Source: Marinobacterium arenosum
Lineage (GTDB): Bacteria > Pseudomonadota > Gammaproteobacteria > Pseudomonadales > Balneatricaceae
DNA: 44,171 nucleotides
Assembly (NCBI RefSeq): GCF_019795155.1
Contig: NZ_JAILYN010000013.1
Location: 50,950 to 95,120, forward strand
Direction of reading: 5' to 3'
The notes below the pieces were generated by a model, which had not been told where the DNA came from, made no database searches, and worked only from the letters and a program-made list of their open reading frames with translations. The position numbers were made by a program, and so were the translations under genes. Below, one piece after another: positions 1-44,171 of the stretch. Positions within the stretch are counted from its first letter, which is position 1. The number at the start of each line of letters is the position of its first letter.

Positions 1-312
1 TTTCAGGCTTCAGGCAAGGTTCCGGTCGCCCACGGAGTGGGCTGCTACCAAGCATCTGCCCCTTGTAGGCGATTCATCCGCGACCATCCCCCAACACCGG
101 CTTCGGAACCAGGGCATCCAAGGACATAAAAAGCGAGCGGCCACGCCGGAGCCCCGCAGCAGCGGGCTCCGACCGCGACAGTTTCAGGCTTCGTGGCAAG
201 GTTCCAGTCGCCCACGGAGTGGGCTGCTACGGCAAGCTCCTGTAGGGTGCCACCCGGGGCGCCACCGCCGCAGGCGGTTGAAAGTTTGGCCGGCCAGGTC
301 CGGCCCTACAGG
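1..312. repeat. REP-like intergenic repeat cluster (left copy)
   Basis: No gene is seen here. The stretch holds two near-identical direct copies of a roughly 48-bp unit at 1-48 and 182-230. Each contains a small hairpin core, GCCCAC-GGA-GTGGGC. Between them, 151-180 is an inverted relative of the segment at 3854-3880. At 238-312 lies a second element with a CCGCCGCAGGCGG core and a GGCCGGCCAGGTCCGGCC arm. That element reappears in opposite orientation at 3958-4053. The composition and intergenic placement are those of REP/BIME elements. Open frames through it are artefacts of the repeat. Confidence 0.75.
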
Positions 313-333
313 CAGTCGCCACGTCTCAAAAGG

Positions 334-795
334 TCATTTACCTTCGGCGCTTGCCGCATCGGCCGCCACGCCGTCGCTGCAGAAATACTGCTGGCGGCGC
401 AACAGGAAGCGGCAGCCATCGTGGCTGATCTCGCGATCGCTGCAGAAGAACCGCGCCCACTCGCTCTCGTCCTCCAACGGCTTCAGCCGATAGGGCGGCA
501 CCCCTTCGCAGAACGTGGCGCTGGGCTCGGCGACCGCCAGGCAGGCTTTCAGGAACAGCCCCTGGTTGATGGTGCAGGTATTGCCGTCACAATCTTGCTG
601 GGTCAGCTTGGTCAGCGCCCGGTCGAGACAGGCCTGCTGATTATGCTGGCTGCCGTACTCACTCCCCTGCTTGATGAACAACTGCGCTTCCTCGGCACGC
701 TCGGCGTTCCATGCCTGCAGCCATTTCGGCCCCTGCCAGCCGATCAACAGGGCCAGCAGCAGCAATGCTGCCAGTATCAGTTTCCAGGCTTTCAT
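334..795 (-). CDS. Small membrane-anchored, cysteine-rich protein of unknown function
   Basis: I do not recognise a family for this 153-residue protein. It has one hydrophobic N-terminal segment (about residues 5-22) with a positive residue before it. This suggests a signal anchor with the rest in the periplasm. The exposed part carries eight cysteines (56, 69, 74, 85, 96, 118, 128, 139), an even number that would suit four disulfides. A lysozyme-inhibitor-like or other disulfide-stabilised envelope role is possible, but this is inference. The start is supported by an AAAGGA ribosome site at about 803-809 that overlaps the stop of the upstream gene. It is therefore the last gene of a three-gene operon with the 87-residue membrane protein and the DUF416 gene. 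REP-like repeats follow its stop and no clear terminator is visible. Confidence 0.75.
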   Translation of the reverse strand: MKAWKLILAALLLLALLIGWQGPKWLQAWNAERAEEAQLFIKQGSEYGSQHNQQACLDRALTKLTQQDCDGNTCTINQGLFLKACLAVAEPSATFCEGVPPYRLKPLEDESEWARFFCSDREISHDGCRFLLRRQQYFCSDGVAADAASAEGK

Positions 796-807
796 CGCAA
801 TATCCTT

Positions 808-1071
808 TTAGCGCGGCGCACGGACGTAAAGCCCGTACAGACAGCAGAACAGACCGACCACCGACAGCAACATGCCACCGTTGACCAACAGCGGGTGACG
901 AATCATATAGGGTACGAATTCGTGCTGCTGTTGCAGGTCGCATTCCCCCTGGTGGAAATCGAACGAGCCGCCGCTGTCGAGACAGGCGTCCACCAGCGAC
1001 TGCTCGTACAGGTAGCCGGCCATCATCAGCAGGCCGGGCACGATCAGTAGCAGAAGGCCAATACGCAGCAT
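808..1071 (-). CDS. Small two-helix membrane protein of unknown function
   Basis: This 87-residue protein has two predicted transmembrane helices, about residues 4-22 and 61-82. They flank a loop containing Cys30 and Cys44 that could form a disulfide if the loop faces the periplasm. I recognise no family. Its ATG shares one base with the TGA of the DUF416 gene (TGATG at 1073-1069), so translation is probably coupled. The next gene starts 12 bases downstream and encodes another membrane-anchored protein with periplasmic cysteines. The pair may work together in the envelope, but the only evidence is their linkage. Confidence 0.7.
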   Translation of the reverse strand: MLRIGLLLLIVPGLLMMAGYLYEQSLVDACLDSGGSFDFHQGECDLQQQHEFVPYMIRHPLLVNGGMLLSVVGLFCCLYGLYVRAPR

Positions 1072-1676
1072 CAGTTGTCGTCGCTGATGCCGATGTTGGA
1101 AATCCCGCCGTTGGCCGCCAGTTCGCGCAACGCAGTGATCGCCGCCCGATTCGGGTTCTTCAGCGCCTTGAGCTGATCAAGCACCGCCTGCTGGAAAGCG
1201 TCCTCGATCTCCATCAACTCATGGGTGTTGATCAGCTTGATCAGCTCCTCGTCGGACAGCTGGTCGTCGCTTTCGGTGACCTCGATGAAGGTCGCCACGC
1301 ATTCACGCGACAGGTTGGCAATCCCGCTGGCCTCTTCCAGGTCGGCGGAGATCATGCAGTTCAGCGTCTCGAACAGAGCCACCGCGGCATCCAACGCCGG
1401 TGAAGCGCCGTACATCGGGAACTCTTCCAGGTCCGGCATATTGTCCTCGACGTGATCCAACTGCACCTCGAAATTCATCTTGGCGCCGGTATTGGCCAGG
1501 TGGTCCCAGACACCATCGAGAATCAGCCGCAGCCGGGCGGCATCACCAAATTCCACCAGCCGGGAGAACAAGGCATAGTTCGGAAACATGCGCTCGGTCA
1601 AAGCGGCACAAAAAGCACACAGCTGCCAGTCTTTCAGCTCTTTCAGCTGGCGATCGATCTGCGGCAGTTCAGACAT
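1071..1676 (-). CDS. yjaG: DUF416 (YjaG family) protein
   Basis: This 201-residue soluble helical protein matches the DUF416/YjaG family of gammaproteobacteria in length (E. coli YjaG is about 196 residues). It also matches in its N-terminal pattern, with a LxxLKDWQLCAFCAAL-type start followed by ERMFPNYALFS. The biochemical role of the family is unknown. The ATG at 1676 has a GGAG site seven bases upstream. A TACAAT -10-like hexamer lies at 1710-1715 on the minus strand, without a convincing -35. The gene is first in an operon with two small envelope-type proteins. It diverges from the TRAP genes whose promoter region begins near 1755. Confidence 0.88.
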   Translation of the reverse strand: MSELPQIDRQLKELKDWQLCAFCAALTERMFPNYALFSRLVEFGDAARLRLILDGVWDHLANTGAKMNFEVQLDHVEDNMPDLEEFPMYGASPALDAAVALFETLNCMISADLEEASGIANLSRECVATFIEVTESDDQLSDEELIKLINTHELMEIEDAFQQAVLDQLKALKNPNRAAITALRELAANGGISNIGISDDN

Positions 1677-1770
1677 AAGGTTCTCCGGGAGGAATGGAAA
1701 TCGGCTCTTATTGTAAGCATTTTCGCCGTTATTGCAGCACCTGCCCCGCCAGGCGATTATTGTCAGGGTA

Positions 1771-1878
1771 ATGTTGATATACTTTTTTGCGATAACGATA
1801 ACCCAACTTATATATCAGACATGTTGATATACTTTTTTGCGATAACAAAAAACTAAACAAGAACTTATATATCAGACA
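1771..1878 (+). repeat. Imperfect tandem duplication carrying the dctQM promoter
   Basis: Two units, 1771-1820 and 1821-1877, each begin with an identical 26-bp block (1771-1796 and 1821-1846). Each ends with an identical 16-17 base block (AACTTATATATCAGAC at 1805 and 1862). They differ by a 7-base length change between the blocks. Each first block holds TTGATATACTTT, which reads as an extended -10 element (TGA-TATACT). The same 12-mer pattern (TTGGTATACTTT) occurs once in front of hexR at 5548. The duplication gives two tandem promoter cores and probably two regulator sites upstream of dctQ. Confidence 0.8.
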
Positions 1879-1895
1879 GATTGGCGAGGCATTGG

Positions 1896-2447
1896 ATGCG
1901 TCAACAAACCTTTCTCTCCAGCCTGATGCATAAGCTGGATCTGCTCAGCGAGTGGAGCGGCTATGCGATCTCATGGCTTACCCTGTTGATGGTGCTAGTC
2001 ACCTTCACCATCGTGGTGATGCGCTACCTGTTCAACGTCGGCAATATCGCGTTGCAGGAATCGGTCATCTATATGCACAGTTTCGTGTTCCTGTTAGGCG
2101 CAGCCTACACCCTGAAACATGACGGCCACGTGCGGGTGGATATCTTCTACCGGCCGATGACCGAGCGAAACCAAGCAATCATCAATATTATCGGCACCCT
2201 GGGGCTGTTGCTGCCGGTGACCGGCTTCATCTTCTATATCTCCTGGGAGTACGTAGCCACCTCCTGGTCGCTGCTGGAGGGTTCACAGGAAGCCGGCGGC
2301 CTGGAGTACCGTTACCTGCTGAAAACCAGCCTGCTGCTGATGCCGGCACTGATGATCCTGCAGGGGATTGCGGAACTGATTCGCAATTTCCTGGTACTGA
2401 CCGGCCAGGGTCACCTGCTCAAACCGGATGAGGAACACGCACTATGA
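1896..2447 (+). CDS. dctQ: TRAP transporter small membrane subunit (DctQ)
   Basis: This is the small integral-membrane subunit of a tripartite ATP-independent periplasmic transporter. It pairs with DctM to drive substrate uptake with an ion gradient. Four transmembrane helices are visible at about residues 24-44, 57-73, 95-116 and 137-158. The DctQ-type pattern, VMRYLFN then LQE and HVRVDIFY, is clear. I choose ATG 1896, giving 183 residues, because GCGAGG sits six bases upstream. The in-frame TTG at 1881 lacks a ribosome site. The stop overlaps the dctM start (ATGA at 2444-2447), so the two are co-translated. The binding-protein gene is not in this operon but convergent, at 4276-5355. Confidence 0.93.
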   Translation: MRQQTFLSSLMHKLDLLSEWSGYAISWLTLLMVLVTFTIVVMRYLFNVGNIALQESVIYMHSFVFLLGAAYTLKHDGHVRVDIFYRPMTERNQAIINIIGTLGLLLPVTGFIFYISWEYVATSWSLLEGSQEAGGLEYRYLLKTSLLLMPALMILQGIAELIRNFLVLTGQGHLLKPDEEHAL

Positions 2448-3823
2448 TCGAGCTGCTGCCACTACTGTTGTTCGTTGTAGCGGTTTTCGTGCTGCTGCTG
2501 GGCTATTCGGTCGCCTTCTCGCTGGCCGGTACCGGCCTGCTGTTCGCCGCCATCGGCACGCTGACCGGCACCTTCGAGCCGGTATTCCTGGAAGCGATCC
2601 CCAACCGGCTGTTCGGCATCATGAACAACGAGGTGCTGATCGCAGTACCTTTGTTCGTGTTCATGGGGGTGATGCTGGAGAAGTCGAAGATCGCCGAGGA
2701 GTTGCTCGACACCATGGCGGTGCTATTCGGCCCGATGCGGGGTGGCCTGGGTATCTCGGTGACCCTGGTCGGCATGCTGCTGGCCGCCAGTACCGGTATC
2801 GTCGGCGCCACCGTGGTGACCATGGGGCTGCTGTCGCTGCCGACCATGCTGCGACGCGGCTACGATGCCAGGGTCGCCGCCGGCACCATCTGCGCCTCCG
2901 GCACCCTGGGCCAGATCATCCCGCCGTCGATCGTACTGGTACTGCTAGGCGACGTGATCTCCTCCGCCTATCAGCAAAGCCAGCTGGACCGTGGCATCTT
3001 CTCGCCGGATACCGTGACCGTCGGCGACCTGTTCCTCGGCGCATTGCTGCCCGGCCTGCTGCTGGTACTGGCCTACGTGTTCTACCTGGTGTACAAAGCG
3101 ATCGCCTCGCCGGACAGCGTACCGGCGATTCCGGCCGAAGAGCGCGCGGCGATGGACAACCTGCCGGGCCGCATCATGAAGGCGTTGCTGCCACCGGTAC
3201 TGCTGATCGTGCTGGTACTGGGTTCGATCCTGGCCGGCCTGGCCACACCGACCGAAGCGGCCTCGGTGGGCGCCGTCGGCGCGATGGTACTGGCGCTGTT
3301 TAAACGTAGCCTGAACCTGACCATCCTGCGCGAAGTGATGCGCTCCACCACCCAGGTCAGCTCGATGGTATTCATCATCCTGGTCGGCGCGTCGATCTTC
3401 TCGTTGGTGTTCCGTGGTTACGGCGGCGACGACCTGGTACGTGAGTTCCTGACCGGCCTGCCCGGCGGGGTGTTCGGCGCCATGGCGCTGGTGATGCTGG
3501 TGATCTTCCTGCTCGGCTTCTTCCTCGACTTTATCGAGATCACCTTCGTGGTGGTACCGATCGTTGCGCCGATTCTGCTGTCGATGGGGCTGGATCCGAT
3601 CTGGCTGGGGATCATGTTCGCATTGAACCTGCAGACCTCGTTCCTGACGCCGCCGTTCGGCTTCGCGCTGTTCTACCTGCGCGGCGTGGCACCGGCCACC
3701 GTCACCACCGGCCAGATCTACCGCGGGGTAATGCCGTTCATCTTCATCCAGTTGCTGGCACTGGCCGCGCTGGCCTACTGGCCGGCAATGGCCACCTGGC
3801 TACCGACCCTGGTTTACGGCTAA
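2444..3823 (+). CDS. dctM: TRAP transporter large permease subunit (DctM)
   Basis: This 459-residue polytopic protein is the permease that moves substrate in TRAP systems, a member of the ion transporter superfamily. About twelve hydrophobic segments span the length. Family landmarks include FVFMGVMLEKS near residue 70, the ASTGIVGATVVTMG helix near 110-125, and ASGTLGQIIPPSIVLVLLG near 150. A second conserved stretch, LQTSFLTPPFGFALFYLRG, lies near 395-415. It starts inside the dctQ stop and ends shortly before a REP-like region and a bidirectional terminator. With DctQ and the convergent TakP-like DctP it should form one complete transporter, although the binding protein must come from a separate transcript. 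Confidence 0.95.
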   Translation: MIELLPLLLFVVAVFVLLLGYSVAFSLAGTGLLFAAIGTLTGTFEPVFLEAIPNRLFGIMNNEVLIAVPLFVFMGVMLEKSKIAEELLDTMAVLFGPMRGGLGISVTLVGMLLAASTGIVGATVVTMGLLSLPTMLRRGYDARVAAGTICASGTLGQIIPPSIVLVLLGDVISSAYQQSQLDRGIFSPDTVTVGDLFLGALLPGLLLVLAYVFYLVYKAIASPDSVPAIPAEERAAMDNLPGRIMKALLPPVLLIVLVLGSILAGLATPTEAASVGAVGAMVLALFKRSLNLTILREVMRSTTQVSSMVFIILVGASIFSLVFRGYGGDDLVREFLTGLPGGVFGAMALVMLVIFLLGFFLDFIEITFVVVPIVAPILLSMGLDPIWLGIMFALNLQTSFLTPPFGFALFYLRGVAPATVTTGQIYRGVMPFIFIQLLALAALAYWPAMATWLPTLVYG

Positions 3824-3849
3824 ACCGGAGGTGACACCCGCGGATTGCG

Positions 3850-4095
3850 CCAACCCTGTCGCGGTCGGAGCCCGCTGCTACAAGTAGCGGGTTTCGTGCC
3901 ACAACAGCCTTTTATAGCCCTTGTGGCTGGCGCTCCTGCGGGTTCTTCACCACGCCATGTAGGGCCGGACCCGGCCGGGCAGGTCTGGCCGGCCAAACGC
4001 CGACAGGCATTTTCAACCGCCTGCGGCGGTGGCGCCCCGGGTGGCGCCCTACAGGGCCCTGCCGTAGCAGCCCGCTCCGAGGGCGACACCTGCGG
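3850..4095. repeat. REP-like intergenic repeat cluster (second copy)
   Basis: The 452 bases between the convergent dctM and dctP genes hold no gene. A GTCGGAGCCCGCTGCTAC-type element is at about 3863-3882. A CATGTAGGGCCGGACCCGG element runs from about 3956. A block at 4014-4053 with CCGCCTGCGGCGG and CGCCCCGGGTGGCG is the inverted counterpart of 240-285. A further inverted hairpin unit lies at 4063-4090. These are the same families as in 1-312 but in opposite overall orientation. The two clusters thus bracket the DUF416 operon and the dctQM genes. Confidence 0.75.
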
Positions 4096-4154
4096 ACCCT
4101 GCCAGTGGCGCCGTTTATAGCCTGCAGCTATCGAAAAGCTCCCGAAAGGACATA

Positions 4155-4191
4155 AAAAATCCGGAATCTCGACCGAGGATTCCGGATTTTC
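4155..4191. terminator. Bidirectional terminator between dctM and dctP
   Basis: The arms AATCCGGAATC and GATTCCGGATT form a strong stem at 4158-4187. T-rich runs follow on both strands: TTTTC on plus, and TTTTTT on minus from the A6 at 4154-4159. It sits between convergent dctM and dctP. A very similar hairpin follows gyrB at 44100-44136. A weaker AGGC/GCCT hairpin followed by six T residues lies at 4235-4255. Confidence 0.8.
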
Positions 4192-4275
4192 TTTCGCATA
4201 GTCAACGGCTCAATGAGCTTAATTGATCGGCACTAGGCATCAAGCCTGCTTTTTTATTGTTTCCCGTTATTGAGA

Positions 4276-5355
4276 TCAGGACAGGGTACGGGCGTTCAGG
4301 TAGGCCTGCTCGGAGACTCCGTGCCACTTAACCGCCTGGTCGCGGAACTTGACGAAGGAGTCGAACACCTTCTTGGTCATCGGATCCTTGTCCGCTTCTT
4401 CACGGACCACCGCGTCGGACAATACCTTGATCTTCTTCAGTACCTCGTCCGGGAACTGGCGCAGCTCGACGCCGTGCTCGTTGACCAGCTGTTCCAGCGC
4501 CTGGTTGTTCTTGGCGGTGAAGTCGGCCAGCATATCCTGGTTGGCGACGCGGATCGCGTTGCGTACCACTACCTGCAGGTCTTTCGGCAGCGCTTCGAAA
4601 GCTTCCTTGTTCATGAAGCACTCCAGCGTAGTGCCCGGCTCGTGCCAGCCCGGATAGTAGTAGTACTTGGCCGCCTTGTGCAGGCCGAACGCCAGGTCGT
4701 TGTACGGACCCACCCACTCGGTGGCGTCGATCGCACCGGACTGCAGCGACGGGAAGATCTCACCGCCCGGCAGCAGCACCGGGGTACCGCCGGCACGCTT
4801 CAGCACTTCACCGCCGAGGCCCGGGATACGCATTTTCAGGCCTTCCAGGTCGGCCACGCTGTTGATCTCTTTGTTGAACCAGCCGCCCATCTGCACGCCG
4901 GTGTTGCCGGCTGCGCCCGGCACCAGGCCGAACTCTGCATAGACCTCTTCCCACAGCTCCATACCACCGCCGTGGTACAGCCAGGAGTTCATCTCCTGGG
5001 CGGTCAGACCGAACGGCACCGCCGCGAAGAACTGAGCCGCGCGGCTCTTGCCCTTCCAGTAGTAGGACGCGCCATGACCCATTTCCGCGGTACCGCGTGA
5101 AACAGCATCGAAGATCTCCAGGGCACCCACCAGTTCTTTGGCGCCGTACACTTTCACCTGAATGCGGCCACCGCTCATCTCATTGATCAGCTTGGCCAGG
5201 TTGTTCGCACCAGTTCCCAGGCCGGGGAAATTCTTCGGCCAGGTGGTAACCATCTTCCATTTGAATTCCGGGGCCGCCTGAGCGGTGCCGGACGCCAGCG
5301 CACCCGCTGCCAGCGTAGCCGCACCTGCGCCCTGTAGAAATTGACGACGTTTCAC
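4276..5355 (-). CDS. dctP: TRAP substrate-binding protein, TakP-like (2-oxoacid binding), Tat-exported
   Basis: This periplasmic solute-binding protein delivers substrate to DctQM. I place the start at GTG 5355 (359 residues) because GGGAG lies seven bases upstream. It yields a proper Tat signal, KRRQFLQGAG, with an AQA cleavage site near residue 27. Longer starts would bury the signal. The mature part resembles TakP of Rhodobacter, which binds pyruvate and other 2-oxoacids with sodium. Shared patterns are YYYWGK-like GASYYWKGKS, HGGGMEL, NTGVQMGGWF (Gln155), LKMRIPG (Arg176), ATEWVGPYND (Glu213, Trp214) and YYYYPGWHEPG. The polar residues that hold carboxylate and ion in TakP therefore have counterparts here. 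The gene is separated from its membrane partners and faces hexR. A 2-oxoacid or lactate-type substrate is inferred from family resemblance. Confidence 0.92.
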   Translation of the reverse strand: MKRRQFLQGAGAATLAAGALASGTAQAAPEFKWKMVTTWPKNFPGLGTGANNLAKLINEMSGGRIQVKVYGAKELVGALEIFDAVSRGTAEMGHGASYYWKGKSRAAQFFAAVPFGLTAQEMNSWLYHGGGMELWEEVYAEFGLVPGAAGNTGVQMGGWFNKEINSVADLEGLKMRIPGLGGEVLKRAGGTPVLLPGGEIFPSLQSGAIDATEWVGPYNDLAFGLHKAAKYYYYPGWHEPGTTLECFMNKEAFEALPKDLQVVVRNAIRVANQDMLADFTAKNNQALEQLVNEHGVELRQFPDEVLKKIKVLSDAVVREEADKDPMTKKVFDSFVKFRDQAVKWHGVSEQAYLNARTLS

Positions 5356-5390
5356 GTGTTCGCTCCCTTGATCATGGCAATGAATGACAG

Positions 5391-5419
5391 AAAATAGCAT
5401 GGCCCTATCGGGGCCGCAA
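5391..5419 (-). promoter_or_regulatory. Possible dctP promoter with a small inverted repeat in the spacer
   Basis: On the minus strand TTGCGG (5419-5414) and TATTTT (5396-5391) are 17 bases apart. A TGC precedes the -10, in extended -10 style. This would leave a leader of about 30 bases before GTG 5355. The spacer contains the perfect inverted repeat GGCCC-TATCG-GGGCC (5401-5415), a possible operator. The match to consensus is only moderate. Confidence 0.4.
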
Positions 5420-5527
5420 TTTGCCATTTAGAGGTAAATGTATTGCATGTTCAATATCGGTCAGGGCAGGTTTTTCCACCATTTGCCGACCGATTACCGC
5501 TGGCATGACGGGATTTCAGGCTGTGGC

Positions 5528-5559
5528 TGTAGTTTGGCTACATAACATTGGTATACTTT
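5528..5559 (+). promoter_or_regulatory. hexR promoter with HexR-type operator
   Basis: TGTAGTTTGGCTACA at 5528-5542 is a perfect 5+5 inverted repeat. It matches 12 of 15 positions of the HexR consensus as I recall it (TGTARTNWAATTACA). It is followed by TTGGTATACTTT (5548-5559), which contains an extended -10, TGG-TATACT. The operator lies where the -35 contact would be, so autorepression by HexR is the simplest reading. The leader to the proposed start at 5593 would be about 30 bases. Confidence 0.65.
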
Positions 5560-5592
5560 ATGCGGTCAACCCGGTCAGGTGAGAGAGCCGTC

Positions 5593-6483
5593 TTGAATTC
5601 CTTCAATTTGCTGAAGTCCATCGCTGACGCACGCCCCAAGCTGCGTAAGTCGGAGCAGAAGGTCGCCGATTACGTGCTGTCGAAACCTGACGAGGTGATC
5701 CATATGCGGATCGTCGACCTGGCATCGGAAGCCAACGTCAGCGAACCGACCGTGGTGCGCTTCTGTCGCGCGCTGCACTACGACGGTTTCCAGGATTTCA
5801 AGCTGACCCTGGCACAGGGGCTGGCCAGCAACGCCAACTTCGAGCAGTTCTCGCTGAACAGCCAGGATACCGTCACCGAGTTCAAGCAGAAGATCTTCGA
5901 CTCGATGATCGGCAACCTGATCACGATCCGCGACCAGCTGGATGCCAACTCGCTGGAAGACGCCATCAGCGCGCTGGCGATCGCCAACCGGGTGGAATTC
6001 TACGGCTTCGGCGCCTCCGCGCCGGTCTGCGATGACGCCCAGCACAAGTTCTTCCGTCTCAAGGTCTCCGCCACCGCTTATTCCGACCCCCATATGCAGA
6101 CCATCTCGGCAGTCACCCTGGGTGAGGGCGATGTGGTGGTCGCGATCTCGCAGACCGGCCGCACCAAGGATCTGCTGCATACCGTCAAGCTGGTCCGCGA
6201 TACCGGCGCCGCAGTGATTTCGCTCTGTCCAAGCAACACCCCGCTGGCCGAGCTGGCCACCATCCCGATCCATATCGATGTCGAGGAGGATAAAGACCTC
6301 AGCACCCTGATGTCCTCGCGGGTACTGCACCTGGTGGTGATCGACGTGCTGGCGGTCGGCGTGGCGATGCGTCTGGGGCCGGGCCTGCTGGACCACCTCA
6401 AGACCATCAAGCGCAGCCTGCGCTCGTTGCGCCAGAACGACAAGCGCCTGCCGGTACGCCGCATGCCGCCGGCCGGCAAATAA
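5593..6483 (+). CDS. hexR: HexR, RpiR-family transcriptional regulator
   Basis: HexR represses glucose catabolism genes of the Entner-Doudoroff route in Pseudomonas and is relieved by the intermediate KDPG. The protein has an N-terminal RpiR helix-turn-helix (about residues 1-77, with RKSEQKVADYVL and SEPTVVRFCRAL). A C-terminal SIS domain (about 120-265) follows, with VEFYGFGASAPVCDDAQHKF, AISQTGRTKDLL and SSRVLHLVVIDVLAVGVAMR. The match to Pseudomonas HexR is close over the whole length. I propose TTG 5593 (296 residues) because AGGTGAGAG ends seven bases upstream and the product then begins like known HexR. The in-frame TTG at 5548 lies inside the promoter and is unlikely. It faces dctP, suggesting it may control 2-oxoacid uptake, though no second clear HexR box is seen beside dctP or dctQ. 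Confidence 0.9.
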   Translation: MNSFNLLKSIADARPKLRKSEQKVADYVLSKPDEVIHMRIVDLASEANVSEPTVVRFCRALHYDGFQDFKLTLAQGLASNANFEQFSLNSQDTVTEFKQKIFDSMIGNLITIRDQLDANSLEDAISALAIANRVEFYGFGASAPVCDDAQHKFFRLKVSATAYSDPHMQTISAVTLGEGDVVVAISQTGRTKDLLHTVKLVRDTGAAVISLCPSNTPLAELATIPIHIDVEEDKDLSTLMSSRVLHLVVIDVLAVGVAMRLGPGLLDHLKTIKRSLRSLRQNDKRLPVRRMPPAGK

Positions 6484-6695
6484 CCGTTTCACCCACCGGC
6501 AACGATTGTCATCCCTCTGAAGCAACGGCTTCACCGTTCTGCAATGGCCCGCCCGTACTCTATCGGCAGGTTCAAATCTGGTTGAATATTGACCAACAAT
6601 ACGATAAAAGCTTAATAACGCTGTCTCTCAAGCCCCGCTGAGACCGCTACTGGCTCAGCAGGTCCCGTCGACGCGGCTGTAAAGGAGCTAGTATT

Positions 6696-6908
6696 ATGCA
6701 GATACGGAAAACCCTGACAGACACCACCGGCACCCTGCCGAATGAAGTCTTCGACGTACTGATCGGCTATGAGGATCAGGAGAAGATCGAACAGAAAAAA
6801 CGTGCTACCCGCCGTTCCCTGGAAGCCCGCCGTGCCATTGAGCGCCATCGCGAGGAGAAGGAACTGGCCCGCAACGTCAACGACGATCTCTGGTTCGACG
6901 ATATCTAG
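6696..6908 (+). CDS. Small charged protein, PA3496-like
   Basis: This 70-residue soluble protein has a strongly charged central helix, RATRRSLEARRAIERHREEK (about residues 38-57), and an acidic tail ending DDLWFDDI. The arrangement of an ARRAIE helix and an aspartate/tryptophan tail resembles the small PA3496 family of gammaproteobacteria, for which an envelope-integrity role has been suggested. The resemblance is by eye only. An excellent AAAGGAG site (6681-6687) lies eight bases before the ATG. TTGACC/TTGAAT-like and TTAATA elements in 6580-6625 may supply its own promoter. It is a single gene, convergent with the glutamate-synthase-like gene. A GCCGGT/ACCGGC hairpin at 6946-6965 lies between them without a T-run. 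Confidence 0.72.
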   Translation: MQIRKTLTDTTGTLPNEVFDVLIGYEDQEKIEQKKRATRRSLEARRAIERHREEKELARNVNDDLWFDDI

Positions 6909-6977
6909 CAGCCTGCCGGGCTTGGCACTGAACTACTACGGCAAAGCCGGTCGTCGGCTACCGGCATGCCCGCCCCG

Positions 6978-8468
6978 CTACATCTCCGGATAGAGGATAT
7001 CCAGCGGTATCGCTCGGCCCCCTTCGACCACCATTGCCGCATGCTGGCGGCGCAGCTGTCGGGGTTCGGCCACACCGCAGGCGTGGGCGATCATCTCCAC
7101 TTCATGCACCAGGTTGTGGTGATAGTGGGCCACCCGGTCGGCCTTGACCTCCGGCACCAGGCCACGCTGCAGTTCCGGATTATGAGTGGTCACCCCGGTC
7201 GGGCAGGTATTGCGGTTGCACTGCATCGCCTGGATGCAGCCGAGCGAGAACATGAAGCCACGCGCCGTCACGACGAAGTCCGCCCCCAGACAGATCGCCG
7301 CCGCCACATCGGTCGGGTTGATCAGCTTGCCGGACGCGATCACCCGGATCCGGTCGCGCAGCTCGTGCTCCACCAGCTTGTTGACCAGCAGCGGCAGGCT
7401 TTCGCGCAGCGGCAGGCCGACACTGTCAATCAGCGGCATCGGTGCCGCGCCGGTTCCGCCATCGGAACTGTCCAGGGTGATAAAGTCCGGTGCCTGCTCC
7501 CGGCCGCGGGCGTCCACCGCCCGACAGAACTCGTCCAGCCAAGCCACCGAGCCCAGTACCAGCTTGAAGCCGACCGGCTTGCCGGTCACTTCGCGGATAT
7601 GATTGAGCCGGTCGAGCAGATCATCGATTGAGCCGATATCGGGGTGGCGGTTCGGGCTGATCGACGCCTGGCCCACCGGAATACTCCGGATCAGCGCAAT
7701 CTCTTCGGTGACCTTGCCGGCCGGCAGGATCCCGCCCTTGCCCGGCTTCGCCCCCTGGCTGAGCTTCAGTTCGAACATCCTGACCTGCGGGATGGCCGCT
7801 TTTTCACGCAACTTTTCGTCACTGAGCAGCCCATGCTCGTCACGTACACCGTACTTGGCGGTGCCGATCTGGTAGACGATGTCACAGCCGCCCTCCAGGT
7901 GATGGGGCGACAGCCCGCCCTCACCGGTATTCATCCAGCAGCCCGCCTTGCGGGCACCGCGGGACAGCGCCTGGACCGCCGGCCGGGACAGTGCGCCGTA
8001 GCTCATACCGGAAATATTGAAGAAAGAGGGCGCATCATAGGGCTCACGGCAGTAGGGGCCGATCCGCATCGGCTGGCTGCTGGCGGCATCCTCCTCGAGG
8101 GTTGGGAACGGGCAGTTCAGGAAGTAGTAGGTACCGGGTATGCGCAGATCGCGGCTGGAGCCGAACGCGACGGTGTTGTCGATATTCTTGCAGGCCCGGT
8201 ACACCCAGCTGCGCTGAGCACGGTTGAACGGCATCTCTTCGCGGTCCATCGCGAAAAAATACTGCCGGAAGAACTCGCCAATATGCTCGAAAAGATAACG
8301 AAAACGTCCGATCAGCGGGTAGTTACGGCGGATGGTATGTACCGTCTGGTGCTTGTCGGCCTGATAGAGCACAACAGCCACCACCAGCAGCGATACCACC
8401 AGCAACAAAACCACACCACCAAATGCAGCGATGAAGTTTATGGCAAAACTGTTCACCGAAGCGTTCAT
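6978..8468 (-). CDS. Membrane-anchored FMN-binding glutamate-synthase-like protein
   Basis: This 496-residue protein is related to the central and FMN domains of glutamate synthase but lacks the N-terminal glutamine amidotransferase. One hydrophobic helix at residues 10-34 should anchor it to the membrane, with the catalytic barrel in the cytoplasm. Visible landmarks are ISGMSYGALSRPA (about 152-164), NTGEGGLSPHH (180-190), KPGKGGILPAGKV (241-253) and DSSDGGTGAAP (333-343), followed by GADFVVTARGFM (395-406). The 3Fe-4S pattern C-x5-C-x4-C is intact at Cys411, Cys417 and Cys422 and is followed by PTGVTT. The true substrate of this stand-alone family is unknown; redox chemistry on an amino- or imino-acid is plausible. 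It stands alone, convergent with the small 6696 gene. Confidence 0.9.
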   Translation of the reverse strand: MNASVNSFAINFIAAFGGVVLLLVVSLLVVAVVLYQADKHQTVHTIRRNYPLIGRFRYLFEHIGEFFRQYFFAMDREEMPFNRAQRSWVYRACKNIDNTVAFGSSRDLRIPGTYYFLNCPFPTLEEDAASSQPMRIGPYCREPYDAPSFFNISGMSYGALSRPAVQALSRGARKAGCWMNTGEGGLSPHHLEGGCDIVYQIGTAKYGVRDEHGLLSDEKLREKAAIPQVRMFELKLSQGAKPGKGGILPAGKVTEEIALIRSIPVGQASISPNRHPDIGSIDDLLDRLNHIREVTGKPVGFKLVLGSVAWLDEFCRAVDARGREQAPDFITLDSSDGGTGAAPMPLIDSVGLPLRESLPLLVNKLVEHELRDRIRVIASGKLINPTDVAAAICLGADFVVTARGFMFSLGCIQAMQCNRNTCPTGVTTHNPELQRGLVPEVKADRVAHYHHNLVHEVEMIAHACGVAEPRQLRRQHAAMVVEGGRAIPLDILYPEM

Positions 8469-8675
8469 TCCCGGCCCCTTTACGGCTGAATAGAGTCTCT
8501 ATCCTAGCGCTAAACAGGGTCCGAAACGATTAGCCGCACGGTTGTGAAGCATGTCCGGGATATAAACCCCATACTCATTGCCGGATTTTATCGCCGGATT
8601 GCCGGACCACGCGGCGCTTGTTCAGCTGAGGTAGATGTTTCCCGCTAATCGGCGAAGAACCATAACAAAGGCAGC

Positions 8676-9128
8676 TCAGAGCTCATCCAGCCGGCCGGCA
8701 TCGCGCGCCATCCGCATCGCCTCGTGCCGCTCCAACTCCAGCAGCTGGCCGAGCAGTTCACGCGTCGATTCGGTATCCGCCTTGCCCAGCAGGTAGCGAT
8801 ACAGGCCGATCAGCCGCTCATGCTGGGTCAGCACCTCGGCAACGATCTGGTCACTGCTCATTTTGCTGAACTCCAGCGCCAGGATCAGCTGGATCGGCTG
8901 CTTGTCCAGGTATTCGCAGCACCAGGTATTCAACGCATTGGTACTGGCCTGCTGCTGGAAACCAAGCAACATGTGTTGCAGCAGGCGTTCATGCGCCGCC
9001 AGGTACTCCAGCAGCCACTGCACCTTGATATCCTGCCGCACCTTGGCACCCGACATCAGGTGCTGCGCCAGCTGGCGGTGAAACTCGCCGGTCCACTGAA
9101 GCACATCGCTCAGGGTTTCTAATTTCAT
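8676..9128 (-). CDS. Small all-helical protein linked to the nuclease/phosphorylase genes
   Basis: The 150-residue product looks entirely helical, with many conserved-type His, Glu and Trp residues: FHRQLAQHL, LEYLAAHERLLQHML, LNTWCCEYLD, VLTQHERLIGLYRYLL and LLELERHEAMRMAR. The spacing of E/H residues on successive helices recalls ferritin-like or hemerythrin-like bundles. I cannot assign a metal site with confidence. ATG 9128 is preferred over GTG 9131 because AAGGAG (9142-9137) then sits eight bases away. That site overlaps the TAA of the nuclease gene, so the two are coupled. It is the last of three genes with the phosphorylase and the beta-CASP protein, and its role is presumably tied to theirs. 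Confidence 0.75.
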   Translation of the reverse strand: MKLETLSDVLQWTGEFHRQLAQHLMSGAKVRQDIKVQWLLEYLAAHERLLQHMLLGFQQQASTNALNTWCCEYLDKQPIQLILALEFSKMSSDQIVAEVLTQHERLIGLYRYLLGKADTESTRELLGQLLELERHEAMRMARDAGRLDEL

Positions 9129-9140
9129 CACATCGGCTCC

Positions 9141-10496
9141 TTACAGGGTCAGGATATGGCGATAGCCGGCCACCTCTACCCGGTAGCGGGTCGTCCGGCG
9201 CAGAAAGTCGCGCTGTGCCTCCAGCGCATCGGGGTCACCATGGATCAGCTGGATGGCACAGTCATCCGGCAGCGCCGAGCCCTGCAGCCACTGCCCGATC
9301 TGCAGGTGATCCGCATGGCCGGACAAGCCATCCAGCATCTCGACCCGGGCACGGCACTCCACCCACTCACCATGGATCCTGACGCTTTCTACCCCCTGCA
9401 GCATCTTCGCCCCCCGGGTACCACCGGCCTGGTAGCCGGTCAGCAATACCGTGGTGCGGTGATCCGGCAACAGCCGCTTCATATGGTGCAGGATCCGCCC
9501 GCCGGTCACCATGCCACTGCCGGCGATGATGATATGCGGATAGTTCAGCTGCTCGAGCGCCTTGGACTGGTCGACACTGTCGACGTAGCTGACCGCCTGG
9601 TACATCCGGCGGCTCTGCTCCCGGTTCAGCCGCAGGTATTTGTTATACCGGCAGTAGATATCGGATACATCGATCGCCATCGGGCTGTCGAGATAGACAG
9701 GCAGTTGCGGTATCCGCCCCTGCTCCATCAGCGTCGCCAGCATATGCTGCAACAACTGAGCGCGACCGACGGCGAAACTGGGTATCAGCACGATGCCGCC
9801 CTTGGCGACCGTTTCGCTAACCACCCCGGCCAGCTGCTCAAAGGGATCGGTGTCGGTGTGACGGCGATCGCCGTAGGTCGATTCCAGCAACAGCAGGTCC
9901 AGTGCCGGCAGCGGCTGCGGTGGGTGCATAAACAGATCATCGGGCCGGCCGACATCGCCGGAGAAACCGACTGTTTTACCCTCACCCTGCAGAATCACGC
10001 TGCCGGCGCCAAGAATATGGCCGGCAGGCTGCAGGTGGAAGCGCAGACTGCCAACTTCGACCGGCTGCTCGAAACGGATCGGCTGGAACAGCTCCAGGCA
10101 ACGCTCCGCCGTCTGCCGATCGTACAGAGGCTCCGGGTGGGCATGCTTGCCGAGTCGATGACGGGCGTAGAAACGGGCATCCTCCTCCTGCAGGTGACCG
10201 CTGTCCGGCAGCAGGATGCCACAGAGCGCCTCGGTGGCGGGGTGGCAGTACACCGGCCCCCGATAGCCTTTGCTGTACAGCAGCGGGATATAACCGGAAT
10301 GGTCCAGGTGGGCATGGGTCAGTACCACCGCATCCAGCTGATCGATATCCAACGGCAGCGGCTGCCAGTTACGTTCGCGCAGCCACTTATAGCCCTGGAA
10401 CAGACCGCAATCCACCAACACCCGGGTATCGCCGCTATGCACCAGGTACTTGGAACCGGTCACCGTCTGGGTGCCGCCCAGGAAGATTATTTTCAT
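9141..10496 (-). CDS. MBL-fold / beta-CASP nuclease
   Basis: This 451-residue protein belongs to the metallo-beta-lactamase family with a beta-CASP insertion (CPSF73/RNase J relatives), zinc-dependent enzymes that usually cut RNA. Metal motifs are visible: THAHLDHSG (residues 60-68), a histidine in GHILGAGSV, an aspartate in GFSGDVGR, and the beta-CASP signatures STYGDRRH, PSFAVGRAQ and SGMVTGGRILHHMKRLLPD. The last metal histidine is in the SGHADH stretch. The start is the ATG at 10496, with GAGGAGGT just upstream. Open sequence extends further upstream but runs into the preceding gene. It lies between the phosphorylase (41-base gap) and the helical protein (overlapping signals), indicating one operon. 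Confidence 0.9.
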   Translation of the reverse strand: MKIIFLGGTQTVTGSKYLVHSGDTRVLVDCGLFQGYKWLRERNWQPLPLDIDQLDAVVLTHAHLDHSGYIPLLYSKGYRGPVYCHPATEALCGILLPDSGHLQEEDARFYARHRLGKHAHPEPLYDRQTAERCLELFQPIRFEQPVEVGSLRFHLQPAGHILGAGSVILQGEGKTVGFSGDVGRPDDLFMHPPQPLPALDLLLLESTYGDRRHTDTDPFEQLAGVVSETVAKGGIVLIPSFAVGRAQLLQHMLATLMEQGRIPQLPVYLDSPMAIDVSDIYCRYNKYLRLNREQSRRMYQAVSYVDSVDQSKALEQLNYPHIIIAGSGMVTGGRILHHMKRLLPDHRTTVLLTGYQAGGTRGAKMLQGVESVRIHGEWVECRARVEMLDGLSGHADHLQIGQWLQGSALPDDCAIQLIHGDPDALEAQRDFLRRTTRYRVEVAGYRHILTL

Positions 10497-10536
10497 TGCT
10501 ACCTCCTCGGCCATAACGGTCCGGCACGATGCACGC

Positions 10537-12051
10537 TCATAAACTCGCCTCACCGACGGTAAAGATATCGCGATTGTTACGGTAGTAATCCAATGCGTAG
10601 TCCCGTTCACCGGGGCTTTCGGCAAACAGGGTGAACAGTGGTGCCCCGGCCCGGGCGACATCGCCAACCTTGAGATGCAGCCGCAGGCCGGCAACGGTAT
10701 CGCCCGGCGCCCCGGCCAGTTTCGCCAGCCGGGCCAGCCGGCGGTTGTCGATCGCCTGCAGGATCCCACTACGGCACGCATTGACAGTTTCCTGGTAGCT
10801 GGCCTGCGGCAACGGCTTCAAGCCGCCCTGGGCCTCGGCGATCCGCTGGAACTGCCCCCAGGCGCGGCCCGAATCCAGAATCTCCGCCGCCTGCCGGTAG
10901 GCCGTTGCCACCCCCTGGCCATCGGCCATGTCGATCAACTCGGCCGCCAGCAGCAGTGCCCGTTCGCGCAGGTCCTGCGGCGCCTGCAGGTTTCCGCGCA
11001 GCACCGCCAGCACATCACGCGCCTCCTCCACCGGACCGATACCGCGACCGACCGGCTGACTGCCATTGGTCAGCAGGCAGCGCAGCTCGATCCCCAGCGC
11101 CTGACCCACCTCGCGGAACTGCTCGGCCAACCACTCGCCATCGGCCTGACTGCGCACCTTGGCGGTCTGTCCGACCGGGATATCGATCAGCACATGAGTT
11201 GAGCCGGCGGCGACCTTCTTGGAGATCACCGAGGCGATCAGCTGACCTTCGCCATCCAGGTCCAGCGCCCGCTCGATACGGATCATCAGATCATCGGCCG
11301 GACTCAGGTTGACCCGCCCGCCCCAGGCCAGGCAGGCGCCGGCCTGGTTGACCACCTGCTGCATCTCCGCCAGGCTCAGATCGACCCGGGTCAGGGTTTC
11401 CAGGGTATCGGCGGTACCGGCCGGCGAGGTGATCGCGCGGGAGGAGGTTTTCGGCATCACCAGGCCGGCGGCGCTGGCGATCGCCACCACCAGCGGGGTG
11501 GTCCGGTTGCCCGGCACCCCGCCGATGCAATGCTTGTCGTAGATGCGTTCGTGGCCGGGCCATTGCAGCCGTTCGCCGCACTCCACCATCGCCCGGGTCA
11601 GCGAGATGATCTCAACCAGGCTCAGCCGTTCGCCGACACAGGCGCTGATAAAGCTGGCAATCTCGATATCGCTGTATTGGTAGCTGCTGATATCGGCGAT
11701 GATGGCGTGGATTTCAACGGCATCGAGCCGATGCCCGTAGAGTTTCTTGCGCACCGCGCTCATCGACGCCACCAGCGGCGCGTGACCGACGCTGACCCGG
11801 TCACTGTCCAGCAGGTGCAGGCTGCGCCAGGCGATGCGCGACAGGCCGATATGGCCGGGCGGCAGCACGGACGGGGCGACCACGTTCAGTGTGGCGATCA
11901 GGCGCCGGCCCTGGTAACCGACGGTCAGCCGCGAGCTCGACTCGAACCCTTCGGCGCGGCAGATATCACAGTCTTCGCGCATATACACCACCGGCTCGTC
12001 ATGGGTATCGATACCCATGTTGAGGGCGGTCAGGATATGCAGATCGGGCAT
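10537..12051 (-). CDS. Archaeal-type nucleoside/AMP phosphorylase (putative thymidine phosphorylase family)
   Basis: This 504-residue enzyme belongs to the thymidine/pyrimidine phosphorylase superfamily, on the long branch that includes archaeal AMP phosphorylase. That branch converts nucleoside 5'-monophosphate plus phosphate to free base and ribose 1,5-bisphosphate. The extra N-terminal domain (about residues 1-95) is present. Phosphate and nucleotide motifs are KHCIGGVPGNRTTP (173-186) and KTSSRAITSPAGTADT (201-216), followed by LAWGGRVNLSPADD and ISKKVAAGSTHVLIDIPVG. The C-terminal barrel-sandwich domain is also present. ATG 12051 has GAGGA seven bases upstream. It is first in the operon with the beta-CASP protein and the helical protein. 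Whether it uses AMP, CMP or thymidine cannot be told from sequence. No RuBisCO or ribose-1,5-bisphosphate isomerase gene is in view. Confidence 0.88.
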   Translation of the reverse strand: MPDLHILTALNMGIDTHDEPVVYMREDCDICRAEGFESSSRLTVGYQGRRLIATLNVVAPSVLPPGHIGLSRIAWRSLHLLDSDRVSVGHAPLVASMSAVRKKLYGHRLDAVEIHAIIADISSYQYSDIEIASFISACVGERLSLVEIISLTRAMVECGERLQWPGHERIYDKHCIGGVPGNRTTPLVVAIASAAGLVMPKTSSRAITSPAGTADTLETLTRVDLSLAEMQQVVNQAGACLAWGGRVNLSPADDLMIRIERALDLDGEGQLIASVISKKVAAGSTHVLIDIPVGQTAKVRSQADGEWLAEQFREVGQALGIELRCLLTNGSQPVGRGIGPVEEARDVLAVLRGNLQAPQDLRERALLLAAELIDMADGQGVATAYRQAAEILDSGRAWGQFQRIAEAQGGLKPLPQASYQETVNACRSGILQAIDNRRLARLAKLAGAPGDTVAGLRLHLKVGDVARAGAPLFTLFAESPGERDYALDYYRNNRDIFTVGEASL

Positions 12052-12446
12052 TGTCAGTTCCTCGACGGCCTTTGACCCGCCCCGTTACGCTGCTCGGATC
12101 GATCGGCAAACAGAGATCCGTACGCTCCGAGACAACTCAGCGAAGAAACCGGGGGTACTCTTATGAATAGCATCAACCGGCAGAAGCTGCCGGTCTGGAC
12201 GCGCCGCTCAGGCGTCCCCCTGATGCTGAGCGTATTGCGAGGTAAAAGCACGAGGGGCGAGGACGGCAGCTCGGCCAGGATCAGGGACATTATTAACAGT
12301 CAGGCAACAGATGATCCTTCACCCCATTGCGGTTAGTGGCCGATGATTTGAAACCCTATGCGGTCCCTGGTTTGCGCCGTGCGTTTCCACCAATCCAAAT
12401 CGTCAGCATACGGACCTGGCTCGTTCGACGAACGAGCCGACCTATA
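12052..12446. other. 395-base gap between the phosphorylase operon and fic, with hairpins
   Basis: No convincing gene is seen. The stretch should contain the promoter of the phosphorylase operon. It holds CCGGCAG-AAG-CTGCCGG (12179-12195), GACGC/GCGTC around 12199-12217, and a perfect palindrome, GGCTCGTTCG-A-CGAACGAGCC, at 12418-12438. The last lies just past the fic stop and could end its transcript, though no T-run follows. A 57-codon plus-strand frame (12163-12336) and a 78-codon minus-strand frame (12054-12290) are present but show no family resemblance. Confidence 0.5.
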
Positions 12447-13529
12447 TCAGGCCTGCTCGCTAAGCAGCGCACACAGGGGCTCATTGATGTAGTAGTTGCT
12501 GCGACCGATCTTCGCTTTCAGCAGAAAGCCATGTTCGACCAGTTGATCCAGGTACTTGGTGGCGGTGATACGCGAGACGCCCAGATCATCCATGACAAAC
12601 TCGATTTTGGTGTAGGGGTGGTTGAACAGGTTGTTCAGCAGCTCCTGACGGTAGATTTTCGGCAGTTCTTCACGCATGCGATGTTTGTACTGGCGCATGA
12701 GTGCCTTCATGTTCTGGATCAGCGTGATGGTTGCCTGTGCGGTTTCGCTCACCCCATCCAGCATGTAAAGGAACCAGGGTTCCCACTCACCGGTTTCGCG
12801 CACCCGCTGTAGCTGGCGGTAGTACTCGGCCTTGTTGCGGATGAAGTAGCGGCTGAGGTAGAGCACCGGCAGGTTGAGCAGCCCCTGCGCCACCAGATAG
12901 AGCAGGTTCAGTATGCGTCCGGTACGGCCGTTGCCGTCATAGAACGGATGAATGCTCTCGAACTGGTGGTGAATAATCGCCATCTTGACCAGCGGGTCTG
13001 CATCACAGAGGCGATCGTCGTTGATATACCCCACCAGATTGTCCATCAGCTCCTCTATCTCTTTGGCATGCTGAGGCGGTGTGTAGATGATCTCTCCGGT
13101 ACGGGCATTTTTCAGATCTGTACCCGGGAGTCGACGCAGGCCGGCCCGGTTGTGTTCAAGGTGCTGCTGTACGGTCAGAATGTCGTTCAGGCGGATCAGT
13201 TTCTGCTGACGCACCACAGCAAATCCCTGCCGCAGGGCATAGGCATAGTCCTGCACCTCCTTCGCAGCGGGTTCGACTGCCGCTTCCGTCAATAGGTTGG
13301 CCTTATAGAGCGCATCGTGGGTGGTCACGATGTTCTCAATCTCGGAGCTGTCCTTTGCCTCCTGCAAACTCAGGGTATTGATCAGTATGGCTTCATTCGG
13401 GATGGTGGCCGCAACGCCTTTCAGCTCGGCCAGATAACGGTGTGCCTCTGCCGTCTTCTTCAGAACAGAGCGCGTCTCCAGTTCAGCAATGTTGCCAAGC
13501 GGCAGTCTGGGGATAGGATGGGTGGTCAT
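12447..13529 (-). CDS. fic: Fic-family AMP transferase with N-terminal inhibitory helix and C-terminal winged helix
   Basis: Fic proteins transfer AMP (or a related group) to hydroxyl side chains of target proteins. The 360-residue product has the full active-site motif HPFYDGNGRTGR (His194 to Arg205). The inhibitory motif [S/T]xxxE[G/N] appears as S61-SEI-E65-N66 before the Fic core. That makes it a self-inhibited class II Fic, so no separate antitoxin is expected or seen. The flap region NARTGEIIYTPP precedes the core. Residues about 290-350 form a winged helix (VMDDLGVSRITATKYLDQLVEHGFL), like the Shewanella Fic protein of known structure. That domain and the unusual AT-rich repeats at 13566-13656 suggest autoregulation by DNA binding. 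The target protein is unknown. Confidence 0.93.
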   Translation of the reverse strand: MTTHPIPRLPLGNIAELETRSVLKKTAEAHRYLAELKGVAATIPNEAILINTLSLQEAKDSSEIENIVTTHDALYKANLLTEAAVEPAAKEVQDYAYALRQGFAVVRQQKLIRLNDILTVQQHLEHNRAGLRRLPGTDLKNARTGEIIYTPPQHAKEIEELMDNLVGYINDDRLCDADPLVKMAIIHHQFESIHPFYDGNGRTGRILNLLYLVAQGLLNLPVLYLSRYFIRNKAEYYRQLQRVRETGEWEPWFLYMLDGVSETAQATITLIQNMKALMRQYKHRMREELPKIYRQELLNNLFNHPYTKIEFVMDDLGVSRITATKYLDQLVEHGFLLKAKIGRSNYYINEPLCALLSEQA

Positions 13530-13565
13530 GTCCGGTCTCGATTCCTGTCTAGATTCAGGGAAAAT

Positions 13566-13656
13566 CTATACATATCGATGGAACATGTATATATTTTCCG
13601 AAAAACTATGCATGTCTCGATAGATACATATAAATATTCATGTTTTCTATACATGT
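13566..13656 (-). promoter_or_regulatory. AT-rich operator array upstream of fic
   Basis: A decamer recurs at 40-41 base spacing: CTATACATAT (13566), CTATGCATGT (13606) and CTATACATGT (13647). Between them lie an inverted copy, ACATGTATAT (13583-13592), and a degenerate direct copy, GATACATAT (13623-13631). The stretch is far richer in A+T than its surroundings. Spacing of about four helical turns places the sites on one face of the DNA. It lies 37-127 bases upstream of the fic ATG, so it probably overlaps the promoter. Confidence 0.6.
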
Positions 13657-13774
13657 CCGGCGCAGTGACAACTCCCTTCGGCCGGGAATAGAGCAACAGC
13701 TGACGCAGCTGGCGGTCGACCGGCCAAGCTTGCGGCGGGCGTTGTCCGGATGGCCCTAGACCACCTGGATCGCC

Positions 13775-14200
13775 TCATCGATCAGCGACATTTGGGGCTC
13801 CGACCGCCACCGTTCCCAGCGGGGTCGGCTGCGACAGGCGCGCTTCGATCCGGGCCAGTAACTCCTCGCGGTGGAACGGCTTACCGATGAAGCCCACCGC
13901 ACCCAGCTCGAACGCCCGCAGTTTGTCTTCCATCCCGTCCAAAGCCGACAGCATCACCACCCGGGTTCGCCAGCCGCAATCCCACATCCGCAAGCGCTTC
14001 AAGACCTTAAATCCGTCTACCTGGGGCATCATGATATCGAGCAGTACCAAGTCGAAGGTTTGCTGCTCGAGGCGCTGGATCGCCTCCTGACCACCCCGCG
14101 CAAAGCTCACCTCGTAGCGGTTGCCGTCCAGGATACTGTGCAGCAGCTTCAGATTTTCCGGTTCATCATCCACCGCCAGGATCTTGGGCTTTTTAGTCAT
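13775..14200 (-). CDS. Single-domain response regulator (receiver only)
   Basis: The 141-residue protein is one CheY-like receiver domain with no output domain. The acidic pocket is Asp11-Asp12, the phospho-acceptor is Asp55 (LVLLDIMMP), the switch Ser is at 85 (VVMLSALDG) and the conserved lysine is at 107 (GKPF). It starts at ATG 14200; longer reading upstream has no domain support. The C-terminal 17 residues look unlike a receiver tail. A different frame over the same stretch reads ERWRSEPQMSLIDEAIQVV then a stop at 13756-13758, so a one-base slip near 13820 may have changed the end. No histidine kinase is adjacent. The neighbourhood contains decayed DNA. Confidence 0.85.
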   Translation of the reverse strand: MTKKPKILAVDDEPENLKLLHSILDGNRYEVSFARGGQEAIQRLEQQTFDLVLLDIMMPQVDGFKVLKRLRMWDCGWRTRVVMLSALDGMEDKLRAFELGAVGFIGKPFHREELLARIEARLSQPTPLGTVAVGAPNVADR

Positions 14201-14612
14201 CAAATACTCGCTATTCCGTGCAGATAGCGAAGGGGACCCGAATTTAGCGGCGCAGACAGTCAATAGTGCCGCACAAAAAACGTACATTCCCCTTCGACGT
14301 CTAGGGACGTATAGAAGCCGCCAAGAGTGTTTTCCGGTCCCTAAAACTAATAGACAAGGCAAGATGTGCAATGCAGCGGATCACTTATTATCACCAATAG
14401 CCCCCCATGAACGCTTCTCACGCCGCTTACAATACCCGGATATCCATAACAAAAAGGCTCCGTATCAGGCTAATACGGTCTTGGTAAGGTGTATCTATGA
14501 CCTGATGCGTCAGCCGTGTGGACGGCTGCAGACTATCGCCCGAGCAGGTCGGTGACAGGAATAGAATTCTGGACTGAGAAGTGGTCAGAGCTACGAAAAA
14601 CCGCCGCCGGTG
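14201..14612. other. Long non-coding, probably decayed stretch
   Basis: About 400 bases upstream of the response regulator carry no recognisable gene. A plus-strand open frame crosses it antisense to the regulator start and lacks a ribosome site and family resemblance. The stretch adjoins the transposase remnant at 14613-14726, which suggests it is debris of an old insertion. Promoter elements for the regulator must lie near 14220-14260 but I see none that are clear. Confidence 0.4.
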
Positions 14613-14726
14613 GAGGAGAAGCGATTAAACCTGAGTCCTCGTAAAGGTCTCGGGTTCAGGCAGCCCAAAGTGGCATTTAAAGAATACCGTCAGGCAGCAC
14701 AGGAGAATGTCGCACCTCGGAGTTGA
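14613..14726 (+). pseudogene. IS30-type transposase C-terminal remnant
   Basis: Thirty-seven codons ending in a stop read as the tail of an IS30-family transposase. They include LSPRKGLGFRQPKVAFKEY and end in ENVAPRS, against the usual NxRPRKxLGxxxPxEVF...VALRS/T ending. Only the last part of the gene survives. No upstream DDE core and no terminal inverted repeat is visible nearby. The fragment lies between the response regulator and glmS and marks an old insertion that was mostly deleted. Confidence 0.6.
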
Positions 14727-14744
14727 GTTCGCGCCCAGTTGAAT

Positions 14745-14772
14745 AAAAAGCCGCCAATCTTGGCGGCTTTCT
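14745..14772. terminator. Terminator downstream of glmS
   Basis: A ten-base stem, AAAGCCGCCA-ATCT-TGGCGGCTTT, at 14747-14770 has A- and T-runs on either side and can act in both directions. It lies about 100 bases past the glmS stop. Confidence 0.85.
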
Positions 14773-14868
14773 TCTAATTTCAGGATGAGACTATATTTTC
14801 ATTCCACAACCTCACTGGCATGAAAGCAGGCCTTCACTCCAGCGGGGCGTGATTGACAAAAGAAGCGC

Positions 14869-16704
14869 TTACTCGACGGTAACCGACTTGGCCAGGTTAC
14901 GCGGCTGGTCGACGTCGGTGCCTTTCAGTACTGCCACATGGTAGGACAGCAATTGCAGCGGCAAGGTATAGAGGATCGGTTCCAGTTCGCTGCTGACCTG
15001 CGGCACTTCCAGTACCTGCACGCCGCTCTCCGGCTTGACCTCCTGGGCGCAACCGGCAAATACGAACAGTTCGCCGCCGCGGGCGCGCACCTCCTGCAGG
15101 TTGGCCTTCAGCTTGTCGAGCATGTCGTTGCGCGGCGCCACGGTGACCACCGGCATCTCCTTGTCGACCAACGCCAGCGGGCCATGTTTCAGCTCGCCGG
15201 CCGGGTAGGACTCGGCGTGGATATAGGAGATCTCCTTCAGCTTCAGCGCCCCCTCCATCGCCACCGGGTAGAGGGTGCCGCGGCCGAGGAACAACGCGTG
15301 CTGCTTCTCGGCAAACGCCTGCGCCATCTGCCGGATCGCCGGGTCCAGCTCCAGCGCCTGCTGCAACAGTTGCGGCAGCTGCTGCAGGTCGGTGACGATA
15401 CGCTGTTCATCGGCCTCGGCCAGGCCGTGGCGGCGGCCCAGTGCCAGGGTGGTCAGCAGCAGTGCCACCAACTGGGTGGTGAACGCCTTGGTGGAGGCGA
15501 CACCGATCTCCGGACCGGCATTGGTCATCAGGCTCAGGTCGGATTCGCGCACCAGCGAGCTGCCCGGTACGTTACAGATCGCCAGGCTGGCCAGCACCCG
15601 CTCCTTCACTTCACGTAGCGCCGCCAAGGTATCGGCGGTTTCGCCGGACTGGGAGATGGTCAGCAGCAGGGTTCCCTGCGGCAGCACCACCTTGCGGTAG
15701 CGGAATTCGCTGGCCACCTCGACCATACAGGGGATGCCGACCAGCTCCTCGAGCCAGTATTTGGCGATCAAGCCGGCATGGTAGCTGGTACCGCAGGCGA
15801 CGATCTGGACCTGGCGCACCTGATCGAAGATCGCACCGGCTTCAGCACCGAATGCCTGCTCCAGCAACCGACCGTTGCTGGTTCGGCCAGCCAACGTGGC
15901 CTTGACCACCTCCGGCTGCTCGTAGATCTCCTTCAGCATGTAGTGCTTGAAGGTGCCTTTGTCGGCCGCGCTGGTACCGTGCTCGTACTGCACCACCGGA
16001 TGTTCAACCGGCTCACCAGCAGCGTTCCAGACCTGGATCGCGTCACAGGTCAGCCGGGCGATATCGCCCTCCGCCAGGAACATGAAGCGGTCGGTGACCT
16101 GCAGCAGTGCCAGCTGGTCCGAGGCGATGAAGTTTTCGCCGCCCAGGCCGACGCCGATCACCAGCGGGCTGCCTTTACGTGCCGCCACCAATTGATCCGG
16201 CTGGTCGGCGCTGATCACGCCCAGCGCGAACGCCCCTTCCAGCTGGCCGGTTACCGCGGCGACCGCCGCCACCAGGTCATGCTGCGGCTGACGGGCCAGT
16301 TCGCGGGCCAGCAGGTGGGCGATCACCTCGGTATCGGTGTCGGAGCTGAACGGATAACCTTCCGCCTGCAACTGCGCTTTCAGCGGCTCGAAGTTCTCGA
16401 TGATGCCGTTATGCACCACCGCCAGCCGCTCGCCGGACATATGCGGATGGGCATTGCCTTCGGTCGGCTTGCCGTGGGTCGCCCAGCGGGTGTGGGCGAT
16501 ACCCAGACCGCCAGCGAGCGGCTGTTCGGCGGCGGCATCGCTCAACGCCTGCACCTTGCCGGCGCGACGCAGCCGCTGCAGTTGCTCACCATTCCAGAGC
16601 GCCACCCCGGCCGAGTCGTAGCCGCGATACTCCAGCCGACGCAGGCCTTCCAGCAGGATCTCCATCACCGGCCGTTGGCCGACCGCACCTACAATTCCAC
16701 ACAT
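14869..16704 (-). CDS. glmS: Glutamine-fructose-6-phosphate aminotransferase (isomerising)
   Basis: GlmS makes glucosamine-6-phosphate from fructose-6-phosphate and glutamine, the first step toward UDP-GlcNAc for peptidoglycan and LPS. The 611-residue length is normal. The N-terminal nucleophile Cys2 (MCGIVGAVG) follows the initiator Met. The glutaminase domain covers about residues 1-220 with HTRWATHGKPTEGNAHPH. Two SIS domains follow (about 285-430 and 455-600) with CGTSYHAG, TISQSGETADTLAAL, NVPGSSLVRESD and GRGTLYPVAMEGALKLKEISYIHAE. The canonical C-tail ends LAKSVTVE. It follows glmU by 80 bases on the same strand. No Gram-positive glmS ribozyme is seen. Confidence 0.98.
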   Translation of the reverse strand: MCGIVGAVGQRPVMEILLEGLRRLEYRGYDSAGVALWNGEQLQRLRRAGKVQALSDAAAEQPLAGGLGIAHTRWATHGKPTEGNAHPHMSGERLAVVHNGIIENFEPLKAQLQAEGYPFSSDTDTEVIAHLLARELARQPQHDLVAAVAAVTGQLEGAFALGVISADQPDQLVAARKGSPLVIGVGLGGENFIASDQLALLQVTDRFMFLAEGDIARLTCDAIQVWNAAGEPVEHPVVQYEHGTSAADKGTFKHYMLKEIYEQPEVVKATLAGRTSNGRLLEQAFGAEAGAIFDQVRQVQIVACGTSYHAGLIAKYWLEELVGIPCMVEVASEFRYRKVVLPQGTLLLTISQSGETADTLAALREVKERVLASLAICNVPGSSLVRESDLSLMTNAGPEIGVASTKAFTTQLVALLLTTLALGRRHGLAEADEQRIVTDLQQLPQLLQQALELDPAIRQMAQAFAEKQHALFLGRGTLYPVAMEGALKLKEISYIHAESYPAGELKHGPLALVDKEMPVVTVAPRNDMLDKLKANLQEVRARGGELFVFAGCAQEVKPESGVQVLEVPQVSSELEPILYTLPLQLLSYHVAVLKGTDVDQPRNLAKSVTVE

Positions 16705-16784
16705 AGTCTGCTACCGTTGTCAGGGCCGCCTGCATCAAGCGCAGCGGCTGTAACCGTCGTAAATATTGAAAAAACCTTGCTGAA

Positions 16785-18143
16785 TCAGGCCTTACGCGGC
16801 TTCTGCCAGCTGCTGATATTGCGCTGTTTGCCACGGGCGACCGCCAGTTCGTCGTCGGCCACCGCTTTGGTGACCGTCGAGCCGGCCGCCACGGTGGCAC
16901 CGGCGCCGATCTGCACGGGCGCGACCAGCGAACTGTTGGAGCCGATGAAGGCGCCGTCGCCGATCTCGGTGCGGAACTTGTTGACGCCATCGTAGTTGCA
17001 GGTGATGGTGCCGGCACCGATGTTAACCCCCTGGCCGATCAGGCTGTCGCCGACATAGCTCAGGTGGTTGACCTTGGAACCCGGGCCGATCCGGGCTTTC
17101 TTGGTTTCGACGAAGTTGCCGATCTTGGCCTTGTCGGCCAGTTCGGTACCGGGCCGCAAGCGCGCGTAAGGGCCCACTTCGCAGCCGGCGCCGACCTGTG
17201 CCTGCTCAAGGTGGGAGTTGGCCTTGATATGGGCGCCGTCGGCGATCTCGGAGTCACGGATCACGCAGTTCGACTCGATTAGCACGTTGTTGCCGATCTT
17301 CACCCGCCCTTCCAGCACCACGTTGATATCGATGCAGATATCCTGGCCGTGCTCGATCTCGCCACGCAGGTCGATGCGGGCCGGATCGGCCAGGGTGACG
17401 CCACCAAGCATCAGCTGTTCAGCCTGCTGCTGCTGGTACCAGCGTTCCAGGGTGGCCAGTTGCAGCCGGTTGTTGACCCCCTGCACCTCCTGCTCACAGC
17501 CCGGCTGGATCGCCTCGATCGGCATCCCCTGGCCGGCCGCCATGGCGATGATATCGGTCAGGTAGTACTCGCCCTGGGCATTCTCCGCCGACAACTGCGG
17601 CAGCCACTCGGCCAGCGCTTTGGCCGGCAGCGCCAGGATGCCGGTGTTCACTTCACGGACCGCGCGCTGCGCCTCGCTGGCATCCTTCTGCTCGATGATC
17701 GCCACCACCTGCTGCCGTTCATTGCGGATGATGCGGCCGTAGCCGGTCGGATCGGCCAGTTCGACGGTCAGCAGGCCCAATTTGCCCTGGGCGGCGATAT
17801 TGACCAGCTGCTGCATGGTCTGCTGTTCGGTCAGCGGCACATCACCGTACAACACCAGTACCACCCCCTCACCTACTGCCGGCATCGCCTGGGCCACCGC
17901 GTGACCGGTCCCCAGTTGCTGCTGCTGCAGGGCAAATGTCAGCGGCTGACCGGCCAATGCCTCACGCAGCTGGTCGGCGCCATGGCCGATCACCACGTGC
18001 AGTTTGGCATTGTCCAGCTGGCTGGCCCGGTCGATCACATGCTGAACCATCGGCTTGCCGCCGACCCGGTGCAGCACCTTCGGCAGCGCGGATTTCATAC
18101 GGCTGCCCTGACCGGCAGCGAGGATGACCACATCGACAGACAT
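16785..18143 (-). CDS. glmU: Bifunctional GlcN-1-P acetyltransferase / GlcNAc-1-P uridylyltransferase
   Basis: GlmU performs the last two steps to UDP-GlcNAc. The N-terminal nucleotidyltransferase (about residues 1-230) has LAAGQGSRMKSALPKVLH, then LYGDVPLT and a GRI...IEQKDAS stretch. The C-terminal left-handed beta-helix (about 250-452) carries hexapeptide repeats and the acetyltransferase residues in RPGTEL...GNFVETK and KVNHLSYVGDS, followed by GAGTITCNYDG. The 452-residue length is typical. It heads a glmU-glmS operon, so enzymes for the whole GlcN-6-P to UDP-GlcNAc route except GlmM are together. A TrmB-like regulator is divergently transcribed 120 bases away. Confidence 0.98.
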   Translation of the reverse strand: MSVDVVILAAGQGSRMKSALPKVLHRVGGKPMVQHVIDRASQLDNAKLHVVIGHGADQLREALAGQPLTFALQQQQLGTGHAVAQAMPAVGEGVVLVLYGDVPLTEQQTMQQLVNIAAQGKLGLLTVELADPTGYGRIIRNERQQVVAIIEQKDASEAQRAVREVNTGILALPAKALAEWLPQLSAENAQGEYYLTDIIAMAAGQGMPIEAIQPGCEQEVQGVNNRLQLATLERWYQQQQAEQLMLGGVTLADPARIDLRGEIEHGQDICIDINVVLEGRVKIGNNVLIESNCVIRDSEIADGAHIKANSHLEQAQVGAGCEVGPYARLRPGTELADKAKIGNFVETKKARIGPGSKVNHLSYVGDSLIGQGVNIGAGTITCNYDGVNKFRTEIGDGAFIGSNSSLVAPVQIGAGATVAAGSTVTKAVADDELAVARGKQRNISSWQKPRKA

Positions 18144-18197
18144 CGTATCTCCAATTCTTCGGTGCCGGCCAAAGTGAACGGTTGTAAGCCGGCGATA

Positions 18198-18263
18198 TTG
18201 GCCTGCACTTTACCCTAAGCTAGACTCGAAACGAACAGGGTTTGTCAGAGAAAAATTGACAAA
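18198..18263 (+). promoter_or_regulatory. Promoter and palindromic operator of the TrmB-like gene
   Basis: TTGGCC (18198-18203) and TAGACT (18221-18226) are 17 bases apart and form a fair sigma-70 promoter. Downstream, TTTGTCA-N9-TGACAAA at 18241-18263 is a perfect 7+7 inverted repeat ending at the base before ATG 18264. It occupies the position where a ribosome site would be, and no clear AGGAG is present. It could be an operator for the regulator itself or an RNA hairpin covering the start. Confidence 0.6.
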
Positions 18264-19004
18264 ATGCACGAGCAAATACTGGCTCAGCTGGATCTCAGCG
18301 AGCGCGAGATCCGCATCTACCGAGCATTGCTGGAACTGGGCCCCAGCGCGATCCGCGCCATTGCCGACAAAGCGGATATCAACCGCGGCACCACCTACGA
18401 CTGCCTGAAGGGAATGCAGCAGAAAGGGATCGTCGCCTACCTGCCGAAGGGCAAGCGGCGCTACTTCTCGGCCCGCGAGCCGGAGGTCTTGCTGGACCTG
18501 GCCGAGGAACGGCGCCGCAACCTGGACCATGCCATGGAGCAGCTGCGCAGCCGGGTGATTCCCGAGCTGCACCACCTGAAGCCGGACTTCAGCGCCGCCA
18601 ATGTGCAGTTTTACGAGGGTGATGACGGCATCGAGTGGGTACTGCGTGACCTGCTCAATACGGTGGCGGCCGGCGAACAGCTCGAATACAGCGTATTTTC
18701 GTCCAAACCGATCCGCCCGCACCTGTACCGCCCCTTCCCGAACTACACCGTGCAGCGGGTTCAGCGCGGCATCCAGGTCAGGGTGATCGCCATCGGCGAA
18801 GGCGGCGAGGAAGCCAAGCTGTCGCAGCGTAAGTGGATCCGCACCGACGGGCCGGTGGACGCCGCCTATATCGCCATCTATCCGCCGAAAGTGGCGATCA
18901 TCTCGCTGGCATCGGAGAACTACCCCACCGCGGTGGTGATCGATTCGGCCGAAGTGGCCGCCGCCCAGCAGATCGTGTTCGATACGCTCTGGGGGTTGTT
19001 ATGA
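18264..19004 (+). CDS. TrmB-like winged-helix transcriptional regulator
   Basis: This 246-residue protein has an N-terminal TrmB-type winged helix (about residues 8-75: LSEREIRIYRALLELGPSAI, ADINRGTTYDCLKGMQQKGIV, GKRRYFSAREP). A helical linker (75-105) and a C-terminal ligand domain follow. TrmB proteins are sugar-responsive regulators best known from archaea; bacterial members are mostly uncharacterised. It is divergent from glmU-glmS. The Pseudomonas aminosugar locus has a different regulator (GlmR, DeoR type) at that place. An amino-sugar or UDP-GlcNAc-related signal is therefore a reasonable inference, without direct evidence. The perfect palindrome touching its ATG suggests autoregulation. 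Confidence 0.85.
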   Translation: MHEQILAQLDLSEREIRIYRALLELGPSAIRAIADKADINRGTTYDCLKGMQQKGIVAYLPKGKRRYFSAREPEVLLDLAEERRRNLDHAMEQLRSRVIPELHHLKPDFSAANVQFYEGDDGIEWVLRDLLNTVAAGEQLEYSVFSSKPIRPHLYRPFPNYTVQRVQRGIQVRVIAIGEGGEEAKLSQRKWIRTDGPVDAAYIAIYPPKVAIISLASENYPTAVVIDSAEVAAAQQIVFDTLWGLL

Positions 19005-19059
19005 GGGTTGAGTTAACCGTTAAGAGTATTGAGTGAACAGTTTTGAGATTACAGAAGCT

Positions 19060-19180
19060 CTGTGCGGGCCGCAGCAAGGTGGTAGGCGCCGTTTTCTGTA
19101 CAGTCGGGAACTAAATCCAAATGGAGCCCTACAGGCTCCTGGTCGGCTGAACCTGCCCGGCCGGAGCCAACCCTACAGTG
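19060..19180. repeat. REP-like elements downstream of the TrmB-like gene
   Basis: The gap between the TrmB-like gene and atpC contains GAGCC-CTACA-GGCTC (about 19125-19139). It also holds a CCTGCCCGGCCGGAGCC...CCCTACAG element at about 19154-19180. On the other strand the latter reads TGTAGGG...CTCCGGCCGGGCAGG, the same family as the elements at 3958 and 37500. No gene is present. Confidence 0.55.
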
Positions 19181-19256
19181 GTGCGCATCGGTGAATGTTA
19201 GCCAGGTAGGCTCGCTAATGGCCACTGTTAACTAGCAACTTAACACTGGCTACTAA

Positions 19257-19287
19257 GAAAAAAGGCAGCCCTGAGGCTGCCTTTTTA
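19257..19287. terminator. Terminator at the end of the atp operon
   Basis: AAAAAGGCAGCC-CTGA-GGCTGCCTTTTT at 19259-19286 forms a long stem flanked by A and T runs, so it can stop both the atp transcript and the convergent TrmB-like gene. Confidence 0.9.
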
Positions 19288-19307
19288 GTCGTAAGTCGAG
19301 TTCGCAA

Positions 19308-19733
19308 TCAGCGACCAAGCTTCTTGCGAATCTGCTGCAGGGTGCGCAGCTGAGCGGTTGCTTCGGCCAGCTGAGCGGCAGCGCGGGAGTAATCCAGCTC
19401 GCTGCTCTTGTCAGCCATCGCCTGCTCAGCATGCTTCTGCGCTTCCTGAGCAGCGGCTTCGCTGAGGTCCTTCGCACGCAGCGCGGTGTCTGCCAAGATC
19501 GAGATCTTGTGCGGCTGAACTTCGAAGAAGCCACCGGATACGTAGAAGATATCCTGCTCGCCGCCCTGTTTGCGCAGCTCGACAGGGCCTGGTTTCAGTT
19601 CCGTCAGAAGCGGAGCGTGACCCGGGTAGATACCCAGGTCACCCAGGCTACCTGTTACCGATACGAATTCGATAAGACCGGAGAAGATCTCCTCTTCGGC
19701 ACTTACGATATCGCAATGAACAGTCATAGCCAT
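19308..19733 (-). CDS. atpC: ATP synthase F1 epsilon subunit
   Basis: The epsilon subunit couples the c-ring to F1 and inhibits ATP hydrolysis. The 141-residue protein has the N-terminal beta-sandwich (about 1-85, with [15 protein letters not shown] and [14 protein letters not shown]) and the C-terminal two-helix arm (about 90-141). It is the last gene of the atp operon, 35 bases after atpD. The terminator follows at once. Confidence 0.98.
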
Positions 19734-19768
19734 GTCAATTACCTCTTAAAGGTGTCCGCCAGGAACAC

Positions 19769-21157
<1,389 letters not shown>

Positions 21158-21181
21158 TTAATTTTTTACCTGTTCACTGCG

Positions 21182-22045
21182 TTAAACAGCAGCAGCACCG
21201 CCGACGATCTCAGAGATTTCCTGAGTGATCGCGGCCTGACGAGCTTTGTTGTAAACCATCTGCAGCTCATCAATAAGGTTGCCGGCGTTGTCTGTTGCGT
21301 TCTTCATCGCCAGCATACGGGCTGCCTGTTCACAGGCATTGTTCTCAACCACGGCCTGATAGACCAGGGACTCTACGTAGCGCACGAGCAGGCCGTTAAG
21401 CAGCTCTTTTGCCTCCGGTTCGTAGATGTAATCCCAGTGATGGTTGAGACGTTCATCATCGTCTTCTGCCTTCAGCGGCAGCACCTGCTCGACGACCGGC
21501 TTCTGGGTCATGGTGTTCACGAACTCGTTGGAGACGATGTACACACGATCCAGTTTGCCTTCGTCATAGGCATCCAGCATCACCTTGACGGCACCGATCA
21601 GTTCAGCCACTTCCGGCGCATCACCCAGGTGGGTTTTCGCCGCAACGACATTACCGCCAAAGTTCCTGAAGAACGTGACCGCCTTGGAGCCCAGCGCGCA
21701 AACATCGACTTCGATGCTCTTGTCGCTGTTGGCTTTCATTTCGGTCAGCGCAGCTTTGAACGCGTTGATGTTCAGACCGCCGCAAAGGCCACGATCGGTC
21801 GACACCACGATGAAGCCGACGCGCTTGACCTCACGTTCCTGCAGGTACAGGTGCTTGTATTCAGGGTTGGACTTGGCCAGGTGCTGAATTACGCCACGGA
21901 TACTCCGGGCGTACGGGCGAGACGACTGCATGCGATCCTGGGCTTTGCGCATCTTAGACGCAGCCACCATTTCCATGGCGCTGGTAATTTTGCGCGTGCT
22001 GCCAATGCTCGCAATCTGCGTTTTAATCTCTTTTCCGACTGCCAT
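21182..22045 (-). CDS. atpG: ATP synthase F1 gamma subunit
   Basis: The gamma subunit is the rotating central stalk. The 287-residue protein begins with the expected coiled-coil helix, [28 protein letters not shown], cut here by normal spacing. It ends with the other strand of the coil, including [20 protein letters not shown]. The DRGLCGGLN segment near residues 80-90 is conserved. It sits in normal order between atpA and atpD. Confidence 0.98.
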
Positions 22046-22122
22046 AGTTCCGCCTATAAAACCTTAACTTAGCGTTTGATCTGCACGGCGCTGCCGCGCA
22101 GATCACCTACTCCGATGAGTAA

Positions 22123-23667
22123 TTACCAAGTTTGGGTAGACTTGAACTTCTCAATGCCGGCTTTGAACTGCGCTGCAATCTCGTCGCTGTATGCGCCGGA
22201 TTCGTTGATCTGCTTCATCAGGTCAGCGTATTCGCTGTTGAAGTAAGCGATCAGGGCAGATTCGAAGTCCAGGATTTTGTTCAGTTCTACGTCGTTCAGG
22301 TAACCTTCGTTGGCAGCGTACAGGCTCAGACCCATGTCCGCGACGGACATCGGCGAGTACTGTTTCTGCTTCATCAGTTCGGTTACGCGCTGACCGTGCT
22401 CCAGCTGAGCACGGGTGGCATCGTCAAGGTCGGATGCGAACTGTGCGAACGCAGCCAATTCACGATACTGTGCCAGTGCCAGACGCACACCACCACCCAG
22501 CTTCTTGATGATCTTGGTCTGGGCTGCACCACCTACACGGGATACAGACAGACCGGCGTTGATCGCCGGACGGATACCTGAGTTGAACAGGTCACTTTCC
22601 AGGAAGATCTGACCATCGGTGATGGAGATAACGTTGGTCGGTACGAACGCGGATACGTCGCCACCCTGAGTTTCGATTACCGGCAGTGCGGTCAGGGAAC
22701 CGGTCTGGCCCTTAACTTCACCGTTGGTGAACTTCTCAACGTAGTCGGCGTTAACGCGTGCAGCACGCTCCAGCAGACGGGAGTGCAGGTAGAACACGTC
22801 ACCCGGGTAAGCTTCACGGCCCGGCGGACGACGCAGCAGCAGGGAGATCTGACGGTATGCCCAGGCCTGTTTGGTCAGGTCATCGTATACGATCAGCGCG
22901 TCTTCACCGCGATCGCGGAAGTATTCACCCATGGAGCAACCAGCGTACGGCGCCAGGAACTGCATCGCAGCCGGATCGGCCGCGCCGGCAGCAACCACGA
23001 TGGTGTGATCCATCGCACCGTGCTCTTCCAGCTTGCGAACCACGTTGGCGATAGTGGACTGTTTCTGGCCCACGGCAACGTAGATACACTTAACGCCGGT
23101 ACCTTTCTGGTTGATGATCGCGTCGATAGCGATCGCGGATTTACCGATCTGACGGTCACCGATGATCAGCTCACGCTGGCCACGGCCGATCGGCACCATC
23201 GCGTCGATGGACTTCAGACCGGTCTGCACCGGCTGGTCAACGGACTGACGGGCGATTACGCCCGGCGCCACTTTCTCGACAGCGTCGGTCAGTTTGGTAT
23301 CGATCGGGCCTTTGCCGTCGATCGGGTTACCCAGGCCGTCTACCACGCGACCCAGCAGTTCCGGACCGACCGGTACTTCCAGGATGCGGCCGGTACAACG
23401 GGCAGTCATGCCTTCTACCAGGCCCTGGTATTCACCCAGTACTACGGCACCCACGGAGTCGCGCTCCAGGTTGAGCGCCATACCATAGATACCGCCAGGG
23501 AATTCGATCATCTCCCCGTACATCACGTCAGCCAGACCGTGGATCAGGATGATGCCATCGGATACGCTGACGATAGTGCCCTCATTACGGGCTTCAGAAG
23601 ACACATCCAGCTTTTCGATGCGCTTCTTGAGAATCTCGCTGATCTCAGATGGATTCAGTTGCTGCAT
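22123..23667 (-). CDS. atpA: ATP synthase F1 alpha subunit
   Basis: This is the non-catalytic nucleotide-binding subunit of F1. It is 514 residues with the P-loop GDRQIGKS (170-177), an N-terminal beta-barrel, [22 protein letters not shown] in the core, and the conserved arginine-finger region [12 protein letters not shown]. Length and order are normal. It follows atpH by 15 bases. Confidence 0.99.
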
Positions 23668-23682
23668 GTTTATTCCTCACAC

Positions 23683-24222
23683 TCAGGAATTCATCGCTTC
23701 GGCCAGTTTCGCGATTCGCGCGCGAACTGAGCCATCGATCACCAGGTCTTCGGTGCGGATCACCACGCCGCCCAGAATGGACTTGTCCACCTGTGCGGTC
23801 AGGTTCACTTCACGTCCCAACTTGGTGCCGAGCGCCTGAGTTAGTTTCTGTTGCTGCTGCTCGGTCAGCTCGAAGGCGGTGGTCACGTCGATATCGACGG
23901 ACTTGTTGTGGTTCGCCTTCAGCCGTTCGAACTGCGCAAAGATTTCCGGAAGCAGAGCCAGGCGTCGATTTTCCGCCAGCAGGAACACGAAGTTCCTGCC
24001 GGCTTCATCCATCTGTTCTTCGCAGACGGAGATCACGACCTCGGCTTTCTGCTCGCTTGTCAGAGCAGGGTTACCCAGTACGAGGGTCATCCGATCGTCC
24101 TGAGTCACCGCAGCAGCGGTGACCAGCATCGATGACCACTGATCGAGGCTGCCCTTTTCCAGCGCATATTCAAACGCAGCTTTCGTGTAGGGCCGTGCGA
24201 CTGTATTGAGTTCAGCCATCAT
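23683..24222 (-). CDS. atpH: ATP synthase F1 delta subunit
   Basis: The delta subunit joins the peripheral stalk to the top of F1. The 179-residue protein begins with the helical domain (ARPYTKAAFEYAL). It ends with the conserved beta-containing tail (DKSILGGVVIRTEDLVIDGSVRARI). It lies nine bases downstream of atpF in the standard order. Confidence 0.98.
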   Translation of the reverse strand: MMAELNTVARPYTKAAFEYALEKGSLDQWSSMLVTAAAVTQDDRMTLVLGNPALTSEQKAEVVISVCEEQMDEAGRNFVFLLAENRRLALLPEIFAQFERLKANHNKSVDIDVTTAFELTEQQQQKLTQALGTKLGREVNLTAQVDKSILGGVVIRTEDLVIDGSVRARIAKLAEAMNS

Positions 24223-24231
24223 AAACCTCGC

Positions 24232-24702
24232 TTAAAGCTCAGCAGCCAGCTTCTCAACCAGCTGTGCGTGGGCTTGCTCGTCAATAGAGGCTTCCAGGAT
24301 CTTTTCAGCGCCTGCCACGGCCAGAACTGCAACCTGCGCACGCAGGGCTTCTTTGGCGCGGTTTGCTTCCTGTTCGATTTCAGCCTGGGCAGCAGCTTTT
24401 ACGCGTTCAGCTTCTTCACGCGCCTGCTCTTTGGCTTCATCGATGATCTGGTTAGCCCGCTTATTGGCTTGTTCAATGATGGCGGCAGCCTGCTCTTTGC
24501 TTTCACGCATGTCTGCAGCGGCCTTTTGCTGGGCCAGATGCAGATCGCGCGCAGCGCGCTCGGCAGCGTCCAGGCCTTCGGCGATCTTTTTCTTGCGCTC
24601 TGCCAGTGCAGCCGTAATCGGCGGCCACACATACTTCATGCAGAAGACAACAAAGATAGCGAACGCGATGGCCTGACCAATGATGGTGAGATTGATATTC
24701 AC
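24232..24702 (-). CDS. atpF: ATP synthase Fo b subunit
   Basis: Subunit b forms the peripheral stalk. The 156-residue protein has one N-terminal membrane helix (about residues 5-24) followed by [20 protein letters not shown] long charged coiled coil rich in Ala, Glu, Lys and Gln then reaches the C-terminus. It sits between atpE and atpH. Confidence 0.98.
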
Positions 24703-24768
24703 GCCATTACCTCTCGCGGTTGTCCTAAAAAGTAGTTACCCAAGACGGGTCCAAAAACGGTCTACTTA

Positions 24769-25029
<261 letters not shown>

Positions 25030-25073
25030 TTAAGTTCAAGTTTTAAAGCAAACTGTTTTTCGCGATCACTAAC

Positions 25074-25928
<855 letters not shown>

Positions 25929-25932
25929 TCAG

Positions 25933-26346
25933 TCAAAGTTTTTGGAACCTTTTATTCAGCCATACCAGTGCCGCAAAATTCACGAGATGCAGCAGGATAA
26001 AAGTGGCAAATAGGGAAAATGGGCTCAATGGTCGAACCAGGATGAACGCGGCGGCGAACAGCAGCGCGGTCATCCCCATTTTCCATATTTCACTTGCATA
26101 CATCTCAGCCAACACTTGGCCCGCCGATGCGCCGGGTTTATGGCGTAACGCGCGCCGGGCGAAATAGAGGTTGGGGATGAGGTAGATCGCGCCCCCGAGC
26201 AGCGCAGAGTAGCCTGCCGTCCGGTCAAAACCGGCCAGCAGCAGCGCTATCAGCAGCGTTAATCCCGCCTGGACCAGGAGAATTCGGTAAATCCTGCCGC
26301 GCATCCGCTCACTATGGACCCCCTGTTTACGGTTCCCCTTGCCCAT
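25933..26346 (-). CDS. atpI: ATP synthase assembly protein AtpI
   Basis: AtpI helps assemble the c-ring and heads the operon. The 137-residue protein has four hydrophobic segments, with LLGGAIYLIPNLYFARRAL and a C-terminal LVNFAALVWLNKRFQKL typical of the family. The first ATG (26346) is used here. The in-frame ATG at 26304 is an alternative because no good ribosome site precedes the first. Confidence 0.92.
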   Translation of the reverse strand: MGKGNRKQGVHSERMRGRIYRILLVQAGLTLLIALLLAGFDRTAGYSALLGGAIYLIPNLYFARRALRHKPGASAGQVLAEMYASEIWKMGMTALLFAAAFILVRPLSPFSLFATFILLHLVNFAALVWLNKRFQKL

Positions 26347-26411
26347 TCGTTTGCGCGCTTTCCCCGGTCGAAACTCTAAATGCCAAGCATGCGTCTTAGA
26401 TCAGCGTGCAG

Positions 26412-26440
26412 ATTATATGGAGTTCCCAACCCGGCATCAA
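26412..26440 (-). promoter_or_regulatory. atp operon promoter
   Basis: On the minus strand, TTGATG (26440-26435) and a perfect TATAAT (26417-26412) are separated by exactly 17 bases. The predicted start near 26405 gives a leader of about 60 bases before atpI. Confidence 0.8.
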
Positions 26441-26526
26441 CCAGCGAAATAGGTATTTGCACTAATGTAGTAGCCCTTGCCGCAGACCGGATTTCCACGC
26501 TAACGCGGCAAGGTTAAGGAGAGGTT

Positions 26527-26550
26527 ACCGTCCGCCGGCCGGCGGGCGGT
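26527..26550. terminator. GC-rich hairpin after parB
   Basis: The near-perfect palindrome ACCG-T-CCGCCGG/CCGGCGG-G-CGGT directly follows the parB stop. It lacks a T-run, so it may be a weak or factor-assisted terminator separating parB from the atp promoter. Confidence 0.5.
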
Positions 26551-26556
26551 GAATGT

Positions 26557-27453
26557 TCAGTTGAGGCTGGCGAGGATCGACTCCAGCGCATCGGGCGAGT
26601 CATAGGCGATGGTGATCTTGCCCTTGCCACGGCTGTTGCCGGAGATCTGCACCTTGGTAGCCAGCTTGCGGGACAGTTCGCCGGCCCAGTGTTCCAGCTG
26701 CGGGTCGGCCGCCGCCTTGGCCGGCTTGCGCGGCGGCAGTTCGCCGCCCTCCTGCAGTTTGCGCACCAGCGCTTCGGTCTGGCGTACCGACAGCCCCTTG
26801 CCGACCACCTCGTTGGCCGCCGCCAGCTGGTTGTCGCCGCTCAAGCTCAGCAGTGCCCGGGCATGGCCCATCTCCAGATCGCCGTACTCCAGCATCTTCT
26901 TGACCTCGTCGCCGAGGTTGATCAGCCGCAACAGGTTGGTGACCGCCGAGCGCGACTTGCCGACCGCCTCGGCCACCTCCTGCTGGGTCAGTTCGAACTC
27001 TTCCTGCAGCCGGGCCAGCGCCACCGCCTCTTCGATCGGGTTCAGGTTCTCGCGCTGGATGTTTTCGATCAGCGCCATGGCGATCGCCGCCTCATCGGGC
27101 ACATCGCGCACGATCGCCGGAATCTCCTCCAGTTCCGCCATCTGGCTGGCGCGCCAGCGCCGTTCACCGGCAATGATCTCGTAGCGCTCGCCGCCAATCG
27201 GCCGCACCACGATCGGCTGCATCACCCCCTGGGCCCGGATCGACGCCGCCAGCTCCTCCAGCGCCTGCGGTTCCAGGTCACGACGCGGCTGATATTTGCC
27301 GCGCTGGATCAGGTGTACCGGCAGCAACCGGTAGCCGTCGCCGGCCTGGTCGATCGCCACCTCGGTGACATCGCCAGCCTGCTCCGCCGCCGGGCTCACG
27401 TTGGACAACAGCGCTTCCAGGCCGCGGCCCAGTCCTCGTTTCTTTGCCGCCAT
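26557..27453 (-). CDS. parB: Chromosome partitioning protein ParB
   Basis: ParB binds parS sites and spreads as a CTP-dependent clamp to load condensin and engage ParA. The 298-residue protein begins AAKKRGLGRGLEALL. It has the CTP-binding region with GERRWRAS (96-103), the ENIQRENLNPIEEA motif, the helix-turn-helix TQQEVAEAVGKSRSAVTNLL, and a C-terminal dimer domain ending LESILASLN. The ATG at 27453 shares one base with the parA stop (TGATG). A TTG one codon earlier is possible. No intact parS is seen in this window. Confidence 0.97.
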   Translation of the reverse strand: MAAKKRGLGRGLEALLSNVSPAAEQAGDVTEVAIDQAGDGYRLLPVHLIQRGKYQPRRDLEPQALEELAASIRAQGVMQPIVVRPIGGERYEIIAGERRWRASQMAELEEIPAIVRDVPDEAAIAMALIENIQRENLNPIEEAVALARLQEEFELTQQEVAEAVGKSRSAVTNLLRLINLGDEVKKMLEYGDLEMGHARALLSLSGDNQLAAANEVVGKGLSVRQTEALVRKLQEGGELPPRKPAKAAADPQLEHWAGELSRKLATKVQISGNSRGKGKITIAYDSPDALESILASLN

Positions 27454-28259
27454 CAATCAGCTTCCTGTACCGTTTCGCGGGCTTGCGCCTGTTCCTGTTC
27501 GGTGCGGCGGATCAGTTCGCCGGCCAGTGACAGGTAGGCCATCGCGCCGCGGGAGTTCTTGTCATACAGCAGTGCCGGCAGGCCGTGGCTGGGTGCCTCG
27601 GCCAAGCGCACGTTGCGCGGGATCACGGTGCGGTAGACCTTGTCGCCGAAATACTCGACCAAATGGCTGGAAACATCCTTGGTCAGGCTCATGCGCGGAT
27701 CGAACATGGTGCGCAGAATCCCCTCGATCTTCAGCTTCGGGTTGAGCCGCTGGTTGATCTTGTCGATGGTGCCGATCAGCGCCGAGATCCCCTCAAGCGC
27801 GTAGTATTCGCACTGCATCGGGATGATCACCCCGCAGGAGGCGGACAGCGCGTTGACGGTCAGCAGGTTCAACGACGGCGGGTTGTCGATCAGCACGAAA
27901 TCATACTCGTCGGCCAGCTCCATCAACGCCATCTTCAGGCGGAATTCGCGCCGTGGCAGTTGCAACAGCTCCACCTCGGCCGCGGTCAGGTCGCCGTTGG
28001 CACCGATCAGGTCGTAGCCGGCCGGGCTGTTGCGTACGATCGCCTGCTCGATCTTGGCCTGATCGGTCAGCAGTTCGTAAACCGAATGTTCCAGCTCATG
28101 CTTGTCGACCCCGCTGCCCATGGTGGCGTTGCCCTGCGGATCCAGGTCGATCAGCAGCACCCGCTTCTTGGTCGCCACCAGCGATGCCGCCAGGTTGACG
28201 CAGGTGGTGGTCTTGCCGACCCCGCCTTTCTGGTTGGTAATGGTCAGAATCTTGGCCAC
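27453..28259 (-). CDS. parA: Chromosome partitioning ATPase ParA
   Basis: ParA is the deviant Walker ATPase that moves ParB-bound origins. The 268-residue protein has KGGVGKTT at 11-18, DLDPQGNATMG, and the switch region VLIDNPPSLNLLTVNAL. It starts with GTG two bases after the rsmG stop and overlaps parB. The rsmG-parA-parB order downstream of mnmG is the usual arrangement. Confidence 0.97.
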   Translation of the reverse strand: MAKILTITNQKGGVGKTTTCVNLAASLVATKKRVLLIDLDPQGNATMGSGVDKHELEHSVYELLTDQAKIEQAIVRNSPAGYDLIGANGDLTAAEVELLQLPRREFRLKMALMELADEYDFVLIDNPPSLNLLTVNALSASCGVIIPMQCEYYALEGISALIGTIDKINQRLNPKLKIEGILRTMFDPRMSLTKDVSSHLVEYFGDKVYRTVIPRNVRLAEAPSHGLPALLYDKNSRGAMAYLSLAGELIRRTEQEQAQARETVQEAD

Positions 28260-28261
28260 GC

Positions 28262-28888
28262 TCAGCTTCTCCCGACAATCAGCAGATGACGCTCGCCCTC
28301 GGTGCCCGGCACCTGCAGCCGATGGCTGGCCTGCAACCGGTAGCCCGGCGGCAGCTGCGCCAGTTCGTCGTCAGGATACAGTCCTTTCATGGCGATAAAA
28401 ATACCATCTTCGCTGCACAGCGCCTGGCACCAGTTGATCATGTCGGCCAGCGAGGCGAAGGCCCGCGAGATCACCTGGCGGGCCGGTGCGATATCGGCCT
28501 GTTCGACCCGGCTCTGGATCACCGTCAGGTTGTCGAGCCCCAGCTGCGCCTTGACCTGCAGCTGGAAGCGGGTCTTCTTGCCATTGCTGTCCAACGTAGT
28601 GACGGCGATATCCGGTTTACAGATCGCCACCGGAATACCCGGCAGGCCGGGGCCGCTGCCGACGTCGATCAGCGGCTCATCCTGGATGTACGGCAACACG
28701 CTGAGACTGTCGATCAGATGACGGTCGACCATCTCCAACGGATCCCGCACCGCGGTCAGGTTGTAGGCCTGGTTCCATTTGATCAGCAATTGCAGGTAGG
28801 CCAGCAGTTGCTCAACCTGGGATTTGCCCAGCGTCAGGCCGAGTTTGTCGATGCCGCGTTCCAGACGCTGTTTCAGTTGTTGTTCCAT
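28262..28888 (-). CDS. rsmG: 16S rRNA (guanine527-N7)-methyltransferase RsmG
   Basis: RsmG (GidB) methylates G527 of 16S rRNA using S-adenosylmethionine. The 208-residue protein carries the SAM motif DVGSGPGLPG (75-84) and VISRAFASLADM in the middle. The C-terminal GERHLLIVGR strand is also present. Its ATG shares a base with the mnmG stop (TAATG), indicating coupling. Confidence 0.97.
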   Translation of the reverse strand: MEQQLKQRLERGIDKLGLTLGKSQVEQLLAYLQLLIKWNQAYNLTAVRDPLEMVDRHLIDSLSVLPYIQDEPLIDVGSGPGLPGIPVAICKPDIAVTTLDSNGKKTRFQLQVKAQLGLDNLTVIQSRVEQADIAPARQVISRAFASLADMINWCQALCSEDGIFIAMKGLYPDDELAQLPPGYRLQASHRLQVPGTEGERHLLIVGRS

Positions 28889-30783
28889 TAACCGTTCGCC
28901 TTCTGCTGGCGCTCGGCCAGCTGGTGTTTTTTCAGATAAACCAACAACAGCGAGATCGCCGCCGGCGTCATGCCCTGGATCCGACTGGCCTGGGCGATAG
29001 TTTCCGGACGGATCTCCTTCAGTTTGCTCTTCAGCTCGTTGGACAGGCCGCCGACCTGGTCGTAGTCCAAGACCGCCGGCAACGGCGTGTTTTCCTGCCG
29101 GCGCATCTGCTCGATCTCCTCCTTCTGGCGATCAATGTAGCCGGCGTACTTGAACTGGATCTCGACCTGCTCGGCGACCTGGCGGTCGCTGACCGGCTCG
29201 CCCTTCAGGCCGGCCACGTCGGCATAGCCAAGCTCCGGCCGCTTGATCAGGTCCGCCAGGCTGTATTCGCGGCTCAGCGGTGTGCTCAGTTTATCGGCCA
29301 GTTGCTGAGCTTCCGATGAACCGGCCTGCACCCAGCTGTCACGCAGCCGCTGCTGCTCCCGCTCGATCGCCTCGCGCTTGTCGCAGAAACGGCGCCAGCG
29401 TTCCTCGCCAACCAGGCCGAGCCGGTAACCGGTCTCGGTCAGTCGCAGGTCGGCATTGTCCTCGCGCAGGATCAGCCGGTATTCCGCCCGGCTGGTGAAC
29501 ATCCGGTAGGGTTCCGAGGTGCCGAGGGTGATCAGGTCGTCGACCAGCACCCCGATATAGGCCTCGTCGCGGCGCGGATACCAGGGCTCCTTGCCCTGTG
29601 CCCGCAGCGCCGCATTGGCGCCGGCCAGCAGCCCCTGGGCGCCGGCCTCTTCGTAACCGGTGGTGCCGTTGATCTGGCCGGCGAAGTACAGCCCGGCCAA
29701 TACCTTGGTCTCCAGGCTGTGCTTGAGATCCTGCGGATTGAAGAAATCGTACTCGATGGCGTAGCCCGGCCGGGTGATATGGGCGTTCTCGAAACCGCGG
29801 ATCGAGCGCACCGCCGCCAGCTGGATATCGAACGGCAGACTGGTCGAGATACCGTTGGGATACAGCTCATGGGTGGTCAGCCCTTCCGGCTCGACGAATA
29901 CCTGATGCGCTTCCTTGTCGGCAAAGCGCATGATCTTGTCTTCCACCGACGGGCAGTAACGCGGCCCGACGCCGTCGATCACCCCGGTGTACATCGGCGA
30001 GCGATCCAGCCCGCTGCGCAGGATCTCGTGGGTGCGGGCGTTGGTGTGGGTGATGTAGCAGCTGATCTGGCGCGGCTGTTCCGCCGCTGAACCGATAAAC
30101 GACATCACCGGTGTCGGAGTGTCGCCCGGTTGCTCCTGCATCAGGCTGAAGTCGACCGTACGGGCATCGATGCGCGGCGGCGTACCGGTCTTCAGCCGGT
30201 CGACCCGCAGCGGCAGCTCGCGCAGCCGGTCGGCCAGGGTGATCGACGGCGGATCACCGGCGCGACCACCGGAGTGGTTCTCCAGCCCGATATGGATCTT
30301 GCCGCCCAGGAAGGTGCCGGCGGTCAGCACTACCGACTCGGCGTGGAAACGGATGCCGGTCTGAGTTACCACCCCCTTGACGGTCTCCCCTTCGACGATC
30401 AGGTCGTCGGCCGCTTGCTGGAAGATCAGCAGGTTGTGCTGGTTTTCCAGGATCTGGCGGATCGCCGCCTTGTACAGCACCCTATCAGCCTGGGCGCGGG
30501 TGGCACGTACGGCCGGGCCCTTGCGGGAATTAAGCACCCGGAACTGGATACCACCACGGTCGGTCGCCCGCGCCATGGCCCCGTCCAGCGCATCGATCTC
30601 CTTGACCAGATGGCTCTTGCCGATGCCGCCGATCGCCGGATTACAGGACATCTGACCCAGCGTCTCTATGTTATGCGTCAGCAGCAGGGTCTGGGCGCCC
30701 ATTCGGGCGGCGGCCAGTGCCGCTTCGGTGCCGGCATGGCCTCCACCGATCACAATGACATCAAAGCGGGTGGGATAATCCAC
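28888..30783 (-). CDS. mnmG: tRNA uridine-5-carboxymethylaminomethyl modification enzyme MnmG
   Basis: MnmG (GidA) works with MnmE to modify U34 of certain tRNAs using FAD and methylene-tetrahydrofolate. The 631-residue protein has the FAD motif [10 protein letters not shown] (13-22), [42 protein letters not shown], and YCPSVEDKI. The helical C-terminal domain is complete. It is the first gene of mnmG-rsmG-parA-parB. A TATACT hexamer on the minus strand at 30861-30856 may be its -10. The region upstream holds DnaA boxes. Confidence 0.98.
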
Positions 30784-30885
30784 TTATGCAATCCTCAAAC
30801 TCTTTTAGATTAGGTACGCGAGACCAACGACGGACGGTTGGCAGGAAGGGCTGCAAGTATACAACGGCCGGAGAGGCGAAGGAAT

Positions 30886-31200
30886 GATCAAAAAATAGCC
30901 AGATCGTTTGCTTGGTTTGTAAATCAAAAATATAGAAGAATATGAATATATAAAGAGAGGTTTGTTTTTATGTATTGTTTTTAGTGGCGGCCCATTCTGT
31001 GGCTAACTCTAAAAATGTTAATAAAAACATGCGGATACGGGAGCTGAAACCCTGTCTTGTTGCTGGGATGAAGTTGCTCACAACCCCCTCCCAAAACTGT
31101 GTATAAAAGTGGTGGTTATGCACAGGCTAAGTTACCAACAGCCATTTTGGCAATCTATACGCCCCCGGCCAACAGTCAACACACAGCCTATTGTGGATAA
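30886..31200. other. DnaA-box cluster with AT-rich stretch beside mnmG (candidate origin)
   Basis: No gene lies between mnmG and the lipoprotein start at 31272. DnaA boxes: TGTGTATAA (31098-31106), TTATGCACA (31116-31124) and TGTGGATAA (31192-31200) all fit TTATNCACA on one strand or the other. TGTGGCTAA (30998-31006) has one mismatch. On the mnmG side, 30888-30990 is strongly AT-rich with two GATC sites and could be the unwinding element. E. coli-type chromosomes have oriC at this place. Confidence 0.6.
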
Positions 31201-31271
31201 GAAAATGGGCGTTGGCCAGCGGCTTCGGTATGATCGGGCTTTATGATGCGGACCAGGGAGAATCGGCTGCC

Positions 31272-32051
31272 ATGCGCTGGATAGTGGTCACTGTACTGAT
31301 GGTGGGGTTGCTCGGCTGTGCCCAGCAGCGATATGAGGATGGCCAGGCGTCGTTGGAGCTTGACCGGCTTCGGCTGCAGGCCGGCCAGTTCGATATGGAT
31401 CTGCTACGCCAGCCGACCGCCGCGACCAAGCACCTGCGTCTCTATATCGAAGCGGACCTGAGCGGCTGGTTCAATGGCCGCTACCAGCCGCGTAAAGAGC
31501 TGGGATACTGGCTGTTCCGAGCCGATCGCGCCGCCTACTATGCGGTCTACCCCTGTGCCAGCCGCTGGGCGACCGGCTGTGACAGCTCGTTTCGCGGTGA
31601 ACAGCGCTTTTCCACCGAGCTGGCCGAAGCGGTCGGTCGGATGCTGGCGCAGCTGAAGCAGCAGACCGGCGGCCAGAGTTTGGAGGTGGTGGCGATCGGC
31701 GATGCCGCCGCGTTGATGCTGAAGGTCGCCGCAGTGAGCGGTCAGATCGACCATCTGCACACCATCAATGGAACGCTGTCGCCGACGATCTGGGCGCGCC
31801 AGACCGGTCGTGAGCCGCCGCCCAGCTCCGATCCGTTGATCTACCACCGTCGGTTGGCGGCGCTGGCACAGACTCACTGGATCGCCGGCCAGCTGGCCAG
31901 CTCTCAGGAGGCGATGGCGCAGGCTTATAAAAAAGCCTTTCCTGGGGATAACTGTGTGCGTCTTCGGGTGGTCAGCGATGTCCACAGCCAGGCCGACTGG
32001 TTGCGGTTGTGGCCGGGGCTGCTCAACGATCGCTTCTACTGTGCCGGCTAG
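31272..32051 (+). CDS. Lipoprotein related to alpha/beta hydrolases, lacking the nucleophile serine
   Basis: The start at ATG 31272 gives a lipoprotein signal with lipobox LLGC (Cys16). An AGGGAG lies 11 bases upstream. The 259-residue product follows the pattern of a small alpha/beta-hydrolase family. A strand and elbow at VVAIGDAAALM and TINGTLSPTIWARQTG correspond to the usual GxSGGG elbow and AGNLDPxxW stretch. VSDVHSQADWLRLWPGLL corresponds to the last histidine segment. At the elbow the serine is replaced by Asp144 (G-D-A-A-A), while His238 remains. Paired cysteines (95, 103, 228, 257) suit the periplasm. Hydrolase activity is therefore doubtful. No substrate can be named and no operon partner is seen. 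Confidence 0.72.
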   Translation: MRWIVVTVLMVGLLGCAQQRYEDGQASLELDRLRLQAGQFDMDLLRQPTAATKHLRLYIEADLSGWFNGRYQPRKELGYWLFRADRAAYYAVYPCASRWATGCDSSFRGEQRFSTELAEAVGRMLAQLKQQTGGQSLEVVAIGDAAALMLKVAAVSGQIDHLHTINGTLSPTIWARQTGREPPPSSDPLIYHRRLAALAQTHWIAGQLASSQEAMAQAYKKAFPGDNCVRLRVVSDVHSQADWLRLWPGLLNDRFYCAG

Positions 32052-32063
32052 CATGCAACAAAA

Positions 32064-32088
32064 AAACGGCGGCTCAGCCGCCGCCGTT
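32064..32088. terminator. Hairpin between convergent genes
   Basis: CGGCGGC-TCA-GCCGCCG at 32067-32083, with an A6 run before it, lies between the convergent lipoprotein and secreted-protein genes. The A-run makes it best suited to ending the minus-strand gene. Confidence 0.6.
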
Positions 32089-32124
32089 GGTGTCAGCCCC
32101 GCTTGGAGGCTGAGATCGCAGGGA

Positions 32125-32874
32125 TTATAGCTGTAGATCCGTACCGCTGCCGTCTGAATCCTTGATATTGACCGCCTGCACCTCCTGCACGGTCAGCGAG
32201 CCGACCCCGACGGTGGCCCAGGCCTTGGCGCTGTTATCACCATCGATATCGTACTCGCCGGATAGCTCGGTGCTGGAGTACAAATCCGCTTTCACCTCGA
32301 TAAAGTGATCACCCGGCTCCATATTTGGCATGATGAAGTTGAAATGGTGAGCCGCAGTGGTTTCCAGGATCAGACCGATCTCCTCGGCGGTTACTTCACA
32401 ATCATCGGCGATGGTGATGGTGCCGTCGCCGGTCAGTGGATCCACACTGACGTCACAGCTTTCGATGACGCCGCCCATCACCGCGGACAGCTCCTGATAG
32501 CGCTCGGTAAAGATCACCTGACCCGGCGCGGCTTCCACGCCGTCAACCAATACCCGGATTGCCACGCCGCCCTTGGCGCCGGCTTTTTCTGCGGTACCGT
32601 TTTTGCCTTTCACATTGGTTTCGGTGTGCAGGCCCAGTTCCAGCGAGACGCCGATCAGCAGATCCTTCTTGTTGGCAGTACGGATACCGGCACTCATCAA
32701 GGTGGTGTAAACGGGGGCGTTGGCAAAGCCCGCATTCTGCTCGGTGGTCGAGATCAGTTGCAGGTTGCTCATATCCTTGGCATGCGCGGCGAACTTGGCC
32801 GATGCGCCATAGGCCGGCGAGAGTAACAGAGTGCTGAAAGCGGTGGCCAATACGACTTGGGTAAGCTTATTCAT
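32125..32874 (-). CDS. Secreted protein of unknown function
   Basis: The 249-residue protein has a Sec signal peptide (KLTQVVLATAFSTLLLSPAYG, cleavage near residues 23-26). The mature part is beta-rich and acidic and I do not recognise it. It contains GVAIRVLVDGVEAAPGQVIF, two cysteines in ESCDVSVDPLTGDGT and ADDCEVTAEE that may pair, and a late HHFNFIMPNMEPGDHFIEVKAD strand pattern. A short DSDGSGTDLQL tail follows. The layout would suit an immunoglobulin-like or jelly-roll fold, which is only a guess. An AGAGGA site is about eight bases before the ATG. It is a single gene, convergent with the lipoprotein gene. Confidence 0.75.
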   Translation of the reverse strand: MNKLTQVVLATAFSTLLLSPAYGASAKFAAHAKDMSNLQLISTTEQNAGFANAPVYTTLMSAGIRTANKKDLLIGVSLELGLHTETNVKGKNGTAEKAGAKGGVAIRVLVDGVEAAPGQVIFTERYQELSAVMGGVIESCDVSVDPLTGDGTITIADDCEVTAEEIGLILETTAAHHFNFIMPNMEPGDHFIEVKADLYSSTELSGEYDIDGDNSAKAWATVGVGSLTVQEVQAVNIKDSDGSGTDLQL

Positions 32875-33369
32875 CAGAGATTCCTCTCAGGGGGTTAACC
32901 GGTACTGGTCTGTTGGTTTATCTCGTAAAGGGTGCGTAATTCGAGAGAAGGGCTATTAGCCGGGTACTGCTGCACGGAATTCGTATCCTTTCGGGCATCG
33001 GTTCCGAAAAGCTCGCAGGCAGTTTAAGCAGCGCACAGGCGGGGTTTGGTACTATTTTGCGCAAATGTATAACGATCTTTACAGGCACTGTATCAAGCGC
33101 TGAACAGCATCGAACGGATTGATGAGTGGGGGCTCTTTTCGTTGACGGTTTCGCTCAAACAGTGAGATTGGCAGCAAGAATCCAAGGGGAAAGTGAAAAG
33201 CTTTCTAGCTGTAAAGCTGCCGTAGACAGCAACTGTAAGCCGACCGATACGCCTTGAGCGTGCCGGCGCCATTTGTCCAGCTAAATGCGACACCATGACA
33301 GAGATCGGCTGAGCGGAAACATCAGTGAATTGCGCGGCCGGTAGCCTGATTGCCCAAGAGGGCTTGAAA
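32875..33369. other. Long gap upstream of the secreted-protein gene
   Basis: About 500 bases have no gene that I can support. A 67-codon minus-strand frame (33093-33296) lacks a ribosome site and family likeness. No DnaA box or strong repeat is seen. The promoter of the secreted-protein gene should lie in the right-hand part of 32875-32960. Confidence 0.4.
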
Positions 33370-33395
33370 GGGACGCCCGATCGCTCAGGCGTCCC
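33370..33395 (-). terminator. Hairpin after mnmE
   Basis: GGGACGCC-N10-GGCGTCCC starts nine bases past the mnmE stop and is followed on the minus strand by TTTC, a modest T-run. It probably ends the mnmE transcript. Confidence 0.65.
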
Positions 33396-33403
33396 GGGGG
33401 AGC

Positions 33404-34771
33404 TTATTTTCCAATGCAGAACGAGCTGAAGATGCGGCCGAGCAGGTCGTCGCTGGTGAACTCGCCGGTGATCTCGTTCAGGGCCTGCTGGGCCTGACGC
33501 AGGTCTTCGGCCAGCAGTTCGCCGGCGCCGTTCAGCTCCAGCTGGGCCTGGCCGGTGTGCAGCAGCTCGCTGGCCCGCTGCAATGCGTCCAGGTGACGAC
33601 GGCGGGCCATGAAGCCACCTTCGGTGGTGCTGGCGTAGCCCATGCAGTCCTTCAGGTGCTGGCGCAGCAGGTCGATCCCCCCGCCGGCCTTGGCGGACAG
33701 CGAGATCAGCGTGTAGTGCGGGTGCGGCTCCAGGCCGACCTGCTCGCCGCTGAGGTCGGCCTTGTTGCGGATCACGGTGACCTTGTCCGGCTCCGGCAGC
33801 CGGTGGATGAACTCCGGCCAGATCTGTTCCGGATCGCGGGCGTCGGTGCTGGTGCCGTCGACCATCAGCAGTACCCGGTCGGCGCGTTCGATCTCCTGCC
33901 AGGCGCGGTCGATGCCGATCCGCTCCACCTCATCCGGGGCGTCGCGCAGGCCAGCGGTATCGATGATGTGCAGTGGCATACCGTCGATATGGATATGTTC
34001 GCGCAGCACGTCGCGGGTGGTGCCGGCGATATCGGTGACGATGGCGCTGTCGCGGCCGGCCAGGGCGTTCAACAGGCTGGACTTACCGGCGTTGGGTCGG
34101 CCGGCGATCACCACGTTCATCCCTTCGCGCATCAGGCTGCCCTGGCGGGCCTCGGCCTGCACCGCGCCGAGCTGGCCGATGATCGTCTTCAGGTCGGTCA
34201 GCACCTTGCCGTCGGCCAGGAAGTCGATCTCCTCCTCCGGGAAGTCGATCGCCGCCTCGACGTAGATACGCAGCTGGATCAACGACTCGACCAGCTCGTG
34301 GATCCGGCGCGAGAACTCGCCCTGCAGTGAGCGCAGCGCACAGCGGGCGGCCTGGGCGGAGGCACTGTCGATCAGGTCGGCGATCGCCTCGGCCTGGGCC
34401 AGGTCGAGCTTGTCGTTCAGGAAGGCCCGCTCGGAGAACTCGCCGGGCCGGGCCGCCCGGGCACCGAGAGAAATTACCCGGTCGAGGATAAAGTCGATGA
34501 TCACCGGGCCGCCGTGGCCCTGCAGTTCCAGCACGTCTTCACCGGTAAAGGAGTTCGGGCCGGGGAAGAACAGTGCGATCCCCTGGTCGATCTGCTGGCC
34601 GTCGGCGGCCAGGAACGGGCCGTAATGGGCATAGCGCGGCTTGGGCGTCAGCCCCAGCACCTGCTCGGCGATTCGGCCGGCGTCCGGGCCGGAAACCCGG
34701 ACTATGCCGACCCCGCCCCGCCCCGGCGGGGTGGCCTGGGCGGCAATGGTATCCTGATTGAGATTCTGCAT
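33404..34771 (-). CDS. mnmE: tRNA modification GTPase MnmE
   Basis: MnmE forms a complex with MnmG to install the cmnm5 group at U34. The 455-residue protein has an N-terminal folate-binding domain (about 1-120, with [15 protein letters not shown]). The G domain carries GRPNAGKS (224-231), GTTRD (250-254), DTAG (271-274) and NKAD. The catalytic C-terminal FCIGK includes Cys453. It is separated from mnmG by about 2.6 kb holding two unrelated genes and the DnaA-box region. Confidence 0.98.
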
Positions 34772-34825
34772 AGCGGTTGCTCGTTAAGACTGGGAACGAA
34801 CCTGAAATAAAAATGCCAGAAAGCG

Positions 34826-34853
34826 AAAAAGGCCCCCATCAGGGAGCCTTTTT
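34826..34853. terminator. Terminator between yidC and mnmE
   Basis: AAAAAGGC-C-CCC-ATCA-GGG-A-GCCTTTTT forms a stem with one small internal mismatch and A/T runs on both sides. It should end the rpmH-rnpA-yidC transcript before mnmE. Confidence 0.8.
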
Positions 34854-34868
34854 AGTCTAACAGCGCGA

Positions 34869-36536
34869 TCAGGCTTTTTTATCAGCCGGCTCGCCACCCT
34901 CGATCTGCTTGTTGATCACGTACTGCTGGGCGATCGACAGGACGTTGTTCACCACCCAGTACAGTGTCAGACCGGCCGGGAACCACAGGAAGAAGAAGGT
35001 GAACAGGATCGGCAGCAGCTTCATCACCTTGGCCTGCATCGGGTCCGGCGGGGTCGGGTTCAGCATCTGCTGGATGAACATGCTGGCGCCCATCAGGATC
35101 GGCAGAATGAAGTACGGGTCCTTGACTGACAGGTCGGCCAGGTACAGGAACTCGGCGTGACGCAGTTCCACGCTCTCCATCAGCACCCAGTACAGCGCGA
35201 TGAAGATCGGCATCTGCGCCAGGATCGGCAGGCAGCCGCCCAGCGGATTGATCTTTTCTTTCTGGTACAGCTGCATCATCGCCTGGGACATCTTCTGGCG
35301 GTCGTCGCCGTACATCTCCTTCAGACGCTGCATCTCCGGGCCGAACTTGCGCATCTTGGCCATCGACTTGAACGCCTTGGCGTTCAGCTGGAACAGCGCG
35401 GCTTTCACCAGTACGGTGATGCCGATGATCGCCAGGCCCCAGTTGCCGAGCACGTTGTGGATCCACTTCAGCAGCATGTAGAGCGGCGACGCTACCCACC
35501 AGAGCCAGCCGTAGTCGACGGTCAGCTTCAGGTCTTCGTCGGCGGCGGCCATCTGCTCCTGATCTTTCGGACCGGCGTAGAAGTCGGCCGCAACGGTCTT
35601 GCTTTCACCCGGAGCGATGTCCAGCGACGGGCTGATAAAGCCGGCGATGTAGTTGCCGTTCAGCTTGCGGGTCTGGTAGGTGTAGTCGACACCCTTGGCC
35701 GGAATCCAGGCACTGATGAAGTAGTGCTGGACGAAAGCCACCCAGCCGTCGGCGGACTTCTGCTTGAAGCCCTCGTCATCCATGTCGTCGAAGTCAATCT
35801 TGATGTAGTTGTCTTCGGCGGTGGAGAACACGGCGCCCAGATAGGACTGCATGCCCATGTCAGTGGTGGAGGTCGGATCACTGCTGCGATCGCGCTTGAT
35901 CTGGCCGAACAGGTTGGCCTGCCAGGGCTGCTCGGATTGGTTGTCGATGATGTAGCTGACACCGACAGTGTAGGAGCCCTGCTGGAAGCTGAACCGCTTG
36001 GTGATCTGCACGCCGTTGGCGTCGGTCAGCGTCAGGTCGACCTGCAGTTGCTGCTCGCCCTCGGCCAGGCGGTAGGTGCTGGCGCTGCTGTTATAGAGCG
36101 GGCGACCGGCCTTGCTGGCATCCGGACCGTTGGCGCCGACCAGGCCGCTCTGGGCGACATAGGTACGGTTCTGGGTCTGCTCCATCAGCACGAACGGCTG
36201 CTCGCTGCCCAGGCTGGCTTTCTGTTTCGGCAGAGAGACCTCGATGATGTCGCCGCCTTTGCGGTCGATCACCAGGTTCAGCACGTCGGTGTTGACCCGG
36301 ATCAGCTGTTGCTGGGGTTGGGTGTCGCCCGCGGTGCTGGCCGGAAGGTCCGCGCCGCCGTTTTCGCTATCGGCGGCAGGCAGTTCAGTGGCGCTGCCAT
36401 TGGTGCCGTAGGCCGAGCTGGAGGCGACCGGTTGTTGTTCTACCGCCGGCTGGCCGTAGTCTTCGTTCCACTGGAGAACCAATACATAGGAGATGACTGC
36501 CAGGGCGGCAACCAAGATGACTCGCTGAAAATCCAT
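34869..36536 (-). CDS. yidC: Membrane protein insertase YidC
   Basis: YidC inserts and folds inner-membrane proteins, with or without SecYEG. The 555-residue protein has an N-terminal helix (residues 5-22) and the large periplasmic P1 domain (about 60-335). The conserved membrane core is WGLAIIGITVLVKAALFQLNAK and GCLPILAQMPIFIALYWVL, followed by PILFTFFFLWFPAGLTLYWVVNN. The C-terminus ends in a short basic tail. It starts 19 bases after rnpA, with no yidD between them. Confidence 0.98.
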   Translation of the reverse strand: MDFQRVILVAALAVISYVLVLQWNEDYGQPAVEQQPVASSSAYGTNGSATELPAADSENGGADLPASTAGDTQPQQQLIRVNTDVLNLVIDRKGGDIIEVSLPKQKASLGSEQPFVLMEQTQNRTYVAQSGLVGANGPDASKAGRPLYNSSASTYRLAEGEQQLQVDLTLTDANGVQITKRFSFQQGSYTVGVSYIIDNQSEQPWQANLFGQIKRDRSSDPTSTTDMGMQSYLGAVFSTAEDNYIKIDFDDMDDEGFKQKSADGWVAFVQHYFISAWIPAKGVDYTYQTRKLNGNYIAGFISPSLDIAPGESKTVAADFYAGPKDQEQMAAADEDLKLTVDYGWLWWVASPLYMLLKWIHNVLGNWGLAIIGITVLVKAALFQLNAKAFKSMAKMRKFGPEMQRLKEMYGDDRQKMSQAMMQLYQKEKINPLGGCLPILAQMPIFIALYWVLMESVELRHAEFLYLADLSVKDPYFILPILMGASMFIQQMLNPTPPDPMQAKVMKLLPILFTFFFLWFPAGLTLYWVVNNVLSIAQQYVINKQIEGGEPADKKA

Positions 36537-36555
36537 GGTGTGATTAACCGGTTTG

Positions 36556-36924
36556 TTATTTCAGTGATTTTTGGGCTTTTTTACGCAGTCGCGACCAGCA
36601 CTTCTTGGCCAGTCGATGCAGTTCGTCCTTCTCTAGTTCACCCAGCCCCGGACGGGCAAGCACCAGAATATCCACGGCCGGCAACTGATGCTGATTCAGG
36701 CGAAAAGATTCGCGCATGATACGCCGAACGCGGTTGCGTTTGACAGCACGGCGGACATTTTTTTTCGATATTACGAAGCCGATGCGGGGGTGAGACAGGC
36801 CGTTGGGGGTGGCCAAAAGAAGGATGTGCTGGTCTGGCACCTTTAAGGTGACATTATTGAAAACGGATTTAAAACCCCCGCCAGTCAATATACGTAACTG
36901 GCGGGGGTATTCGAATTCGGCCAT
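36556..36924 (-). CDS. rnpA: Ribonuclease P protein component
   Basis: RnpA is the protein cofactor of RNase P, which trims tRNA 5' ends. I use ATG 36924 (122 residues), although a TTG three codons earlier (36933) is open. The RNA-binding signature is intact: GFVISKKNVRRAVKRNRVRR followed by IMRESFR. It lies between rpmH and yidC in the usual order. No strong ribosome site is seen and coupling to rpmH is likely. Confidence 0.96.
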   Translation of the reverse strand: MAEFEYPRQLRILTGGGFKSVFNNVTLKVPDQHILLLATPNGLSHPRIGFVISKKNVRRAVKRNRVRRIMRESFRLNQHQLPAVDILVLARPGLGELEKDELHRLAKKCWSRLRKKAQKSLK

Positions 36925-36954
36925 CTCAGGCAACCAGACCAGAGGTAGCCGAGA

Positions 36955-37089
36955 TTAAGCGCTCAGACGCTTACGGCCTTTAGCGCGACGACGGTTAATG
37001 ACCTGACGACCGTTTTTAGTGGCCATACGGGCACGGAAACCGTGAGTACGTTTGCGCTTCAGTACGCTGGGTTGGAAAGTTCTTTTCAT
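36955..37089 (-). CDS. rpmH: 50S ribosomal protein L34
   Basis: L34 is a 44-residue basic protein of the large ribosomal subunit. It begins [19 protein letters not shown] and continues [20 protein letters not shown], ending KRLSA, a complete and typical sequence. The gene is shorter than many gene-finding cut-offs. It starts the rpmH-rnpA-yidC transcript, divergent from dnaA. Confidence 0.98.
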
Positions 37090-37160
37090 TGCCGCAGTCC
37101 TACTAACGCTAGCTAATGTTTAGGTGGCTGATTATCCACGAGTCAAAAATCAGACGCGAA

Positions 37161-37189
37161 ATTCTAGGGGATCCGCTGACCGACTTCAA
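37161..37189 (-). promoter_or_regulatory. rpmH promoter
   Basis: TTGAAG (37189-37184) and TAGAAT (37166-37161) on the minus strand are 17 bases apart, close to sigma-70 consensus. A DnaA box (TTATCCACG, 37132-37140) lies just downstream of the expected start, so DnaA could affect this promoter. Confidence 0.75.
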
Positions 37190-37266
37190 GTGCTGATTAA
37201 AGAAAGTACAGGTTCTTTTTCTCTATACGCCTCTGCCCTTCCCCTGTCGGAGCGGGCCCACTGTTT

Positions 37267-37330
37267 GCCAGTCGCGCCAGTCGTGCCAGTCGTGCCAGTC
37301 GTGCCAGTCGTGCCAGTCGTGCCAGTCGTG
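37267..37330. repeat. 9-bp tandem repeat (GTCGTGCCA) upstream of dnaA
   Basis: The unit GTCGTGCCA is repeated head to tail about 6.7 times. The first copy has one change (GTCGCGCCA) and the last is partial. It lies in the rpmH-dnaA gap next to the DnaA boxes. The unit does not resemble a DnaA box. Confidence 0.9.
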
Positions 37331-37371
37331 TCTGCTGGCTCCATAGCACGGTGAAAACGGCAGATTGTTAT

Positions 37372-37586
37372 TGTGGTTAACCCTGTGCGTGAGTGTGGAT
37401 ATCTATAATTAACCTATTTAAAACATATAGATGGGTTGTGGTATAAAGCACGGAAAAACGCTTGGACAGGCTGTTCCAAGGCTGTGGTCAACGCTTGACC
37501 AGCCGGCCCGGCCGGAGTCGGCTTCTACACAATGTGTATAACCCTGGGTGTAGGGGGCGGGTATATTTGGGATTGTCTGTGGATAA
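37372..37586. other. DnaA-box cluster upstream of dnaA (candidate origin)
   Basis: Perfect boxes are TGTGTATAA (37533-37541) and TGTGGATAA (37578-37586). One-mismatch boxes are TGTGGTTAA (37372-37380), TGTGGATAT (37394-37402) and, further out, TTATCCACG (37132-37140) and TTATTCAGA (37622-37630). An AT-rich stretch at about 37395-37435 could be the unwinding element. A REP-like element interrupts at about 37497-37530. Pseudomonas has oriC in this rpmH-dnaA gap. The boxes nearest dnaA also suit dnaA autoregulation. Confidence 0.6.
37495..37530. repeat. Single REP-like element in the rpmH-dnaA gap
   Basis: GACCAGCCGGCCCGGCCGGAG...CTACAC belongs to the same family as the elements near 300, 3958 and 19154. 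The other strand starts GTGTAGAAGCCGACTCCGGC. It lies between DnaA boxes. Confidence 0.5.
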
Positions 37587-37680
37587 CAGCCGAAACACAG
37601 GCTAAAATCGCCCTCTTGAGGTTATTCAGAATATTCAGGCGCGGTATAGCCGAAATGCCGGAAGGAGAGAGGGCGGATTC

Positions 37681-39270
37681 ATGTCGGTGGAGCTATGGGA
37701 TCGCTGTTTGCTGAGCCTGCAGGCGGAGTTTCCTGCCCAGCAATACAACACCTGGGTGCGTCCTTTGAAGGTGGCCGAGGATGTTCAGGGTGCACTGGTG
37801 CTGCTGGCGCCCAACCGTTTTGTCCGCGATTGGGTCAATGACAAGTACCTGTCTCGGATCCGCCAGGTGGTGGCCGAACAGAGTGGCGATATCAGCCTGG
37901 ATGTGCGGCTGGAGGTCGCGCAGCGCTCATCGCCATTGATGCAGCGGCGGATGGCGACCGCCCCGGTTCGGCCGCGTCCGGCCGCGCGGGTGGCGCCGGC
38001 CAGCGGTTTTCATCCCGGGCCTTCGCCGGCACCGGCTGCCGAAGCGACCCCGATCATGCAGAGTCCGGCGGCAGCGGCCATGGAGAGCAACACCCCGGTT
38101 ACGGCCGAGCATGCCGCAACGACCAGCGCCGCTGCTACGACAATGGCGCCTGCCAGCCCGGTACAAGAGCCGGTGCAGCAGTCGCTGATGCCGGGCATGA
38201 TCGGCGCGATGCCGGAGCGGCAGATCGATGTCGAAGGGGGCATCAAGCATCAGTCGAATCTGAACCCGGCATTTACCTTCCAGTCGTTCGTACAGGGTAA
38301 ATCGAACCAGCTGGCACTGGCGGCGGCCCAGCAGGTGGCGGACAATCCCGGCAGCGCTTACAACCCGCTGTTTATCTATGGCGGCGTCGGCCTGGGTAAA
38401 ACCCACTTGATGCACGCTGTCGGTATTGAGATGCGCAAGCGCAACCCGAATGCCCGCATCGTTTATCTGCATTCCGAGCGGTTCGTGGCCGACATGGTAA
38501 AGGCGCTGCAGCTCAATGCGATCAACGATTTCAAGCGCTACTATCGTTCGGTGGATGCGTTGTTGATCGACGATATTCAGTTCTTCGCCGGCAAGGAGCG
38601 ATCCCAGGAGGAGTTCTTCCATACCTTCAATGCCTTGCTGGAGAGCGGTCAGCAGATGATCCTGACGTCGGACCGTTATCCGAAGGAGATCAGTGGCGTC
38701 GAGGAGCGGCTCAAGTCACGCTTCGGCTGGGGGTTGACGGTGGCGATTGAACCGCCGGAGCTGGAGACCCGGGTAGCGATCCTGATGAAGAAGGCCGAGG
38801 AAGCGAAAATTCAGCTGCCGGACGACGCCGCCTTCTTCCTGGCGCAGAAGATCCGCTCCAACGTGCGAGAGCTGGAAGGAGCATTGAAGCGGGTGATCGC
38901 CAACGCTCACTTCACCGGAAGTGCAATTACTACGCCATTTATCAAAGAATCTCTTAAAGACCTGCTGGCTTTGCAGGACAAACAGGTTAGTATTGATAAC
39001 ATTCAACGCGTTGTCGCTGACTACTTTAAAATCAAGGTGTCCGACCTGCTGTCCAAGCGCCGCAGCCGCTCGGTTGCGCGCCCGCGTCAGGTGGCGATGA
39101 GTCTGGCCAAAGAGCTGACCAATCACAGCCTGCCGGAGATTGGCGACGCGTTCGGTGGCCGTGATCACACCACCGTGCTCCACGCCTGTCGCAAGATCAA
39201 GGAGCTGCGTGAAAGTGATACGGACATCCGCGAAGATTATCAGAATTTGCTGCGCCATCTGACGGCGTAA
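37681..39270 (+). CDS. dnaA: Chromosomal replication initiator protein DnaA
   Basis: DnaA binds DnaA boxes and melts the origin. The 529-residue protein has domain I (about 1-80, with [13 protein letters not shown]) and an unusually long Ala/Pro-rich linker (about 85-190). The AAA+ domain follows with GGVGLGKTH (234-242) and [24 protein letters not shown]. Domain IV carries the signature [15 protein letters not shown]. It is longer than E. coli DnaA (467) because of the linker. Purine-rich GGAAGGAGAGAGGG sits upstream of ATG 37681. It heads dnaA-dnaN-recF-gyrB. Confidence 0.99.
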
Positions 39271-39305
39271 TGGATCGACGGAATAAGGTGCAAGGTGGGT
39301 AACCG

Positions 39306-40409
39306 ATGAGATTTGTCATTTCCAGAGAAGCCTTAATTAAACCGCTGCAGCTGGTTGCCGGCGTCGTCGAGCGTCGCCAGACGCTGCCGGTGCTGTCCAA
39401 CATTTTGCTGGTAGCCGAAGGTGATCAGCTGTCGATGACCGGTACCGACCTTGAGGTTGAACTGGTCGGCCGGGTAACCCTCGATGAGCCCGCCGAAGCC
39501 GGCTCGGTGACGGTGCCGGCCCGTAAGCTGATGGATATCTGTAAGTCATTGCCGGATGACGCCCGCATCGAGCTGGCCCTGAATGGTCAGAAGATGGTGA
39601 TCAAGGCCGGCCGCAGCCGCTTCAGCCTGTCCACCCTGCCGGCATCCGATTTCCCCAACGTCGAGGACGGCCCGCAGGCGCTGGAGCTGAGCATGGCCCA
39701 GCAGCAGCTGCGCCGGCTGATTGACAAGACCGGCTTCTCGATGGCCCAGCAGGACGTGCGTTACTACCTGAACGGGATGTTGCTGGAGATCGGTGACGGC
39801 GGCGTACGCTCGGTGTCCACCGACGGCCACCGGCTGGCGACCTGCCGGGTCGATGCCGAAGTGGCGACCGACGGTCTGAGCCAGATCATCGTACCGCGCA
39901 AAGGGATCCTGGAGCTGGCCCGCCTGCTGCAACACGGTGAAGAGCCGGTTCGGCTGGTGATCGGTGCCAACCATATCCGAGCCCATGTCGGCGACTTCAT
40001 CTTCACCTCCAAGCTGGTCGACGGCAAGTTCCCGGACTACCAGCGGGTCATTCCGAAGAACGGCGACAAGGAGATCCTCGGCGATCGCCAGGAACTGCGC
40101 CAGGTGTTCAGCCGGATCGCGATCCTGTCCAACGAGAAATACCGTGGCGTACGGCTGTCACTGACCAACGGTTACCTGCAGGTGATGGCTAACAACCCGG
40201 AGCAGGAGGAAGCGGAAGAGACTGTGGCGGTCGATTACCAGGGCGATACGCTGGAGATCGGCTTCAACGTCAACTACCTGCTGGACGTACTGTCGATCCT
40301 CAACTCTGATGTGGTACGTATCACCGTATCCGATTCCAACAGCAGTGCCCTGCTGCAGGGCTATGACGAAGAGGACAGCCTCTACGTTGTCATGCCGATG
40401 CGCATGTAA
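39306..40409 (+). CDS. dnaN: DNA polymerase III beta sliding clamp
   Basis: DnaN forms the ring clamp that holds polymerases on DNA. The 367-residue protein has three similar domains. Family stretches are VVERRQTLPVLSNILL, DLEVELVGRV, STDGHRLATCRV, and the C-terminal YVVMPMRM that lines the partner-binding pocket. AAGGTG lies upstream of the ATG. It follows dnaA by 35 bases. Confidence 0.99.
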   Translation: MRFVISREALIKPLQLVAGVVERRQTLPVLSNILLVAEGDQLSMTGTDLEVELVGRVTLDEPAEAGSVTVPARKLMDICKSLPDDARIELALNGQKMVIKAGRSRFSLSTLPASDFPNVEDGPQALELSMAQQQLRRLIDKTGFSMAQQDVRYYLNGMLLEIGDGGVRSVSTDGHRLATCRVDAEVATDGLSQIIVPRKGILELARLLQHGEEPVRLVIGANHIRAHVGDFIFTSKLVDGKFPDYQRVIPKNGDKEILGDRQELRQVFSRIAILSNEKYRGVRLSLTNGYLQVMANNPEQEEAEETVAVDYQGDTLEIGFNVNYLLDVLSILNSDVVRITVSDSNSSALLQGYDEEDSLYVVMPMRM

Positions 40410-40473
40410 GCAGTTGCTATCGCCGGGGTGTTTCAAACATCCCGGCGGTACCTGATTAGCCGCCCTCGCCTTC

Positions 40474-41565
40474 ATGTCGATCTCCCGTCTGGAAATCCAA
40501 CACCTCCGCAACCTTAGCCAGGTCAAAATCGAGCCGTCAGCACAGGTCAACATCCTGTCCGGCTTGAATGGCAGCGGTAAGACCAGCGTACTGGAAGCGC
40601 TTCACTTGCTCGGCCTCGGGCGCTCTTTTCGAACCCAGCATATCCGCCACCTGATCCAGCACCAGCAGAGCCACTGCCTGGTGGCCGCAGAGATCGATCC
40701 GCTCGGCCAGGGACGTCCGCAACGGCTCGGCGTACAGCGACAGCTGGACGGCGACAGCCTGTACCGCTATGCCGGCAATAATATCGACCTGTCGACCCTG
40801 GCCGAGCTGGTGCCGCTGCAGGTGATCAATGCCGACACGTTTGAATTGCTGGAAGGCAGCCCGCAGGCACGGCGCCAATATATCGACTGGGGTTCGTTCC
40901 ATGCCGAGCGTAGCTTTATCCAGCTCTGGCGCGGCTTTCGGCGTGTATTGAAGCAGCGAAATACACTGCTGAAATGTGGTAAAATCGACTATCGGCTACG
41001 CGCTGTCTGGGACCGGGAATTTGTTCGCTATGCCGAACAGCTGACCGACCAGCGGGCGCGCTATATCGAGCTGTTGAAACCGGCGTTTGAAGCCATACTG
41101 GCCCGGCTACTGAGCGGTGTTTCGGTCGAGATCGGCTTCCGTCCCGGCTGGGATCGCAAGCGTCCGCTCGATCAGCATCTGGCGGAAAGCTTTGAACGCG
41201 ACCTGCGCCAGGGCTTTACCAGTTACGGCCCCCAGCGAGCCGACCTGCGGGTCAAGGCGGATGGCTACAACGCCGCCGAGCGGCTGTCGCGGGGCCAGAA
41301 GAAACTGGTGGTCAGCGCACTGAAGCTGGCTCAGGGCAGCCTGTTTCACCAGCTCAGCCAACGGGCCTGTATCTACCTGATCGATGACCTGCCGTCCGAG
41401 CTGGACAGTCATCATAGCCAGACATTCTGCGAATACCTGGCAGGTGCGAACAACCAGTGTTTTATCACCTGTGTCGATCGGCGCTCGCTGCCGCAGAGCT
41501 GGGGAGCCGCGGTCGACACGGCACACTTCGTCGTTGAGGACGGCAGTGTGCGAAGAGCAGATTAA
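40474..41565 (+). CDS. recF: DNA replication and repair protein RecF
   Basis: RecF is an SMC-like ATPase that loads RecA at gaps with RecO and RecR. The 363-residue protein has Walker A GLNGSGKT (30-37), RSFRTQHIRHLI, the ABC signature LSRGQKKLVVSALKLAQG, and Walker B IYLIDDLPSELD. It lies between dnaN and gyrB, in the usual place. Confidence 0.98.
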   Translation: MSISRLEIQHLRNLSQVKIEPSAQVNILSGLNGSGKTSVLEALHLLGLGRSFRTQHIRHLIQHQQSHCLVAAEIDPLGQGRPQRLGVQRQLDGDSLYRYAGNNIDLSTLAELVPLQVINADTFELLEGSPQARRQYIDWGSFHAERSFIQLWRGFRRVLKQRNTLLKCGKIDYRLRAVWDREFVRYAEQLTDQRARYIELLKPAFEAILARLLSGVSVEIGFRPGWDRKRPLDQHLAESFERDLRQGFTSYGPQRADLRVKADGYNAAERLSRGQKKLVVSALKLAQGSLFHQLSQRACIYLIDDLPSELDSHHSQTFCEYLAGANNQCFITCVDRRSLPQSWGAAVDTAHFVVEDGSVRRAD

Positions 41566-41581
41566 TTAGGAGACCGACTGA

Positions 41582-44005
<2,424 letters not shown>

Positions 44006-44097
44006 TCGCTGAACGCCGGTTCCACCGACCAATTTTAAAACCCGCTTCGGCGTAATGCCGATCAGTTAAGCTCTTTAACTTGCTGATCAGGCAAGAG

Positions 44098-44136
44098 AAA
44101 ATCCGGAATCCATGTTAAGGGTTCCGGATTTTTTTA
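44098..44136 (+). terminator. Terminator after gyrB
   Basis: AATCCGGAATCC-N7-GGGTTCCGGATT with one mismatch near the loop is followed by seven or more T residues. It closely resembles the hairpin at 4158-4187. Confidence 0.9.
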
Positions 44137-44171
44137 TGCATTTCAGTCAGGCAGTGGATGCCATCTCTCGC

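Follow-up and report, generated by a model that had tools for sequence, protein, structure and literature searches.

A reduced operon with a probable nucleoside-monophosphate phosphorylase in Marinobacterium arenosum and its possible role in ribonucleotide salvage

The DNA analyzed here, referred to as the window, is a 44,171-nucleotide stretch of the Marinobacterium arenosum genome (contig NZ_JAILYN010000013.1, positions 50,950 to 95,120). Three intact, tightly spaced open reading frames lie on its minus strand and encode a phosphorylase, a beta-CASP nuclease-like protein and a small helical protein (Table 1). A first-pass annotation had described these genes as one tightly spaced operon in which the signals of the last two overlap. 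Both points are borne out by the intact frames, the short gaps and the overlap of the nuclease stop codon with the ribosome-binding signal of the third gene. A longer open reading frame for the nuclease begins at 10781; this start is judged spurious because the ATG at 10496 comes after GAGGAGGT. For the helical protein, relatives suggest the ATG at 9128 as the start, and a GTG lies one codon upstream at 9131.

Table 1. Features of the operon and its flank, in window coordinates
Feature	Position	Strand	Basis or remark
NMP (AMP) phosphorylase-like protein, NF003338/TIGR02645, 504 aa	10537..12051	-	family models and 4ga5 alignment
Beta-CASP/RMMBL metallo-hydrolase, TTHA0252-like putative ribonuclease, 451 aa	9141..10496	-	family models and motifs
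Helical protein, 150 aa	8676..9128	-	start codon chosen by comparison with relatives
Phosphorylase-nuclease gap, 40 nt	10497..10536	-	carries GAGGAGGT ribosome-binding signal
Nuclease-helical gene gap, 12 nt	9129..9140	-	TAAGGAG signal overlapped by TAA stop
Weak FNR/FixK-like palindrome, 8 of 10 positions	12163..12176	-	111 nt upstream of phosphorylase; p 0.12 (not significant)

The phosphorylase scores 643.5 bits against NF003338 (cutoff 434) and, over its full length, 565.4 bits against TIGR02645 (cutoff 434.6). The model for the ordinary thymidine phosphorylase DeoA (TIGR02643) gives 140.4 bits, far under its cutoff of 570.7. The enzyme is thus of the archaeal type, as first proposed, rather than an ordinary thymidine phosphorylase. 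In an alignment with 4ga5, which we take to be the Thermococcus enzyme, the IGG, SRAITS and AGT elements and the catalytic Asp, Ser and Lys are all kept. The positions that presumably contact AMP in the Thermococcus enzyme (G168, 194-199, T203, D256, S264 and K288) are all identical when the alignment is read by eye. The score against the AMP phosphorylase equivalog TIGR03327 (AMP_phos) is 470.3 bits, below the cutoff of 535, so we file the protein as one that works like an AMP phosphorylase, not as a confirmed member. AMP, CMP and UMP are given as substrates of NMP phosphorylase in the available portion of a published account (PMC9700705). Family membership and the conserved AMP-contact residues suggest that the window enzyme would convert NMPs and phosphate to free base and ribose 1,5-bisphosphate (R15P).

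The second gene had been called a beta-CASP nuclease, and its domains and motifs agree with that call. MBL, Beta-Casp and RMMBL domains all score over their cutoffs (Pfam Beta-Casp, 119.5 bits, cutoff 27.7; RMMBL, 38.6 bits, cutoff 21.6), and the HxHxDH and later His motifs are present. TTHA0252, a Thermus beta-CASP ribonuclease (PDB 2dkf/3iek), aligns to residues 1-427 of the 451 with an E value of 7e-80; the catalytic motifs are common to both proteins, whereas the operon context differs. A type VII CRISPR Cas14 identity was rejected, as NF045584 yields 348.1 bits against a cutoff of 800.

No family model matches the helical protein above its cutoff. Its conserved residues are H18, H47, E48, H104, E134 and E137 (residue 1 being encoded by the GTG at 9131), and plasmid-borne relatives are annotated as 'ATPase' or hypothetical. 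The Ferritin model weakly matches 11 of 42 family members (best E 4.5e-5), with unrelated families likewise matching 7 or 8; unlike those 11 members, the window protein has no Ferritin match. A designed diiron protein gives a weak match (E 0.005) among other designed bundles. The protein may, very tentatively, be a ferritin-like, four-helix metal-binding accessory protein.

Conservation was examined by a search from the helical protein, which returned 80 loci. The query alignment had six rows, two of them operon members (the window and L046), which mildly biases the search toward operon-type helical proteins. Locus L185 duplicates L046; it was excluded from the trees but counted among the 80 loci and among the 81 paralogue stretches described below; L249 and L250 are places identical to L132 and L136, respectively, and L186, whose helical gene is frameshifted, was omitted from alignment A4. 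The nuclease gene lies directly upstream of the helical gene in 27/80 loci, and a phosphorylase is present in 22/80. The co-occurrence check proposed for the three genes therefore returns a recurrent arrangement, and adjacency in one genome only is ruled out. Because these neighbors recur across many genomes, the arrangement reflects more than chance. Gene order in the window matches that of the 22 phosphorylase-bearing loci, with identities of 60-67% for the phosphorylase, 62-67% for the nuclease and 36-47% for the helical protein. In trees built by a quick method, the window phosphorylase and nuclease group inside the helical-operon lineage (SH-aLRT 100 and 99), the nuclease tree carrying a long-branch warning.

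The description of the operon as a three-gene unit stands insofar as the trio recurs; however, the window copy is reduced. All 22 helical loci that carry the phosphorylase also contain a PRPP-synthase paralogue, and 17 of the 80 loci show six genes in fixed order: phosphorylase, PRPP-synthase paralogue, nuclease, helical protein, acetate-kinase-like and phosphoketolase-like. Across the class, the archaeal-type phosphorylase occurs in 60 of 274 sampled gammaproteobacterial genomes (67 were first matched, and 7 weak, ordinary-type matches were not counted). The paralogue adjoins it in 56 of the 59 assessable genomes, G058 falling outside this count at a contig end.

The linkage of nuclease to phosphorylase, in contrast, holds in many genomes of the helical-operon lineage but is less general class-wide, where 15/60 genomes have the nuclease in the vicinity of the phosphorylase (14 by search, plus the window) and 2/60 have the helical protein there. 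This lower frequency would fit a nucleoside phosphorylase acting on thymidine or uridine beside an unrelated nuclease, as would the missed AMP_phos cutoff and the NCBIfam names of NF003338 and TIGR02645, both thymidine phosphorylase. Given the DeoA score, the conserved AMP-contact residues and the recurrent nuclease linkage in the window's lineage, we regard this alternative as quite improbable and retain an NMP phosphorylase as the preferred assignment.

The window operon is a reduced copy that lost its lineage's PRPP-synthase paralogue. In relatives, the paralogue occupies the site equivalent to the window's phosphorylase-nuclease gap. It was not found in the window operon or by search of the genome, which has one PRPP synthase, of the ordinary type and 29% identical to the paralogue. 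Examination of 20 of 29 other matches placed the paralogue at 16 of 19 assessable phosphorylase loci among further relatives (L251, cut by a contig end, is outside the 19); the three loci without it are L252 and L266, in relatives with two phosphorylases, and L267, a single copy. In the pyrophosphate loop of the paralogues, Glu replaces the Gly of ordinary PRPP synthases in every loop-covering stretch from the relatives; fragments L203 and L148, among the 81 stretches, stop short of the loop. This substitution hints that the chemistry of the paralogue differs from that of an ordinary PRPP synthase.

The six-gene unit occurs in Alcanivorax, Kangiella, Cycloclasticus, Haliea, Thalassolituus and others, and a shorter version is found in Methylophaga, including on plasmid pWTT2411 of Methylophaga pinxianii (L217). 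Besides the paralogue, the six-gene relatives usually contain DUF5676, acetate-kinase-like and phosphoketolase-like genes, whereas the window operon has none of these beside it. The latter two genes score above Pfam cutoffs and under NCBIfam cutoffs; XFP_N matches the phosphoketolase-like gene with 46.6 bits. The fuller relatives are often located near copper-pump genes: a heavy-metal P-ATPase match is present in 15 of the 17 six-gene stretches, and none lies beside the window operon.

These losses raise the possibility that the operon is the decaying remnant of a horizontally acquired unit whose pathway no longer works. Consistent with this idea are the missing paralogue, the failure to find XFP_N in the window genome, the failure to find the phosphorylase in 3/3 genomes from the same genus (one is 71% complete), and the occurrence of paralogue-less phosphorylase loci in relatives too, both in those holding two phosphorylases and in one with a single copy. 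However, none of the three frames is disrupted, their ribosome-binding signals are good, the catalytic motifs are retained, and the genome encodes a possible replacement for the paralogue. We consider decay unlikely and favor a functional, reduced operon.

That candidate replacement is PhnN, a ribose-1,5-bisphosphate kinase that scores 217.9 bits (cutoff 156) and is encoded on a different contig from the operon. According to the accessible portion of one source, PhnN makes PRPP from R15P, and R15P metabolism is placed in archaea and, via PhnN, in E. coli (PMC9700705). The absence of RuBisCO, first remarked for the window, extends to the genome, in which PF00016 has no match; searches of the genome for phosphoketolase (XFP_N) and C-P lyase (PhnJ) also found neither. 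Because these three were not found and PhnN was, conversion of NMPs to R15P and on to PRPP appears to be the best-supported route. The earlier suggestion that the sugar goes toward PRPP gains support from the paralogue being the usual neighbor of the phosphorylase and from the presence of PhnN, although the paralogue itself is missing here and PhnN is unlinked.

Among at most 12 candidates scored per genome, so that misses are possible, PhnN was detected in 8/60 phosphorylase genomes versus 6/214 others (Fisher p 0.0034). Four of the eight also carry C-P lyase, which explains their PhnN, and PhnN without PhnJ appears, under the same scoring, in four genomes lacking the phosphorylase. We did not adopt a one-for-one replacement of the paralogue by PhnN: PhnN occurs in 2/3 class genomes that lack the paralogue, a count that includes the window genome and is suggestive only (p 0.035 with the window, p 0.20 without it), and G216 has a phosphorylase with neither the paralogue nor a PhnN match among the same number of candidates.

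The phosphorylase could also run in reverse, joining free bases to R15P for base salvage, with the nuclease serving RNA quality. However, the genome search did not find PhnJ, which belongs to one known source of R15P, no R15P-making gene is recognized beside the operon, and the continuation of 17/80 helical loci into acetate-kinase-like and phosphoketolase-like genes suits sugar breakdown. We therefore view net synthesis of NMPs as distinctly unlikely and return to the degradative direction.

Our leading proposal, held with about as much confidence as doubt, is that the operon represents a pared-down version of a unit by which Gammaproteobacteria salvage ribonucleotides. Judged from its family, the beta-CASP enzyme would trim RNA, and the phosphorylase would act on the NMPs. 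In relatives, R15P probably passes to the PRPP-synthase paralogue and then to the phosphoketolase-like and acetate-kinase-like enzymes. In the window genome, R15P would most likely be converted to PRPP by PhnN, because the paralogue and phosphoketolase were not found here; the gene is present, and this step would yield PRPP without an ordinary PRPP synthase.

A wider reading, which we think improbable, is that the unit is a mobile PRPP and energy route that bypasses the ordinary PRPP synthase. RNA would be degraded to NMPs and then R15P, and the Glu-loop paralogue would move one phosphate rather than two, for example R15P + AMP → R5P + ADP, feeding the phosphoketolase-like and acetate-kinase-like enzymes. 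PhnN would have replaced the paralogue in the window genome, taking R15P to PRPP. Copper inhibits the ordinary PRPP synthase, as reported for S. aureus in the part of the source available (PMC10249872), so such a route would be an advantage during copper stress.

More generally, should the proposed function of the unit hold, many bacteria would possess an unrecognized way of turning nucleotides into R15P, and the paralogue would be an enzyme of altered chemistry under the wrong name. Its frequent proximity to metal-pump genes would then connect copper tolerance with the supply of PRPP.

Part of this arrangement has a published counterpart. In Bradyrhizobium diazoefficiens, bll3117-bll3116-bll3115 encode a thymidine phosphorylase family protein, a ribose-phosphate pyrophosphokinase and an MBL-fold protein; the accessible text describes a predicted operon with a FixK2-type motif and lower levels in a fixK2 mutant (PMC9104804), and the three are listed among differential proteins and genes in the available part of another study (PMC6515984). 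A phosphoketolase/acetate kinase operon, bll2518-bll2517, stands in the same table (PMC9104804). The phosphorylase/PRPP-synthase/nuclease trio is thus already in print as a FixK2-dependent operon, which tempers the original description of the operon as a candidate for an undescribed pathway; no pathway is assigned there, as far as the available text goes. A limited search of partly accessible literature found no pathway or copper link for the bacterial unit.

The Bradyrhizobium operon and the window share a phosphorylase and an MBL nuclease in one predicted operon. The former retains the PRPP-synthase gene and is without the helical protein, whereas the window shows the opposite. For 71 phosphorylase units, counting the window's and copies but not L122, whose upstream stretch was of insufficient length, the preceding 300 nt were scored; 9 or 10 of 10 FNR/FixK positions were found in 3/71 units versus 15/495 control upstreams. 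FNR-type boxes are thus unenriched upstream of the gammaproteobacterial units, and FNR/FixK regulation was rejected for them. The operon also bears a resemblance to the archaeal NMP shunt, or pentose bisphosphate pathway, which comprises the Thermococcus NMP phosphorylase, R15P isomerase and RuBisCO in the portion of the source available (PMC9700705). The likely shared element is a homologue of the R15P-yielding NMP phosphorylase. In contrast to the archaeal system, RuBisCO was not found in the window genome, and the phosphorylase is linked to a nuclease and a helical protein.

The three genes under study, encoding a phosphorylase, a nuclease and a small helical protein, are separated by gaps of 40 and 12 nt. 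GAGGAGGT precedes the nuclease gene, and a TAA stop overlaps the TAAGGAG ahead of the helical-protein gene, which bears out the first-pass annotation of a tightly spaced operon whose last two genes have overlapping signals. Their association also extends beyond this genome. We scanned the genome collection with an alignment of six helical-protein rows, which found 82 relatives and gave 80 loci; the named relatives are mostly Gammaproteobacteria, and neighbors were called by tblastn. The nuclease gene lies directly upstream of the helical gene at 27/80 loci, and the phosphorylase is present at 22/80. At 17/80, six genes follow a fixed order: phosphorylase, PRPP-synthase paralogue, nuclease, helical protein, acetate-kinase-like protein and phosphoketolase-like protein. 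None of the other genes of this unit was found at the distances used at 51/80 loci, two of which (L109 and L156) do show such a kinase or phosphoketolase match, but at a greater distance or on the opposite strand. Near copies are common, the 79 usable proteins reducing to 41 at 90% identity. In our sample of 274 gammaproteobacterial genomes, the phosphorylase query (P0001) matched 67, or 60 once seven weak, ordinary-type matches were left out. The wider associations are weaker across this class. Of the 59 genomes other than the window's, 14 have a nuclease match close to the phosphorylase (15/60 with the window; in two the distance is 2.5-4.5 kb), and only G268 and the window have the helical protein there. 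Four Photobacterium loci (L108, L141, L144 and L169) pair the nuclease and helical genes with the phosphorylase unmatched in the stretch, so these two genes may form a sub-module.

Coordinates of the operon, its surroundings and related genes (no prefix, window; G000, own genome; L, fetched locus)
Feature	Position	Strand	Remark
Phosphorylase, 504 aa	12051-10537	minus	first in transcription order
MBL protein (nuclease), 451 aa	10496-9141	minus	second in transcription order
Small helical protein	ATG 9128 to 8676	minus	third in transcription order
Fic-domain-like protein	12447-13529		by eye
Response regulator	13775-14371		by eye
glmS	14869-16704
Extra helical-protein copies	G000:C67:607-1065 and 17068-17559		L062; ~16 kb apart
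PhnN	L193:7188-7751		own genome, G000:C94
PRPP-synthase paralogue, example	L046:5332-6273
Phosphoketolase-like genes	L046:9629-11983; L052:4709-7066; L120:11964-14312

The phosphorylase exceeds the cut-offs of NF003338 (643.5 bits vs 434) and TIGR02645 (565.4 vs 434.6), whose model names read thymidine phosphorylase or putative thymidine phosphorylase, but does not reach that of the AMP_phos equivalog TIGR03327 (470.3 vs 535). It scores far under the cut-off of the thymidine-phosphorylase equivalog TIGR02643, and an ordinary thymidine phosphorylase was rejected on model scores. Among solved structures the top match is 4ga5 (E 4e-101), which we take to be Thermococcus AMP phosphorylase; the IGG, SRAITS, AGT and catalytic Asp, Ser and Lys segments, presumably the AMP contacts, are identical in the alignment. 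The Thermococcus enzyme uses AMP, CMP and UMP, converting NMPs to ribose 1,5-bisphosphate (R15P), according to the section of PMC9700705 that treats it. Taken together, the model scores, the identical segments and the known substrates make NMP phosphorolysis a likely activity. In the nuclease, the MBL, Beta-Casp and RMMBL domains all exceed their cut-offs; ribonuclease TTHA0252 is the nearest relative of solved structure (E 7e-80), and HAHLDH and the later motifs do not vary across three relatives. A Cas14 identity was rejected, the resemblance being under cut-off.

Of the 59 class genomes that could be assessed, 56 have the PRPP-synthase paralogue (NF005537) next to the phosphorylase; G058 is uncounted because it ends at a contig edge. 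The paralogue is missing there in the window, G216 and G146. Of 20 loci fetched from closer relatives, 16 have it, three lack it and one could not be assessed, and it occurs at 22/22 phosphorylase-bearing helical loci. The window falls within the helical-operon group in both the phosphorylase (SH-aLRT 100) and nuclease (SH-aLRT 99) trees. The simplest account is loss of the paralogue in this member of the lineage, and the window operon is a reduced variant. The phosphorylase was not found in 3/3 same-genus genomes (one only 71% complete), which suits horizontal gain.

The paralogue segment that aligns with what we take to be the pyrophosphate loop of PRPP-synthase structures reads GPDxE(S/A)xQW in 76/81 stretches. 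Three more have Glu at the same place, for 79/79 covering stretches (copies included); the other two are fragments without loop coverage. All 18 further paralogues, taken from relatives and two plasmids, also have Glu here; two of the 18 come from loci already counted in the first set. In ordinary enzymes, namely PrsA of this genome and five PDB sequences, the residue is Gly. With Glu where the ordinary PDxG loop has Gly, the paralogue may be wrongly annotated as an ordinary ribose-phosphate diphosphokinase. The ATP-site RQD, catalytic K.R and ribose-phosphate DD segments are retained (22 rows, by eye), which, with the altered loop, suggests that the enzyme is still active but handles phosphate differently. 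We propose that it could catalyze R15P + AMP -> R5P + ADP. The phosphoketolase-like protein of the unit (L046) passes the Pfam XFP cut-offs, but such proteins score far under those of the NCBIfam phosphoketolase models (best 113-141 bits vs at least 777), marking it as a divergent relative of putative activity.

The fate of the sugar in the window's host was examined genome-wide (4.8 Mb, 115 contigs). RuBisCO, noted earlier as absent from view, was not found in this genome, nor was PhnJ, nor a phosphoketolase with the XFP_N model, which does match the relatives' gene. The genome has two acetate kinases and a single PRPP synthase that shares 29% identity with the paralogue and has an ordinary loop (PDVGG). 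It also encodes PhnN (217.9 bits, cut-off 156), adjoining genes that by eye resemble apaG, ksgA, pdxA and surA. PhnN converts R15P to PRPP, as described in part of PMC9700705. At E up to 1e-30, PhnN occurs in 14/274 class genomes: 8/60 with the phosphorylase vs 6/214 without (Fisher p 0.0034). However, C-P lyase is present in four of those eight, and four phosphorylase-less genomes (G162, G056, G154 and G193) have PhnN without PhnJ; both observations count against a simple link. PhnN without PhnJ is also seen in phosphorylase-bearing G146, G058 and G033 (the last under the model's cut-off). PhnN occurs in two of the three class genomes that lack the paralogue, the window's included (p 0.035; 0.20 without the window). 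The first-pass proposal of NMP phosphorolysis with sugar flow toward PRPP is still the best-supported reading, given that PhnN was found and RuBisCO and phosphoketolase were not, and we judge its chances to be roughly balanced.

The helical protein matches no family above cut-off, and its single sequence retrieves no solved relative. It is found in 9/274 class genomes, with three copies in this one; no phosphorylase or nuclease match lies in the 20 kb fetched around the two extra copies. Three residues, H18, E48 and E134, are the same in all 42 aligned members, and H104 is shared by 41, H47 by 40, E137 by 38 and H136 by 35. Weak matches link 11/42 members to Ferritin (best E 4.5e-5), the window member not being one of them, and 5/42 to Rubrerythrin, but unrelated families likewise match seven or eight. 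A search with the profile ranks a designed diiron protein first among solved structures (E 0.005), alongside other designed bundles. A ferritin-like metal-binding bundle is tentatively suggested by these patterns. We saw no basis for the name "ATPase" in a plasmid annotation; the protein is otherwise called hypothetical.

The unit moves between genomes: Alcanivorax, Cycloclasticus and Methylophaga have nearly identical phosphorylases, and Methylophaga plasmid pWTT2411 carries a copy amid genes for copper proteins. The phosphorylase family appears on 114 plasmid records (E up to 1e-60). The window operon is located downstream of glmS at a distance of a few kb, with a Fic-domain-like protein and a response regulator between them. 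The glmS neighborhood is known as the attachment site of Tn7 and of islands; no Tn7 genes were recognized in the window's ORF list, nor copper genes in the window itself. A heavy-metal P-ATPase match is present in 56/80 helical stretches and 15/17 six-gene stretches, and the query protein passes a copper-ATPase subfamily model. In S. aureus, copper inhibits Prs and PRPP falls, as stated in part of PMC10249872, and this inhibition might be why copper islands carry such units. Our literature searches found no paper joining the phosphorylase/PRPP-synthase/nuclease unit with the copper-Prs link. FNR-type boxes, perfect or nearly so, lie ~115 nt upstream of the phosphorylase at L076, L091 and L095, with no enrichment in the set as a whole.

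The operon is real and recurring, has no function assigned in the literature found, and is partly catalogued. In the portions of PMC9104804 and PMC6515984 concerned with Bradyrhizobium bll3117-bll3116-bll3115, these genes are assigned no pathway. A table in PMC9104804 predicts that they form an operon, notes a FixK2-type motif and records lower expression of bll3117 and bll3115 in a fixK2 mutant, and the phosphoketolase and acetate kinase genes bll2518-bll2517 are tabulated likewise. The microoxia study PMC6515984 includes bll3115, bll3116, bll3117 and bll2518 in its lists.
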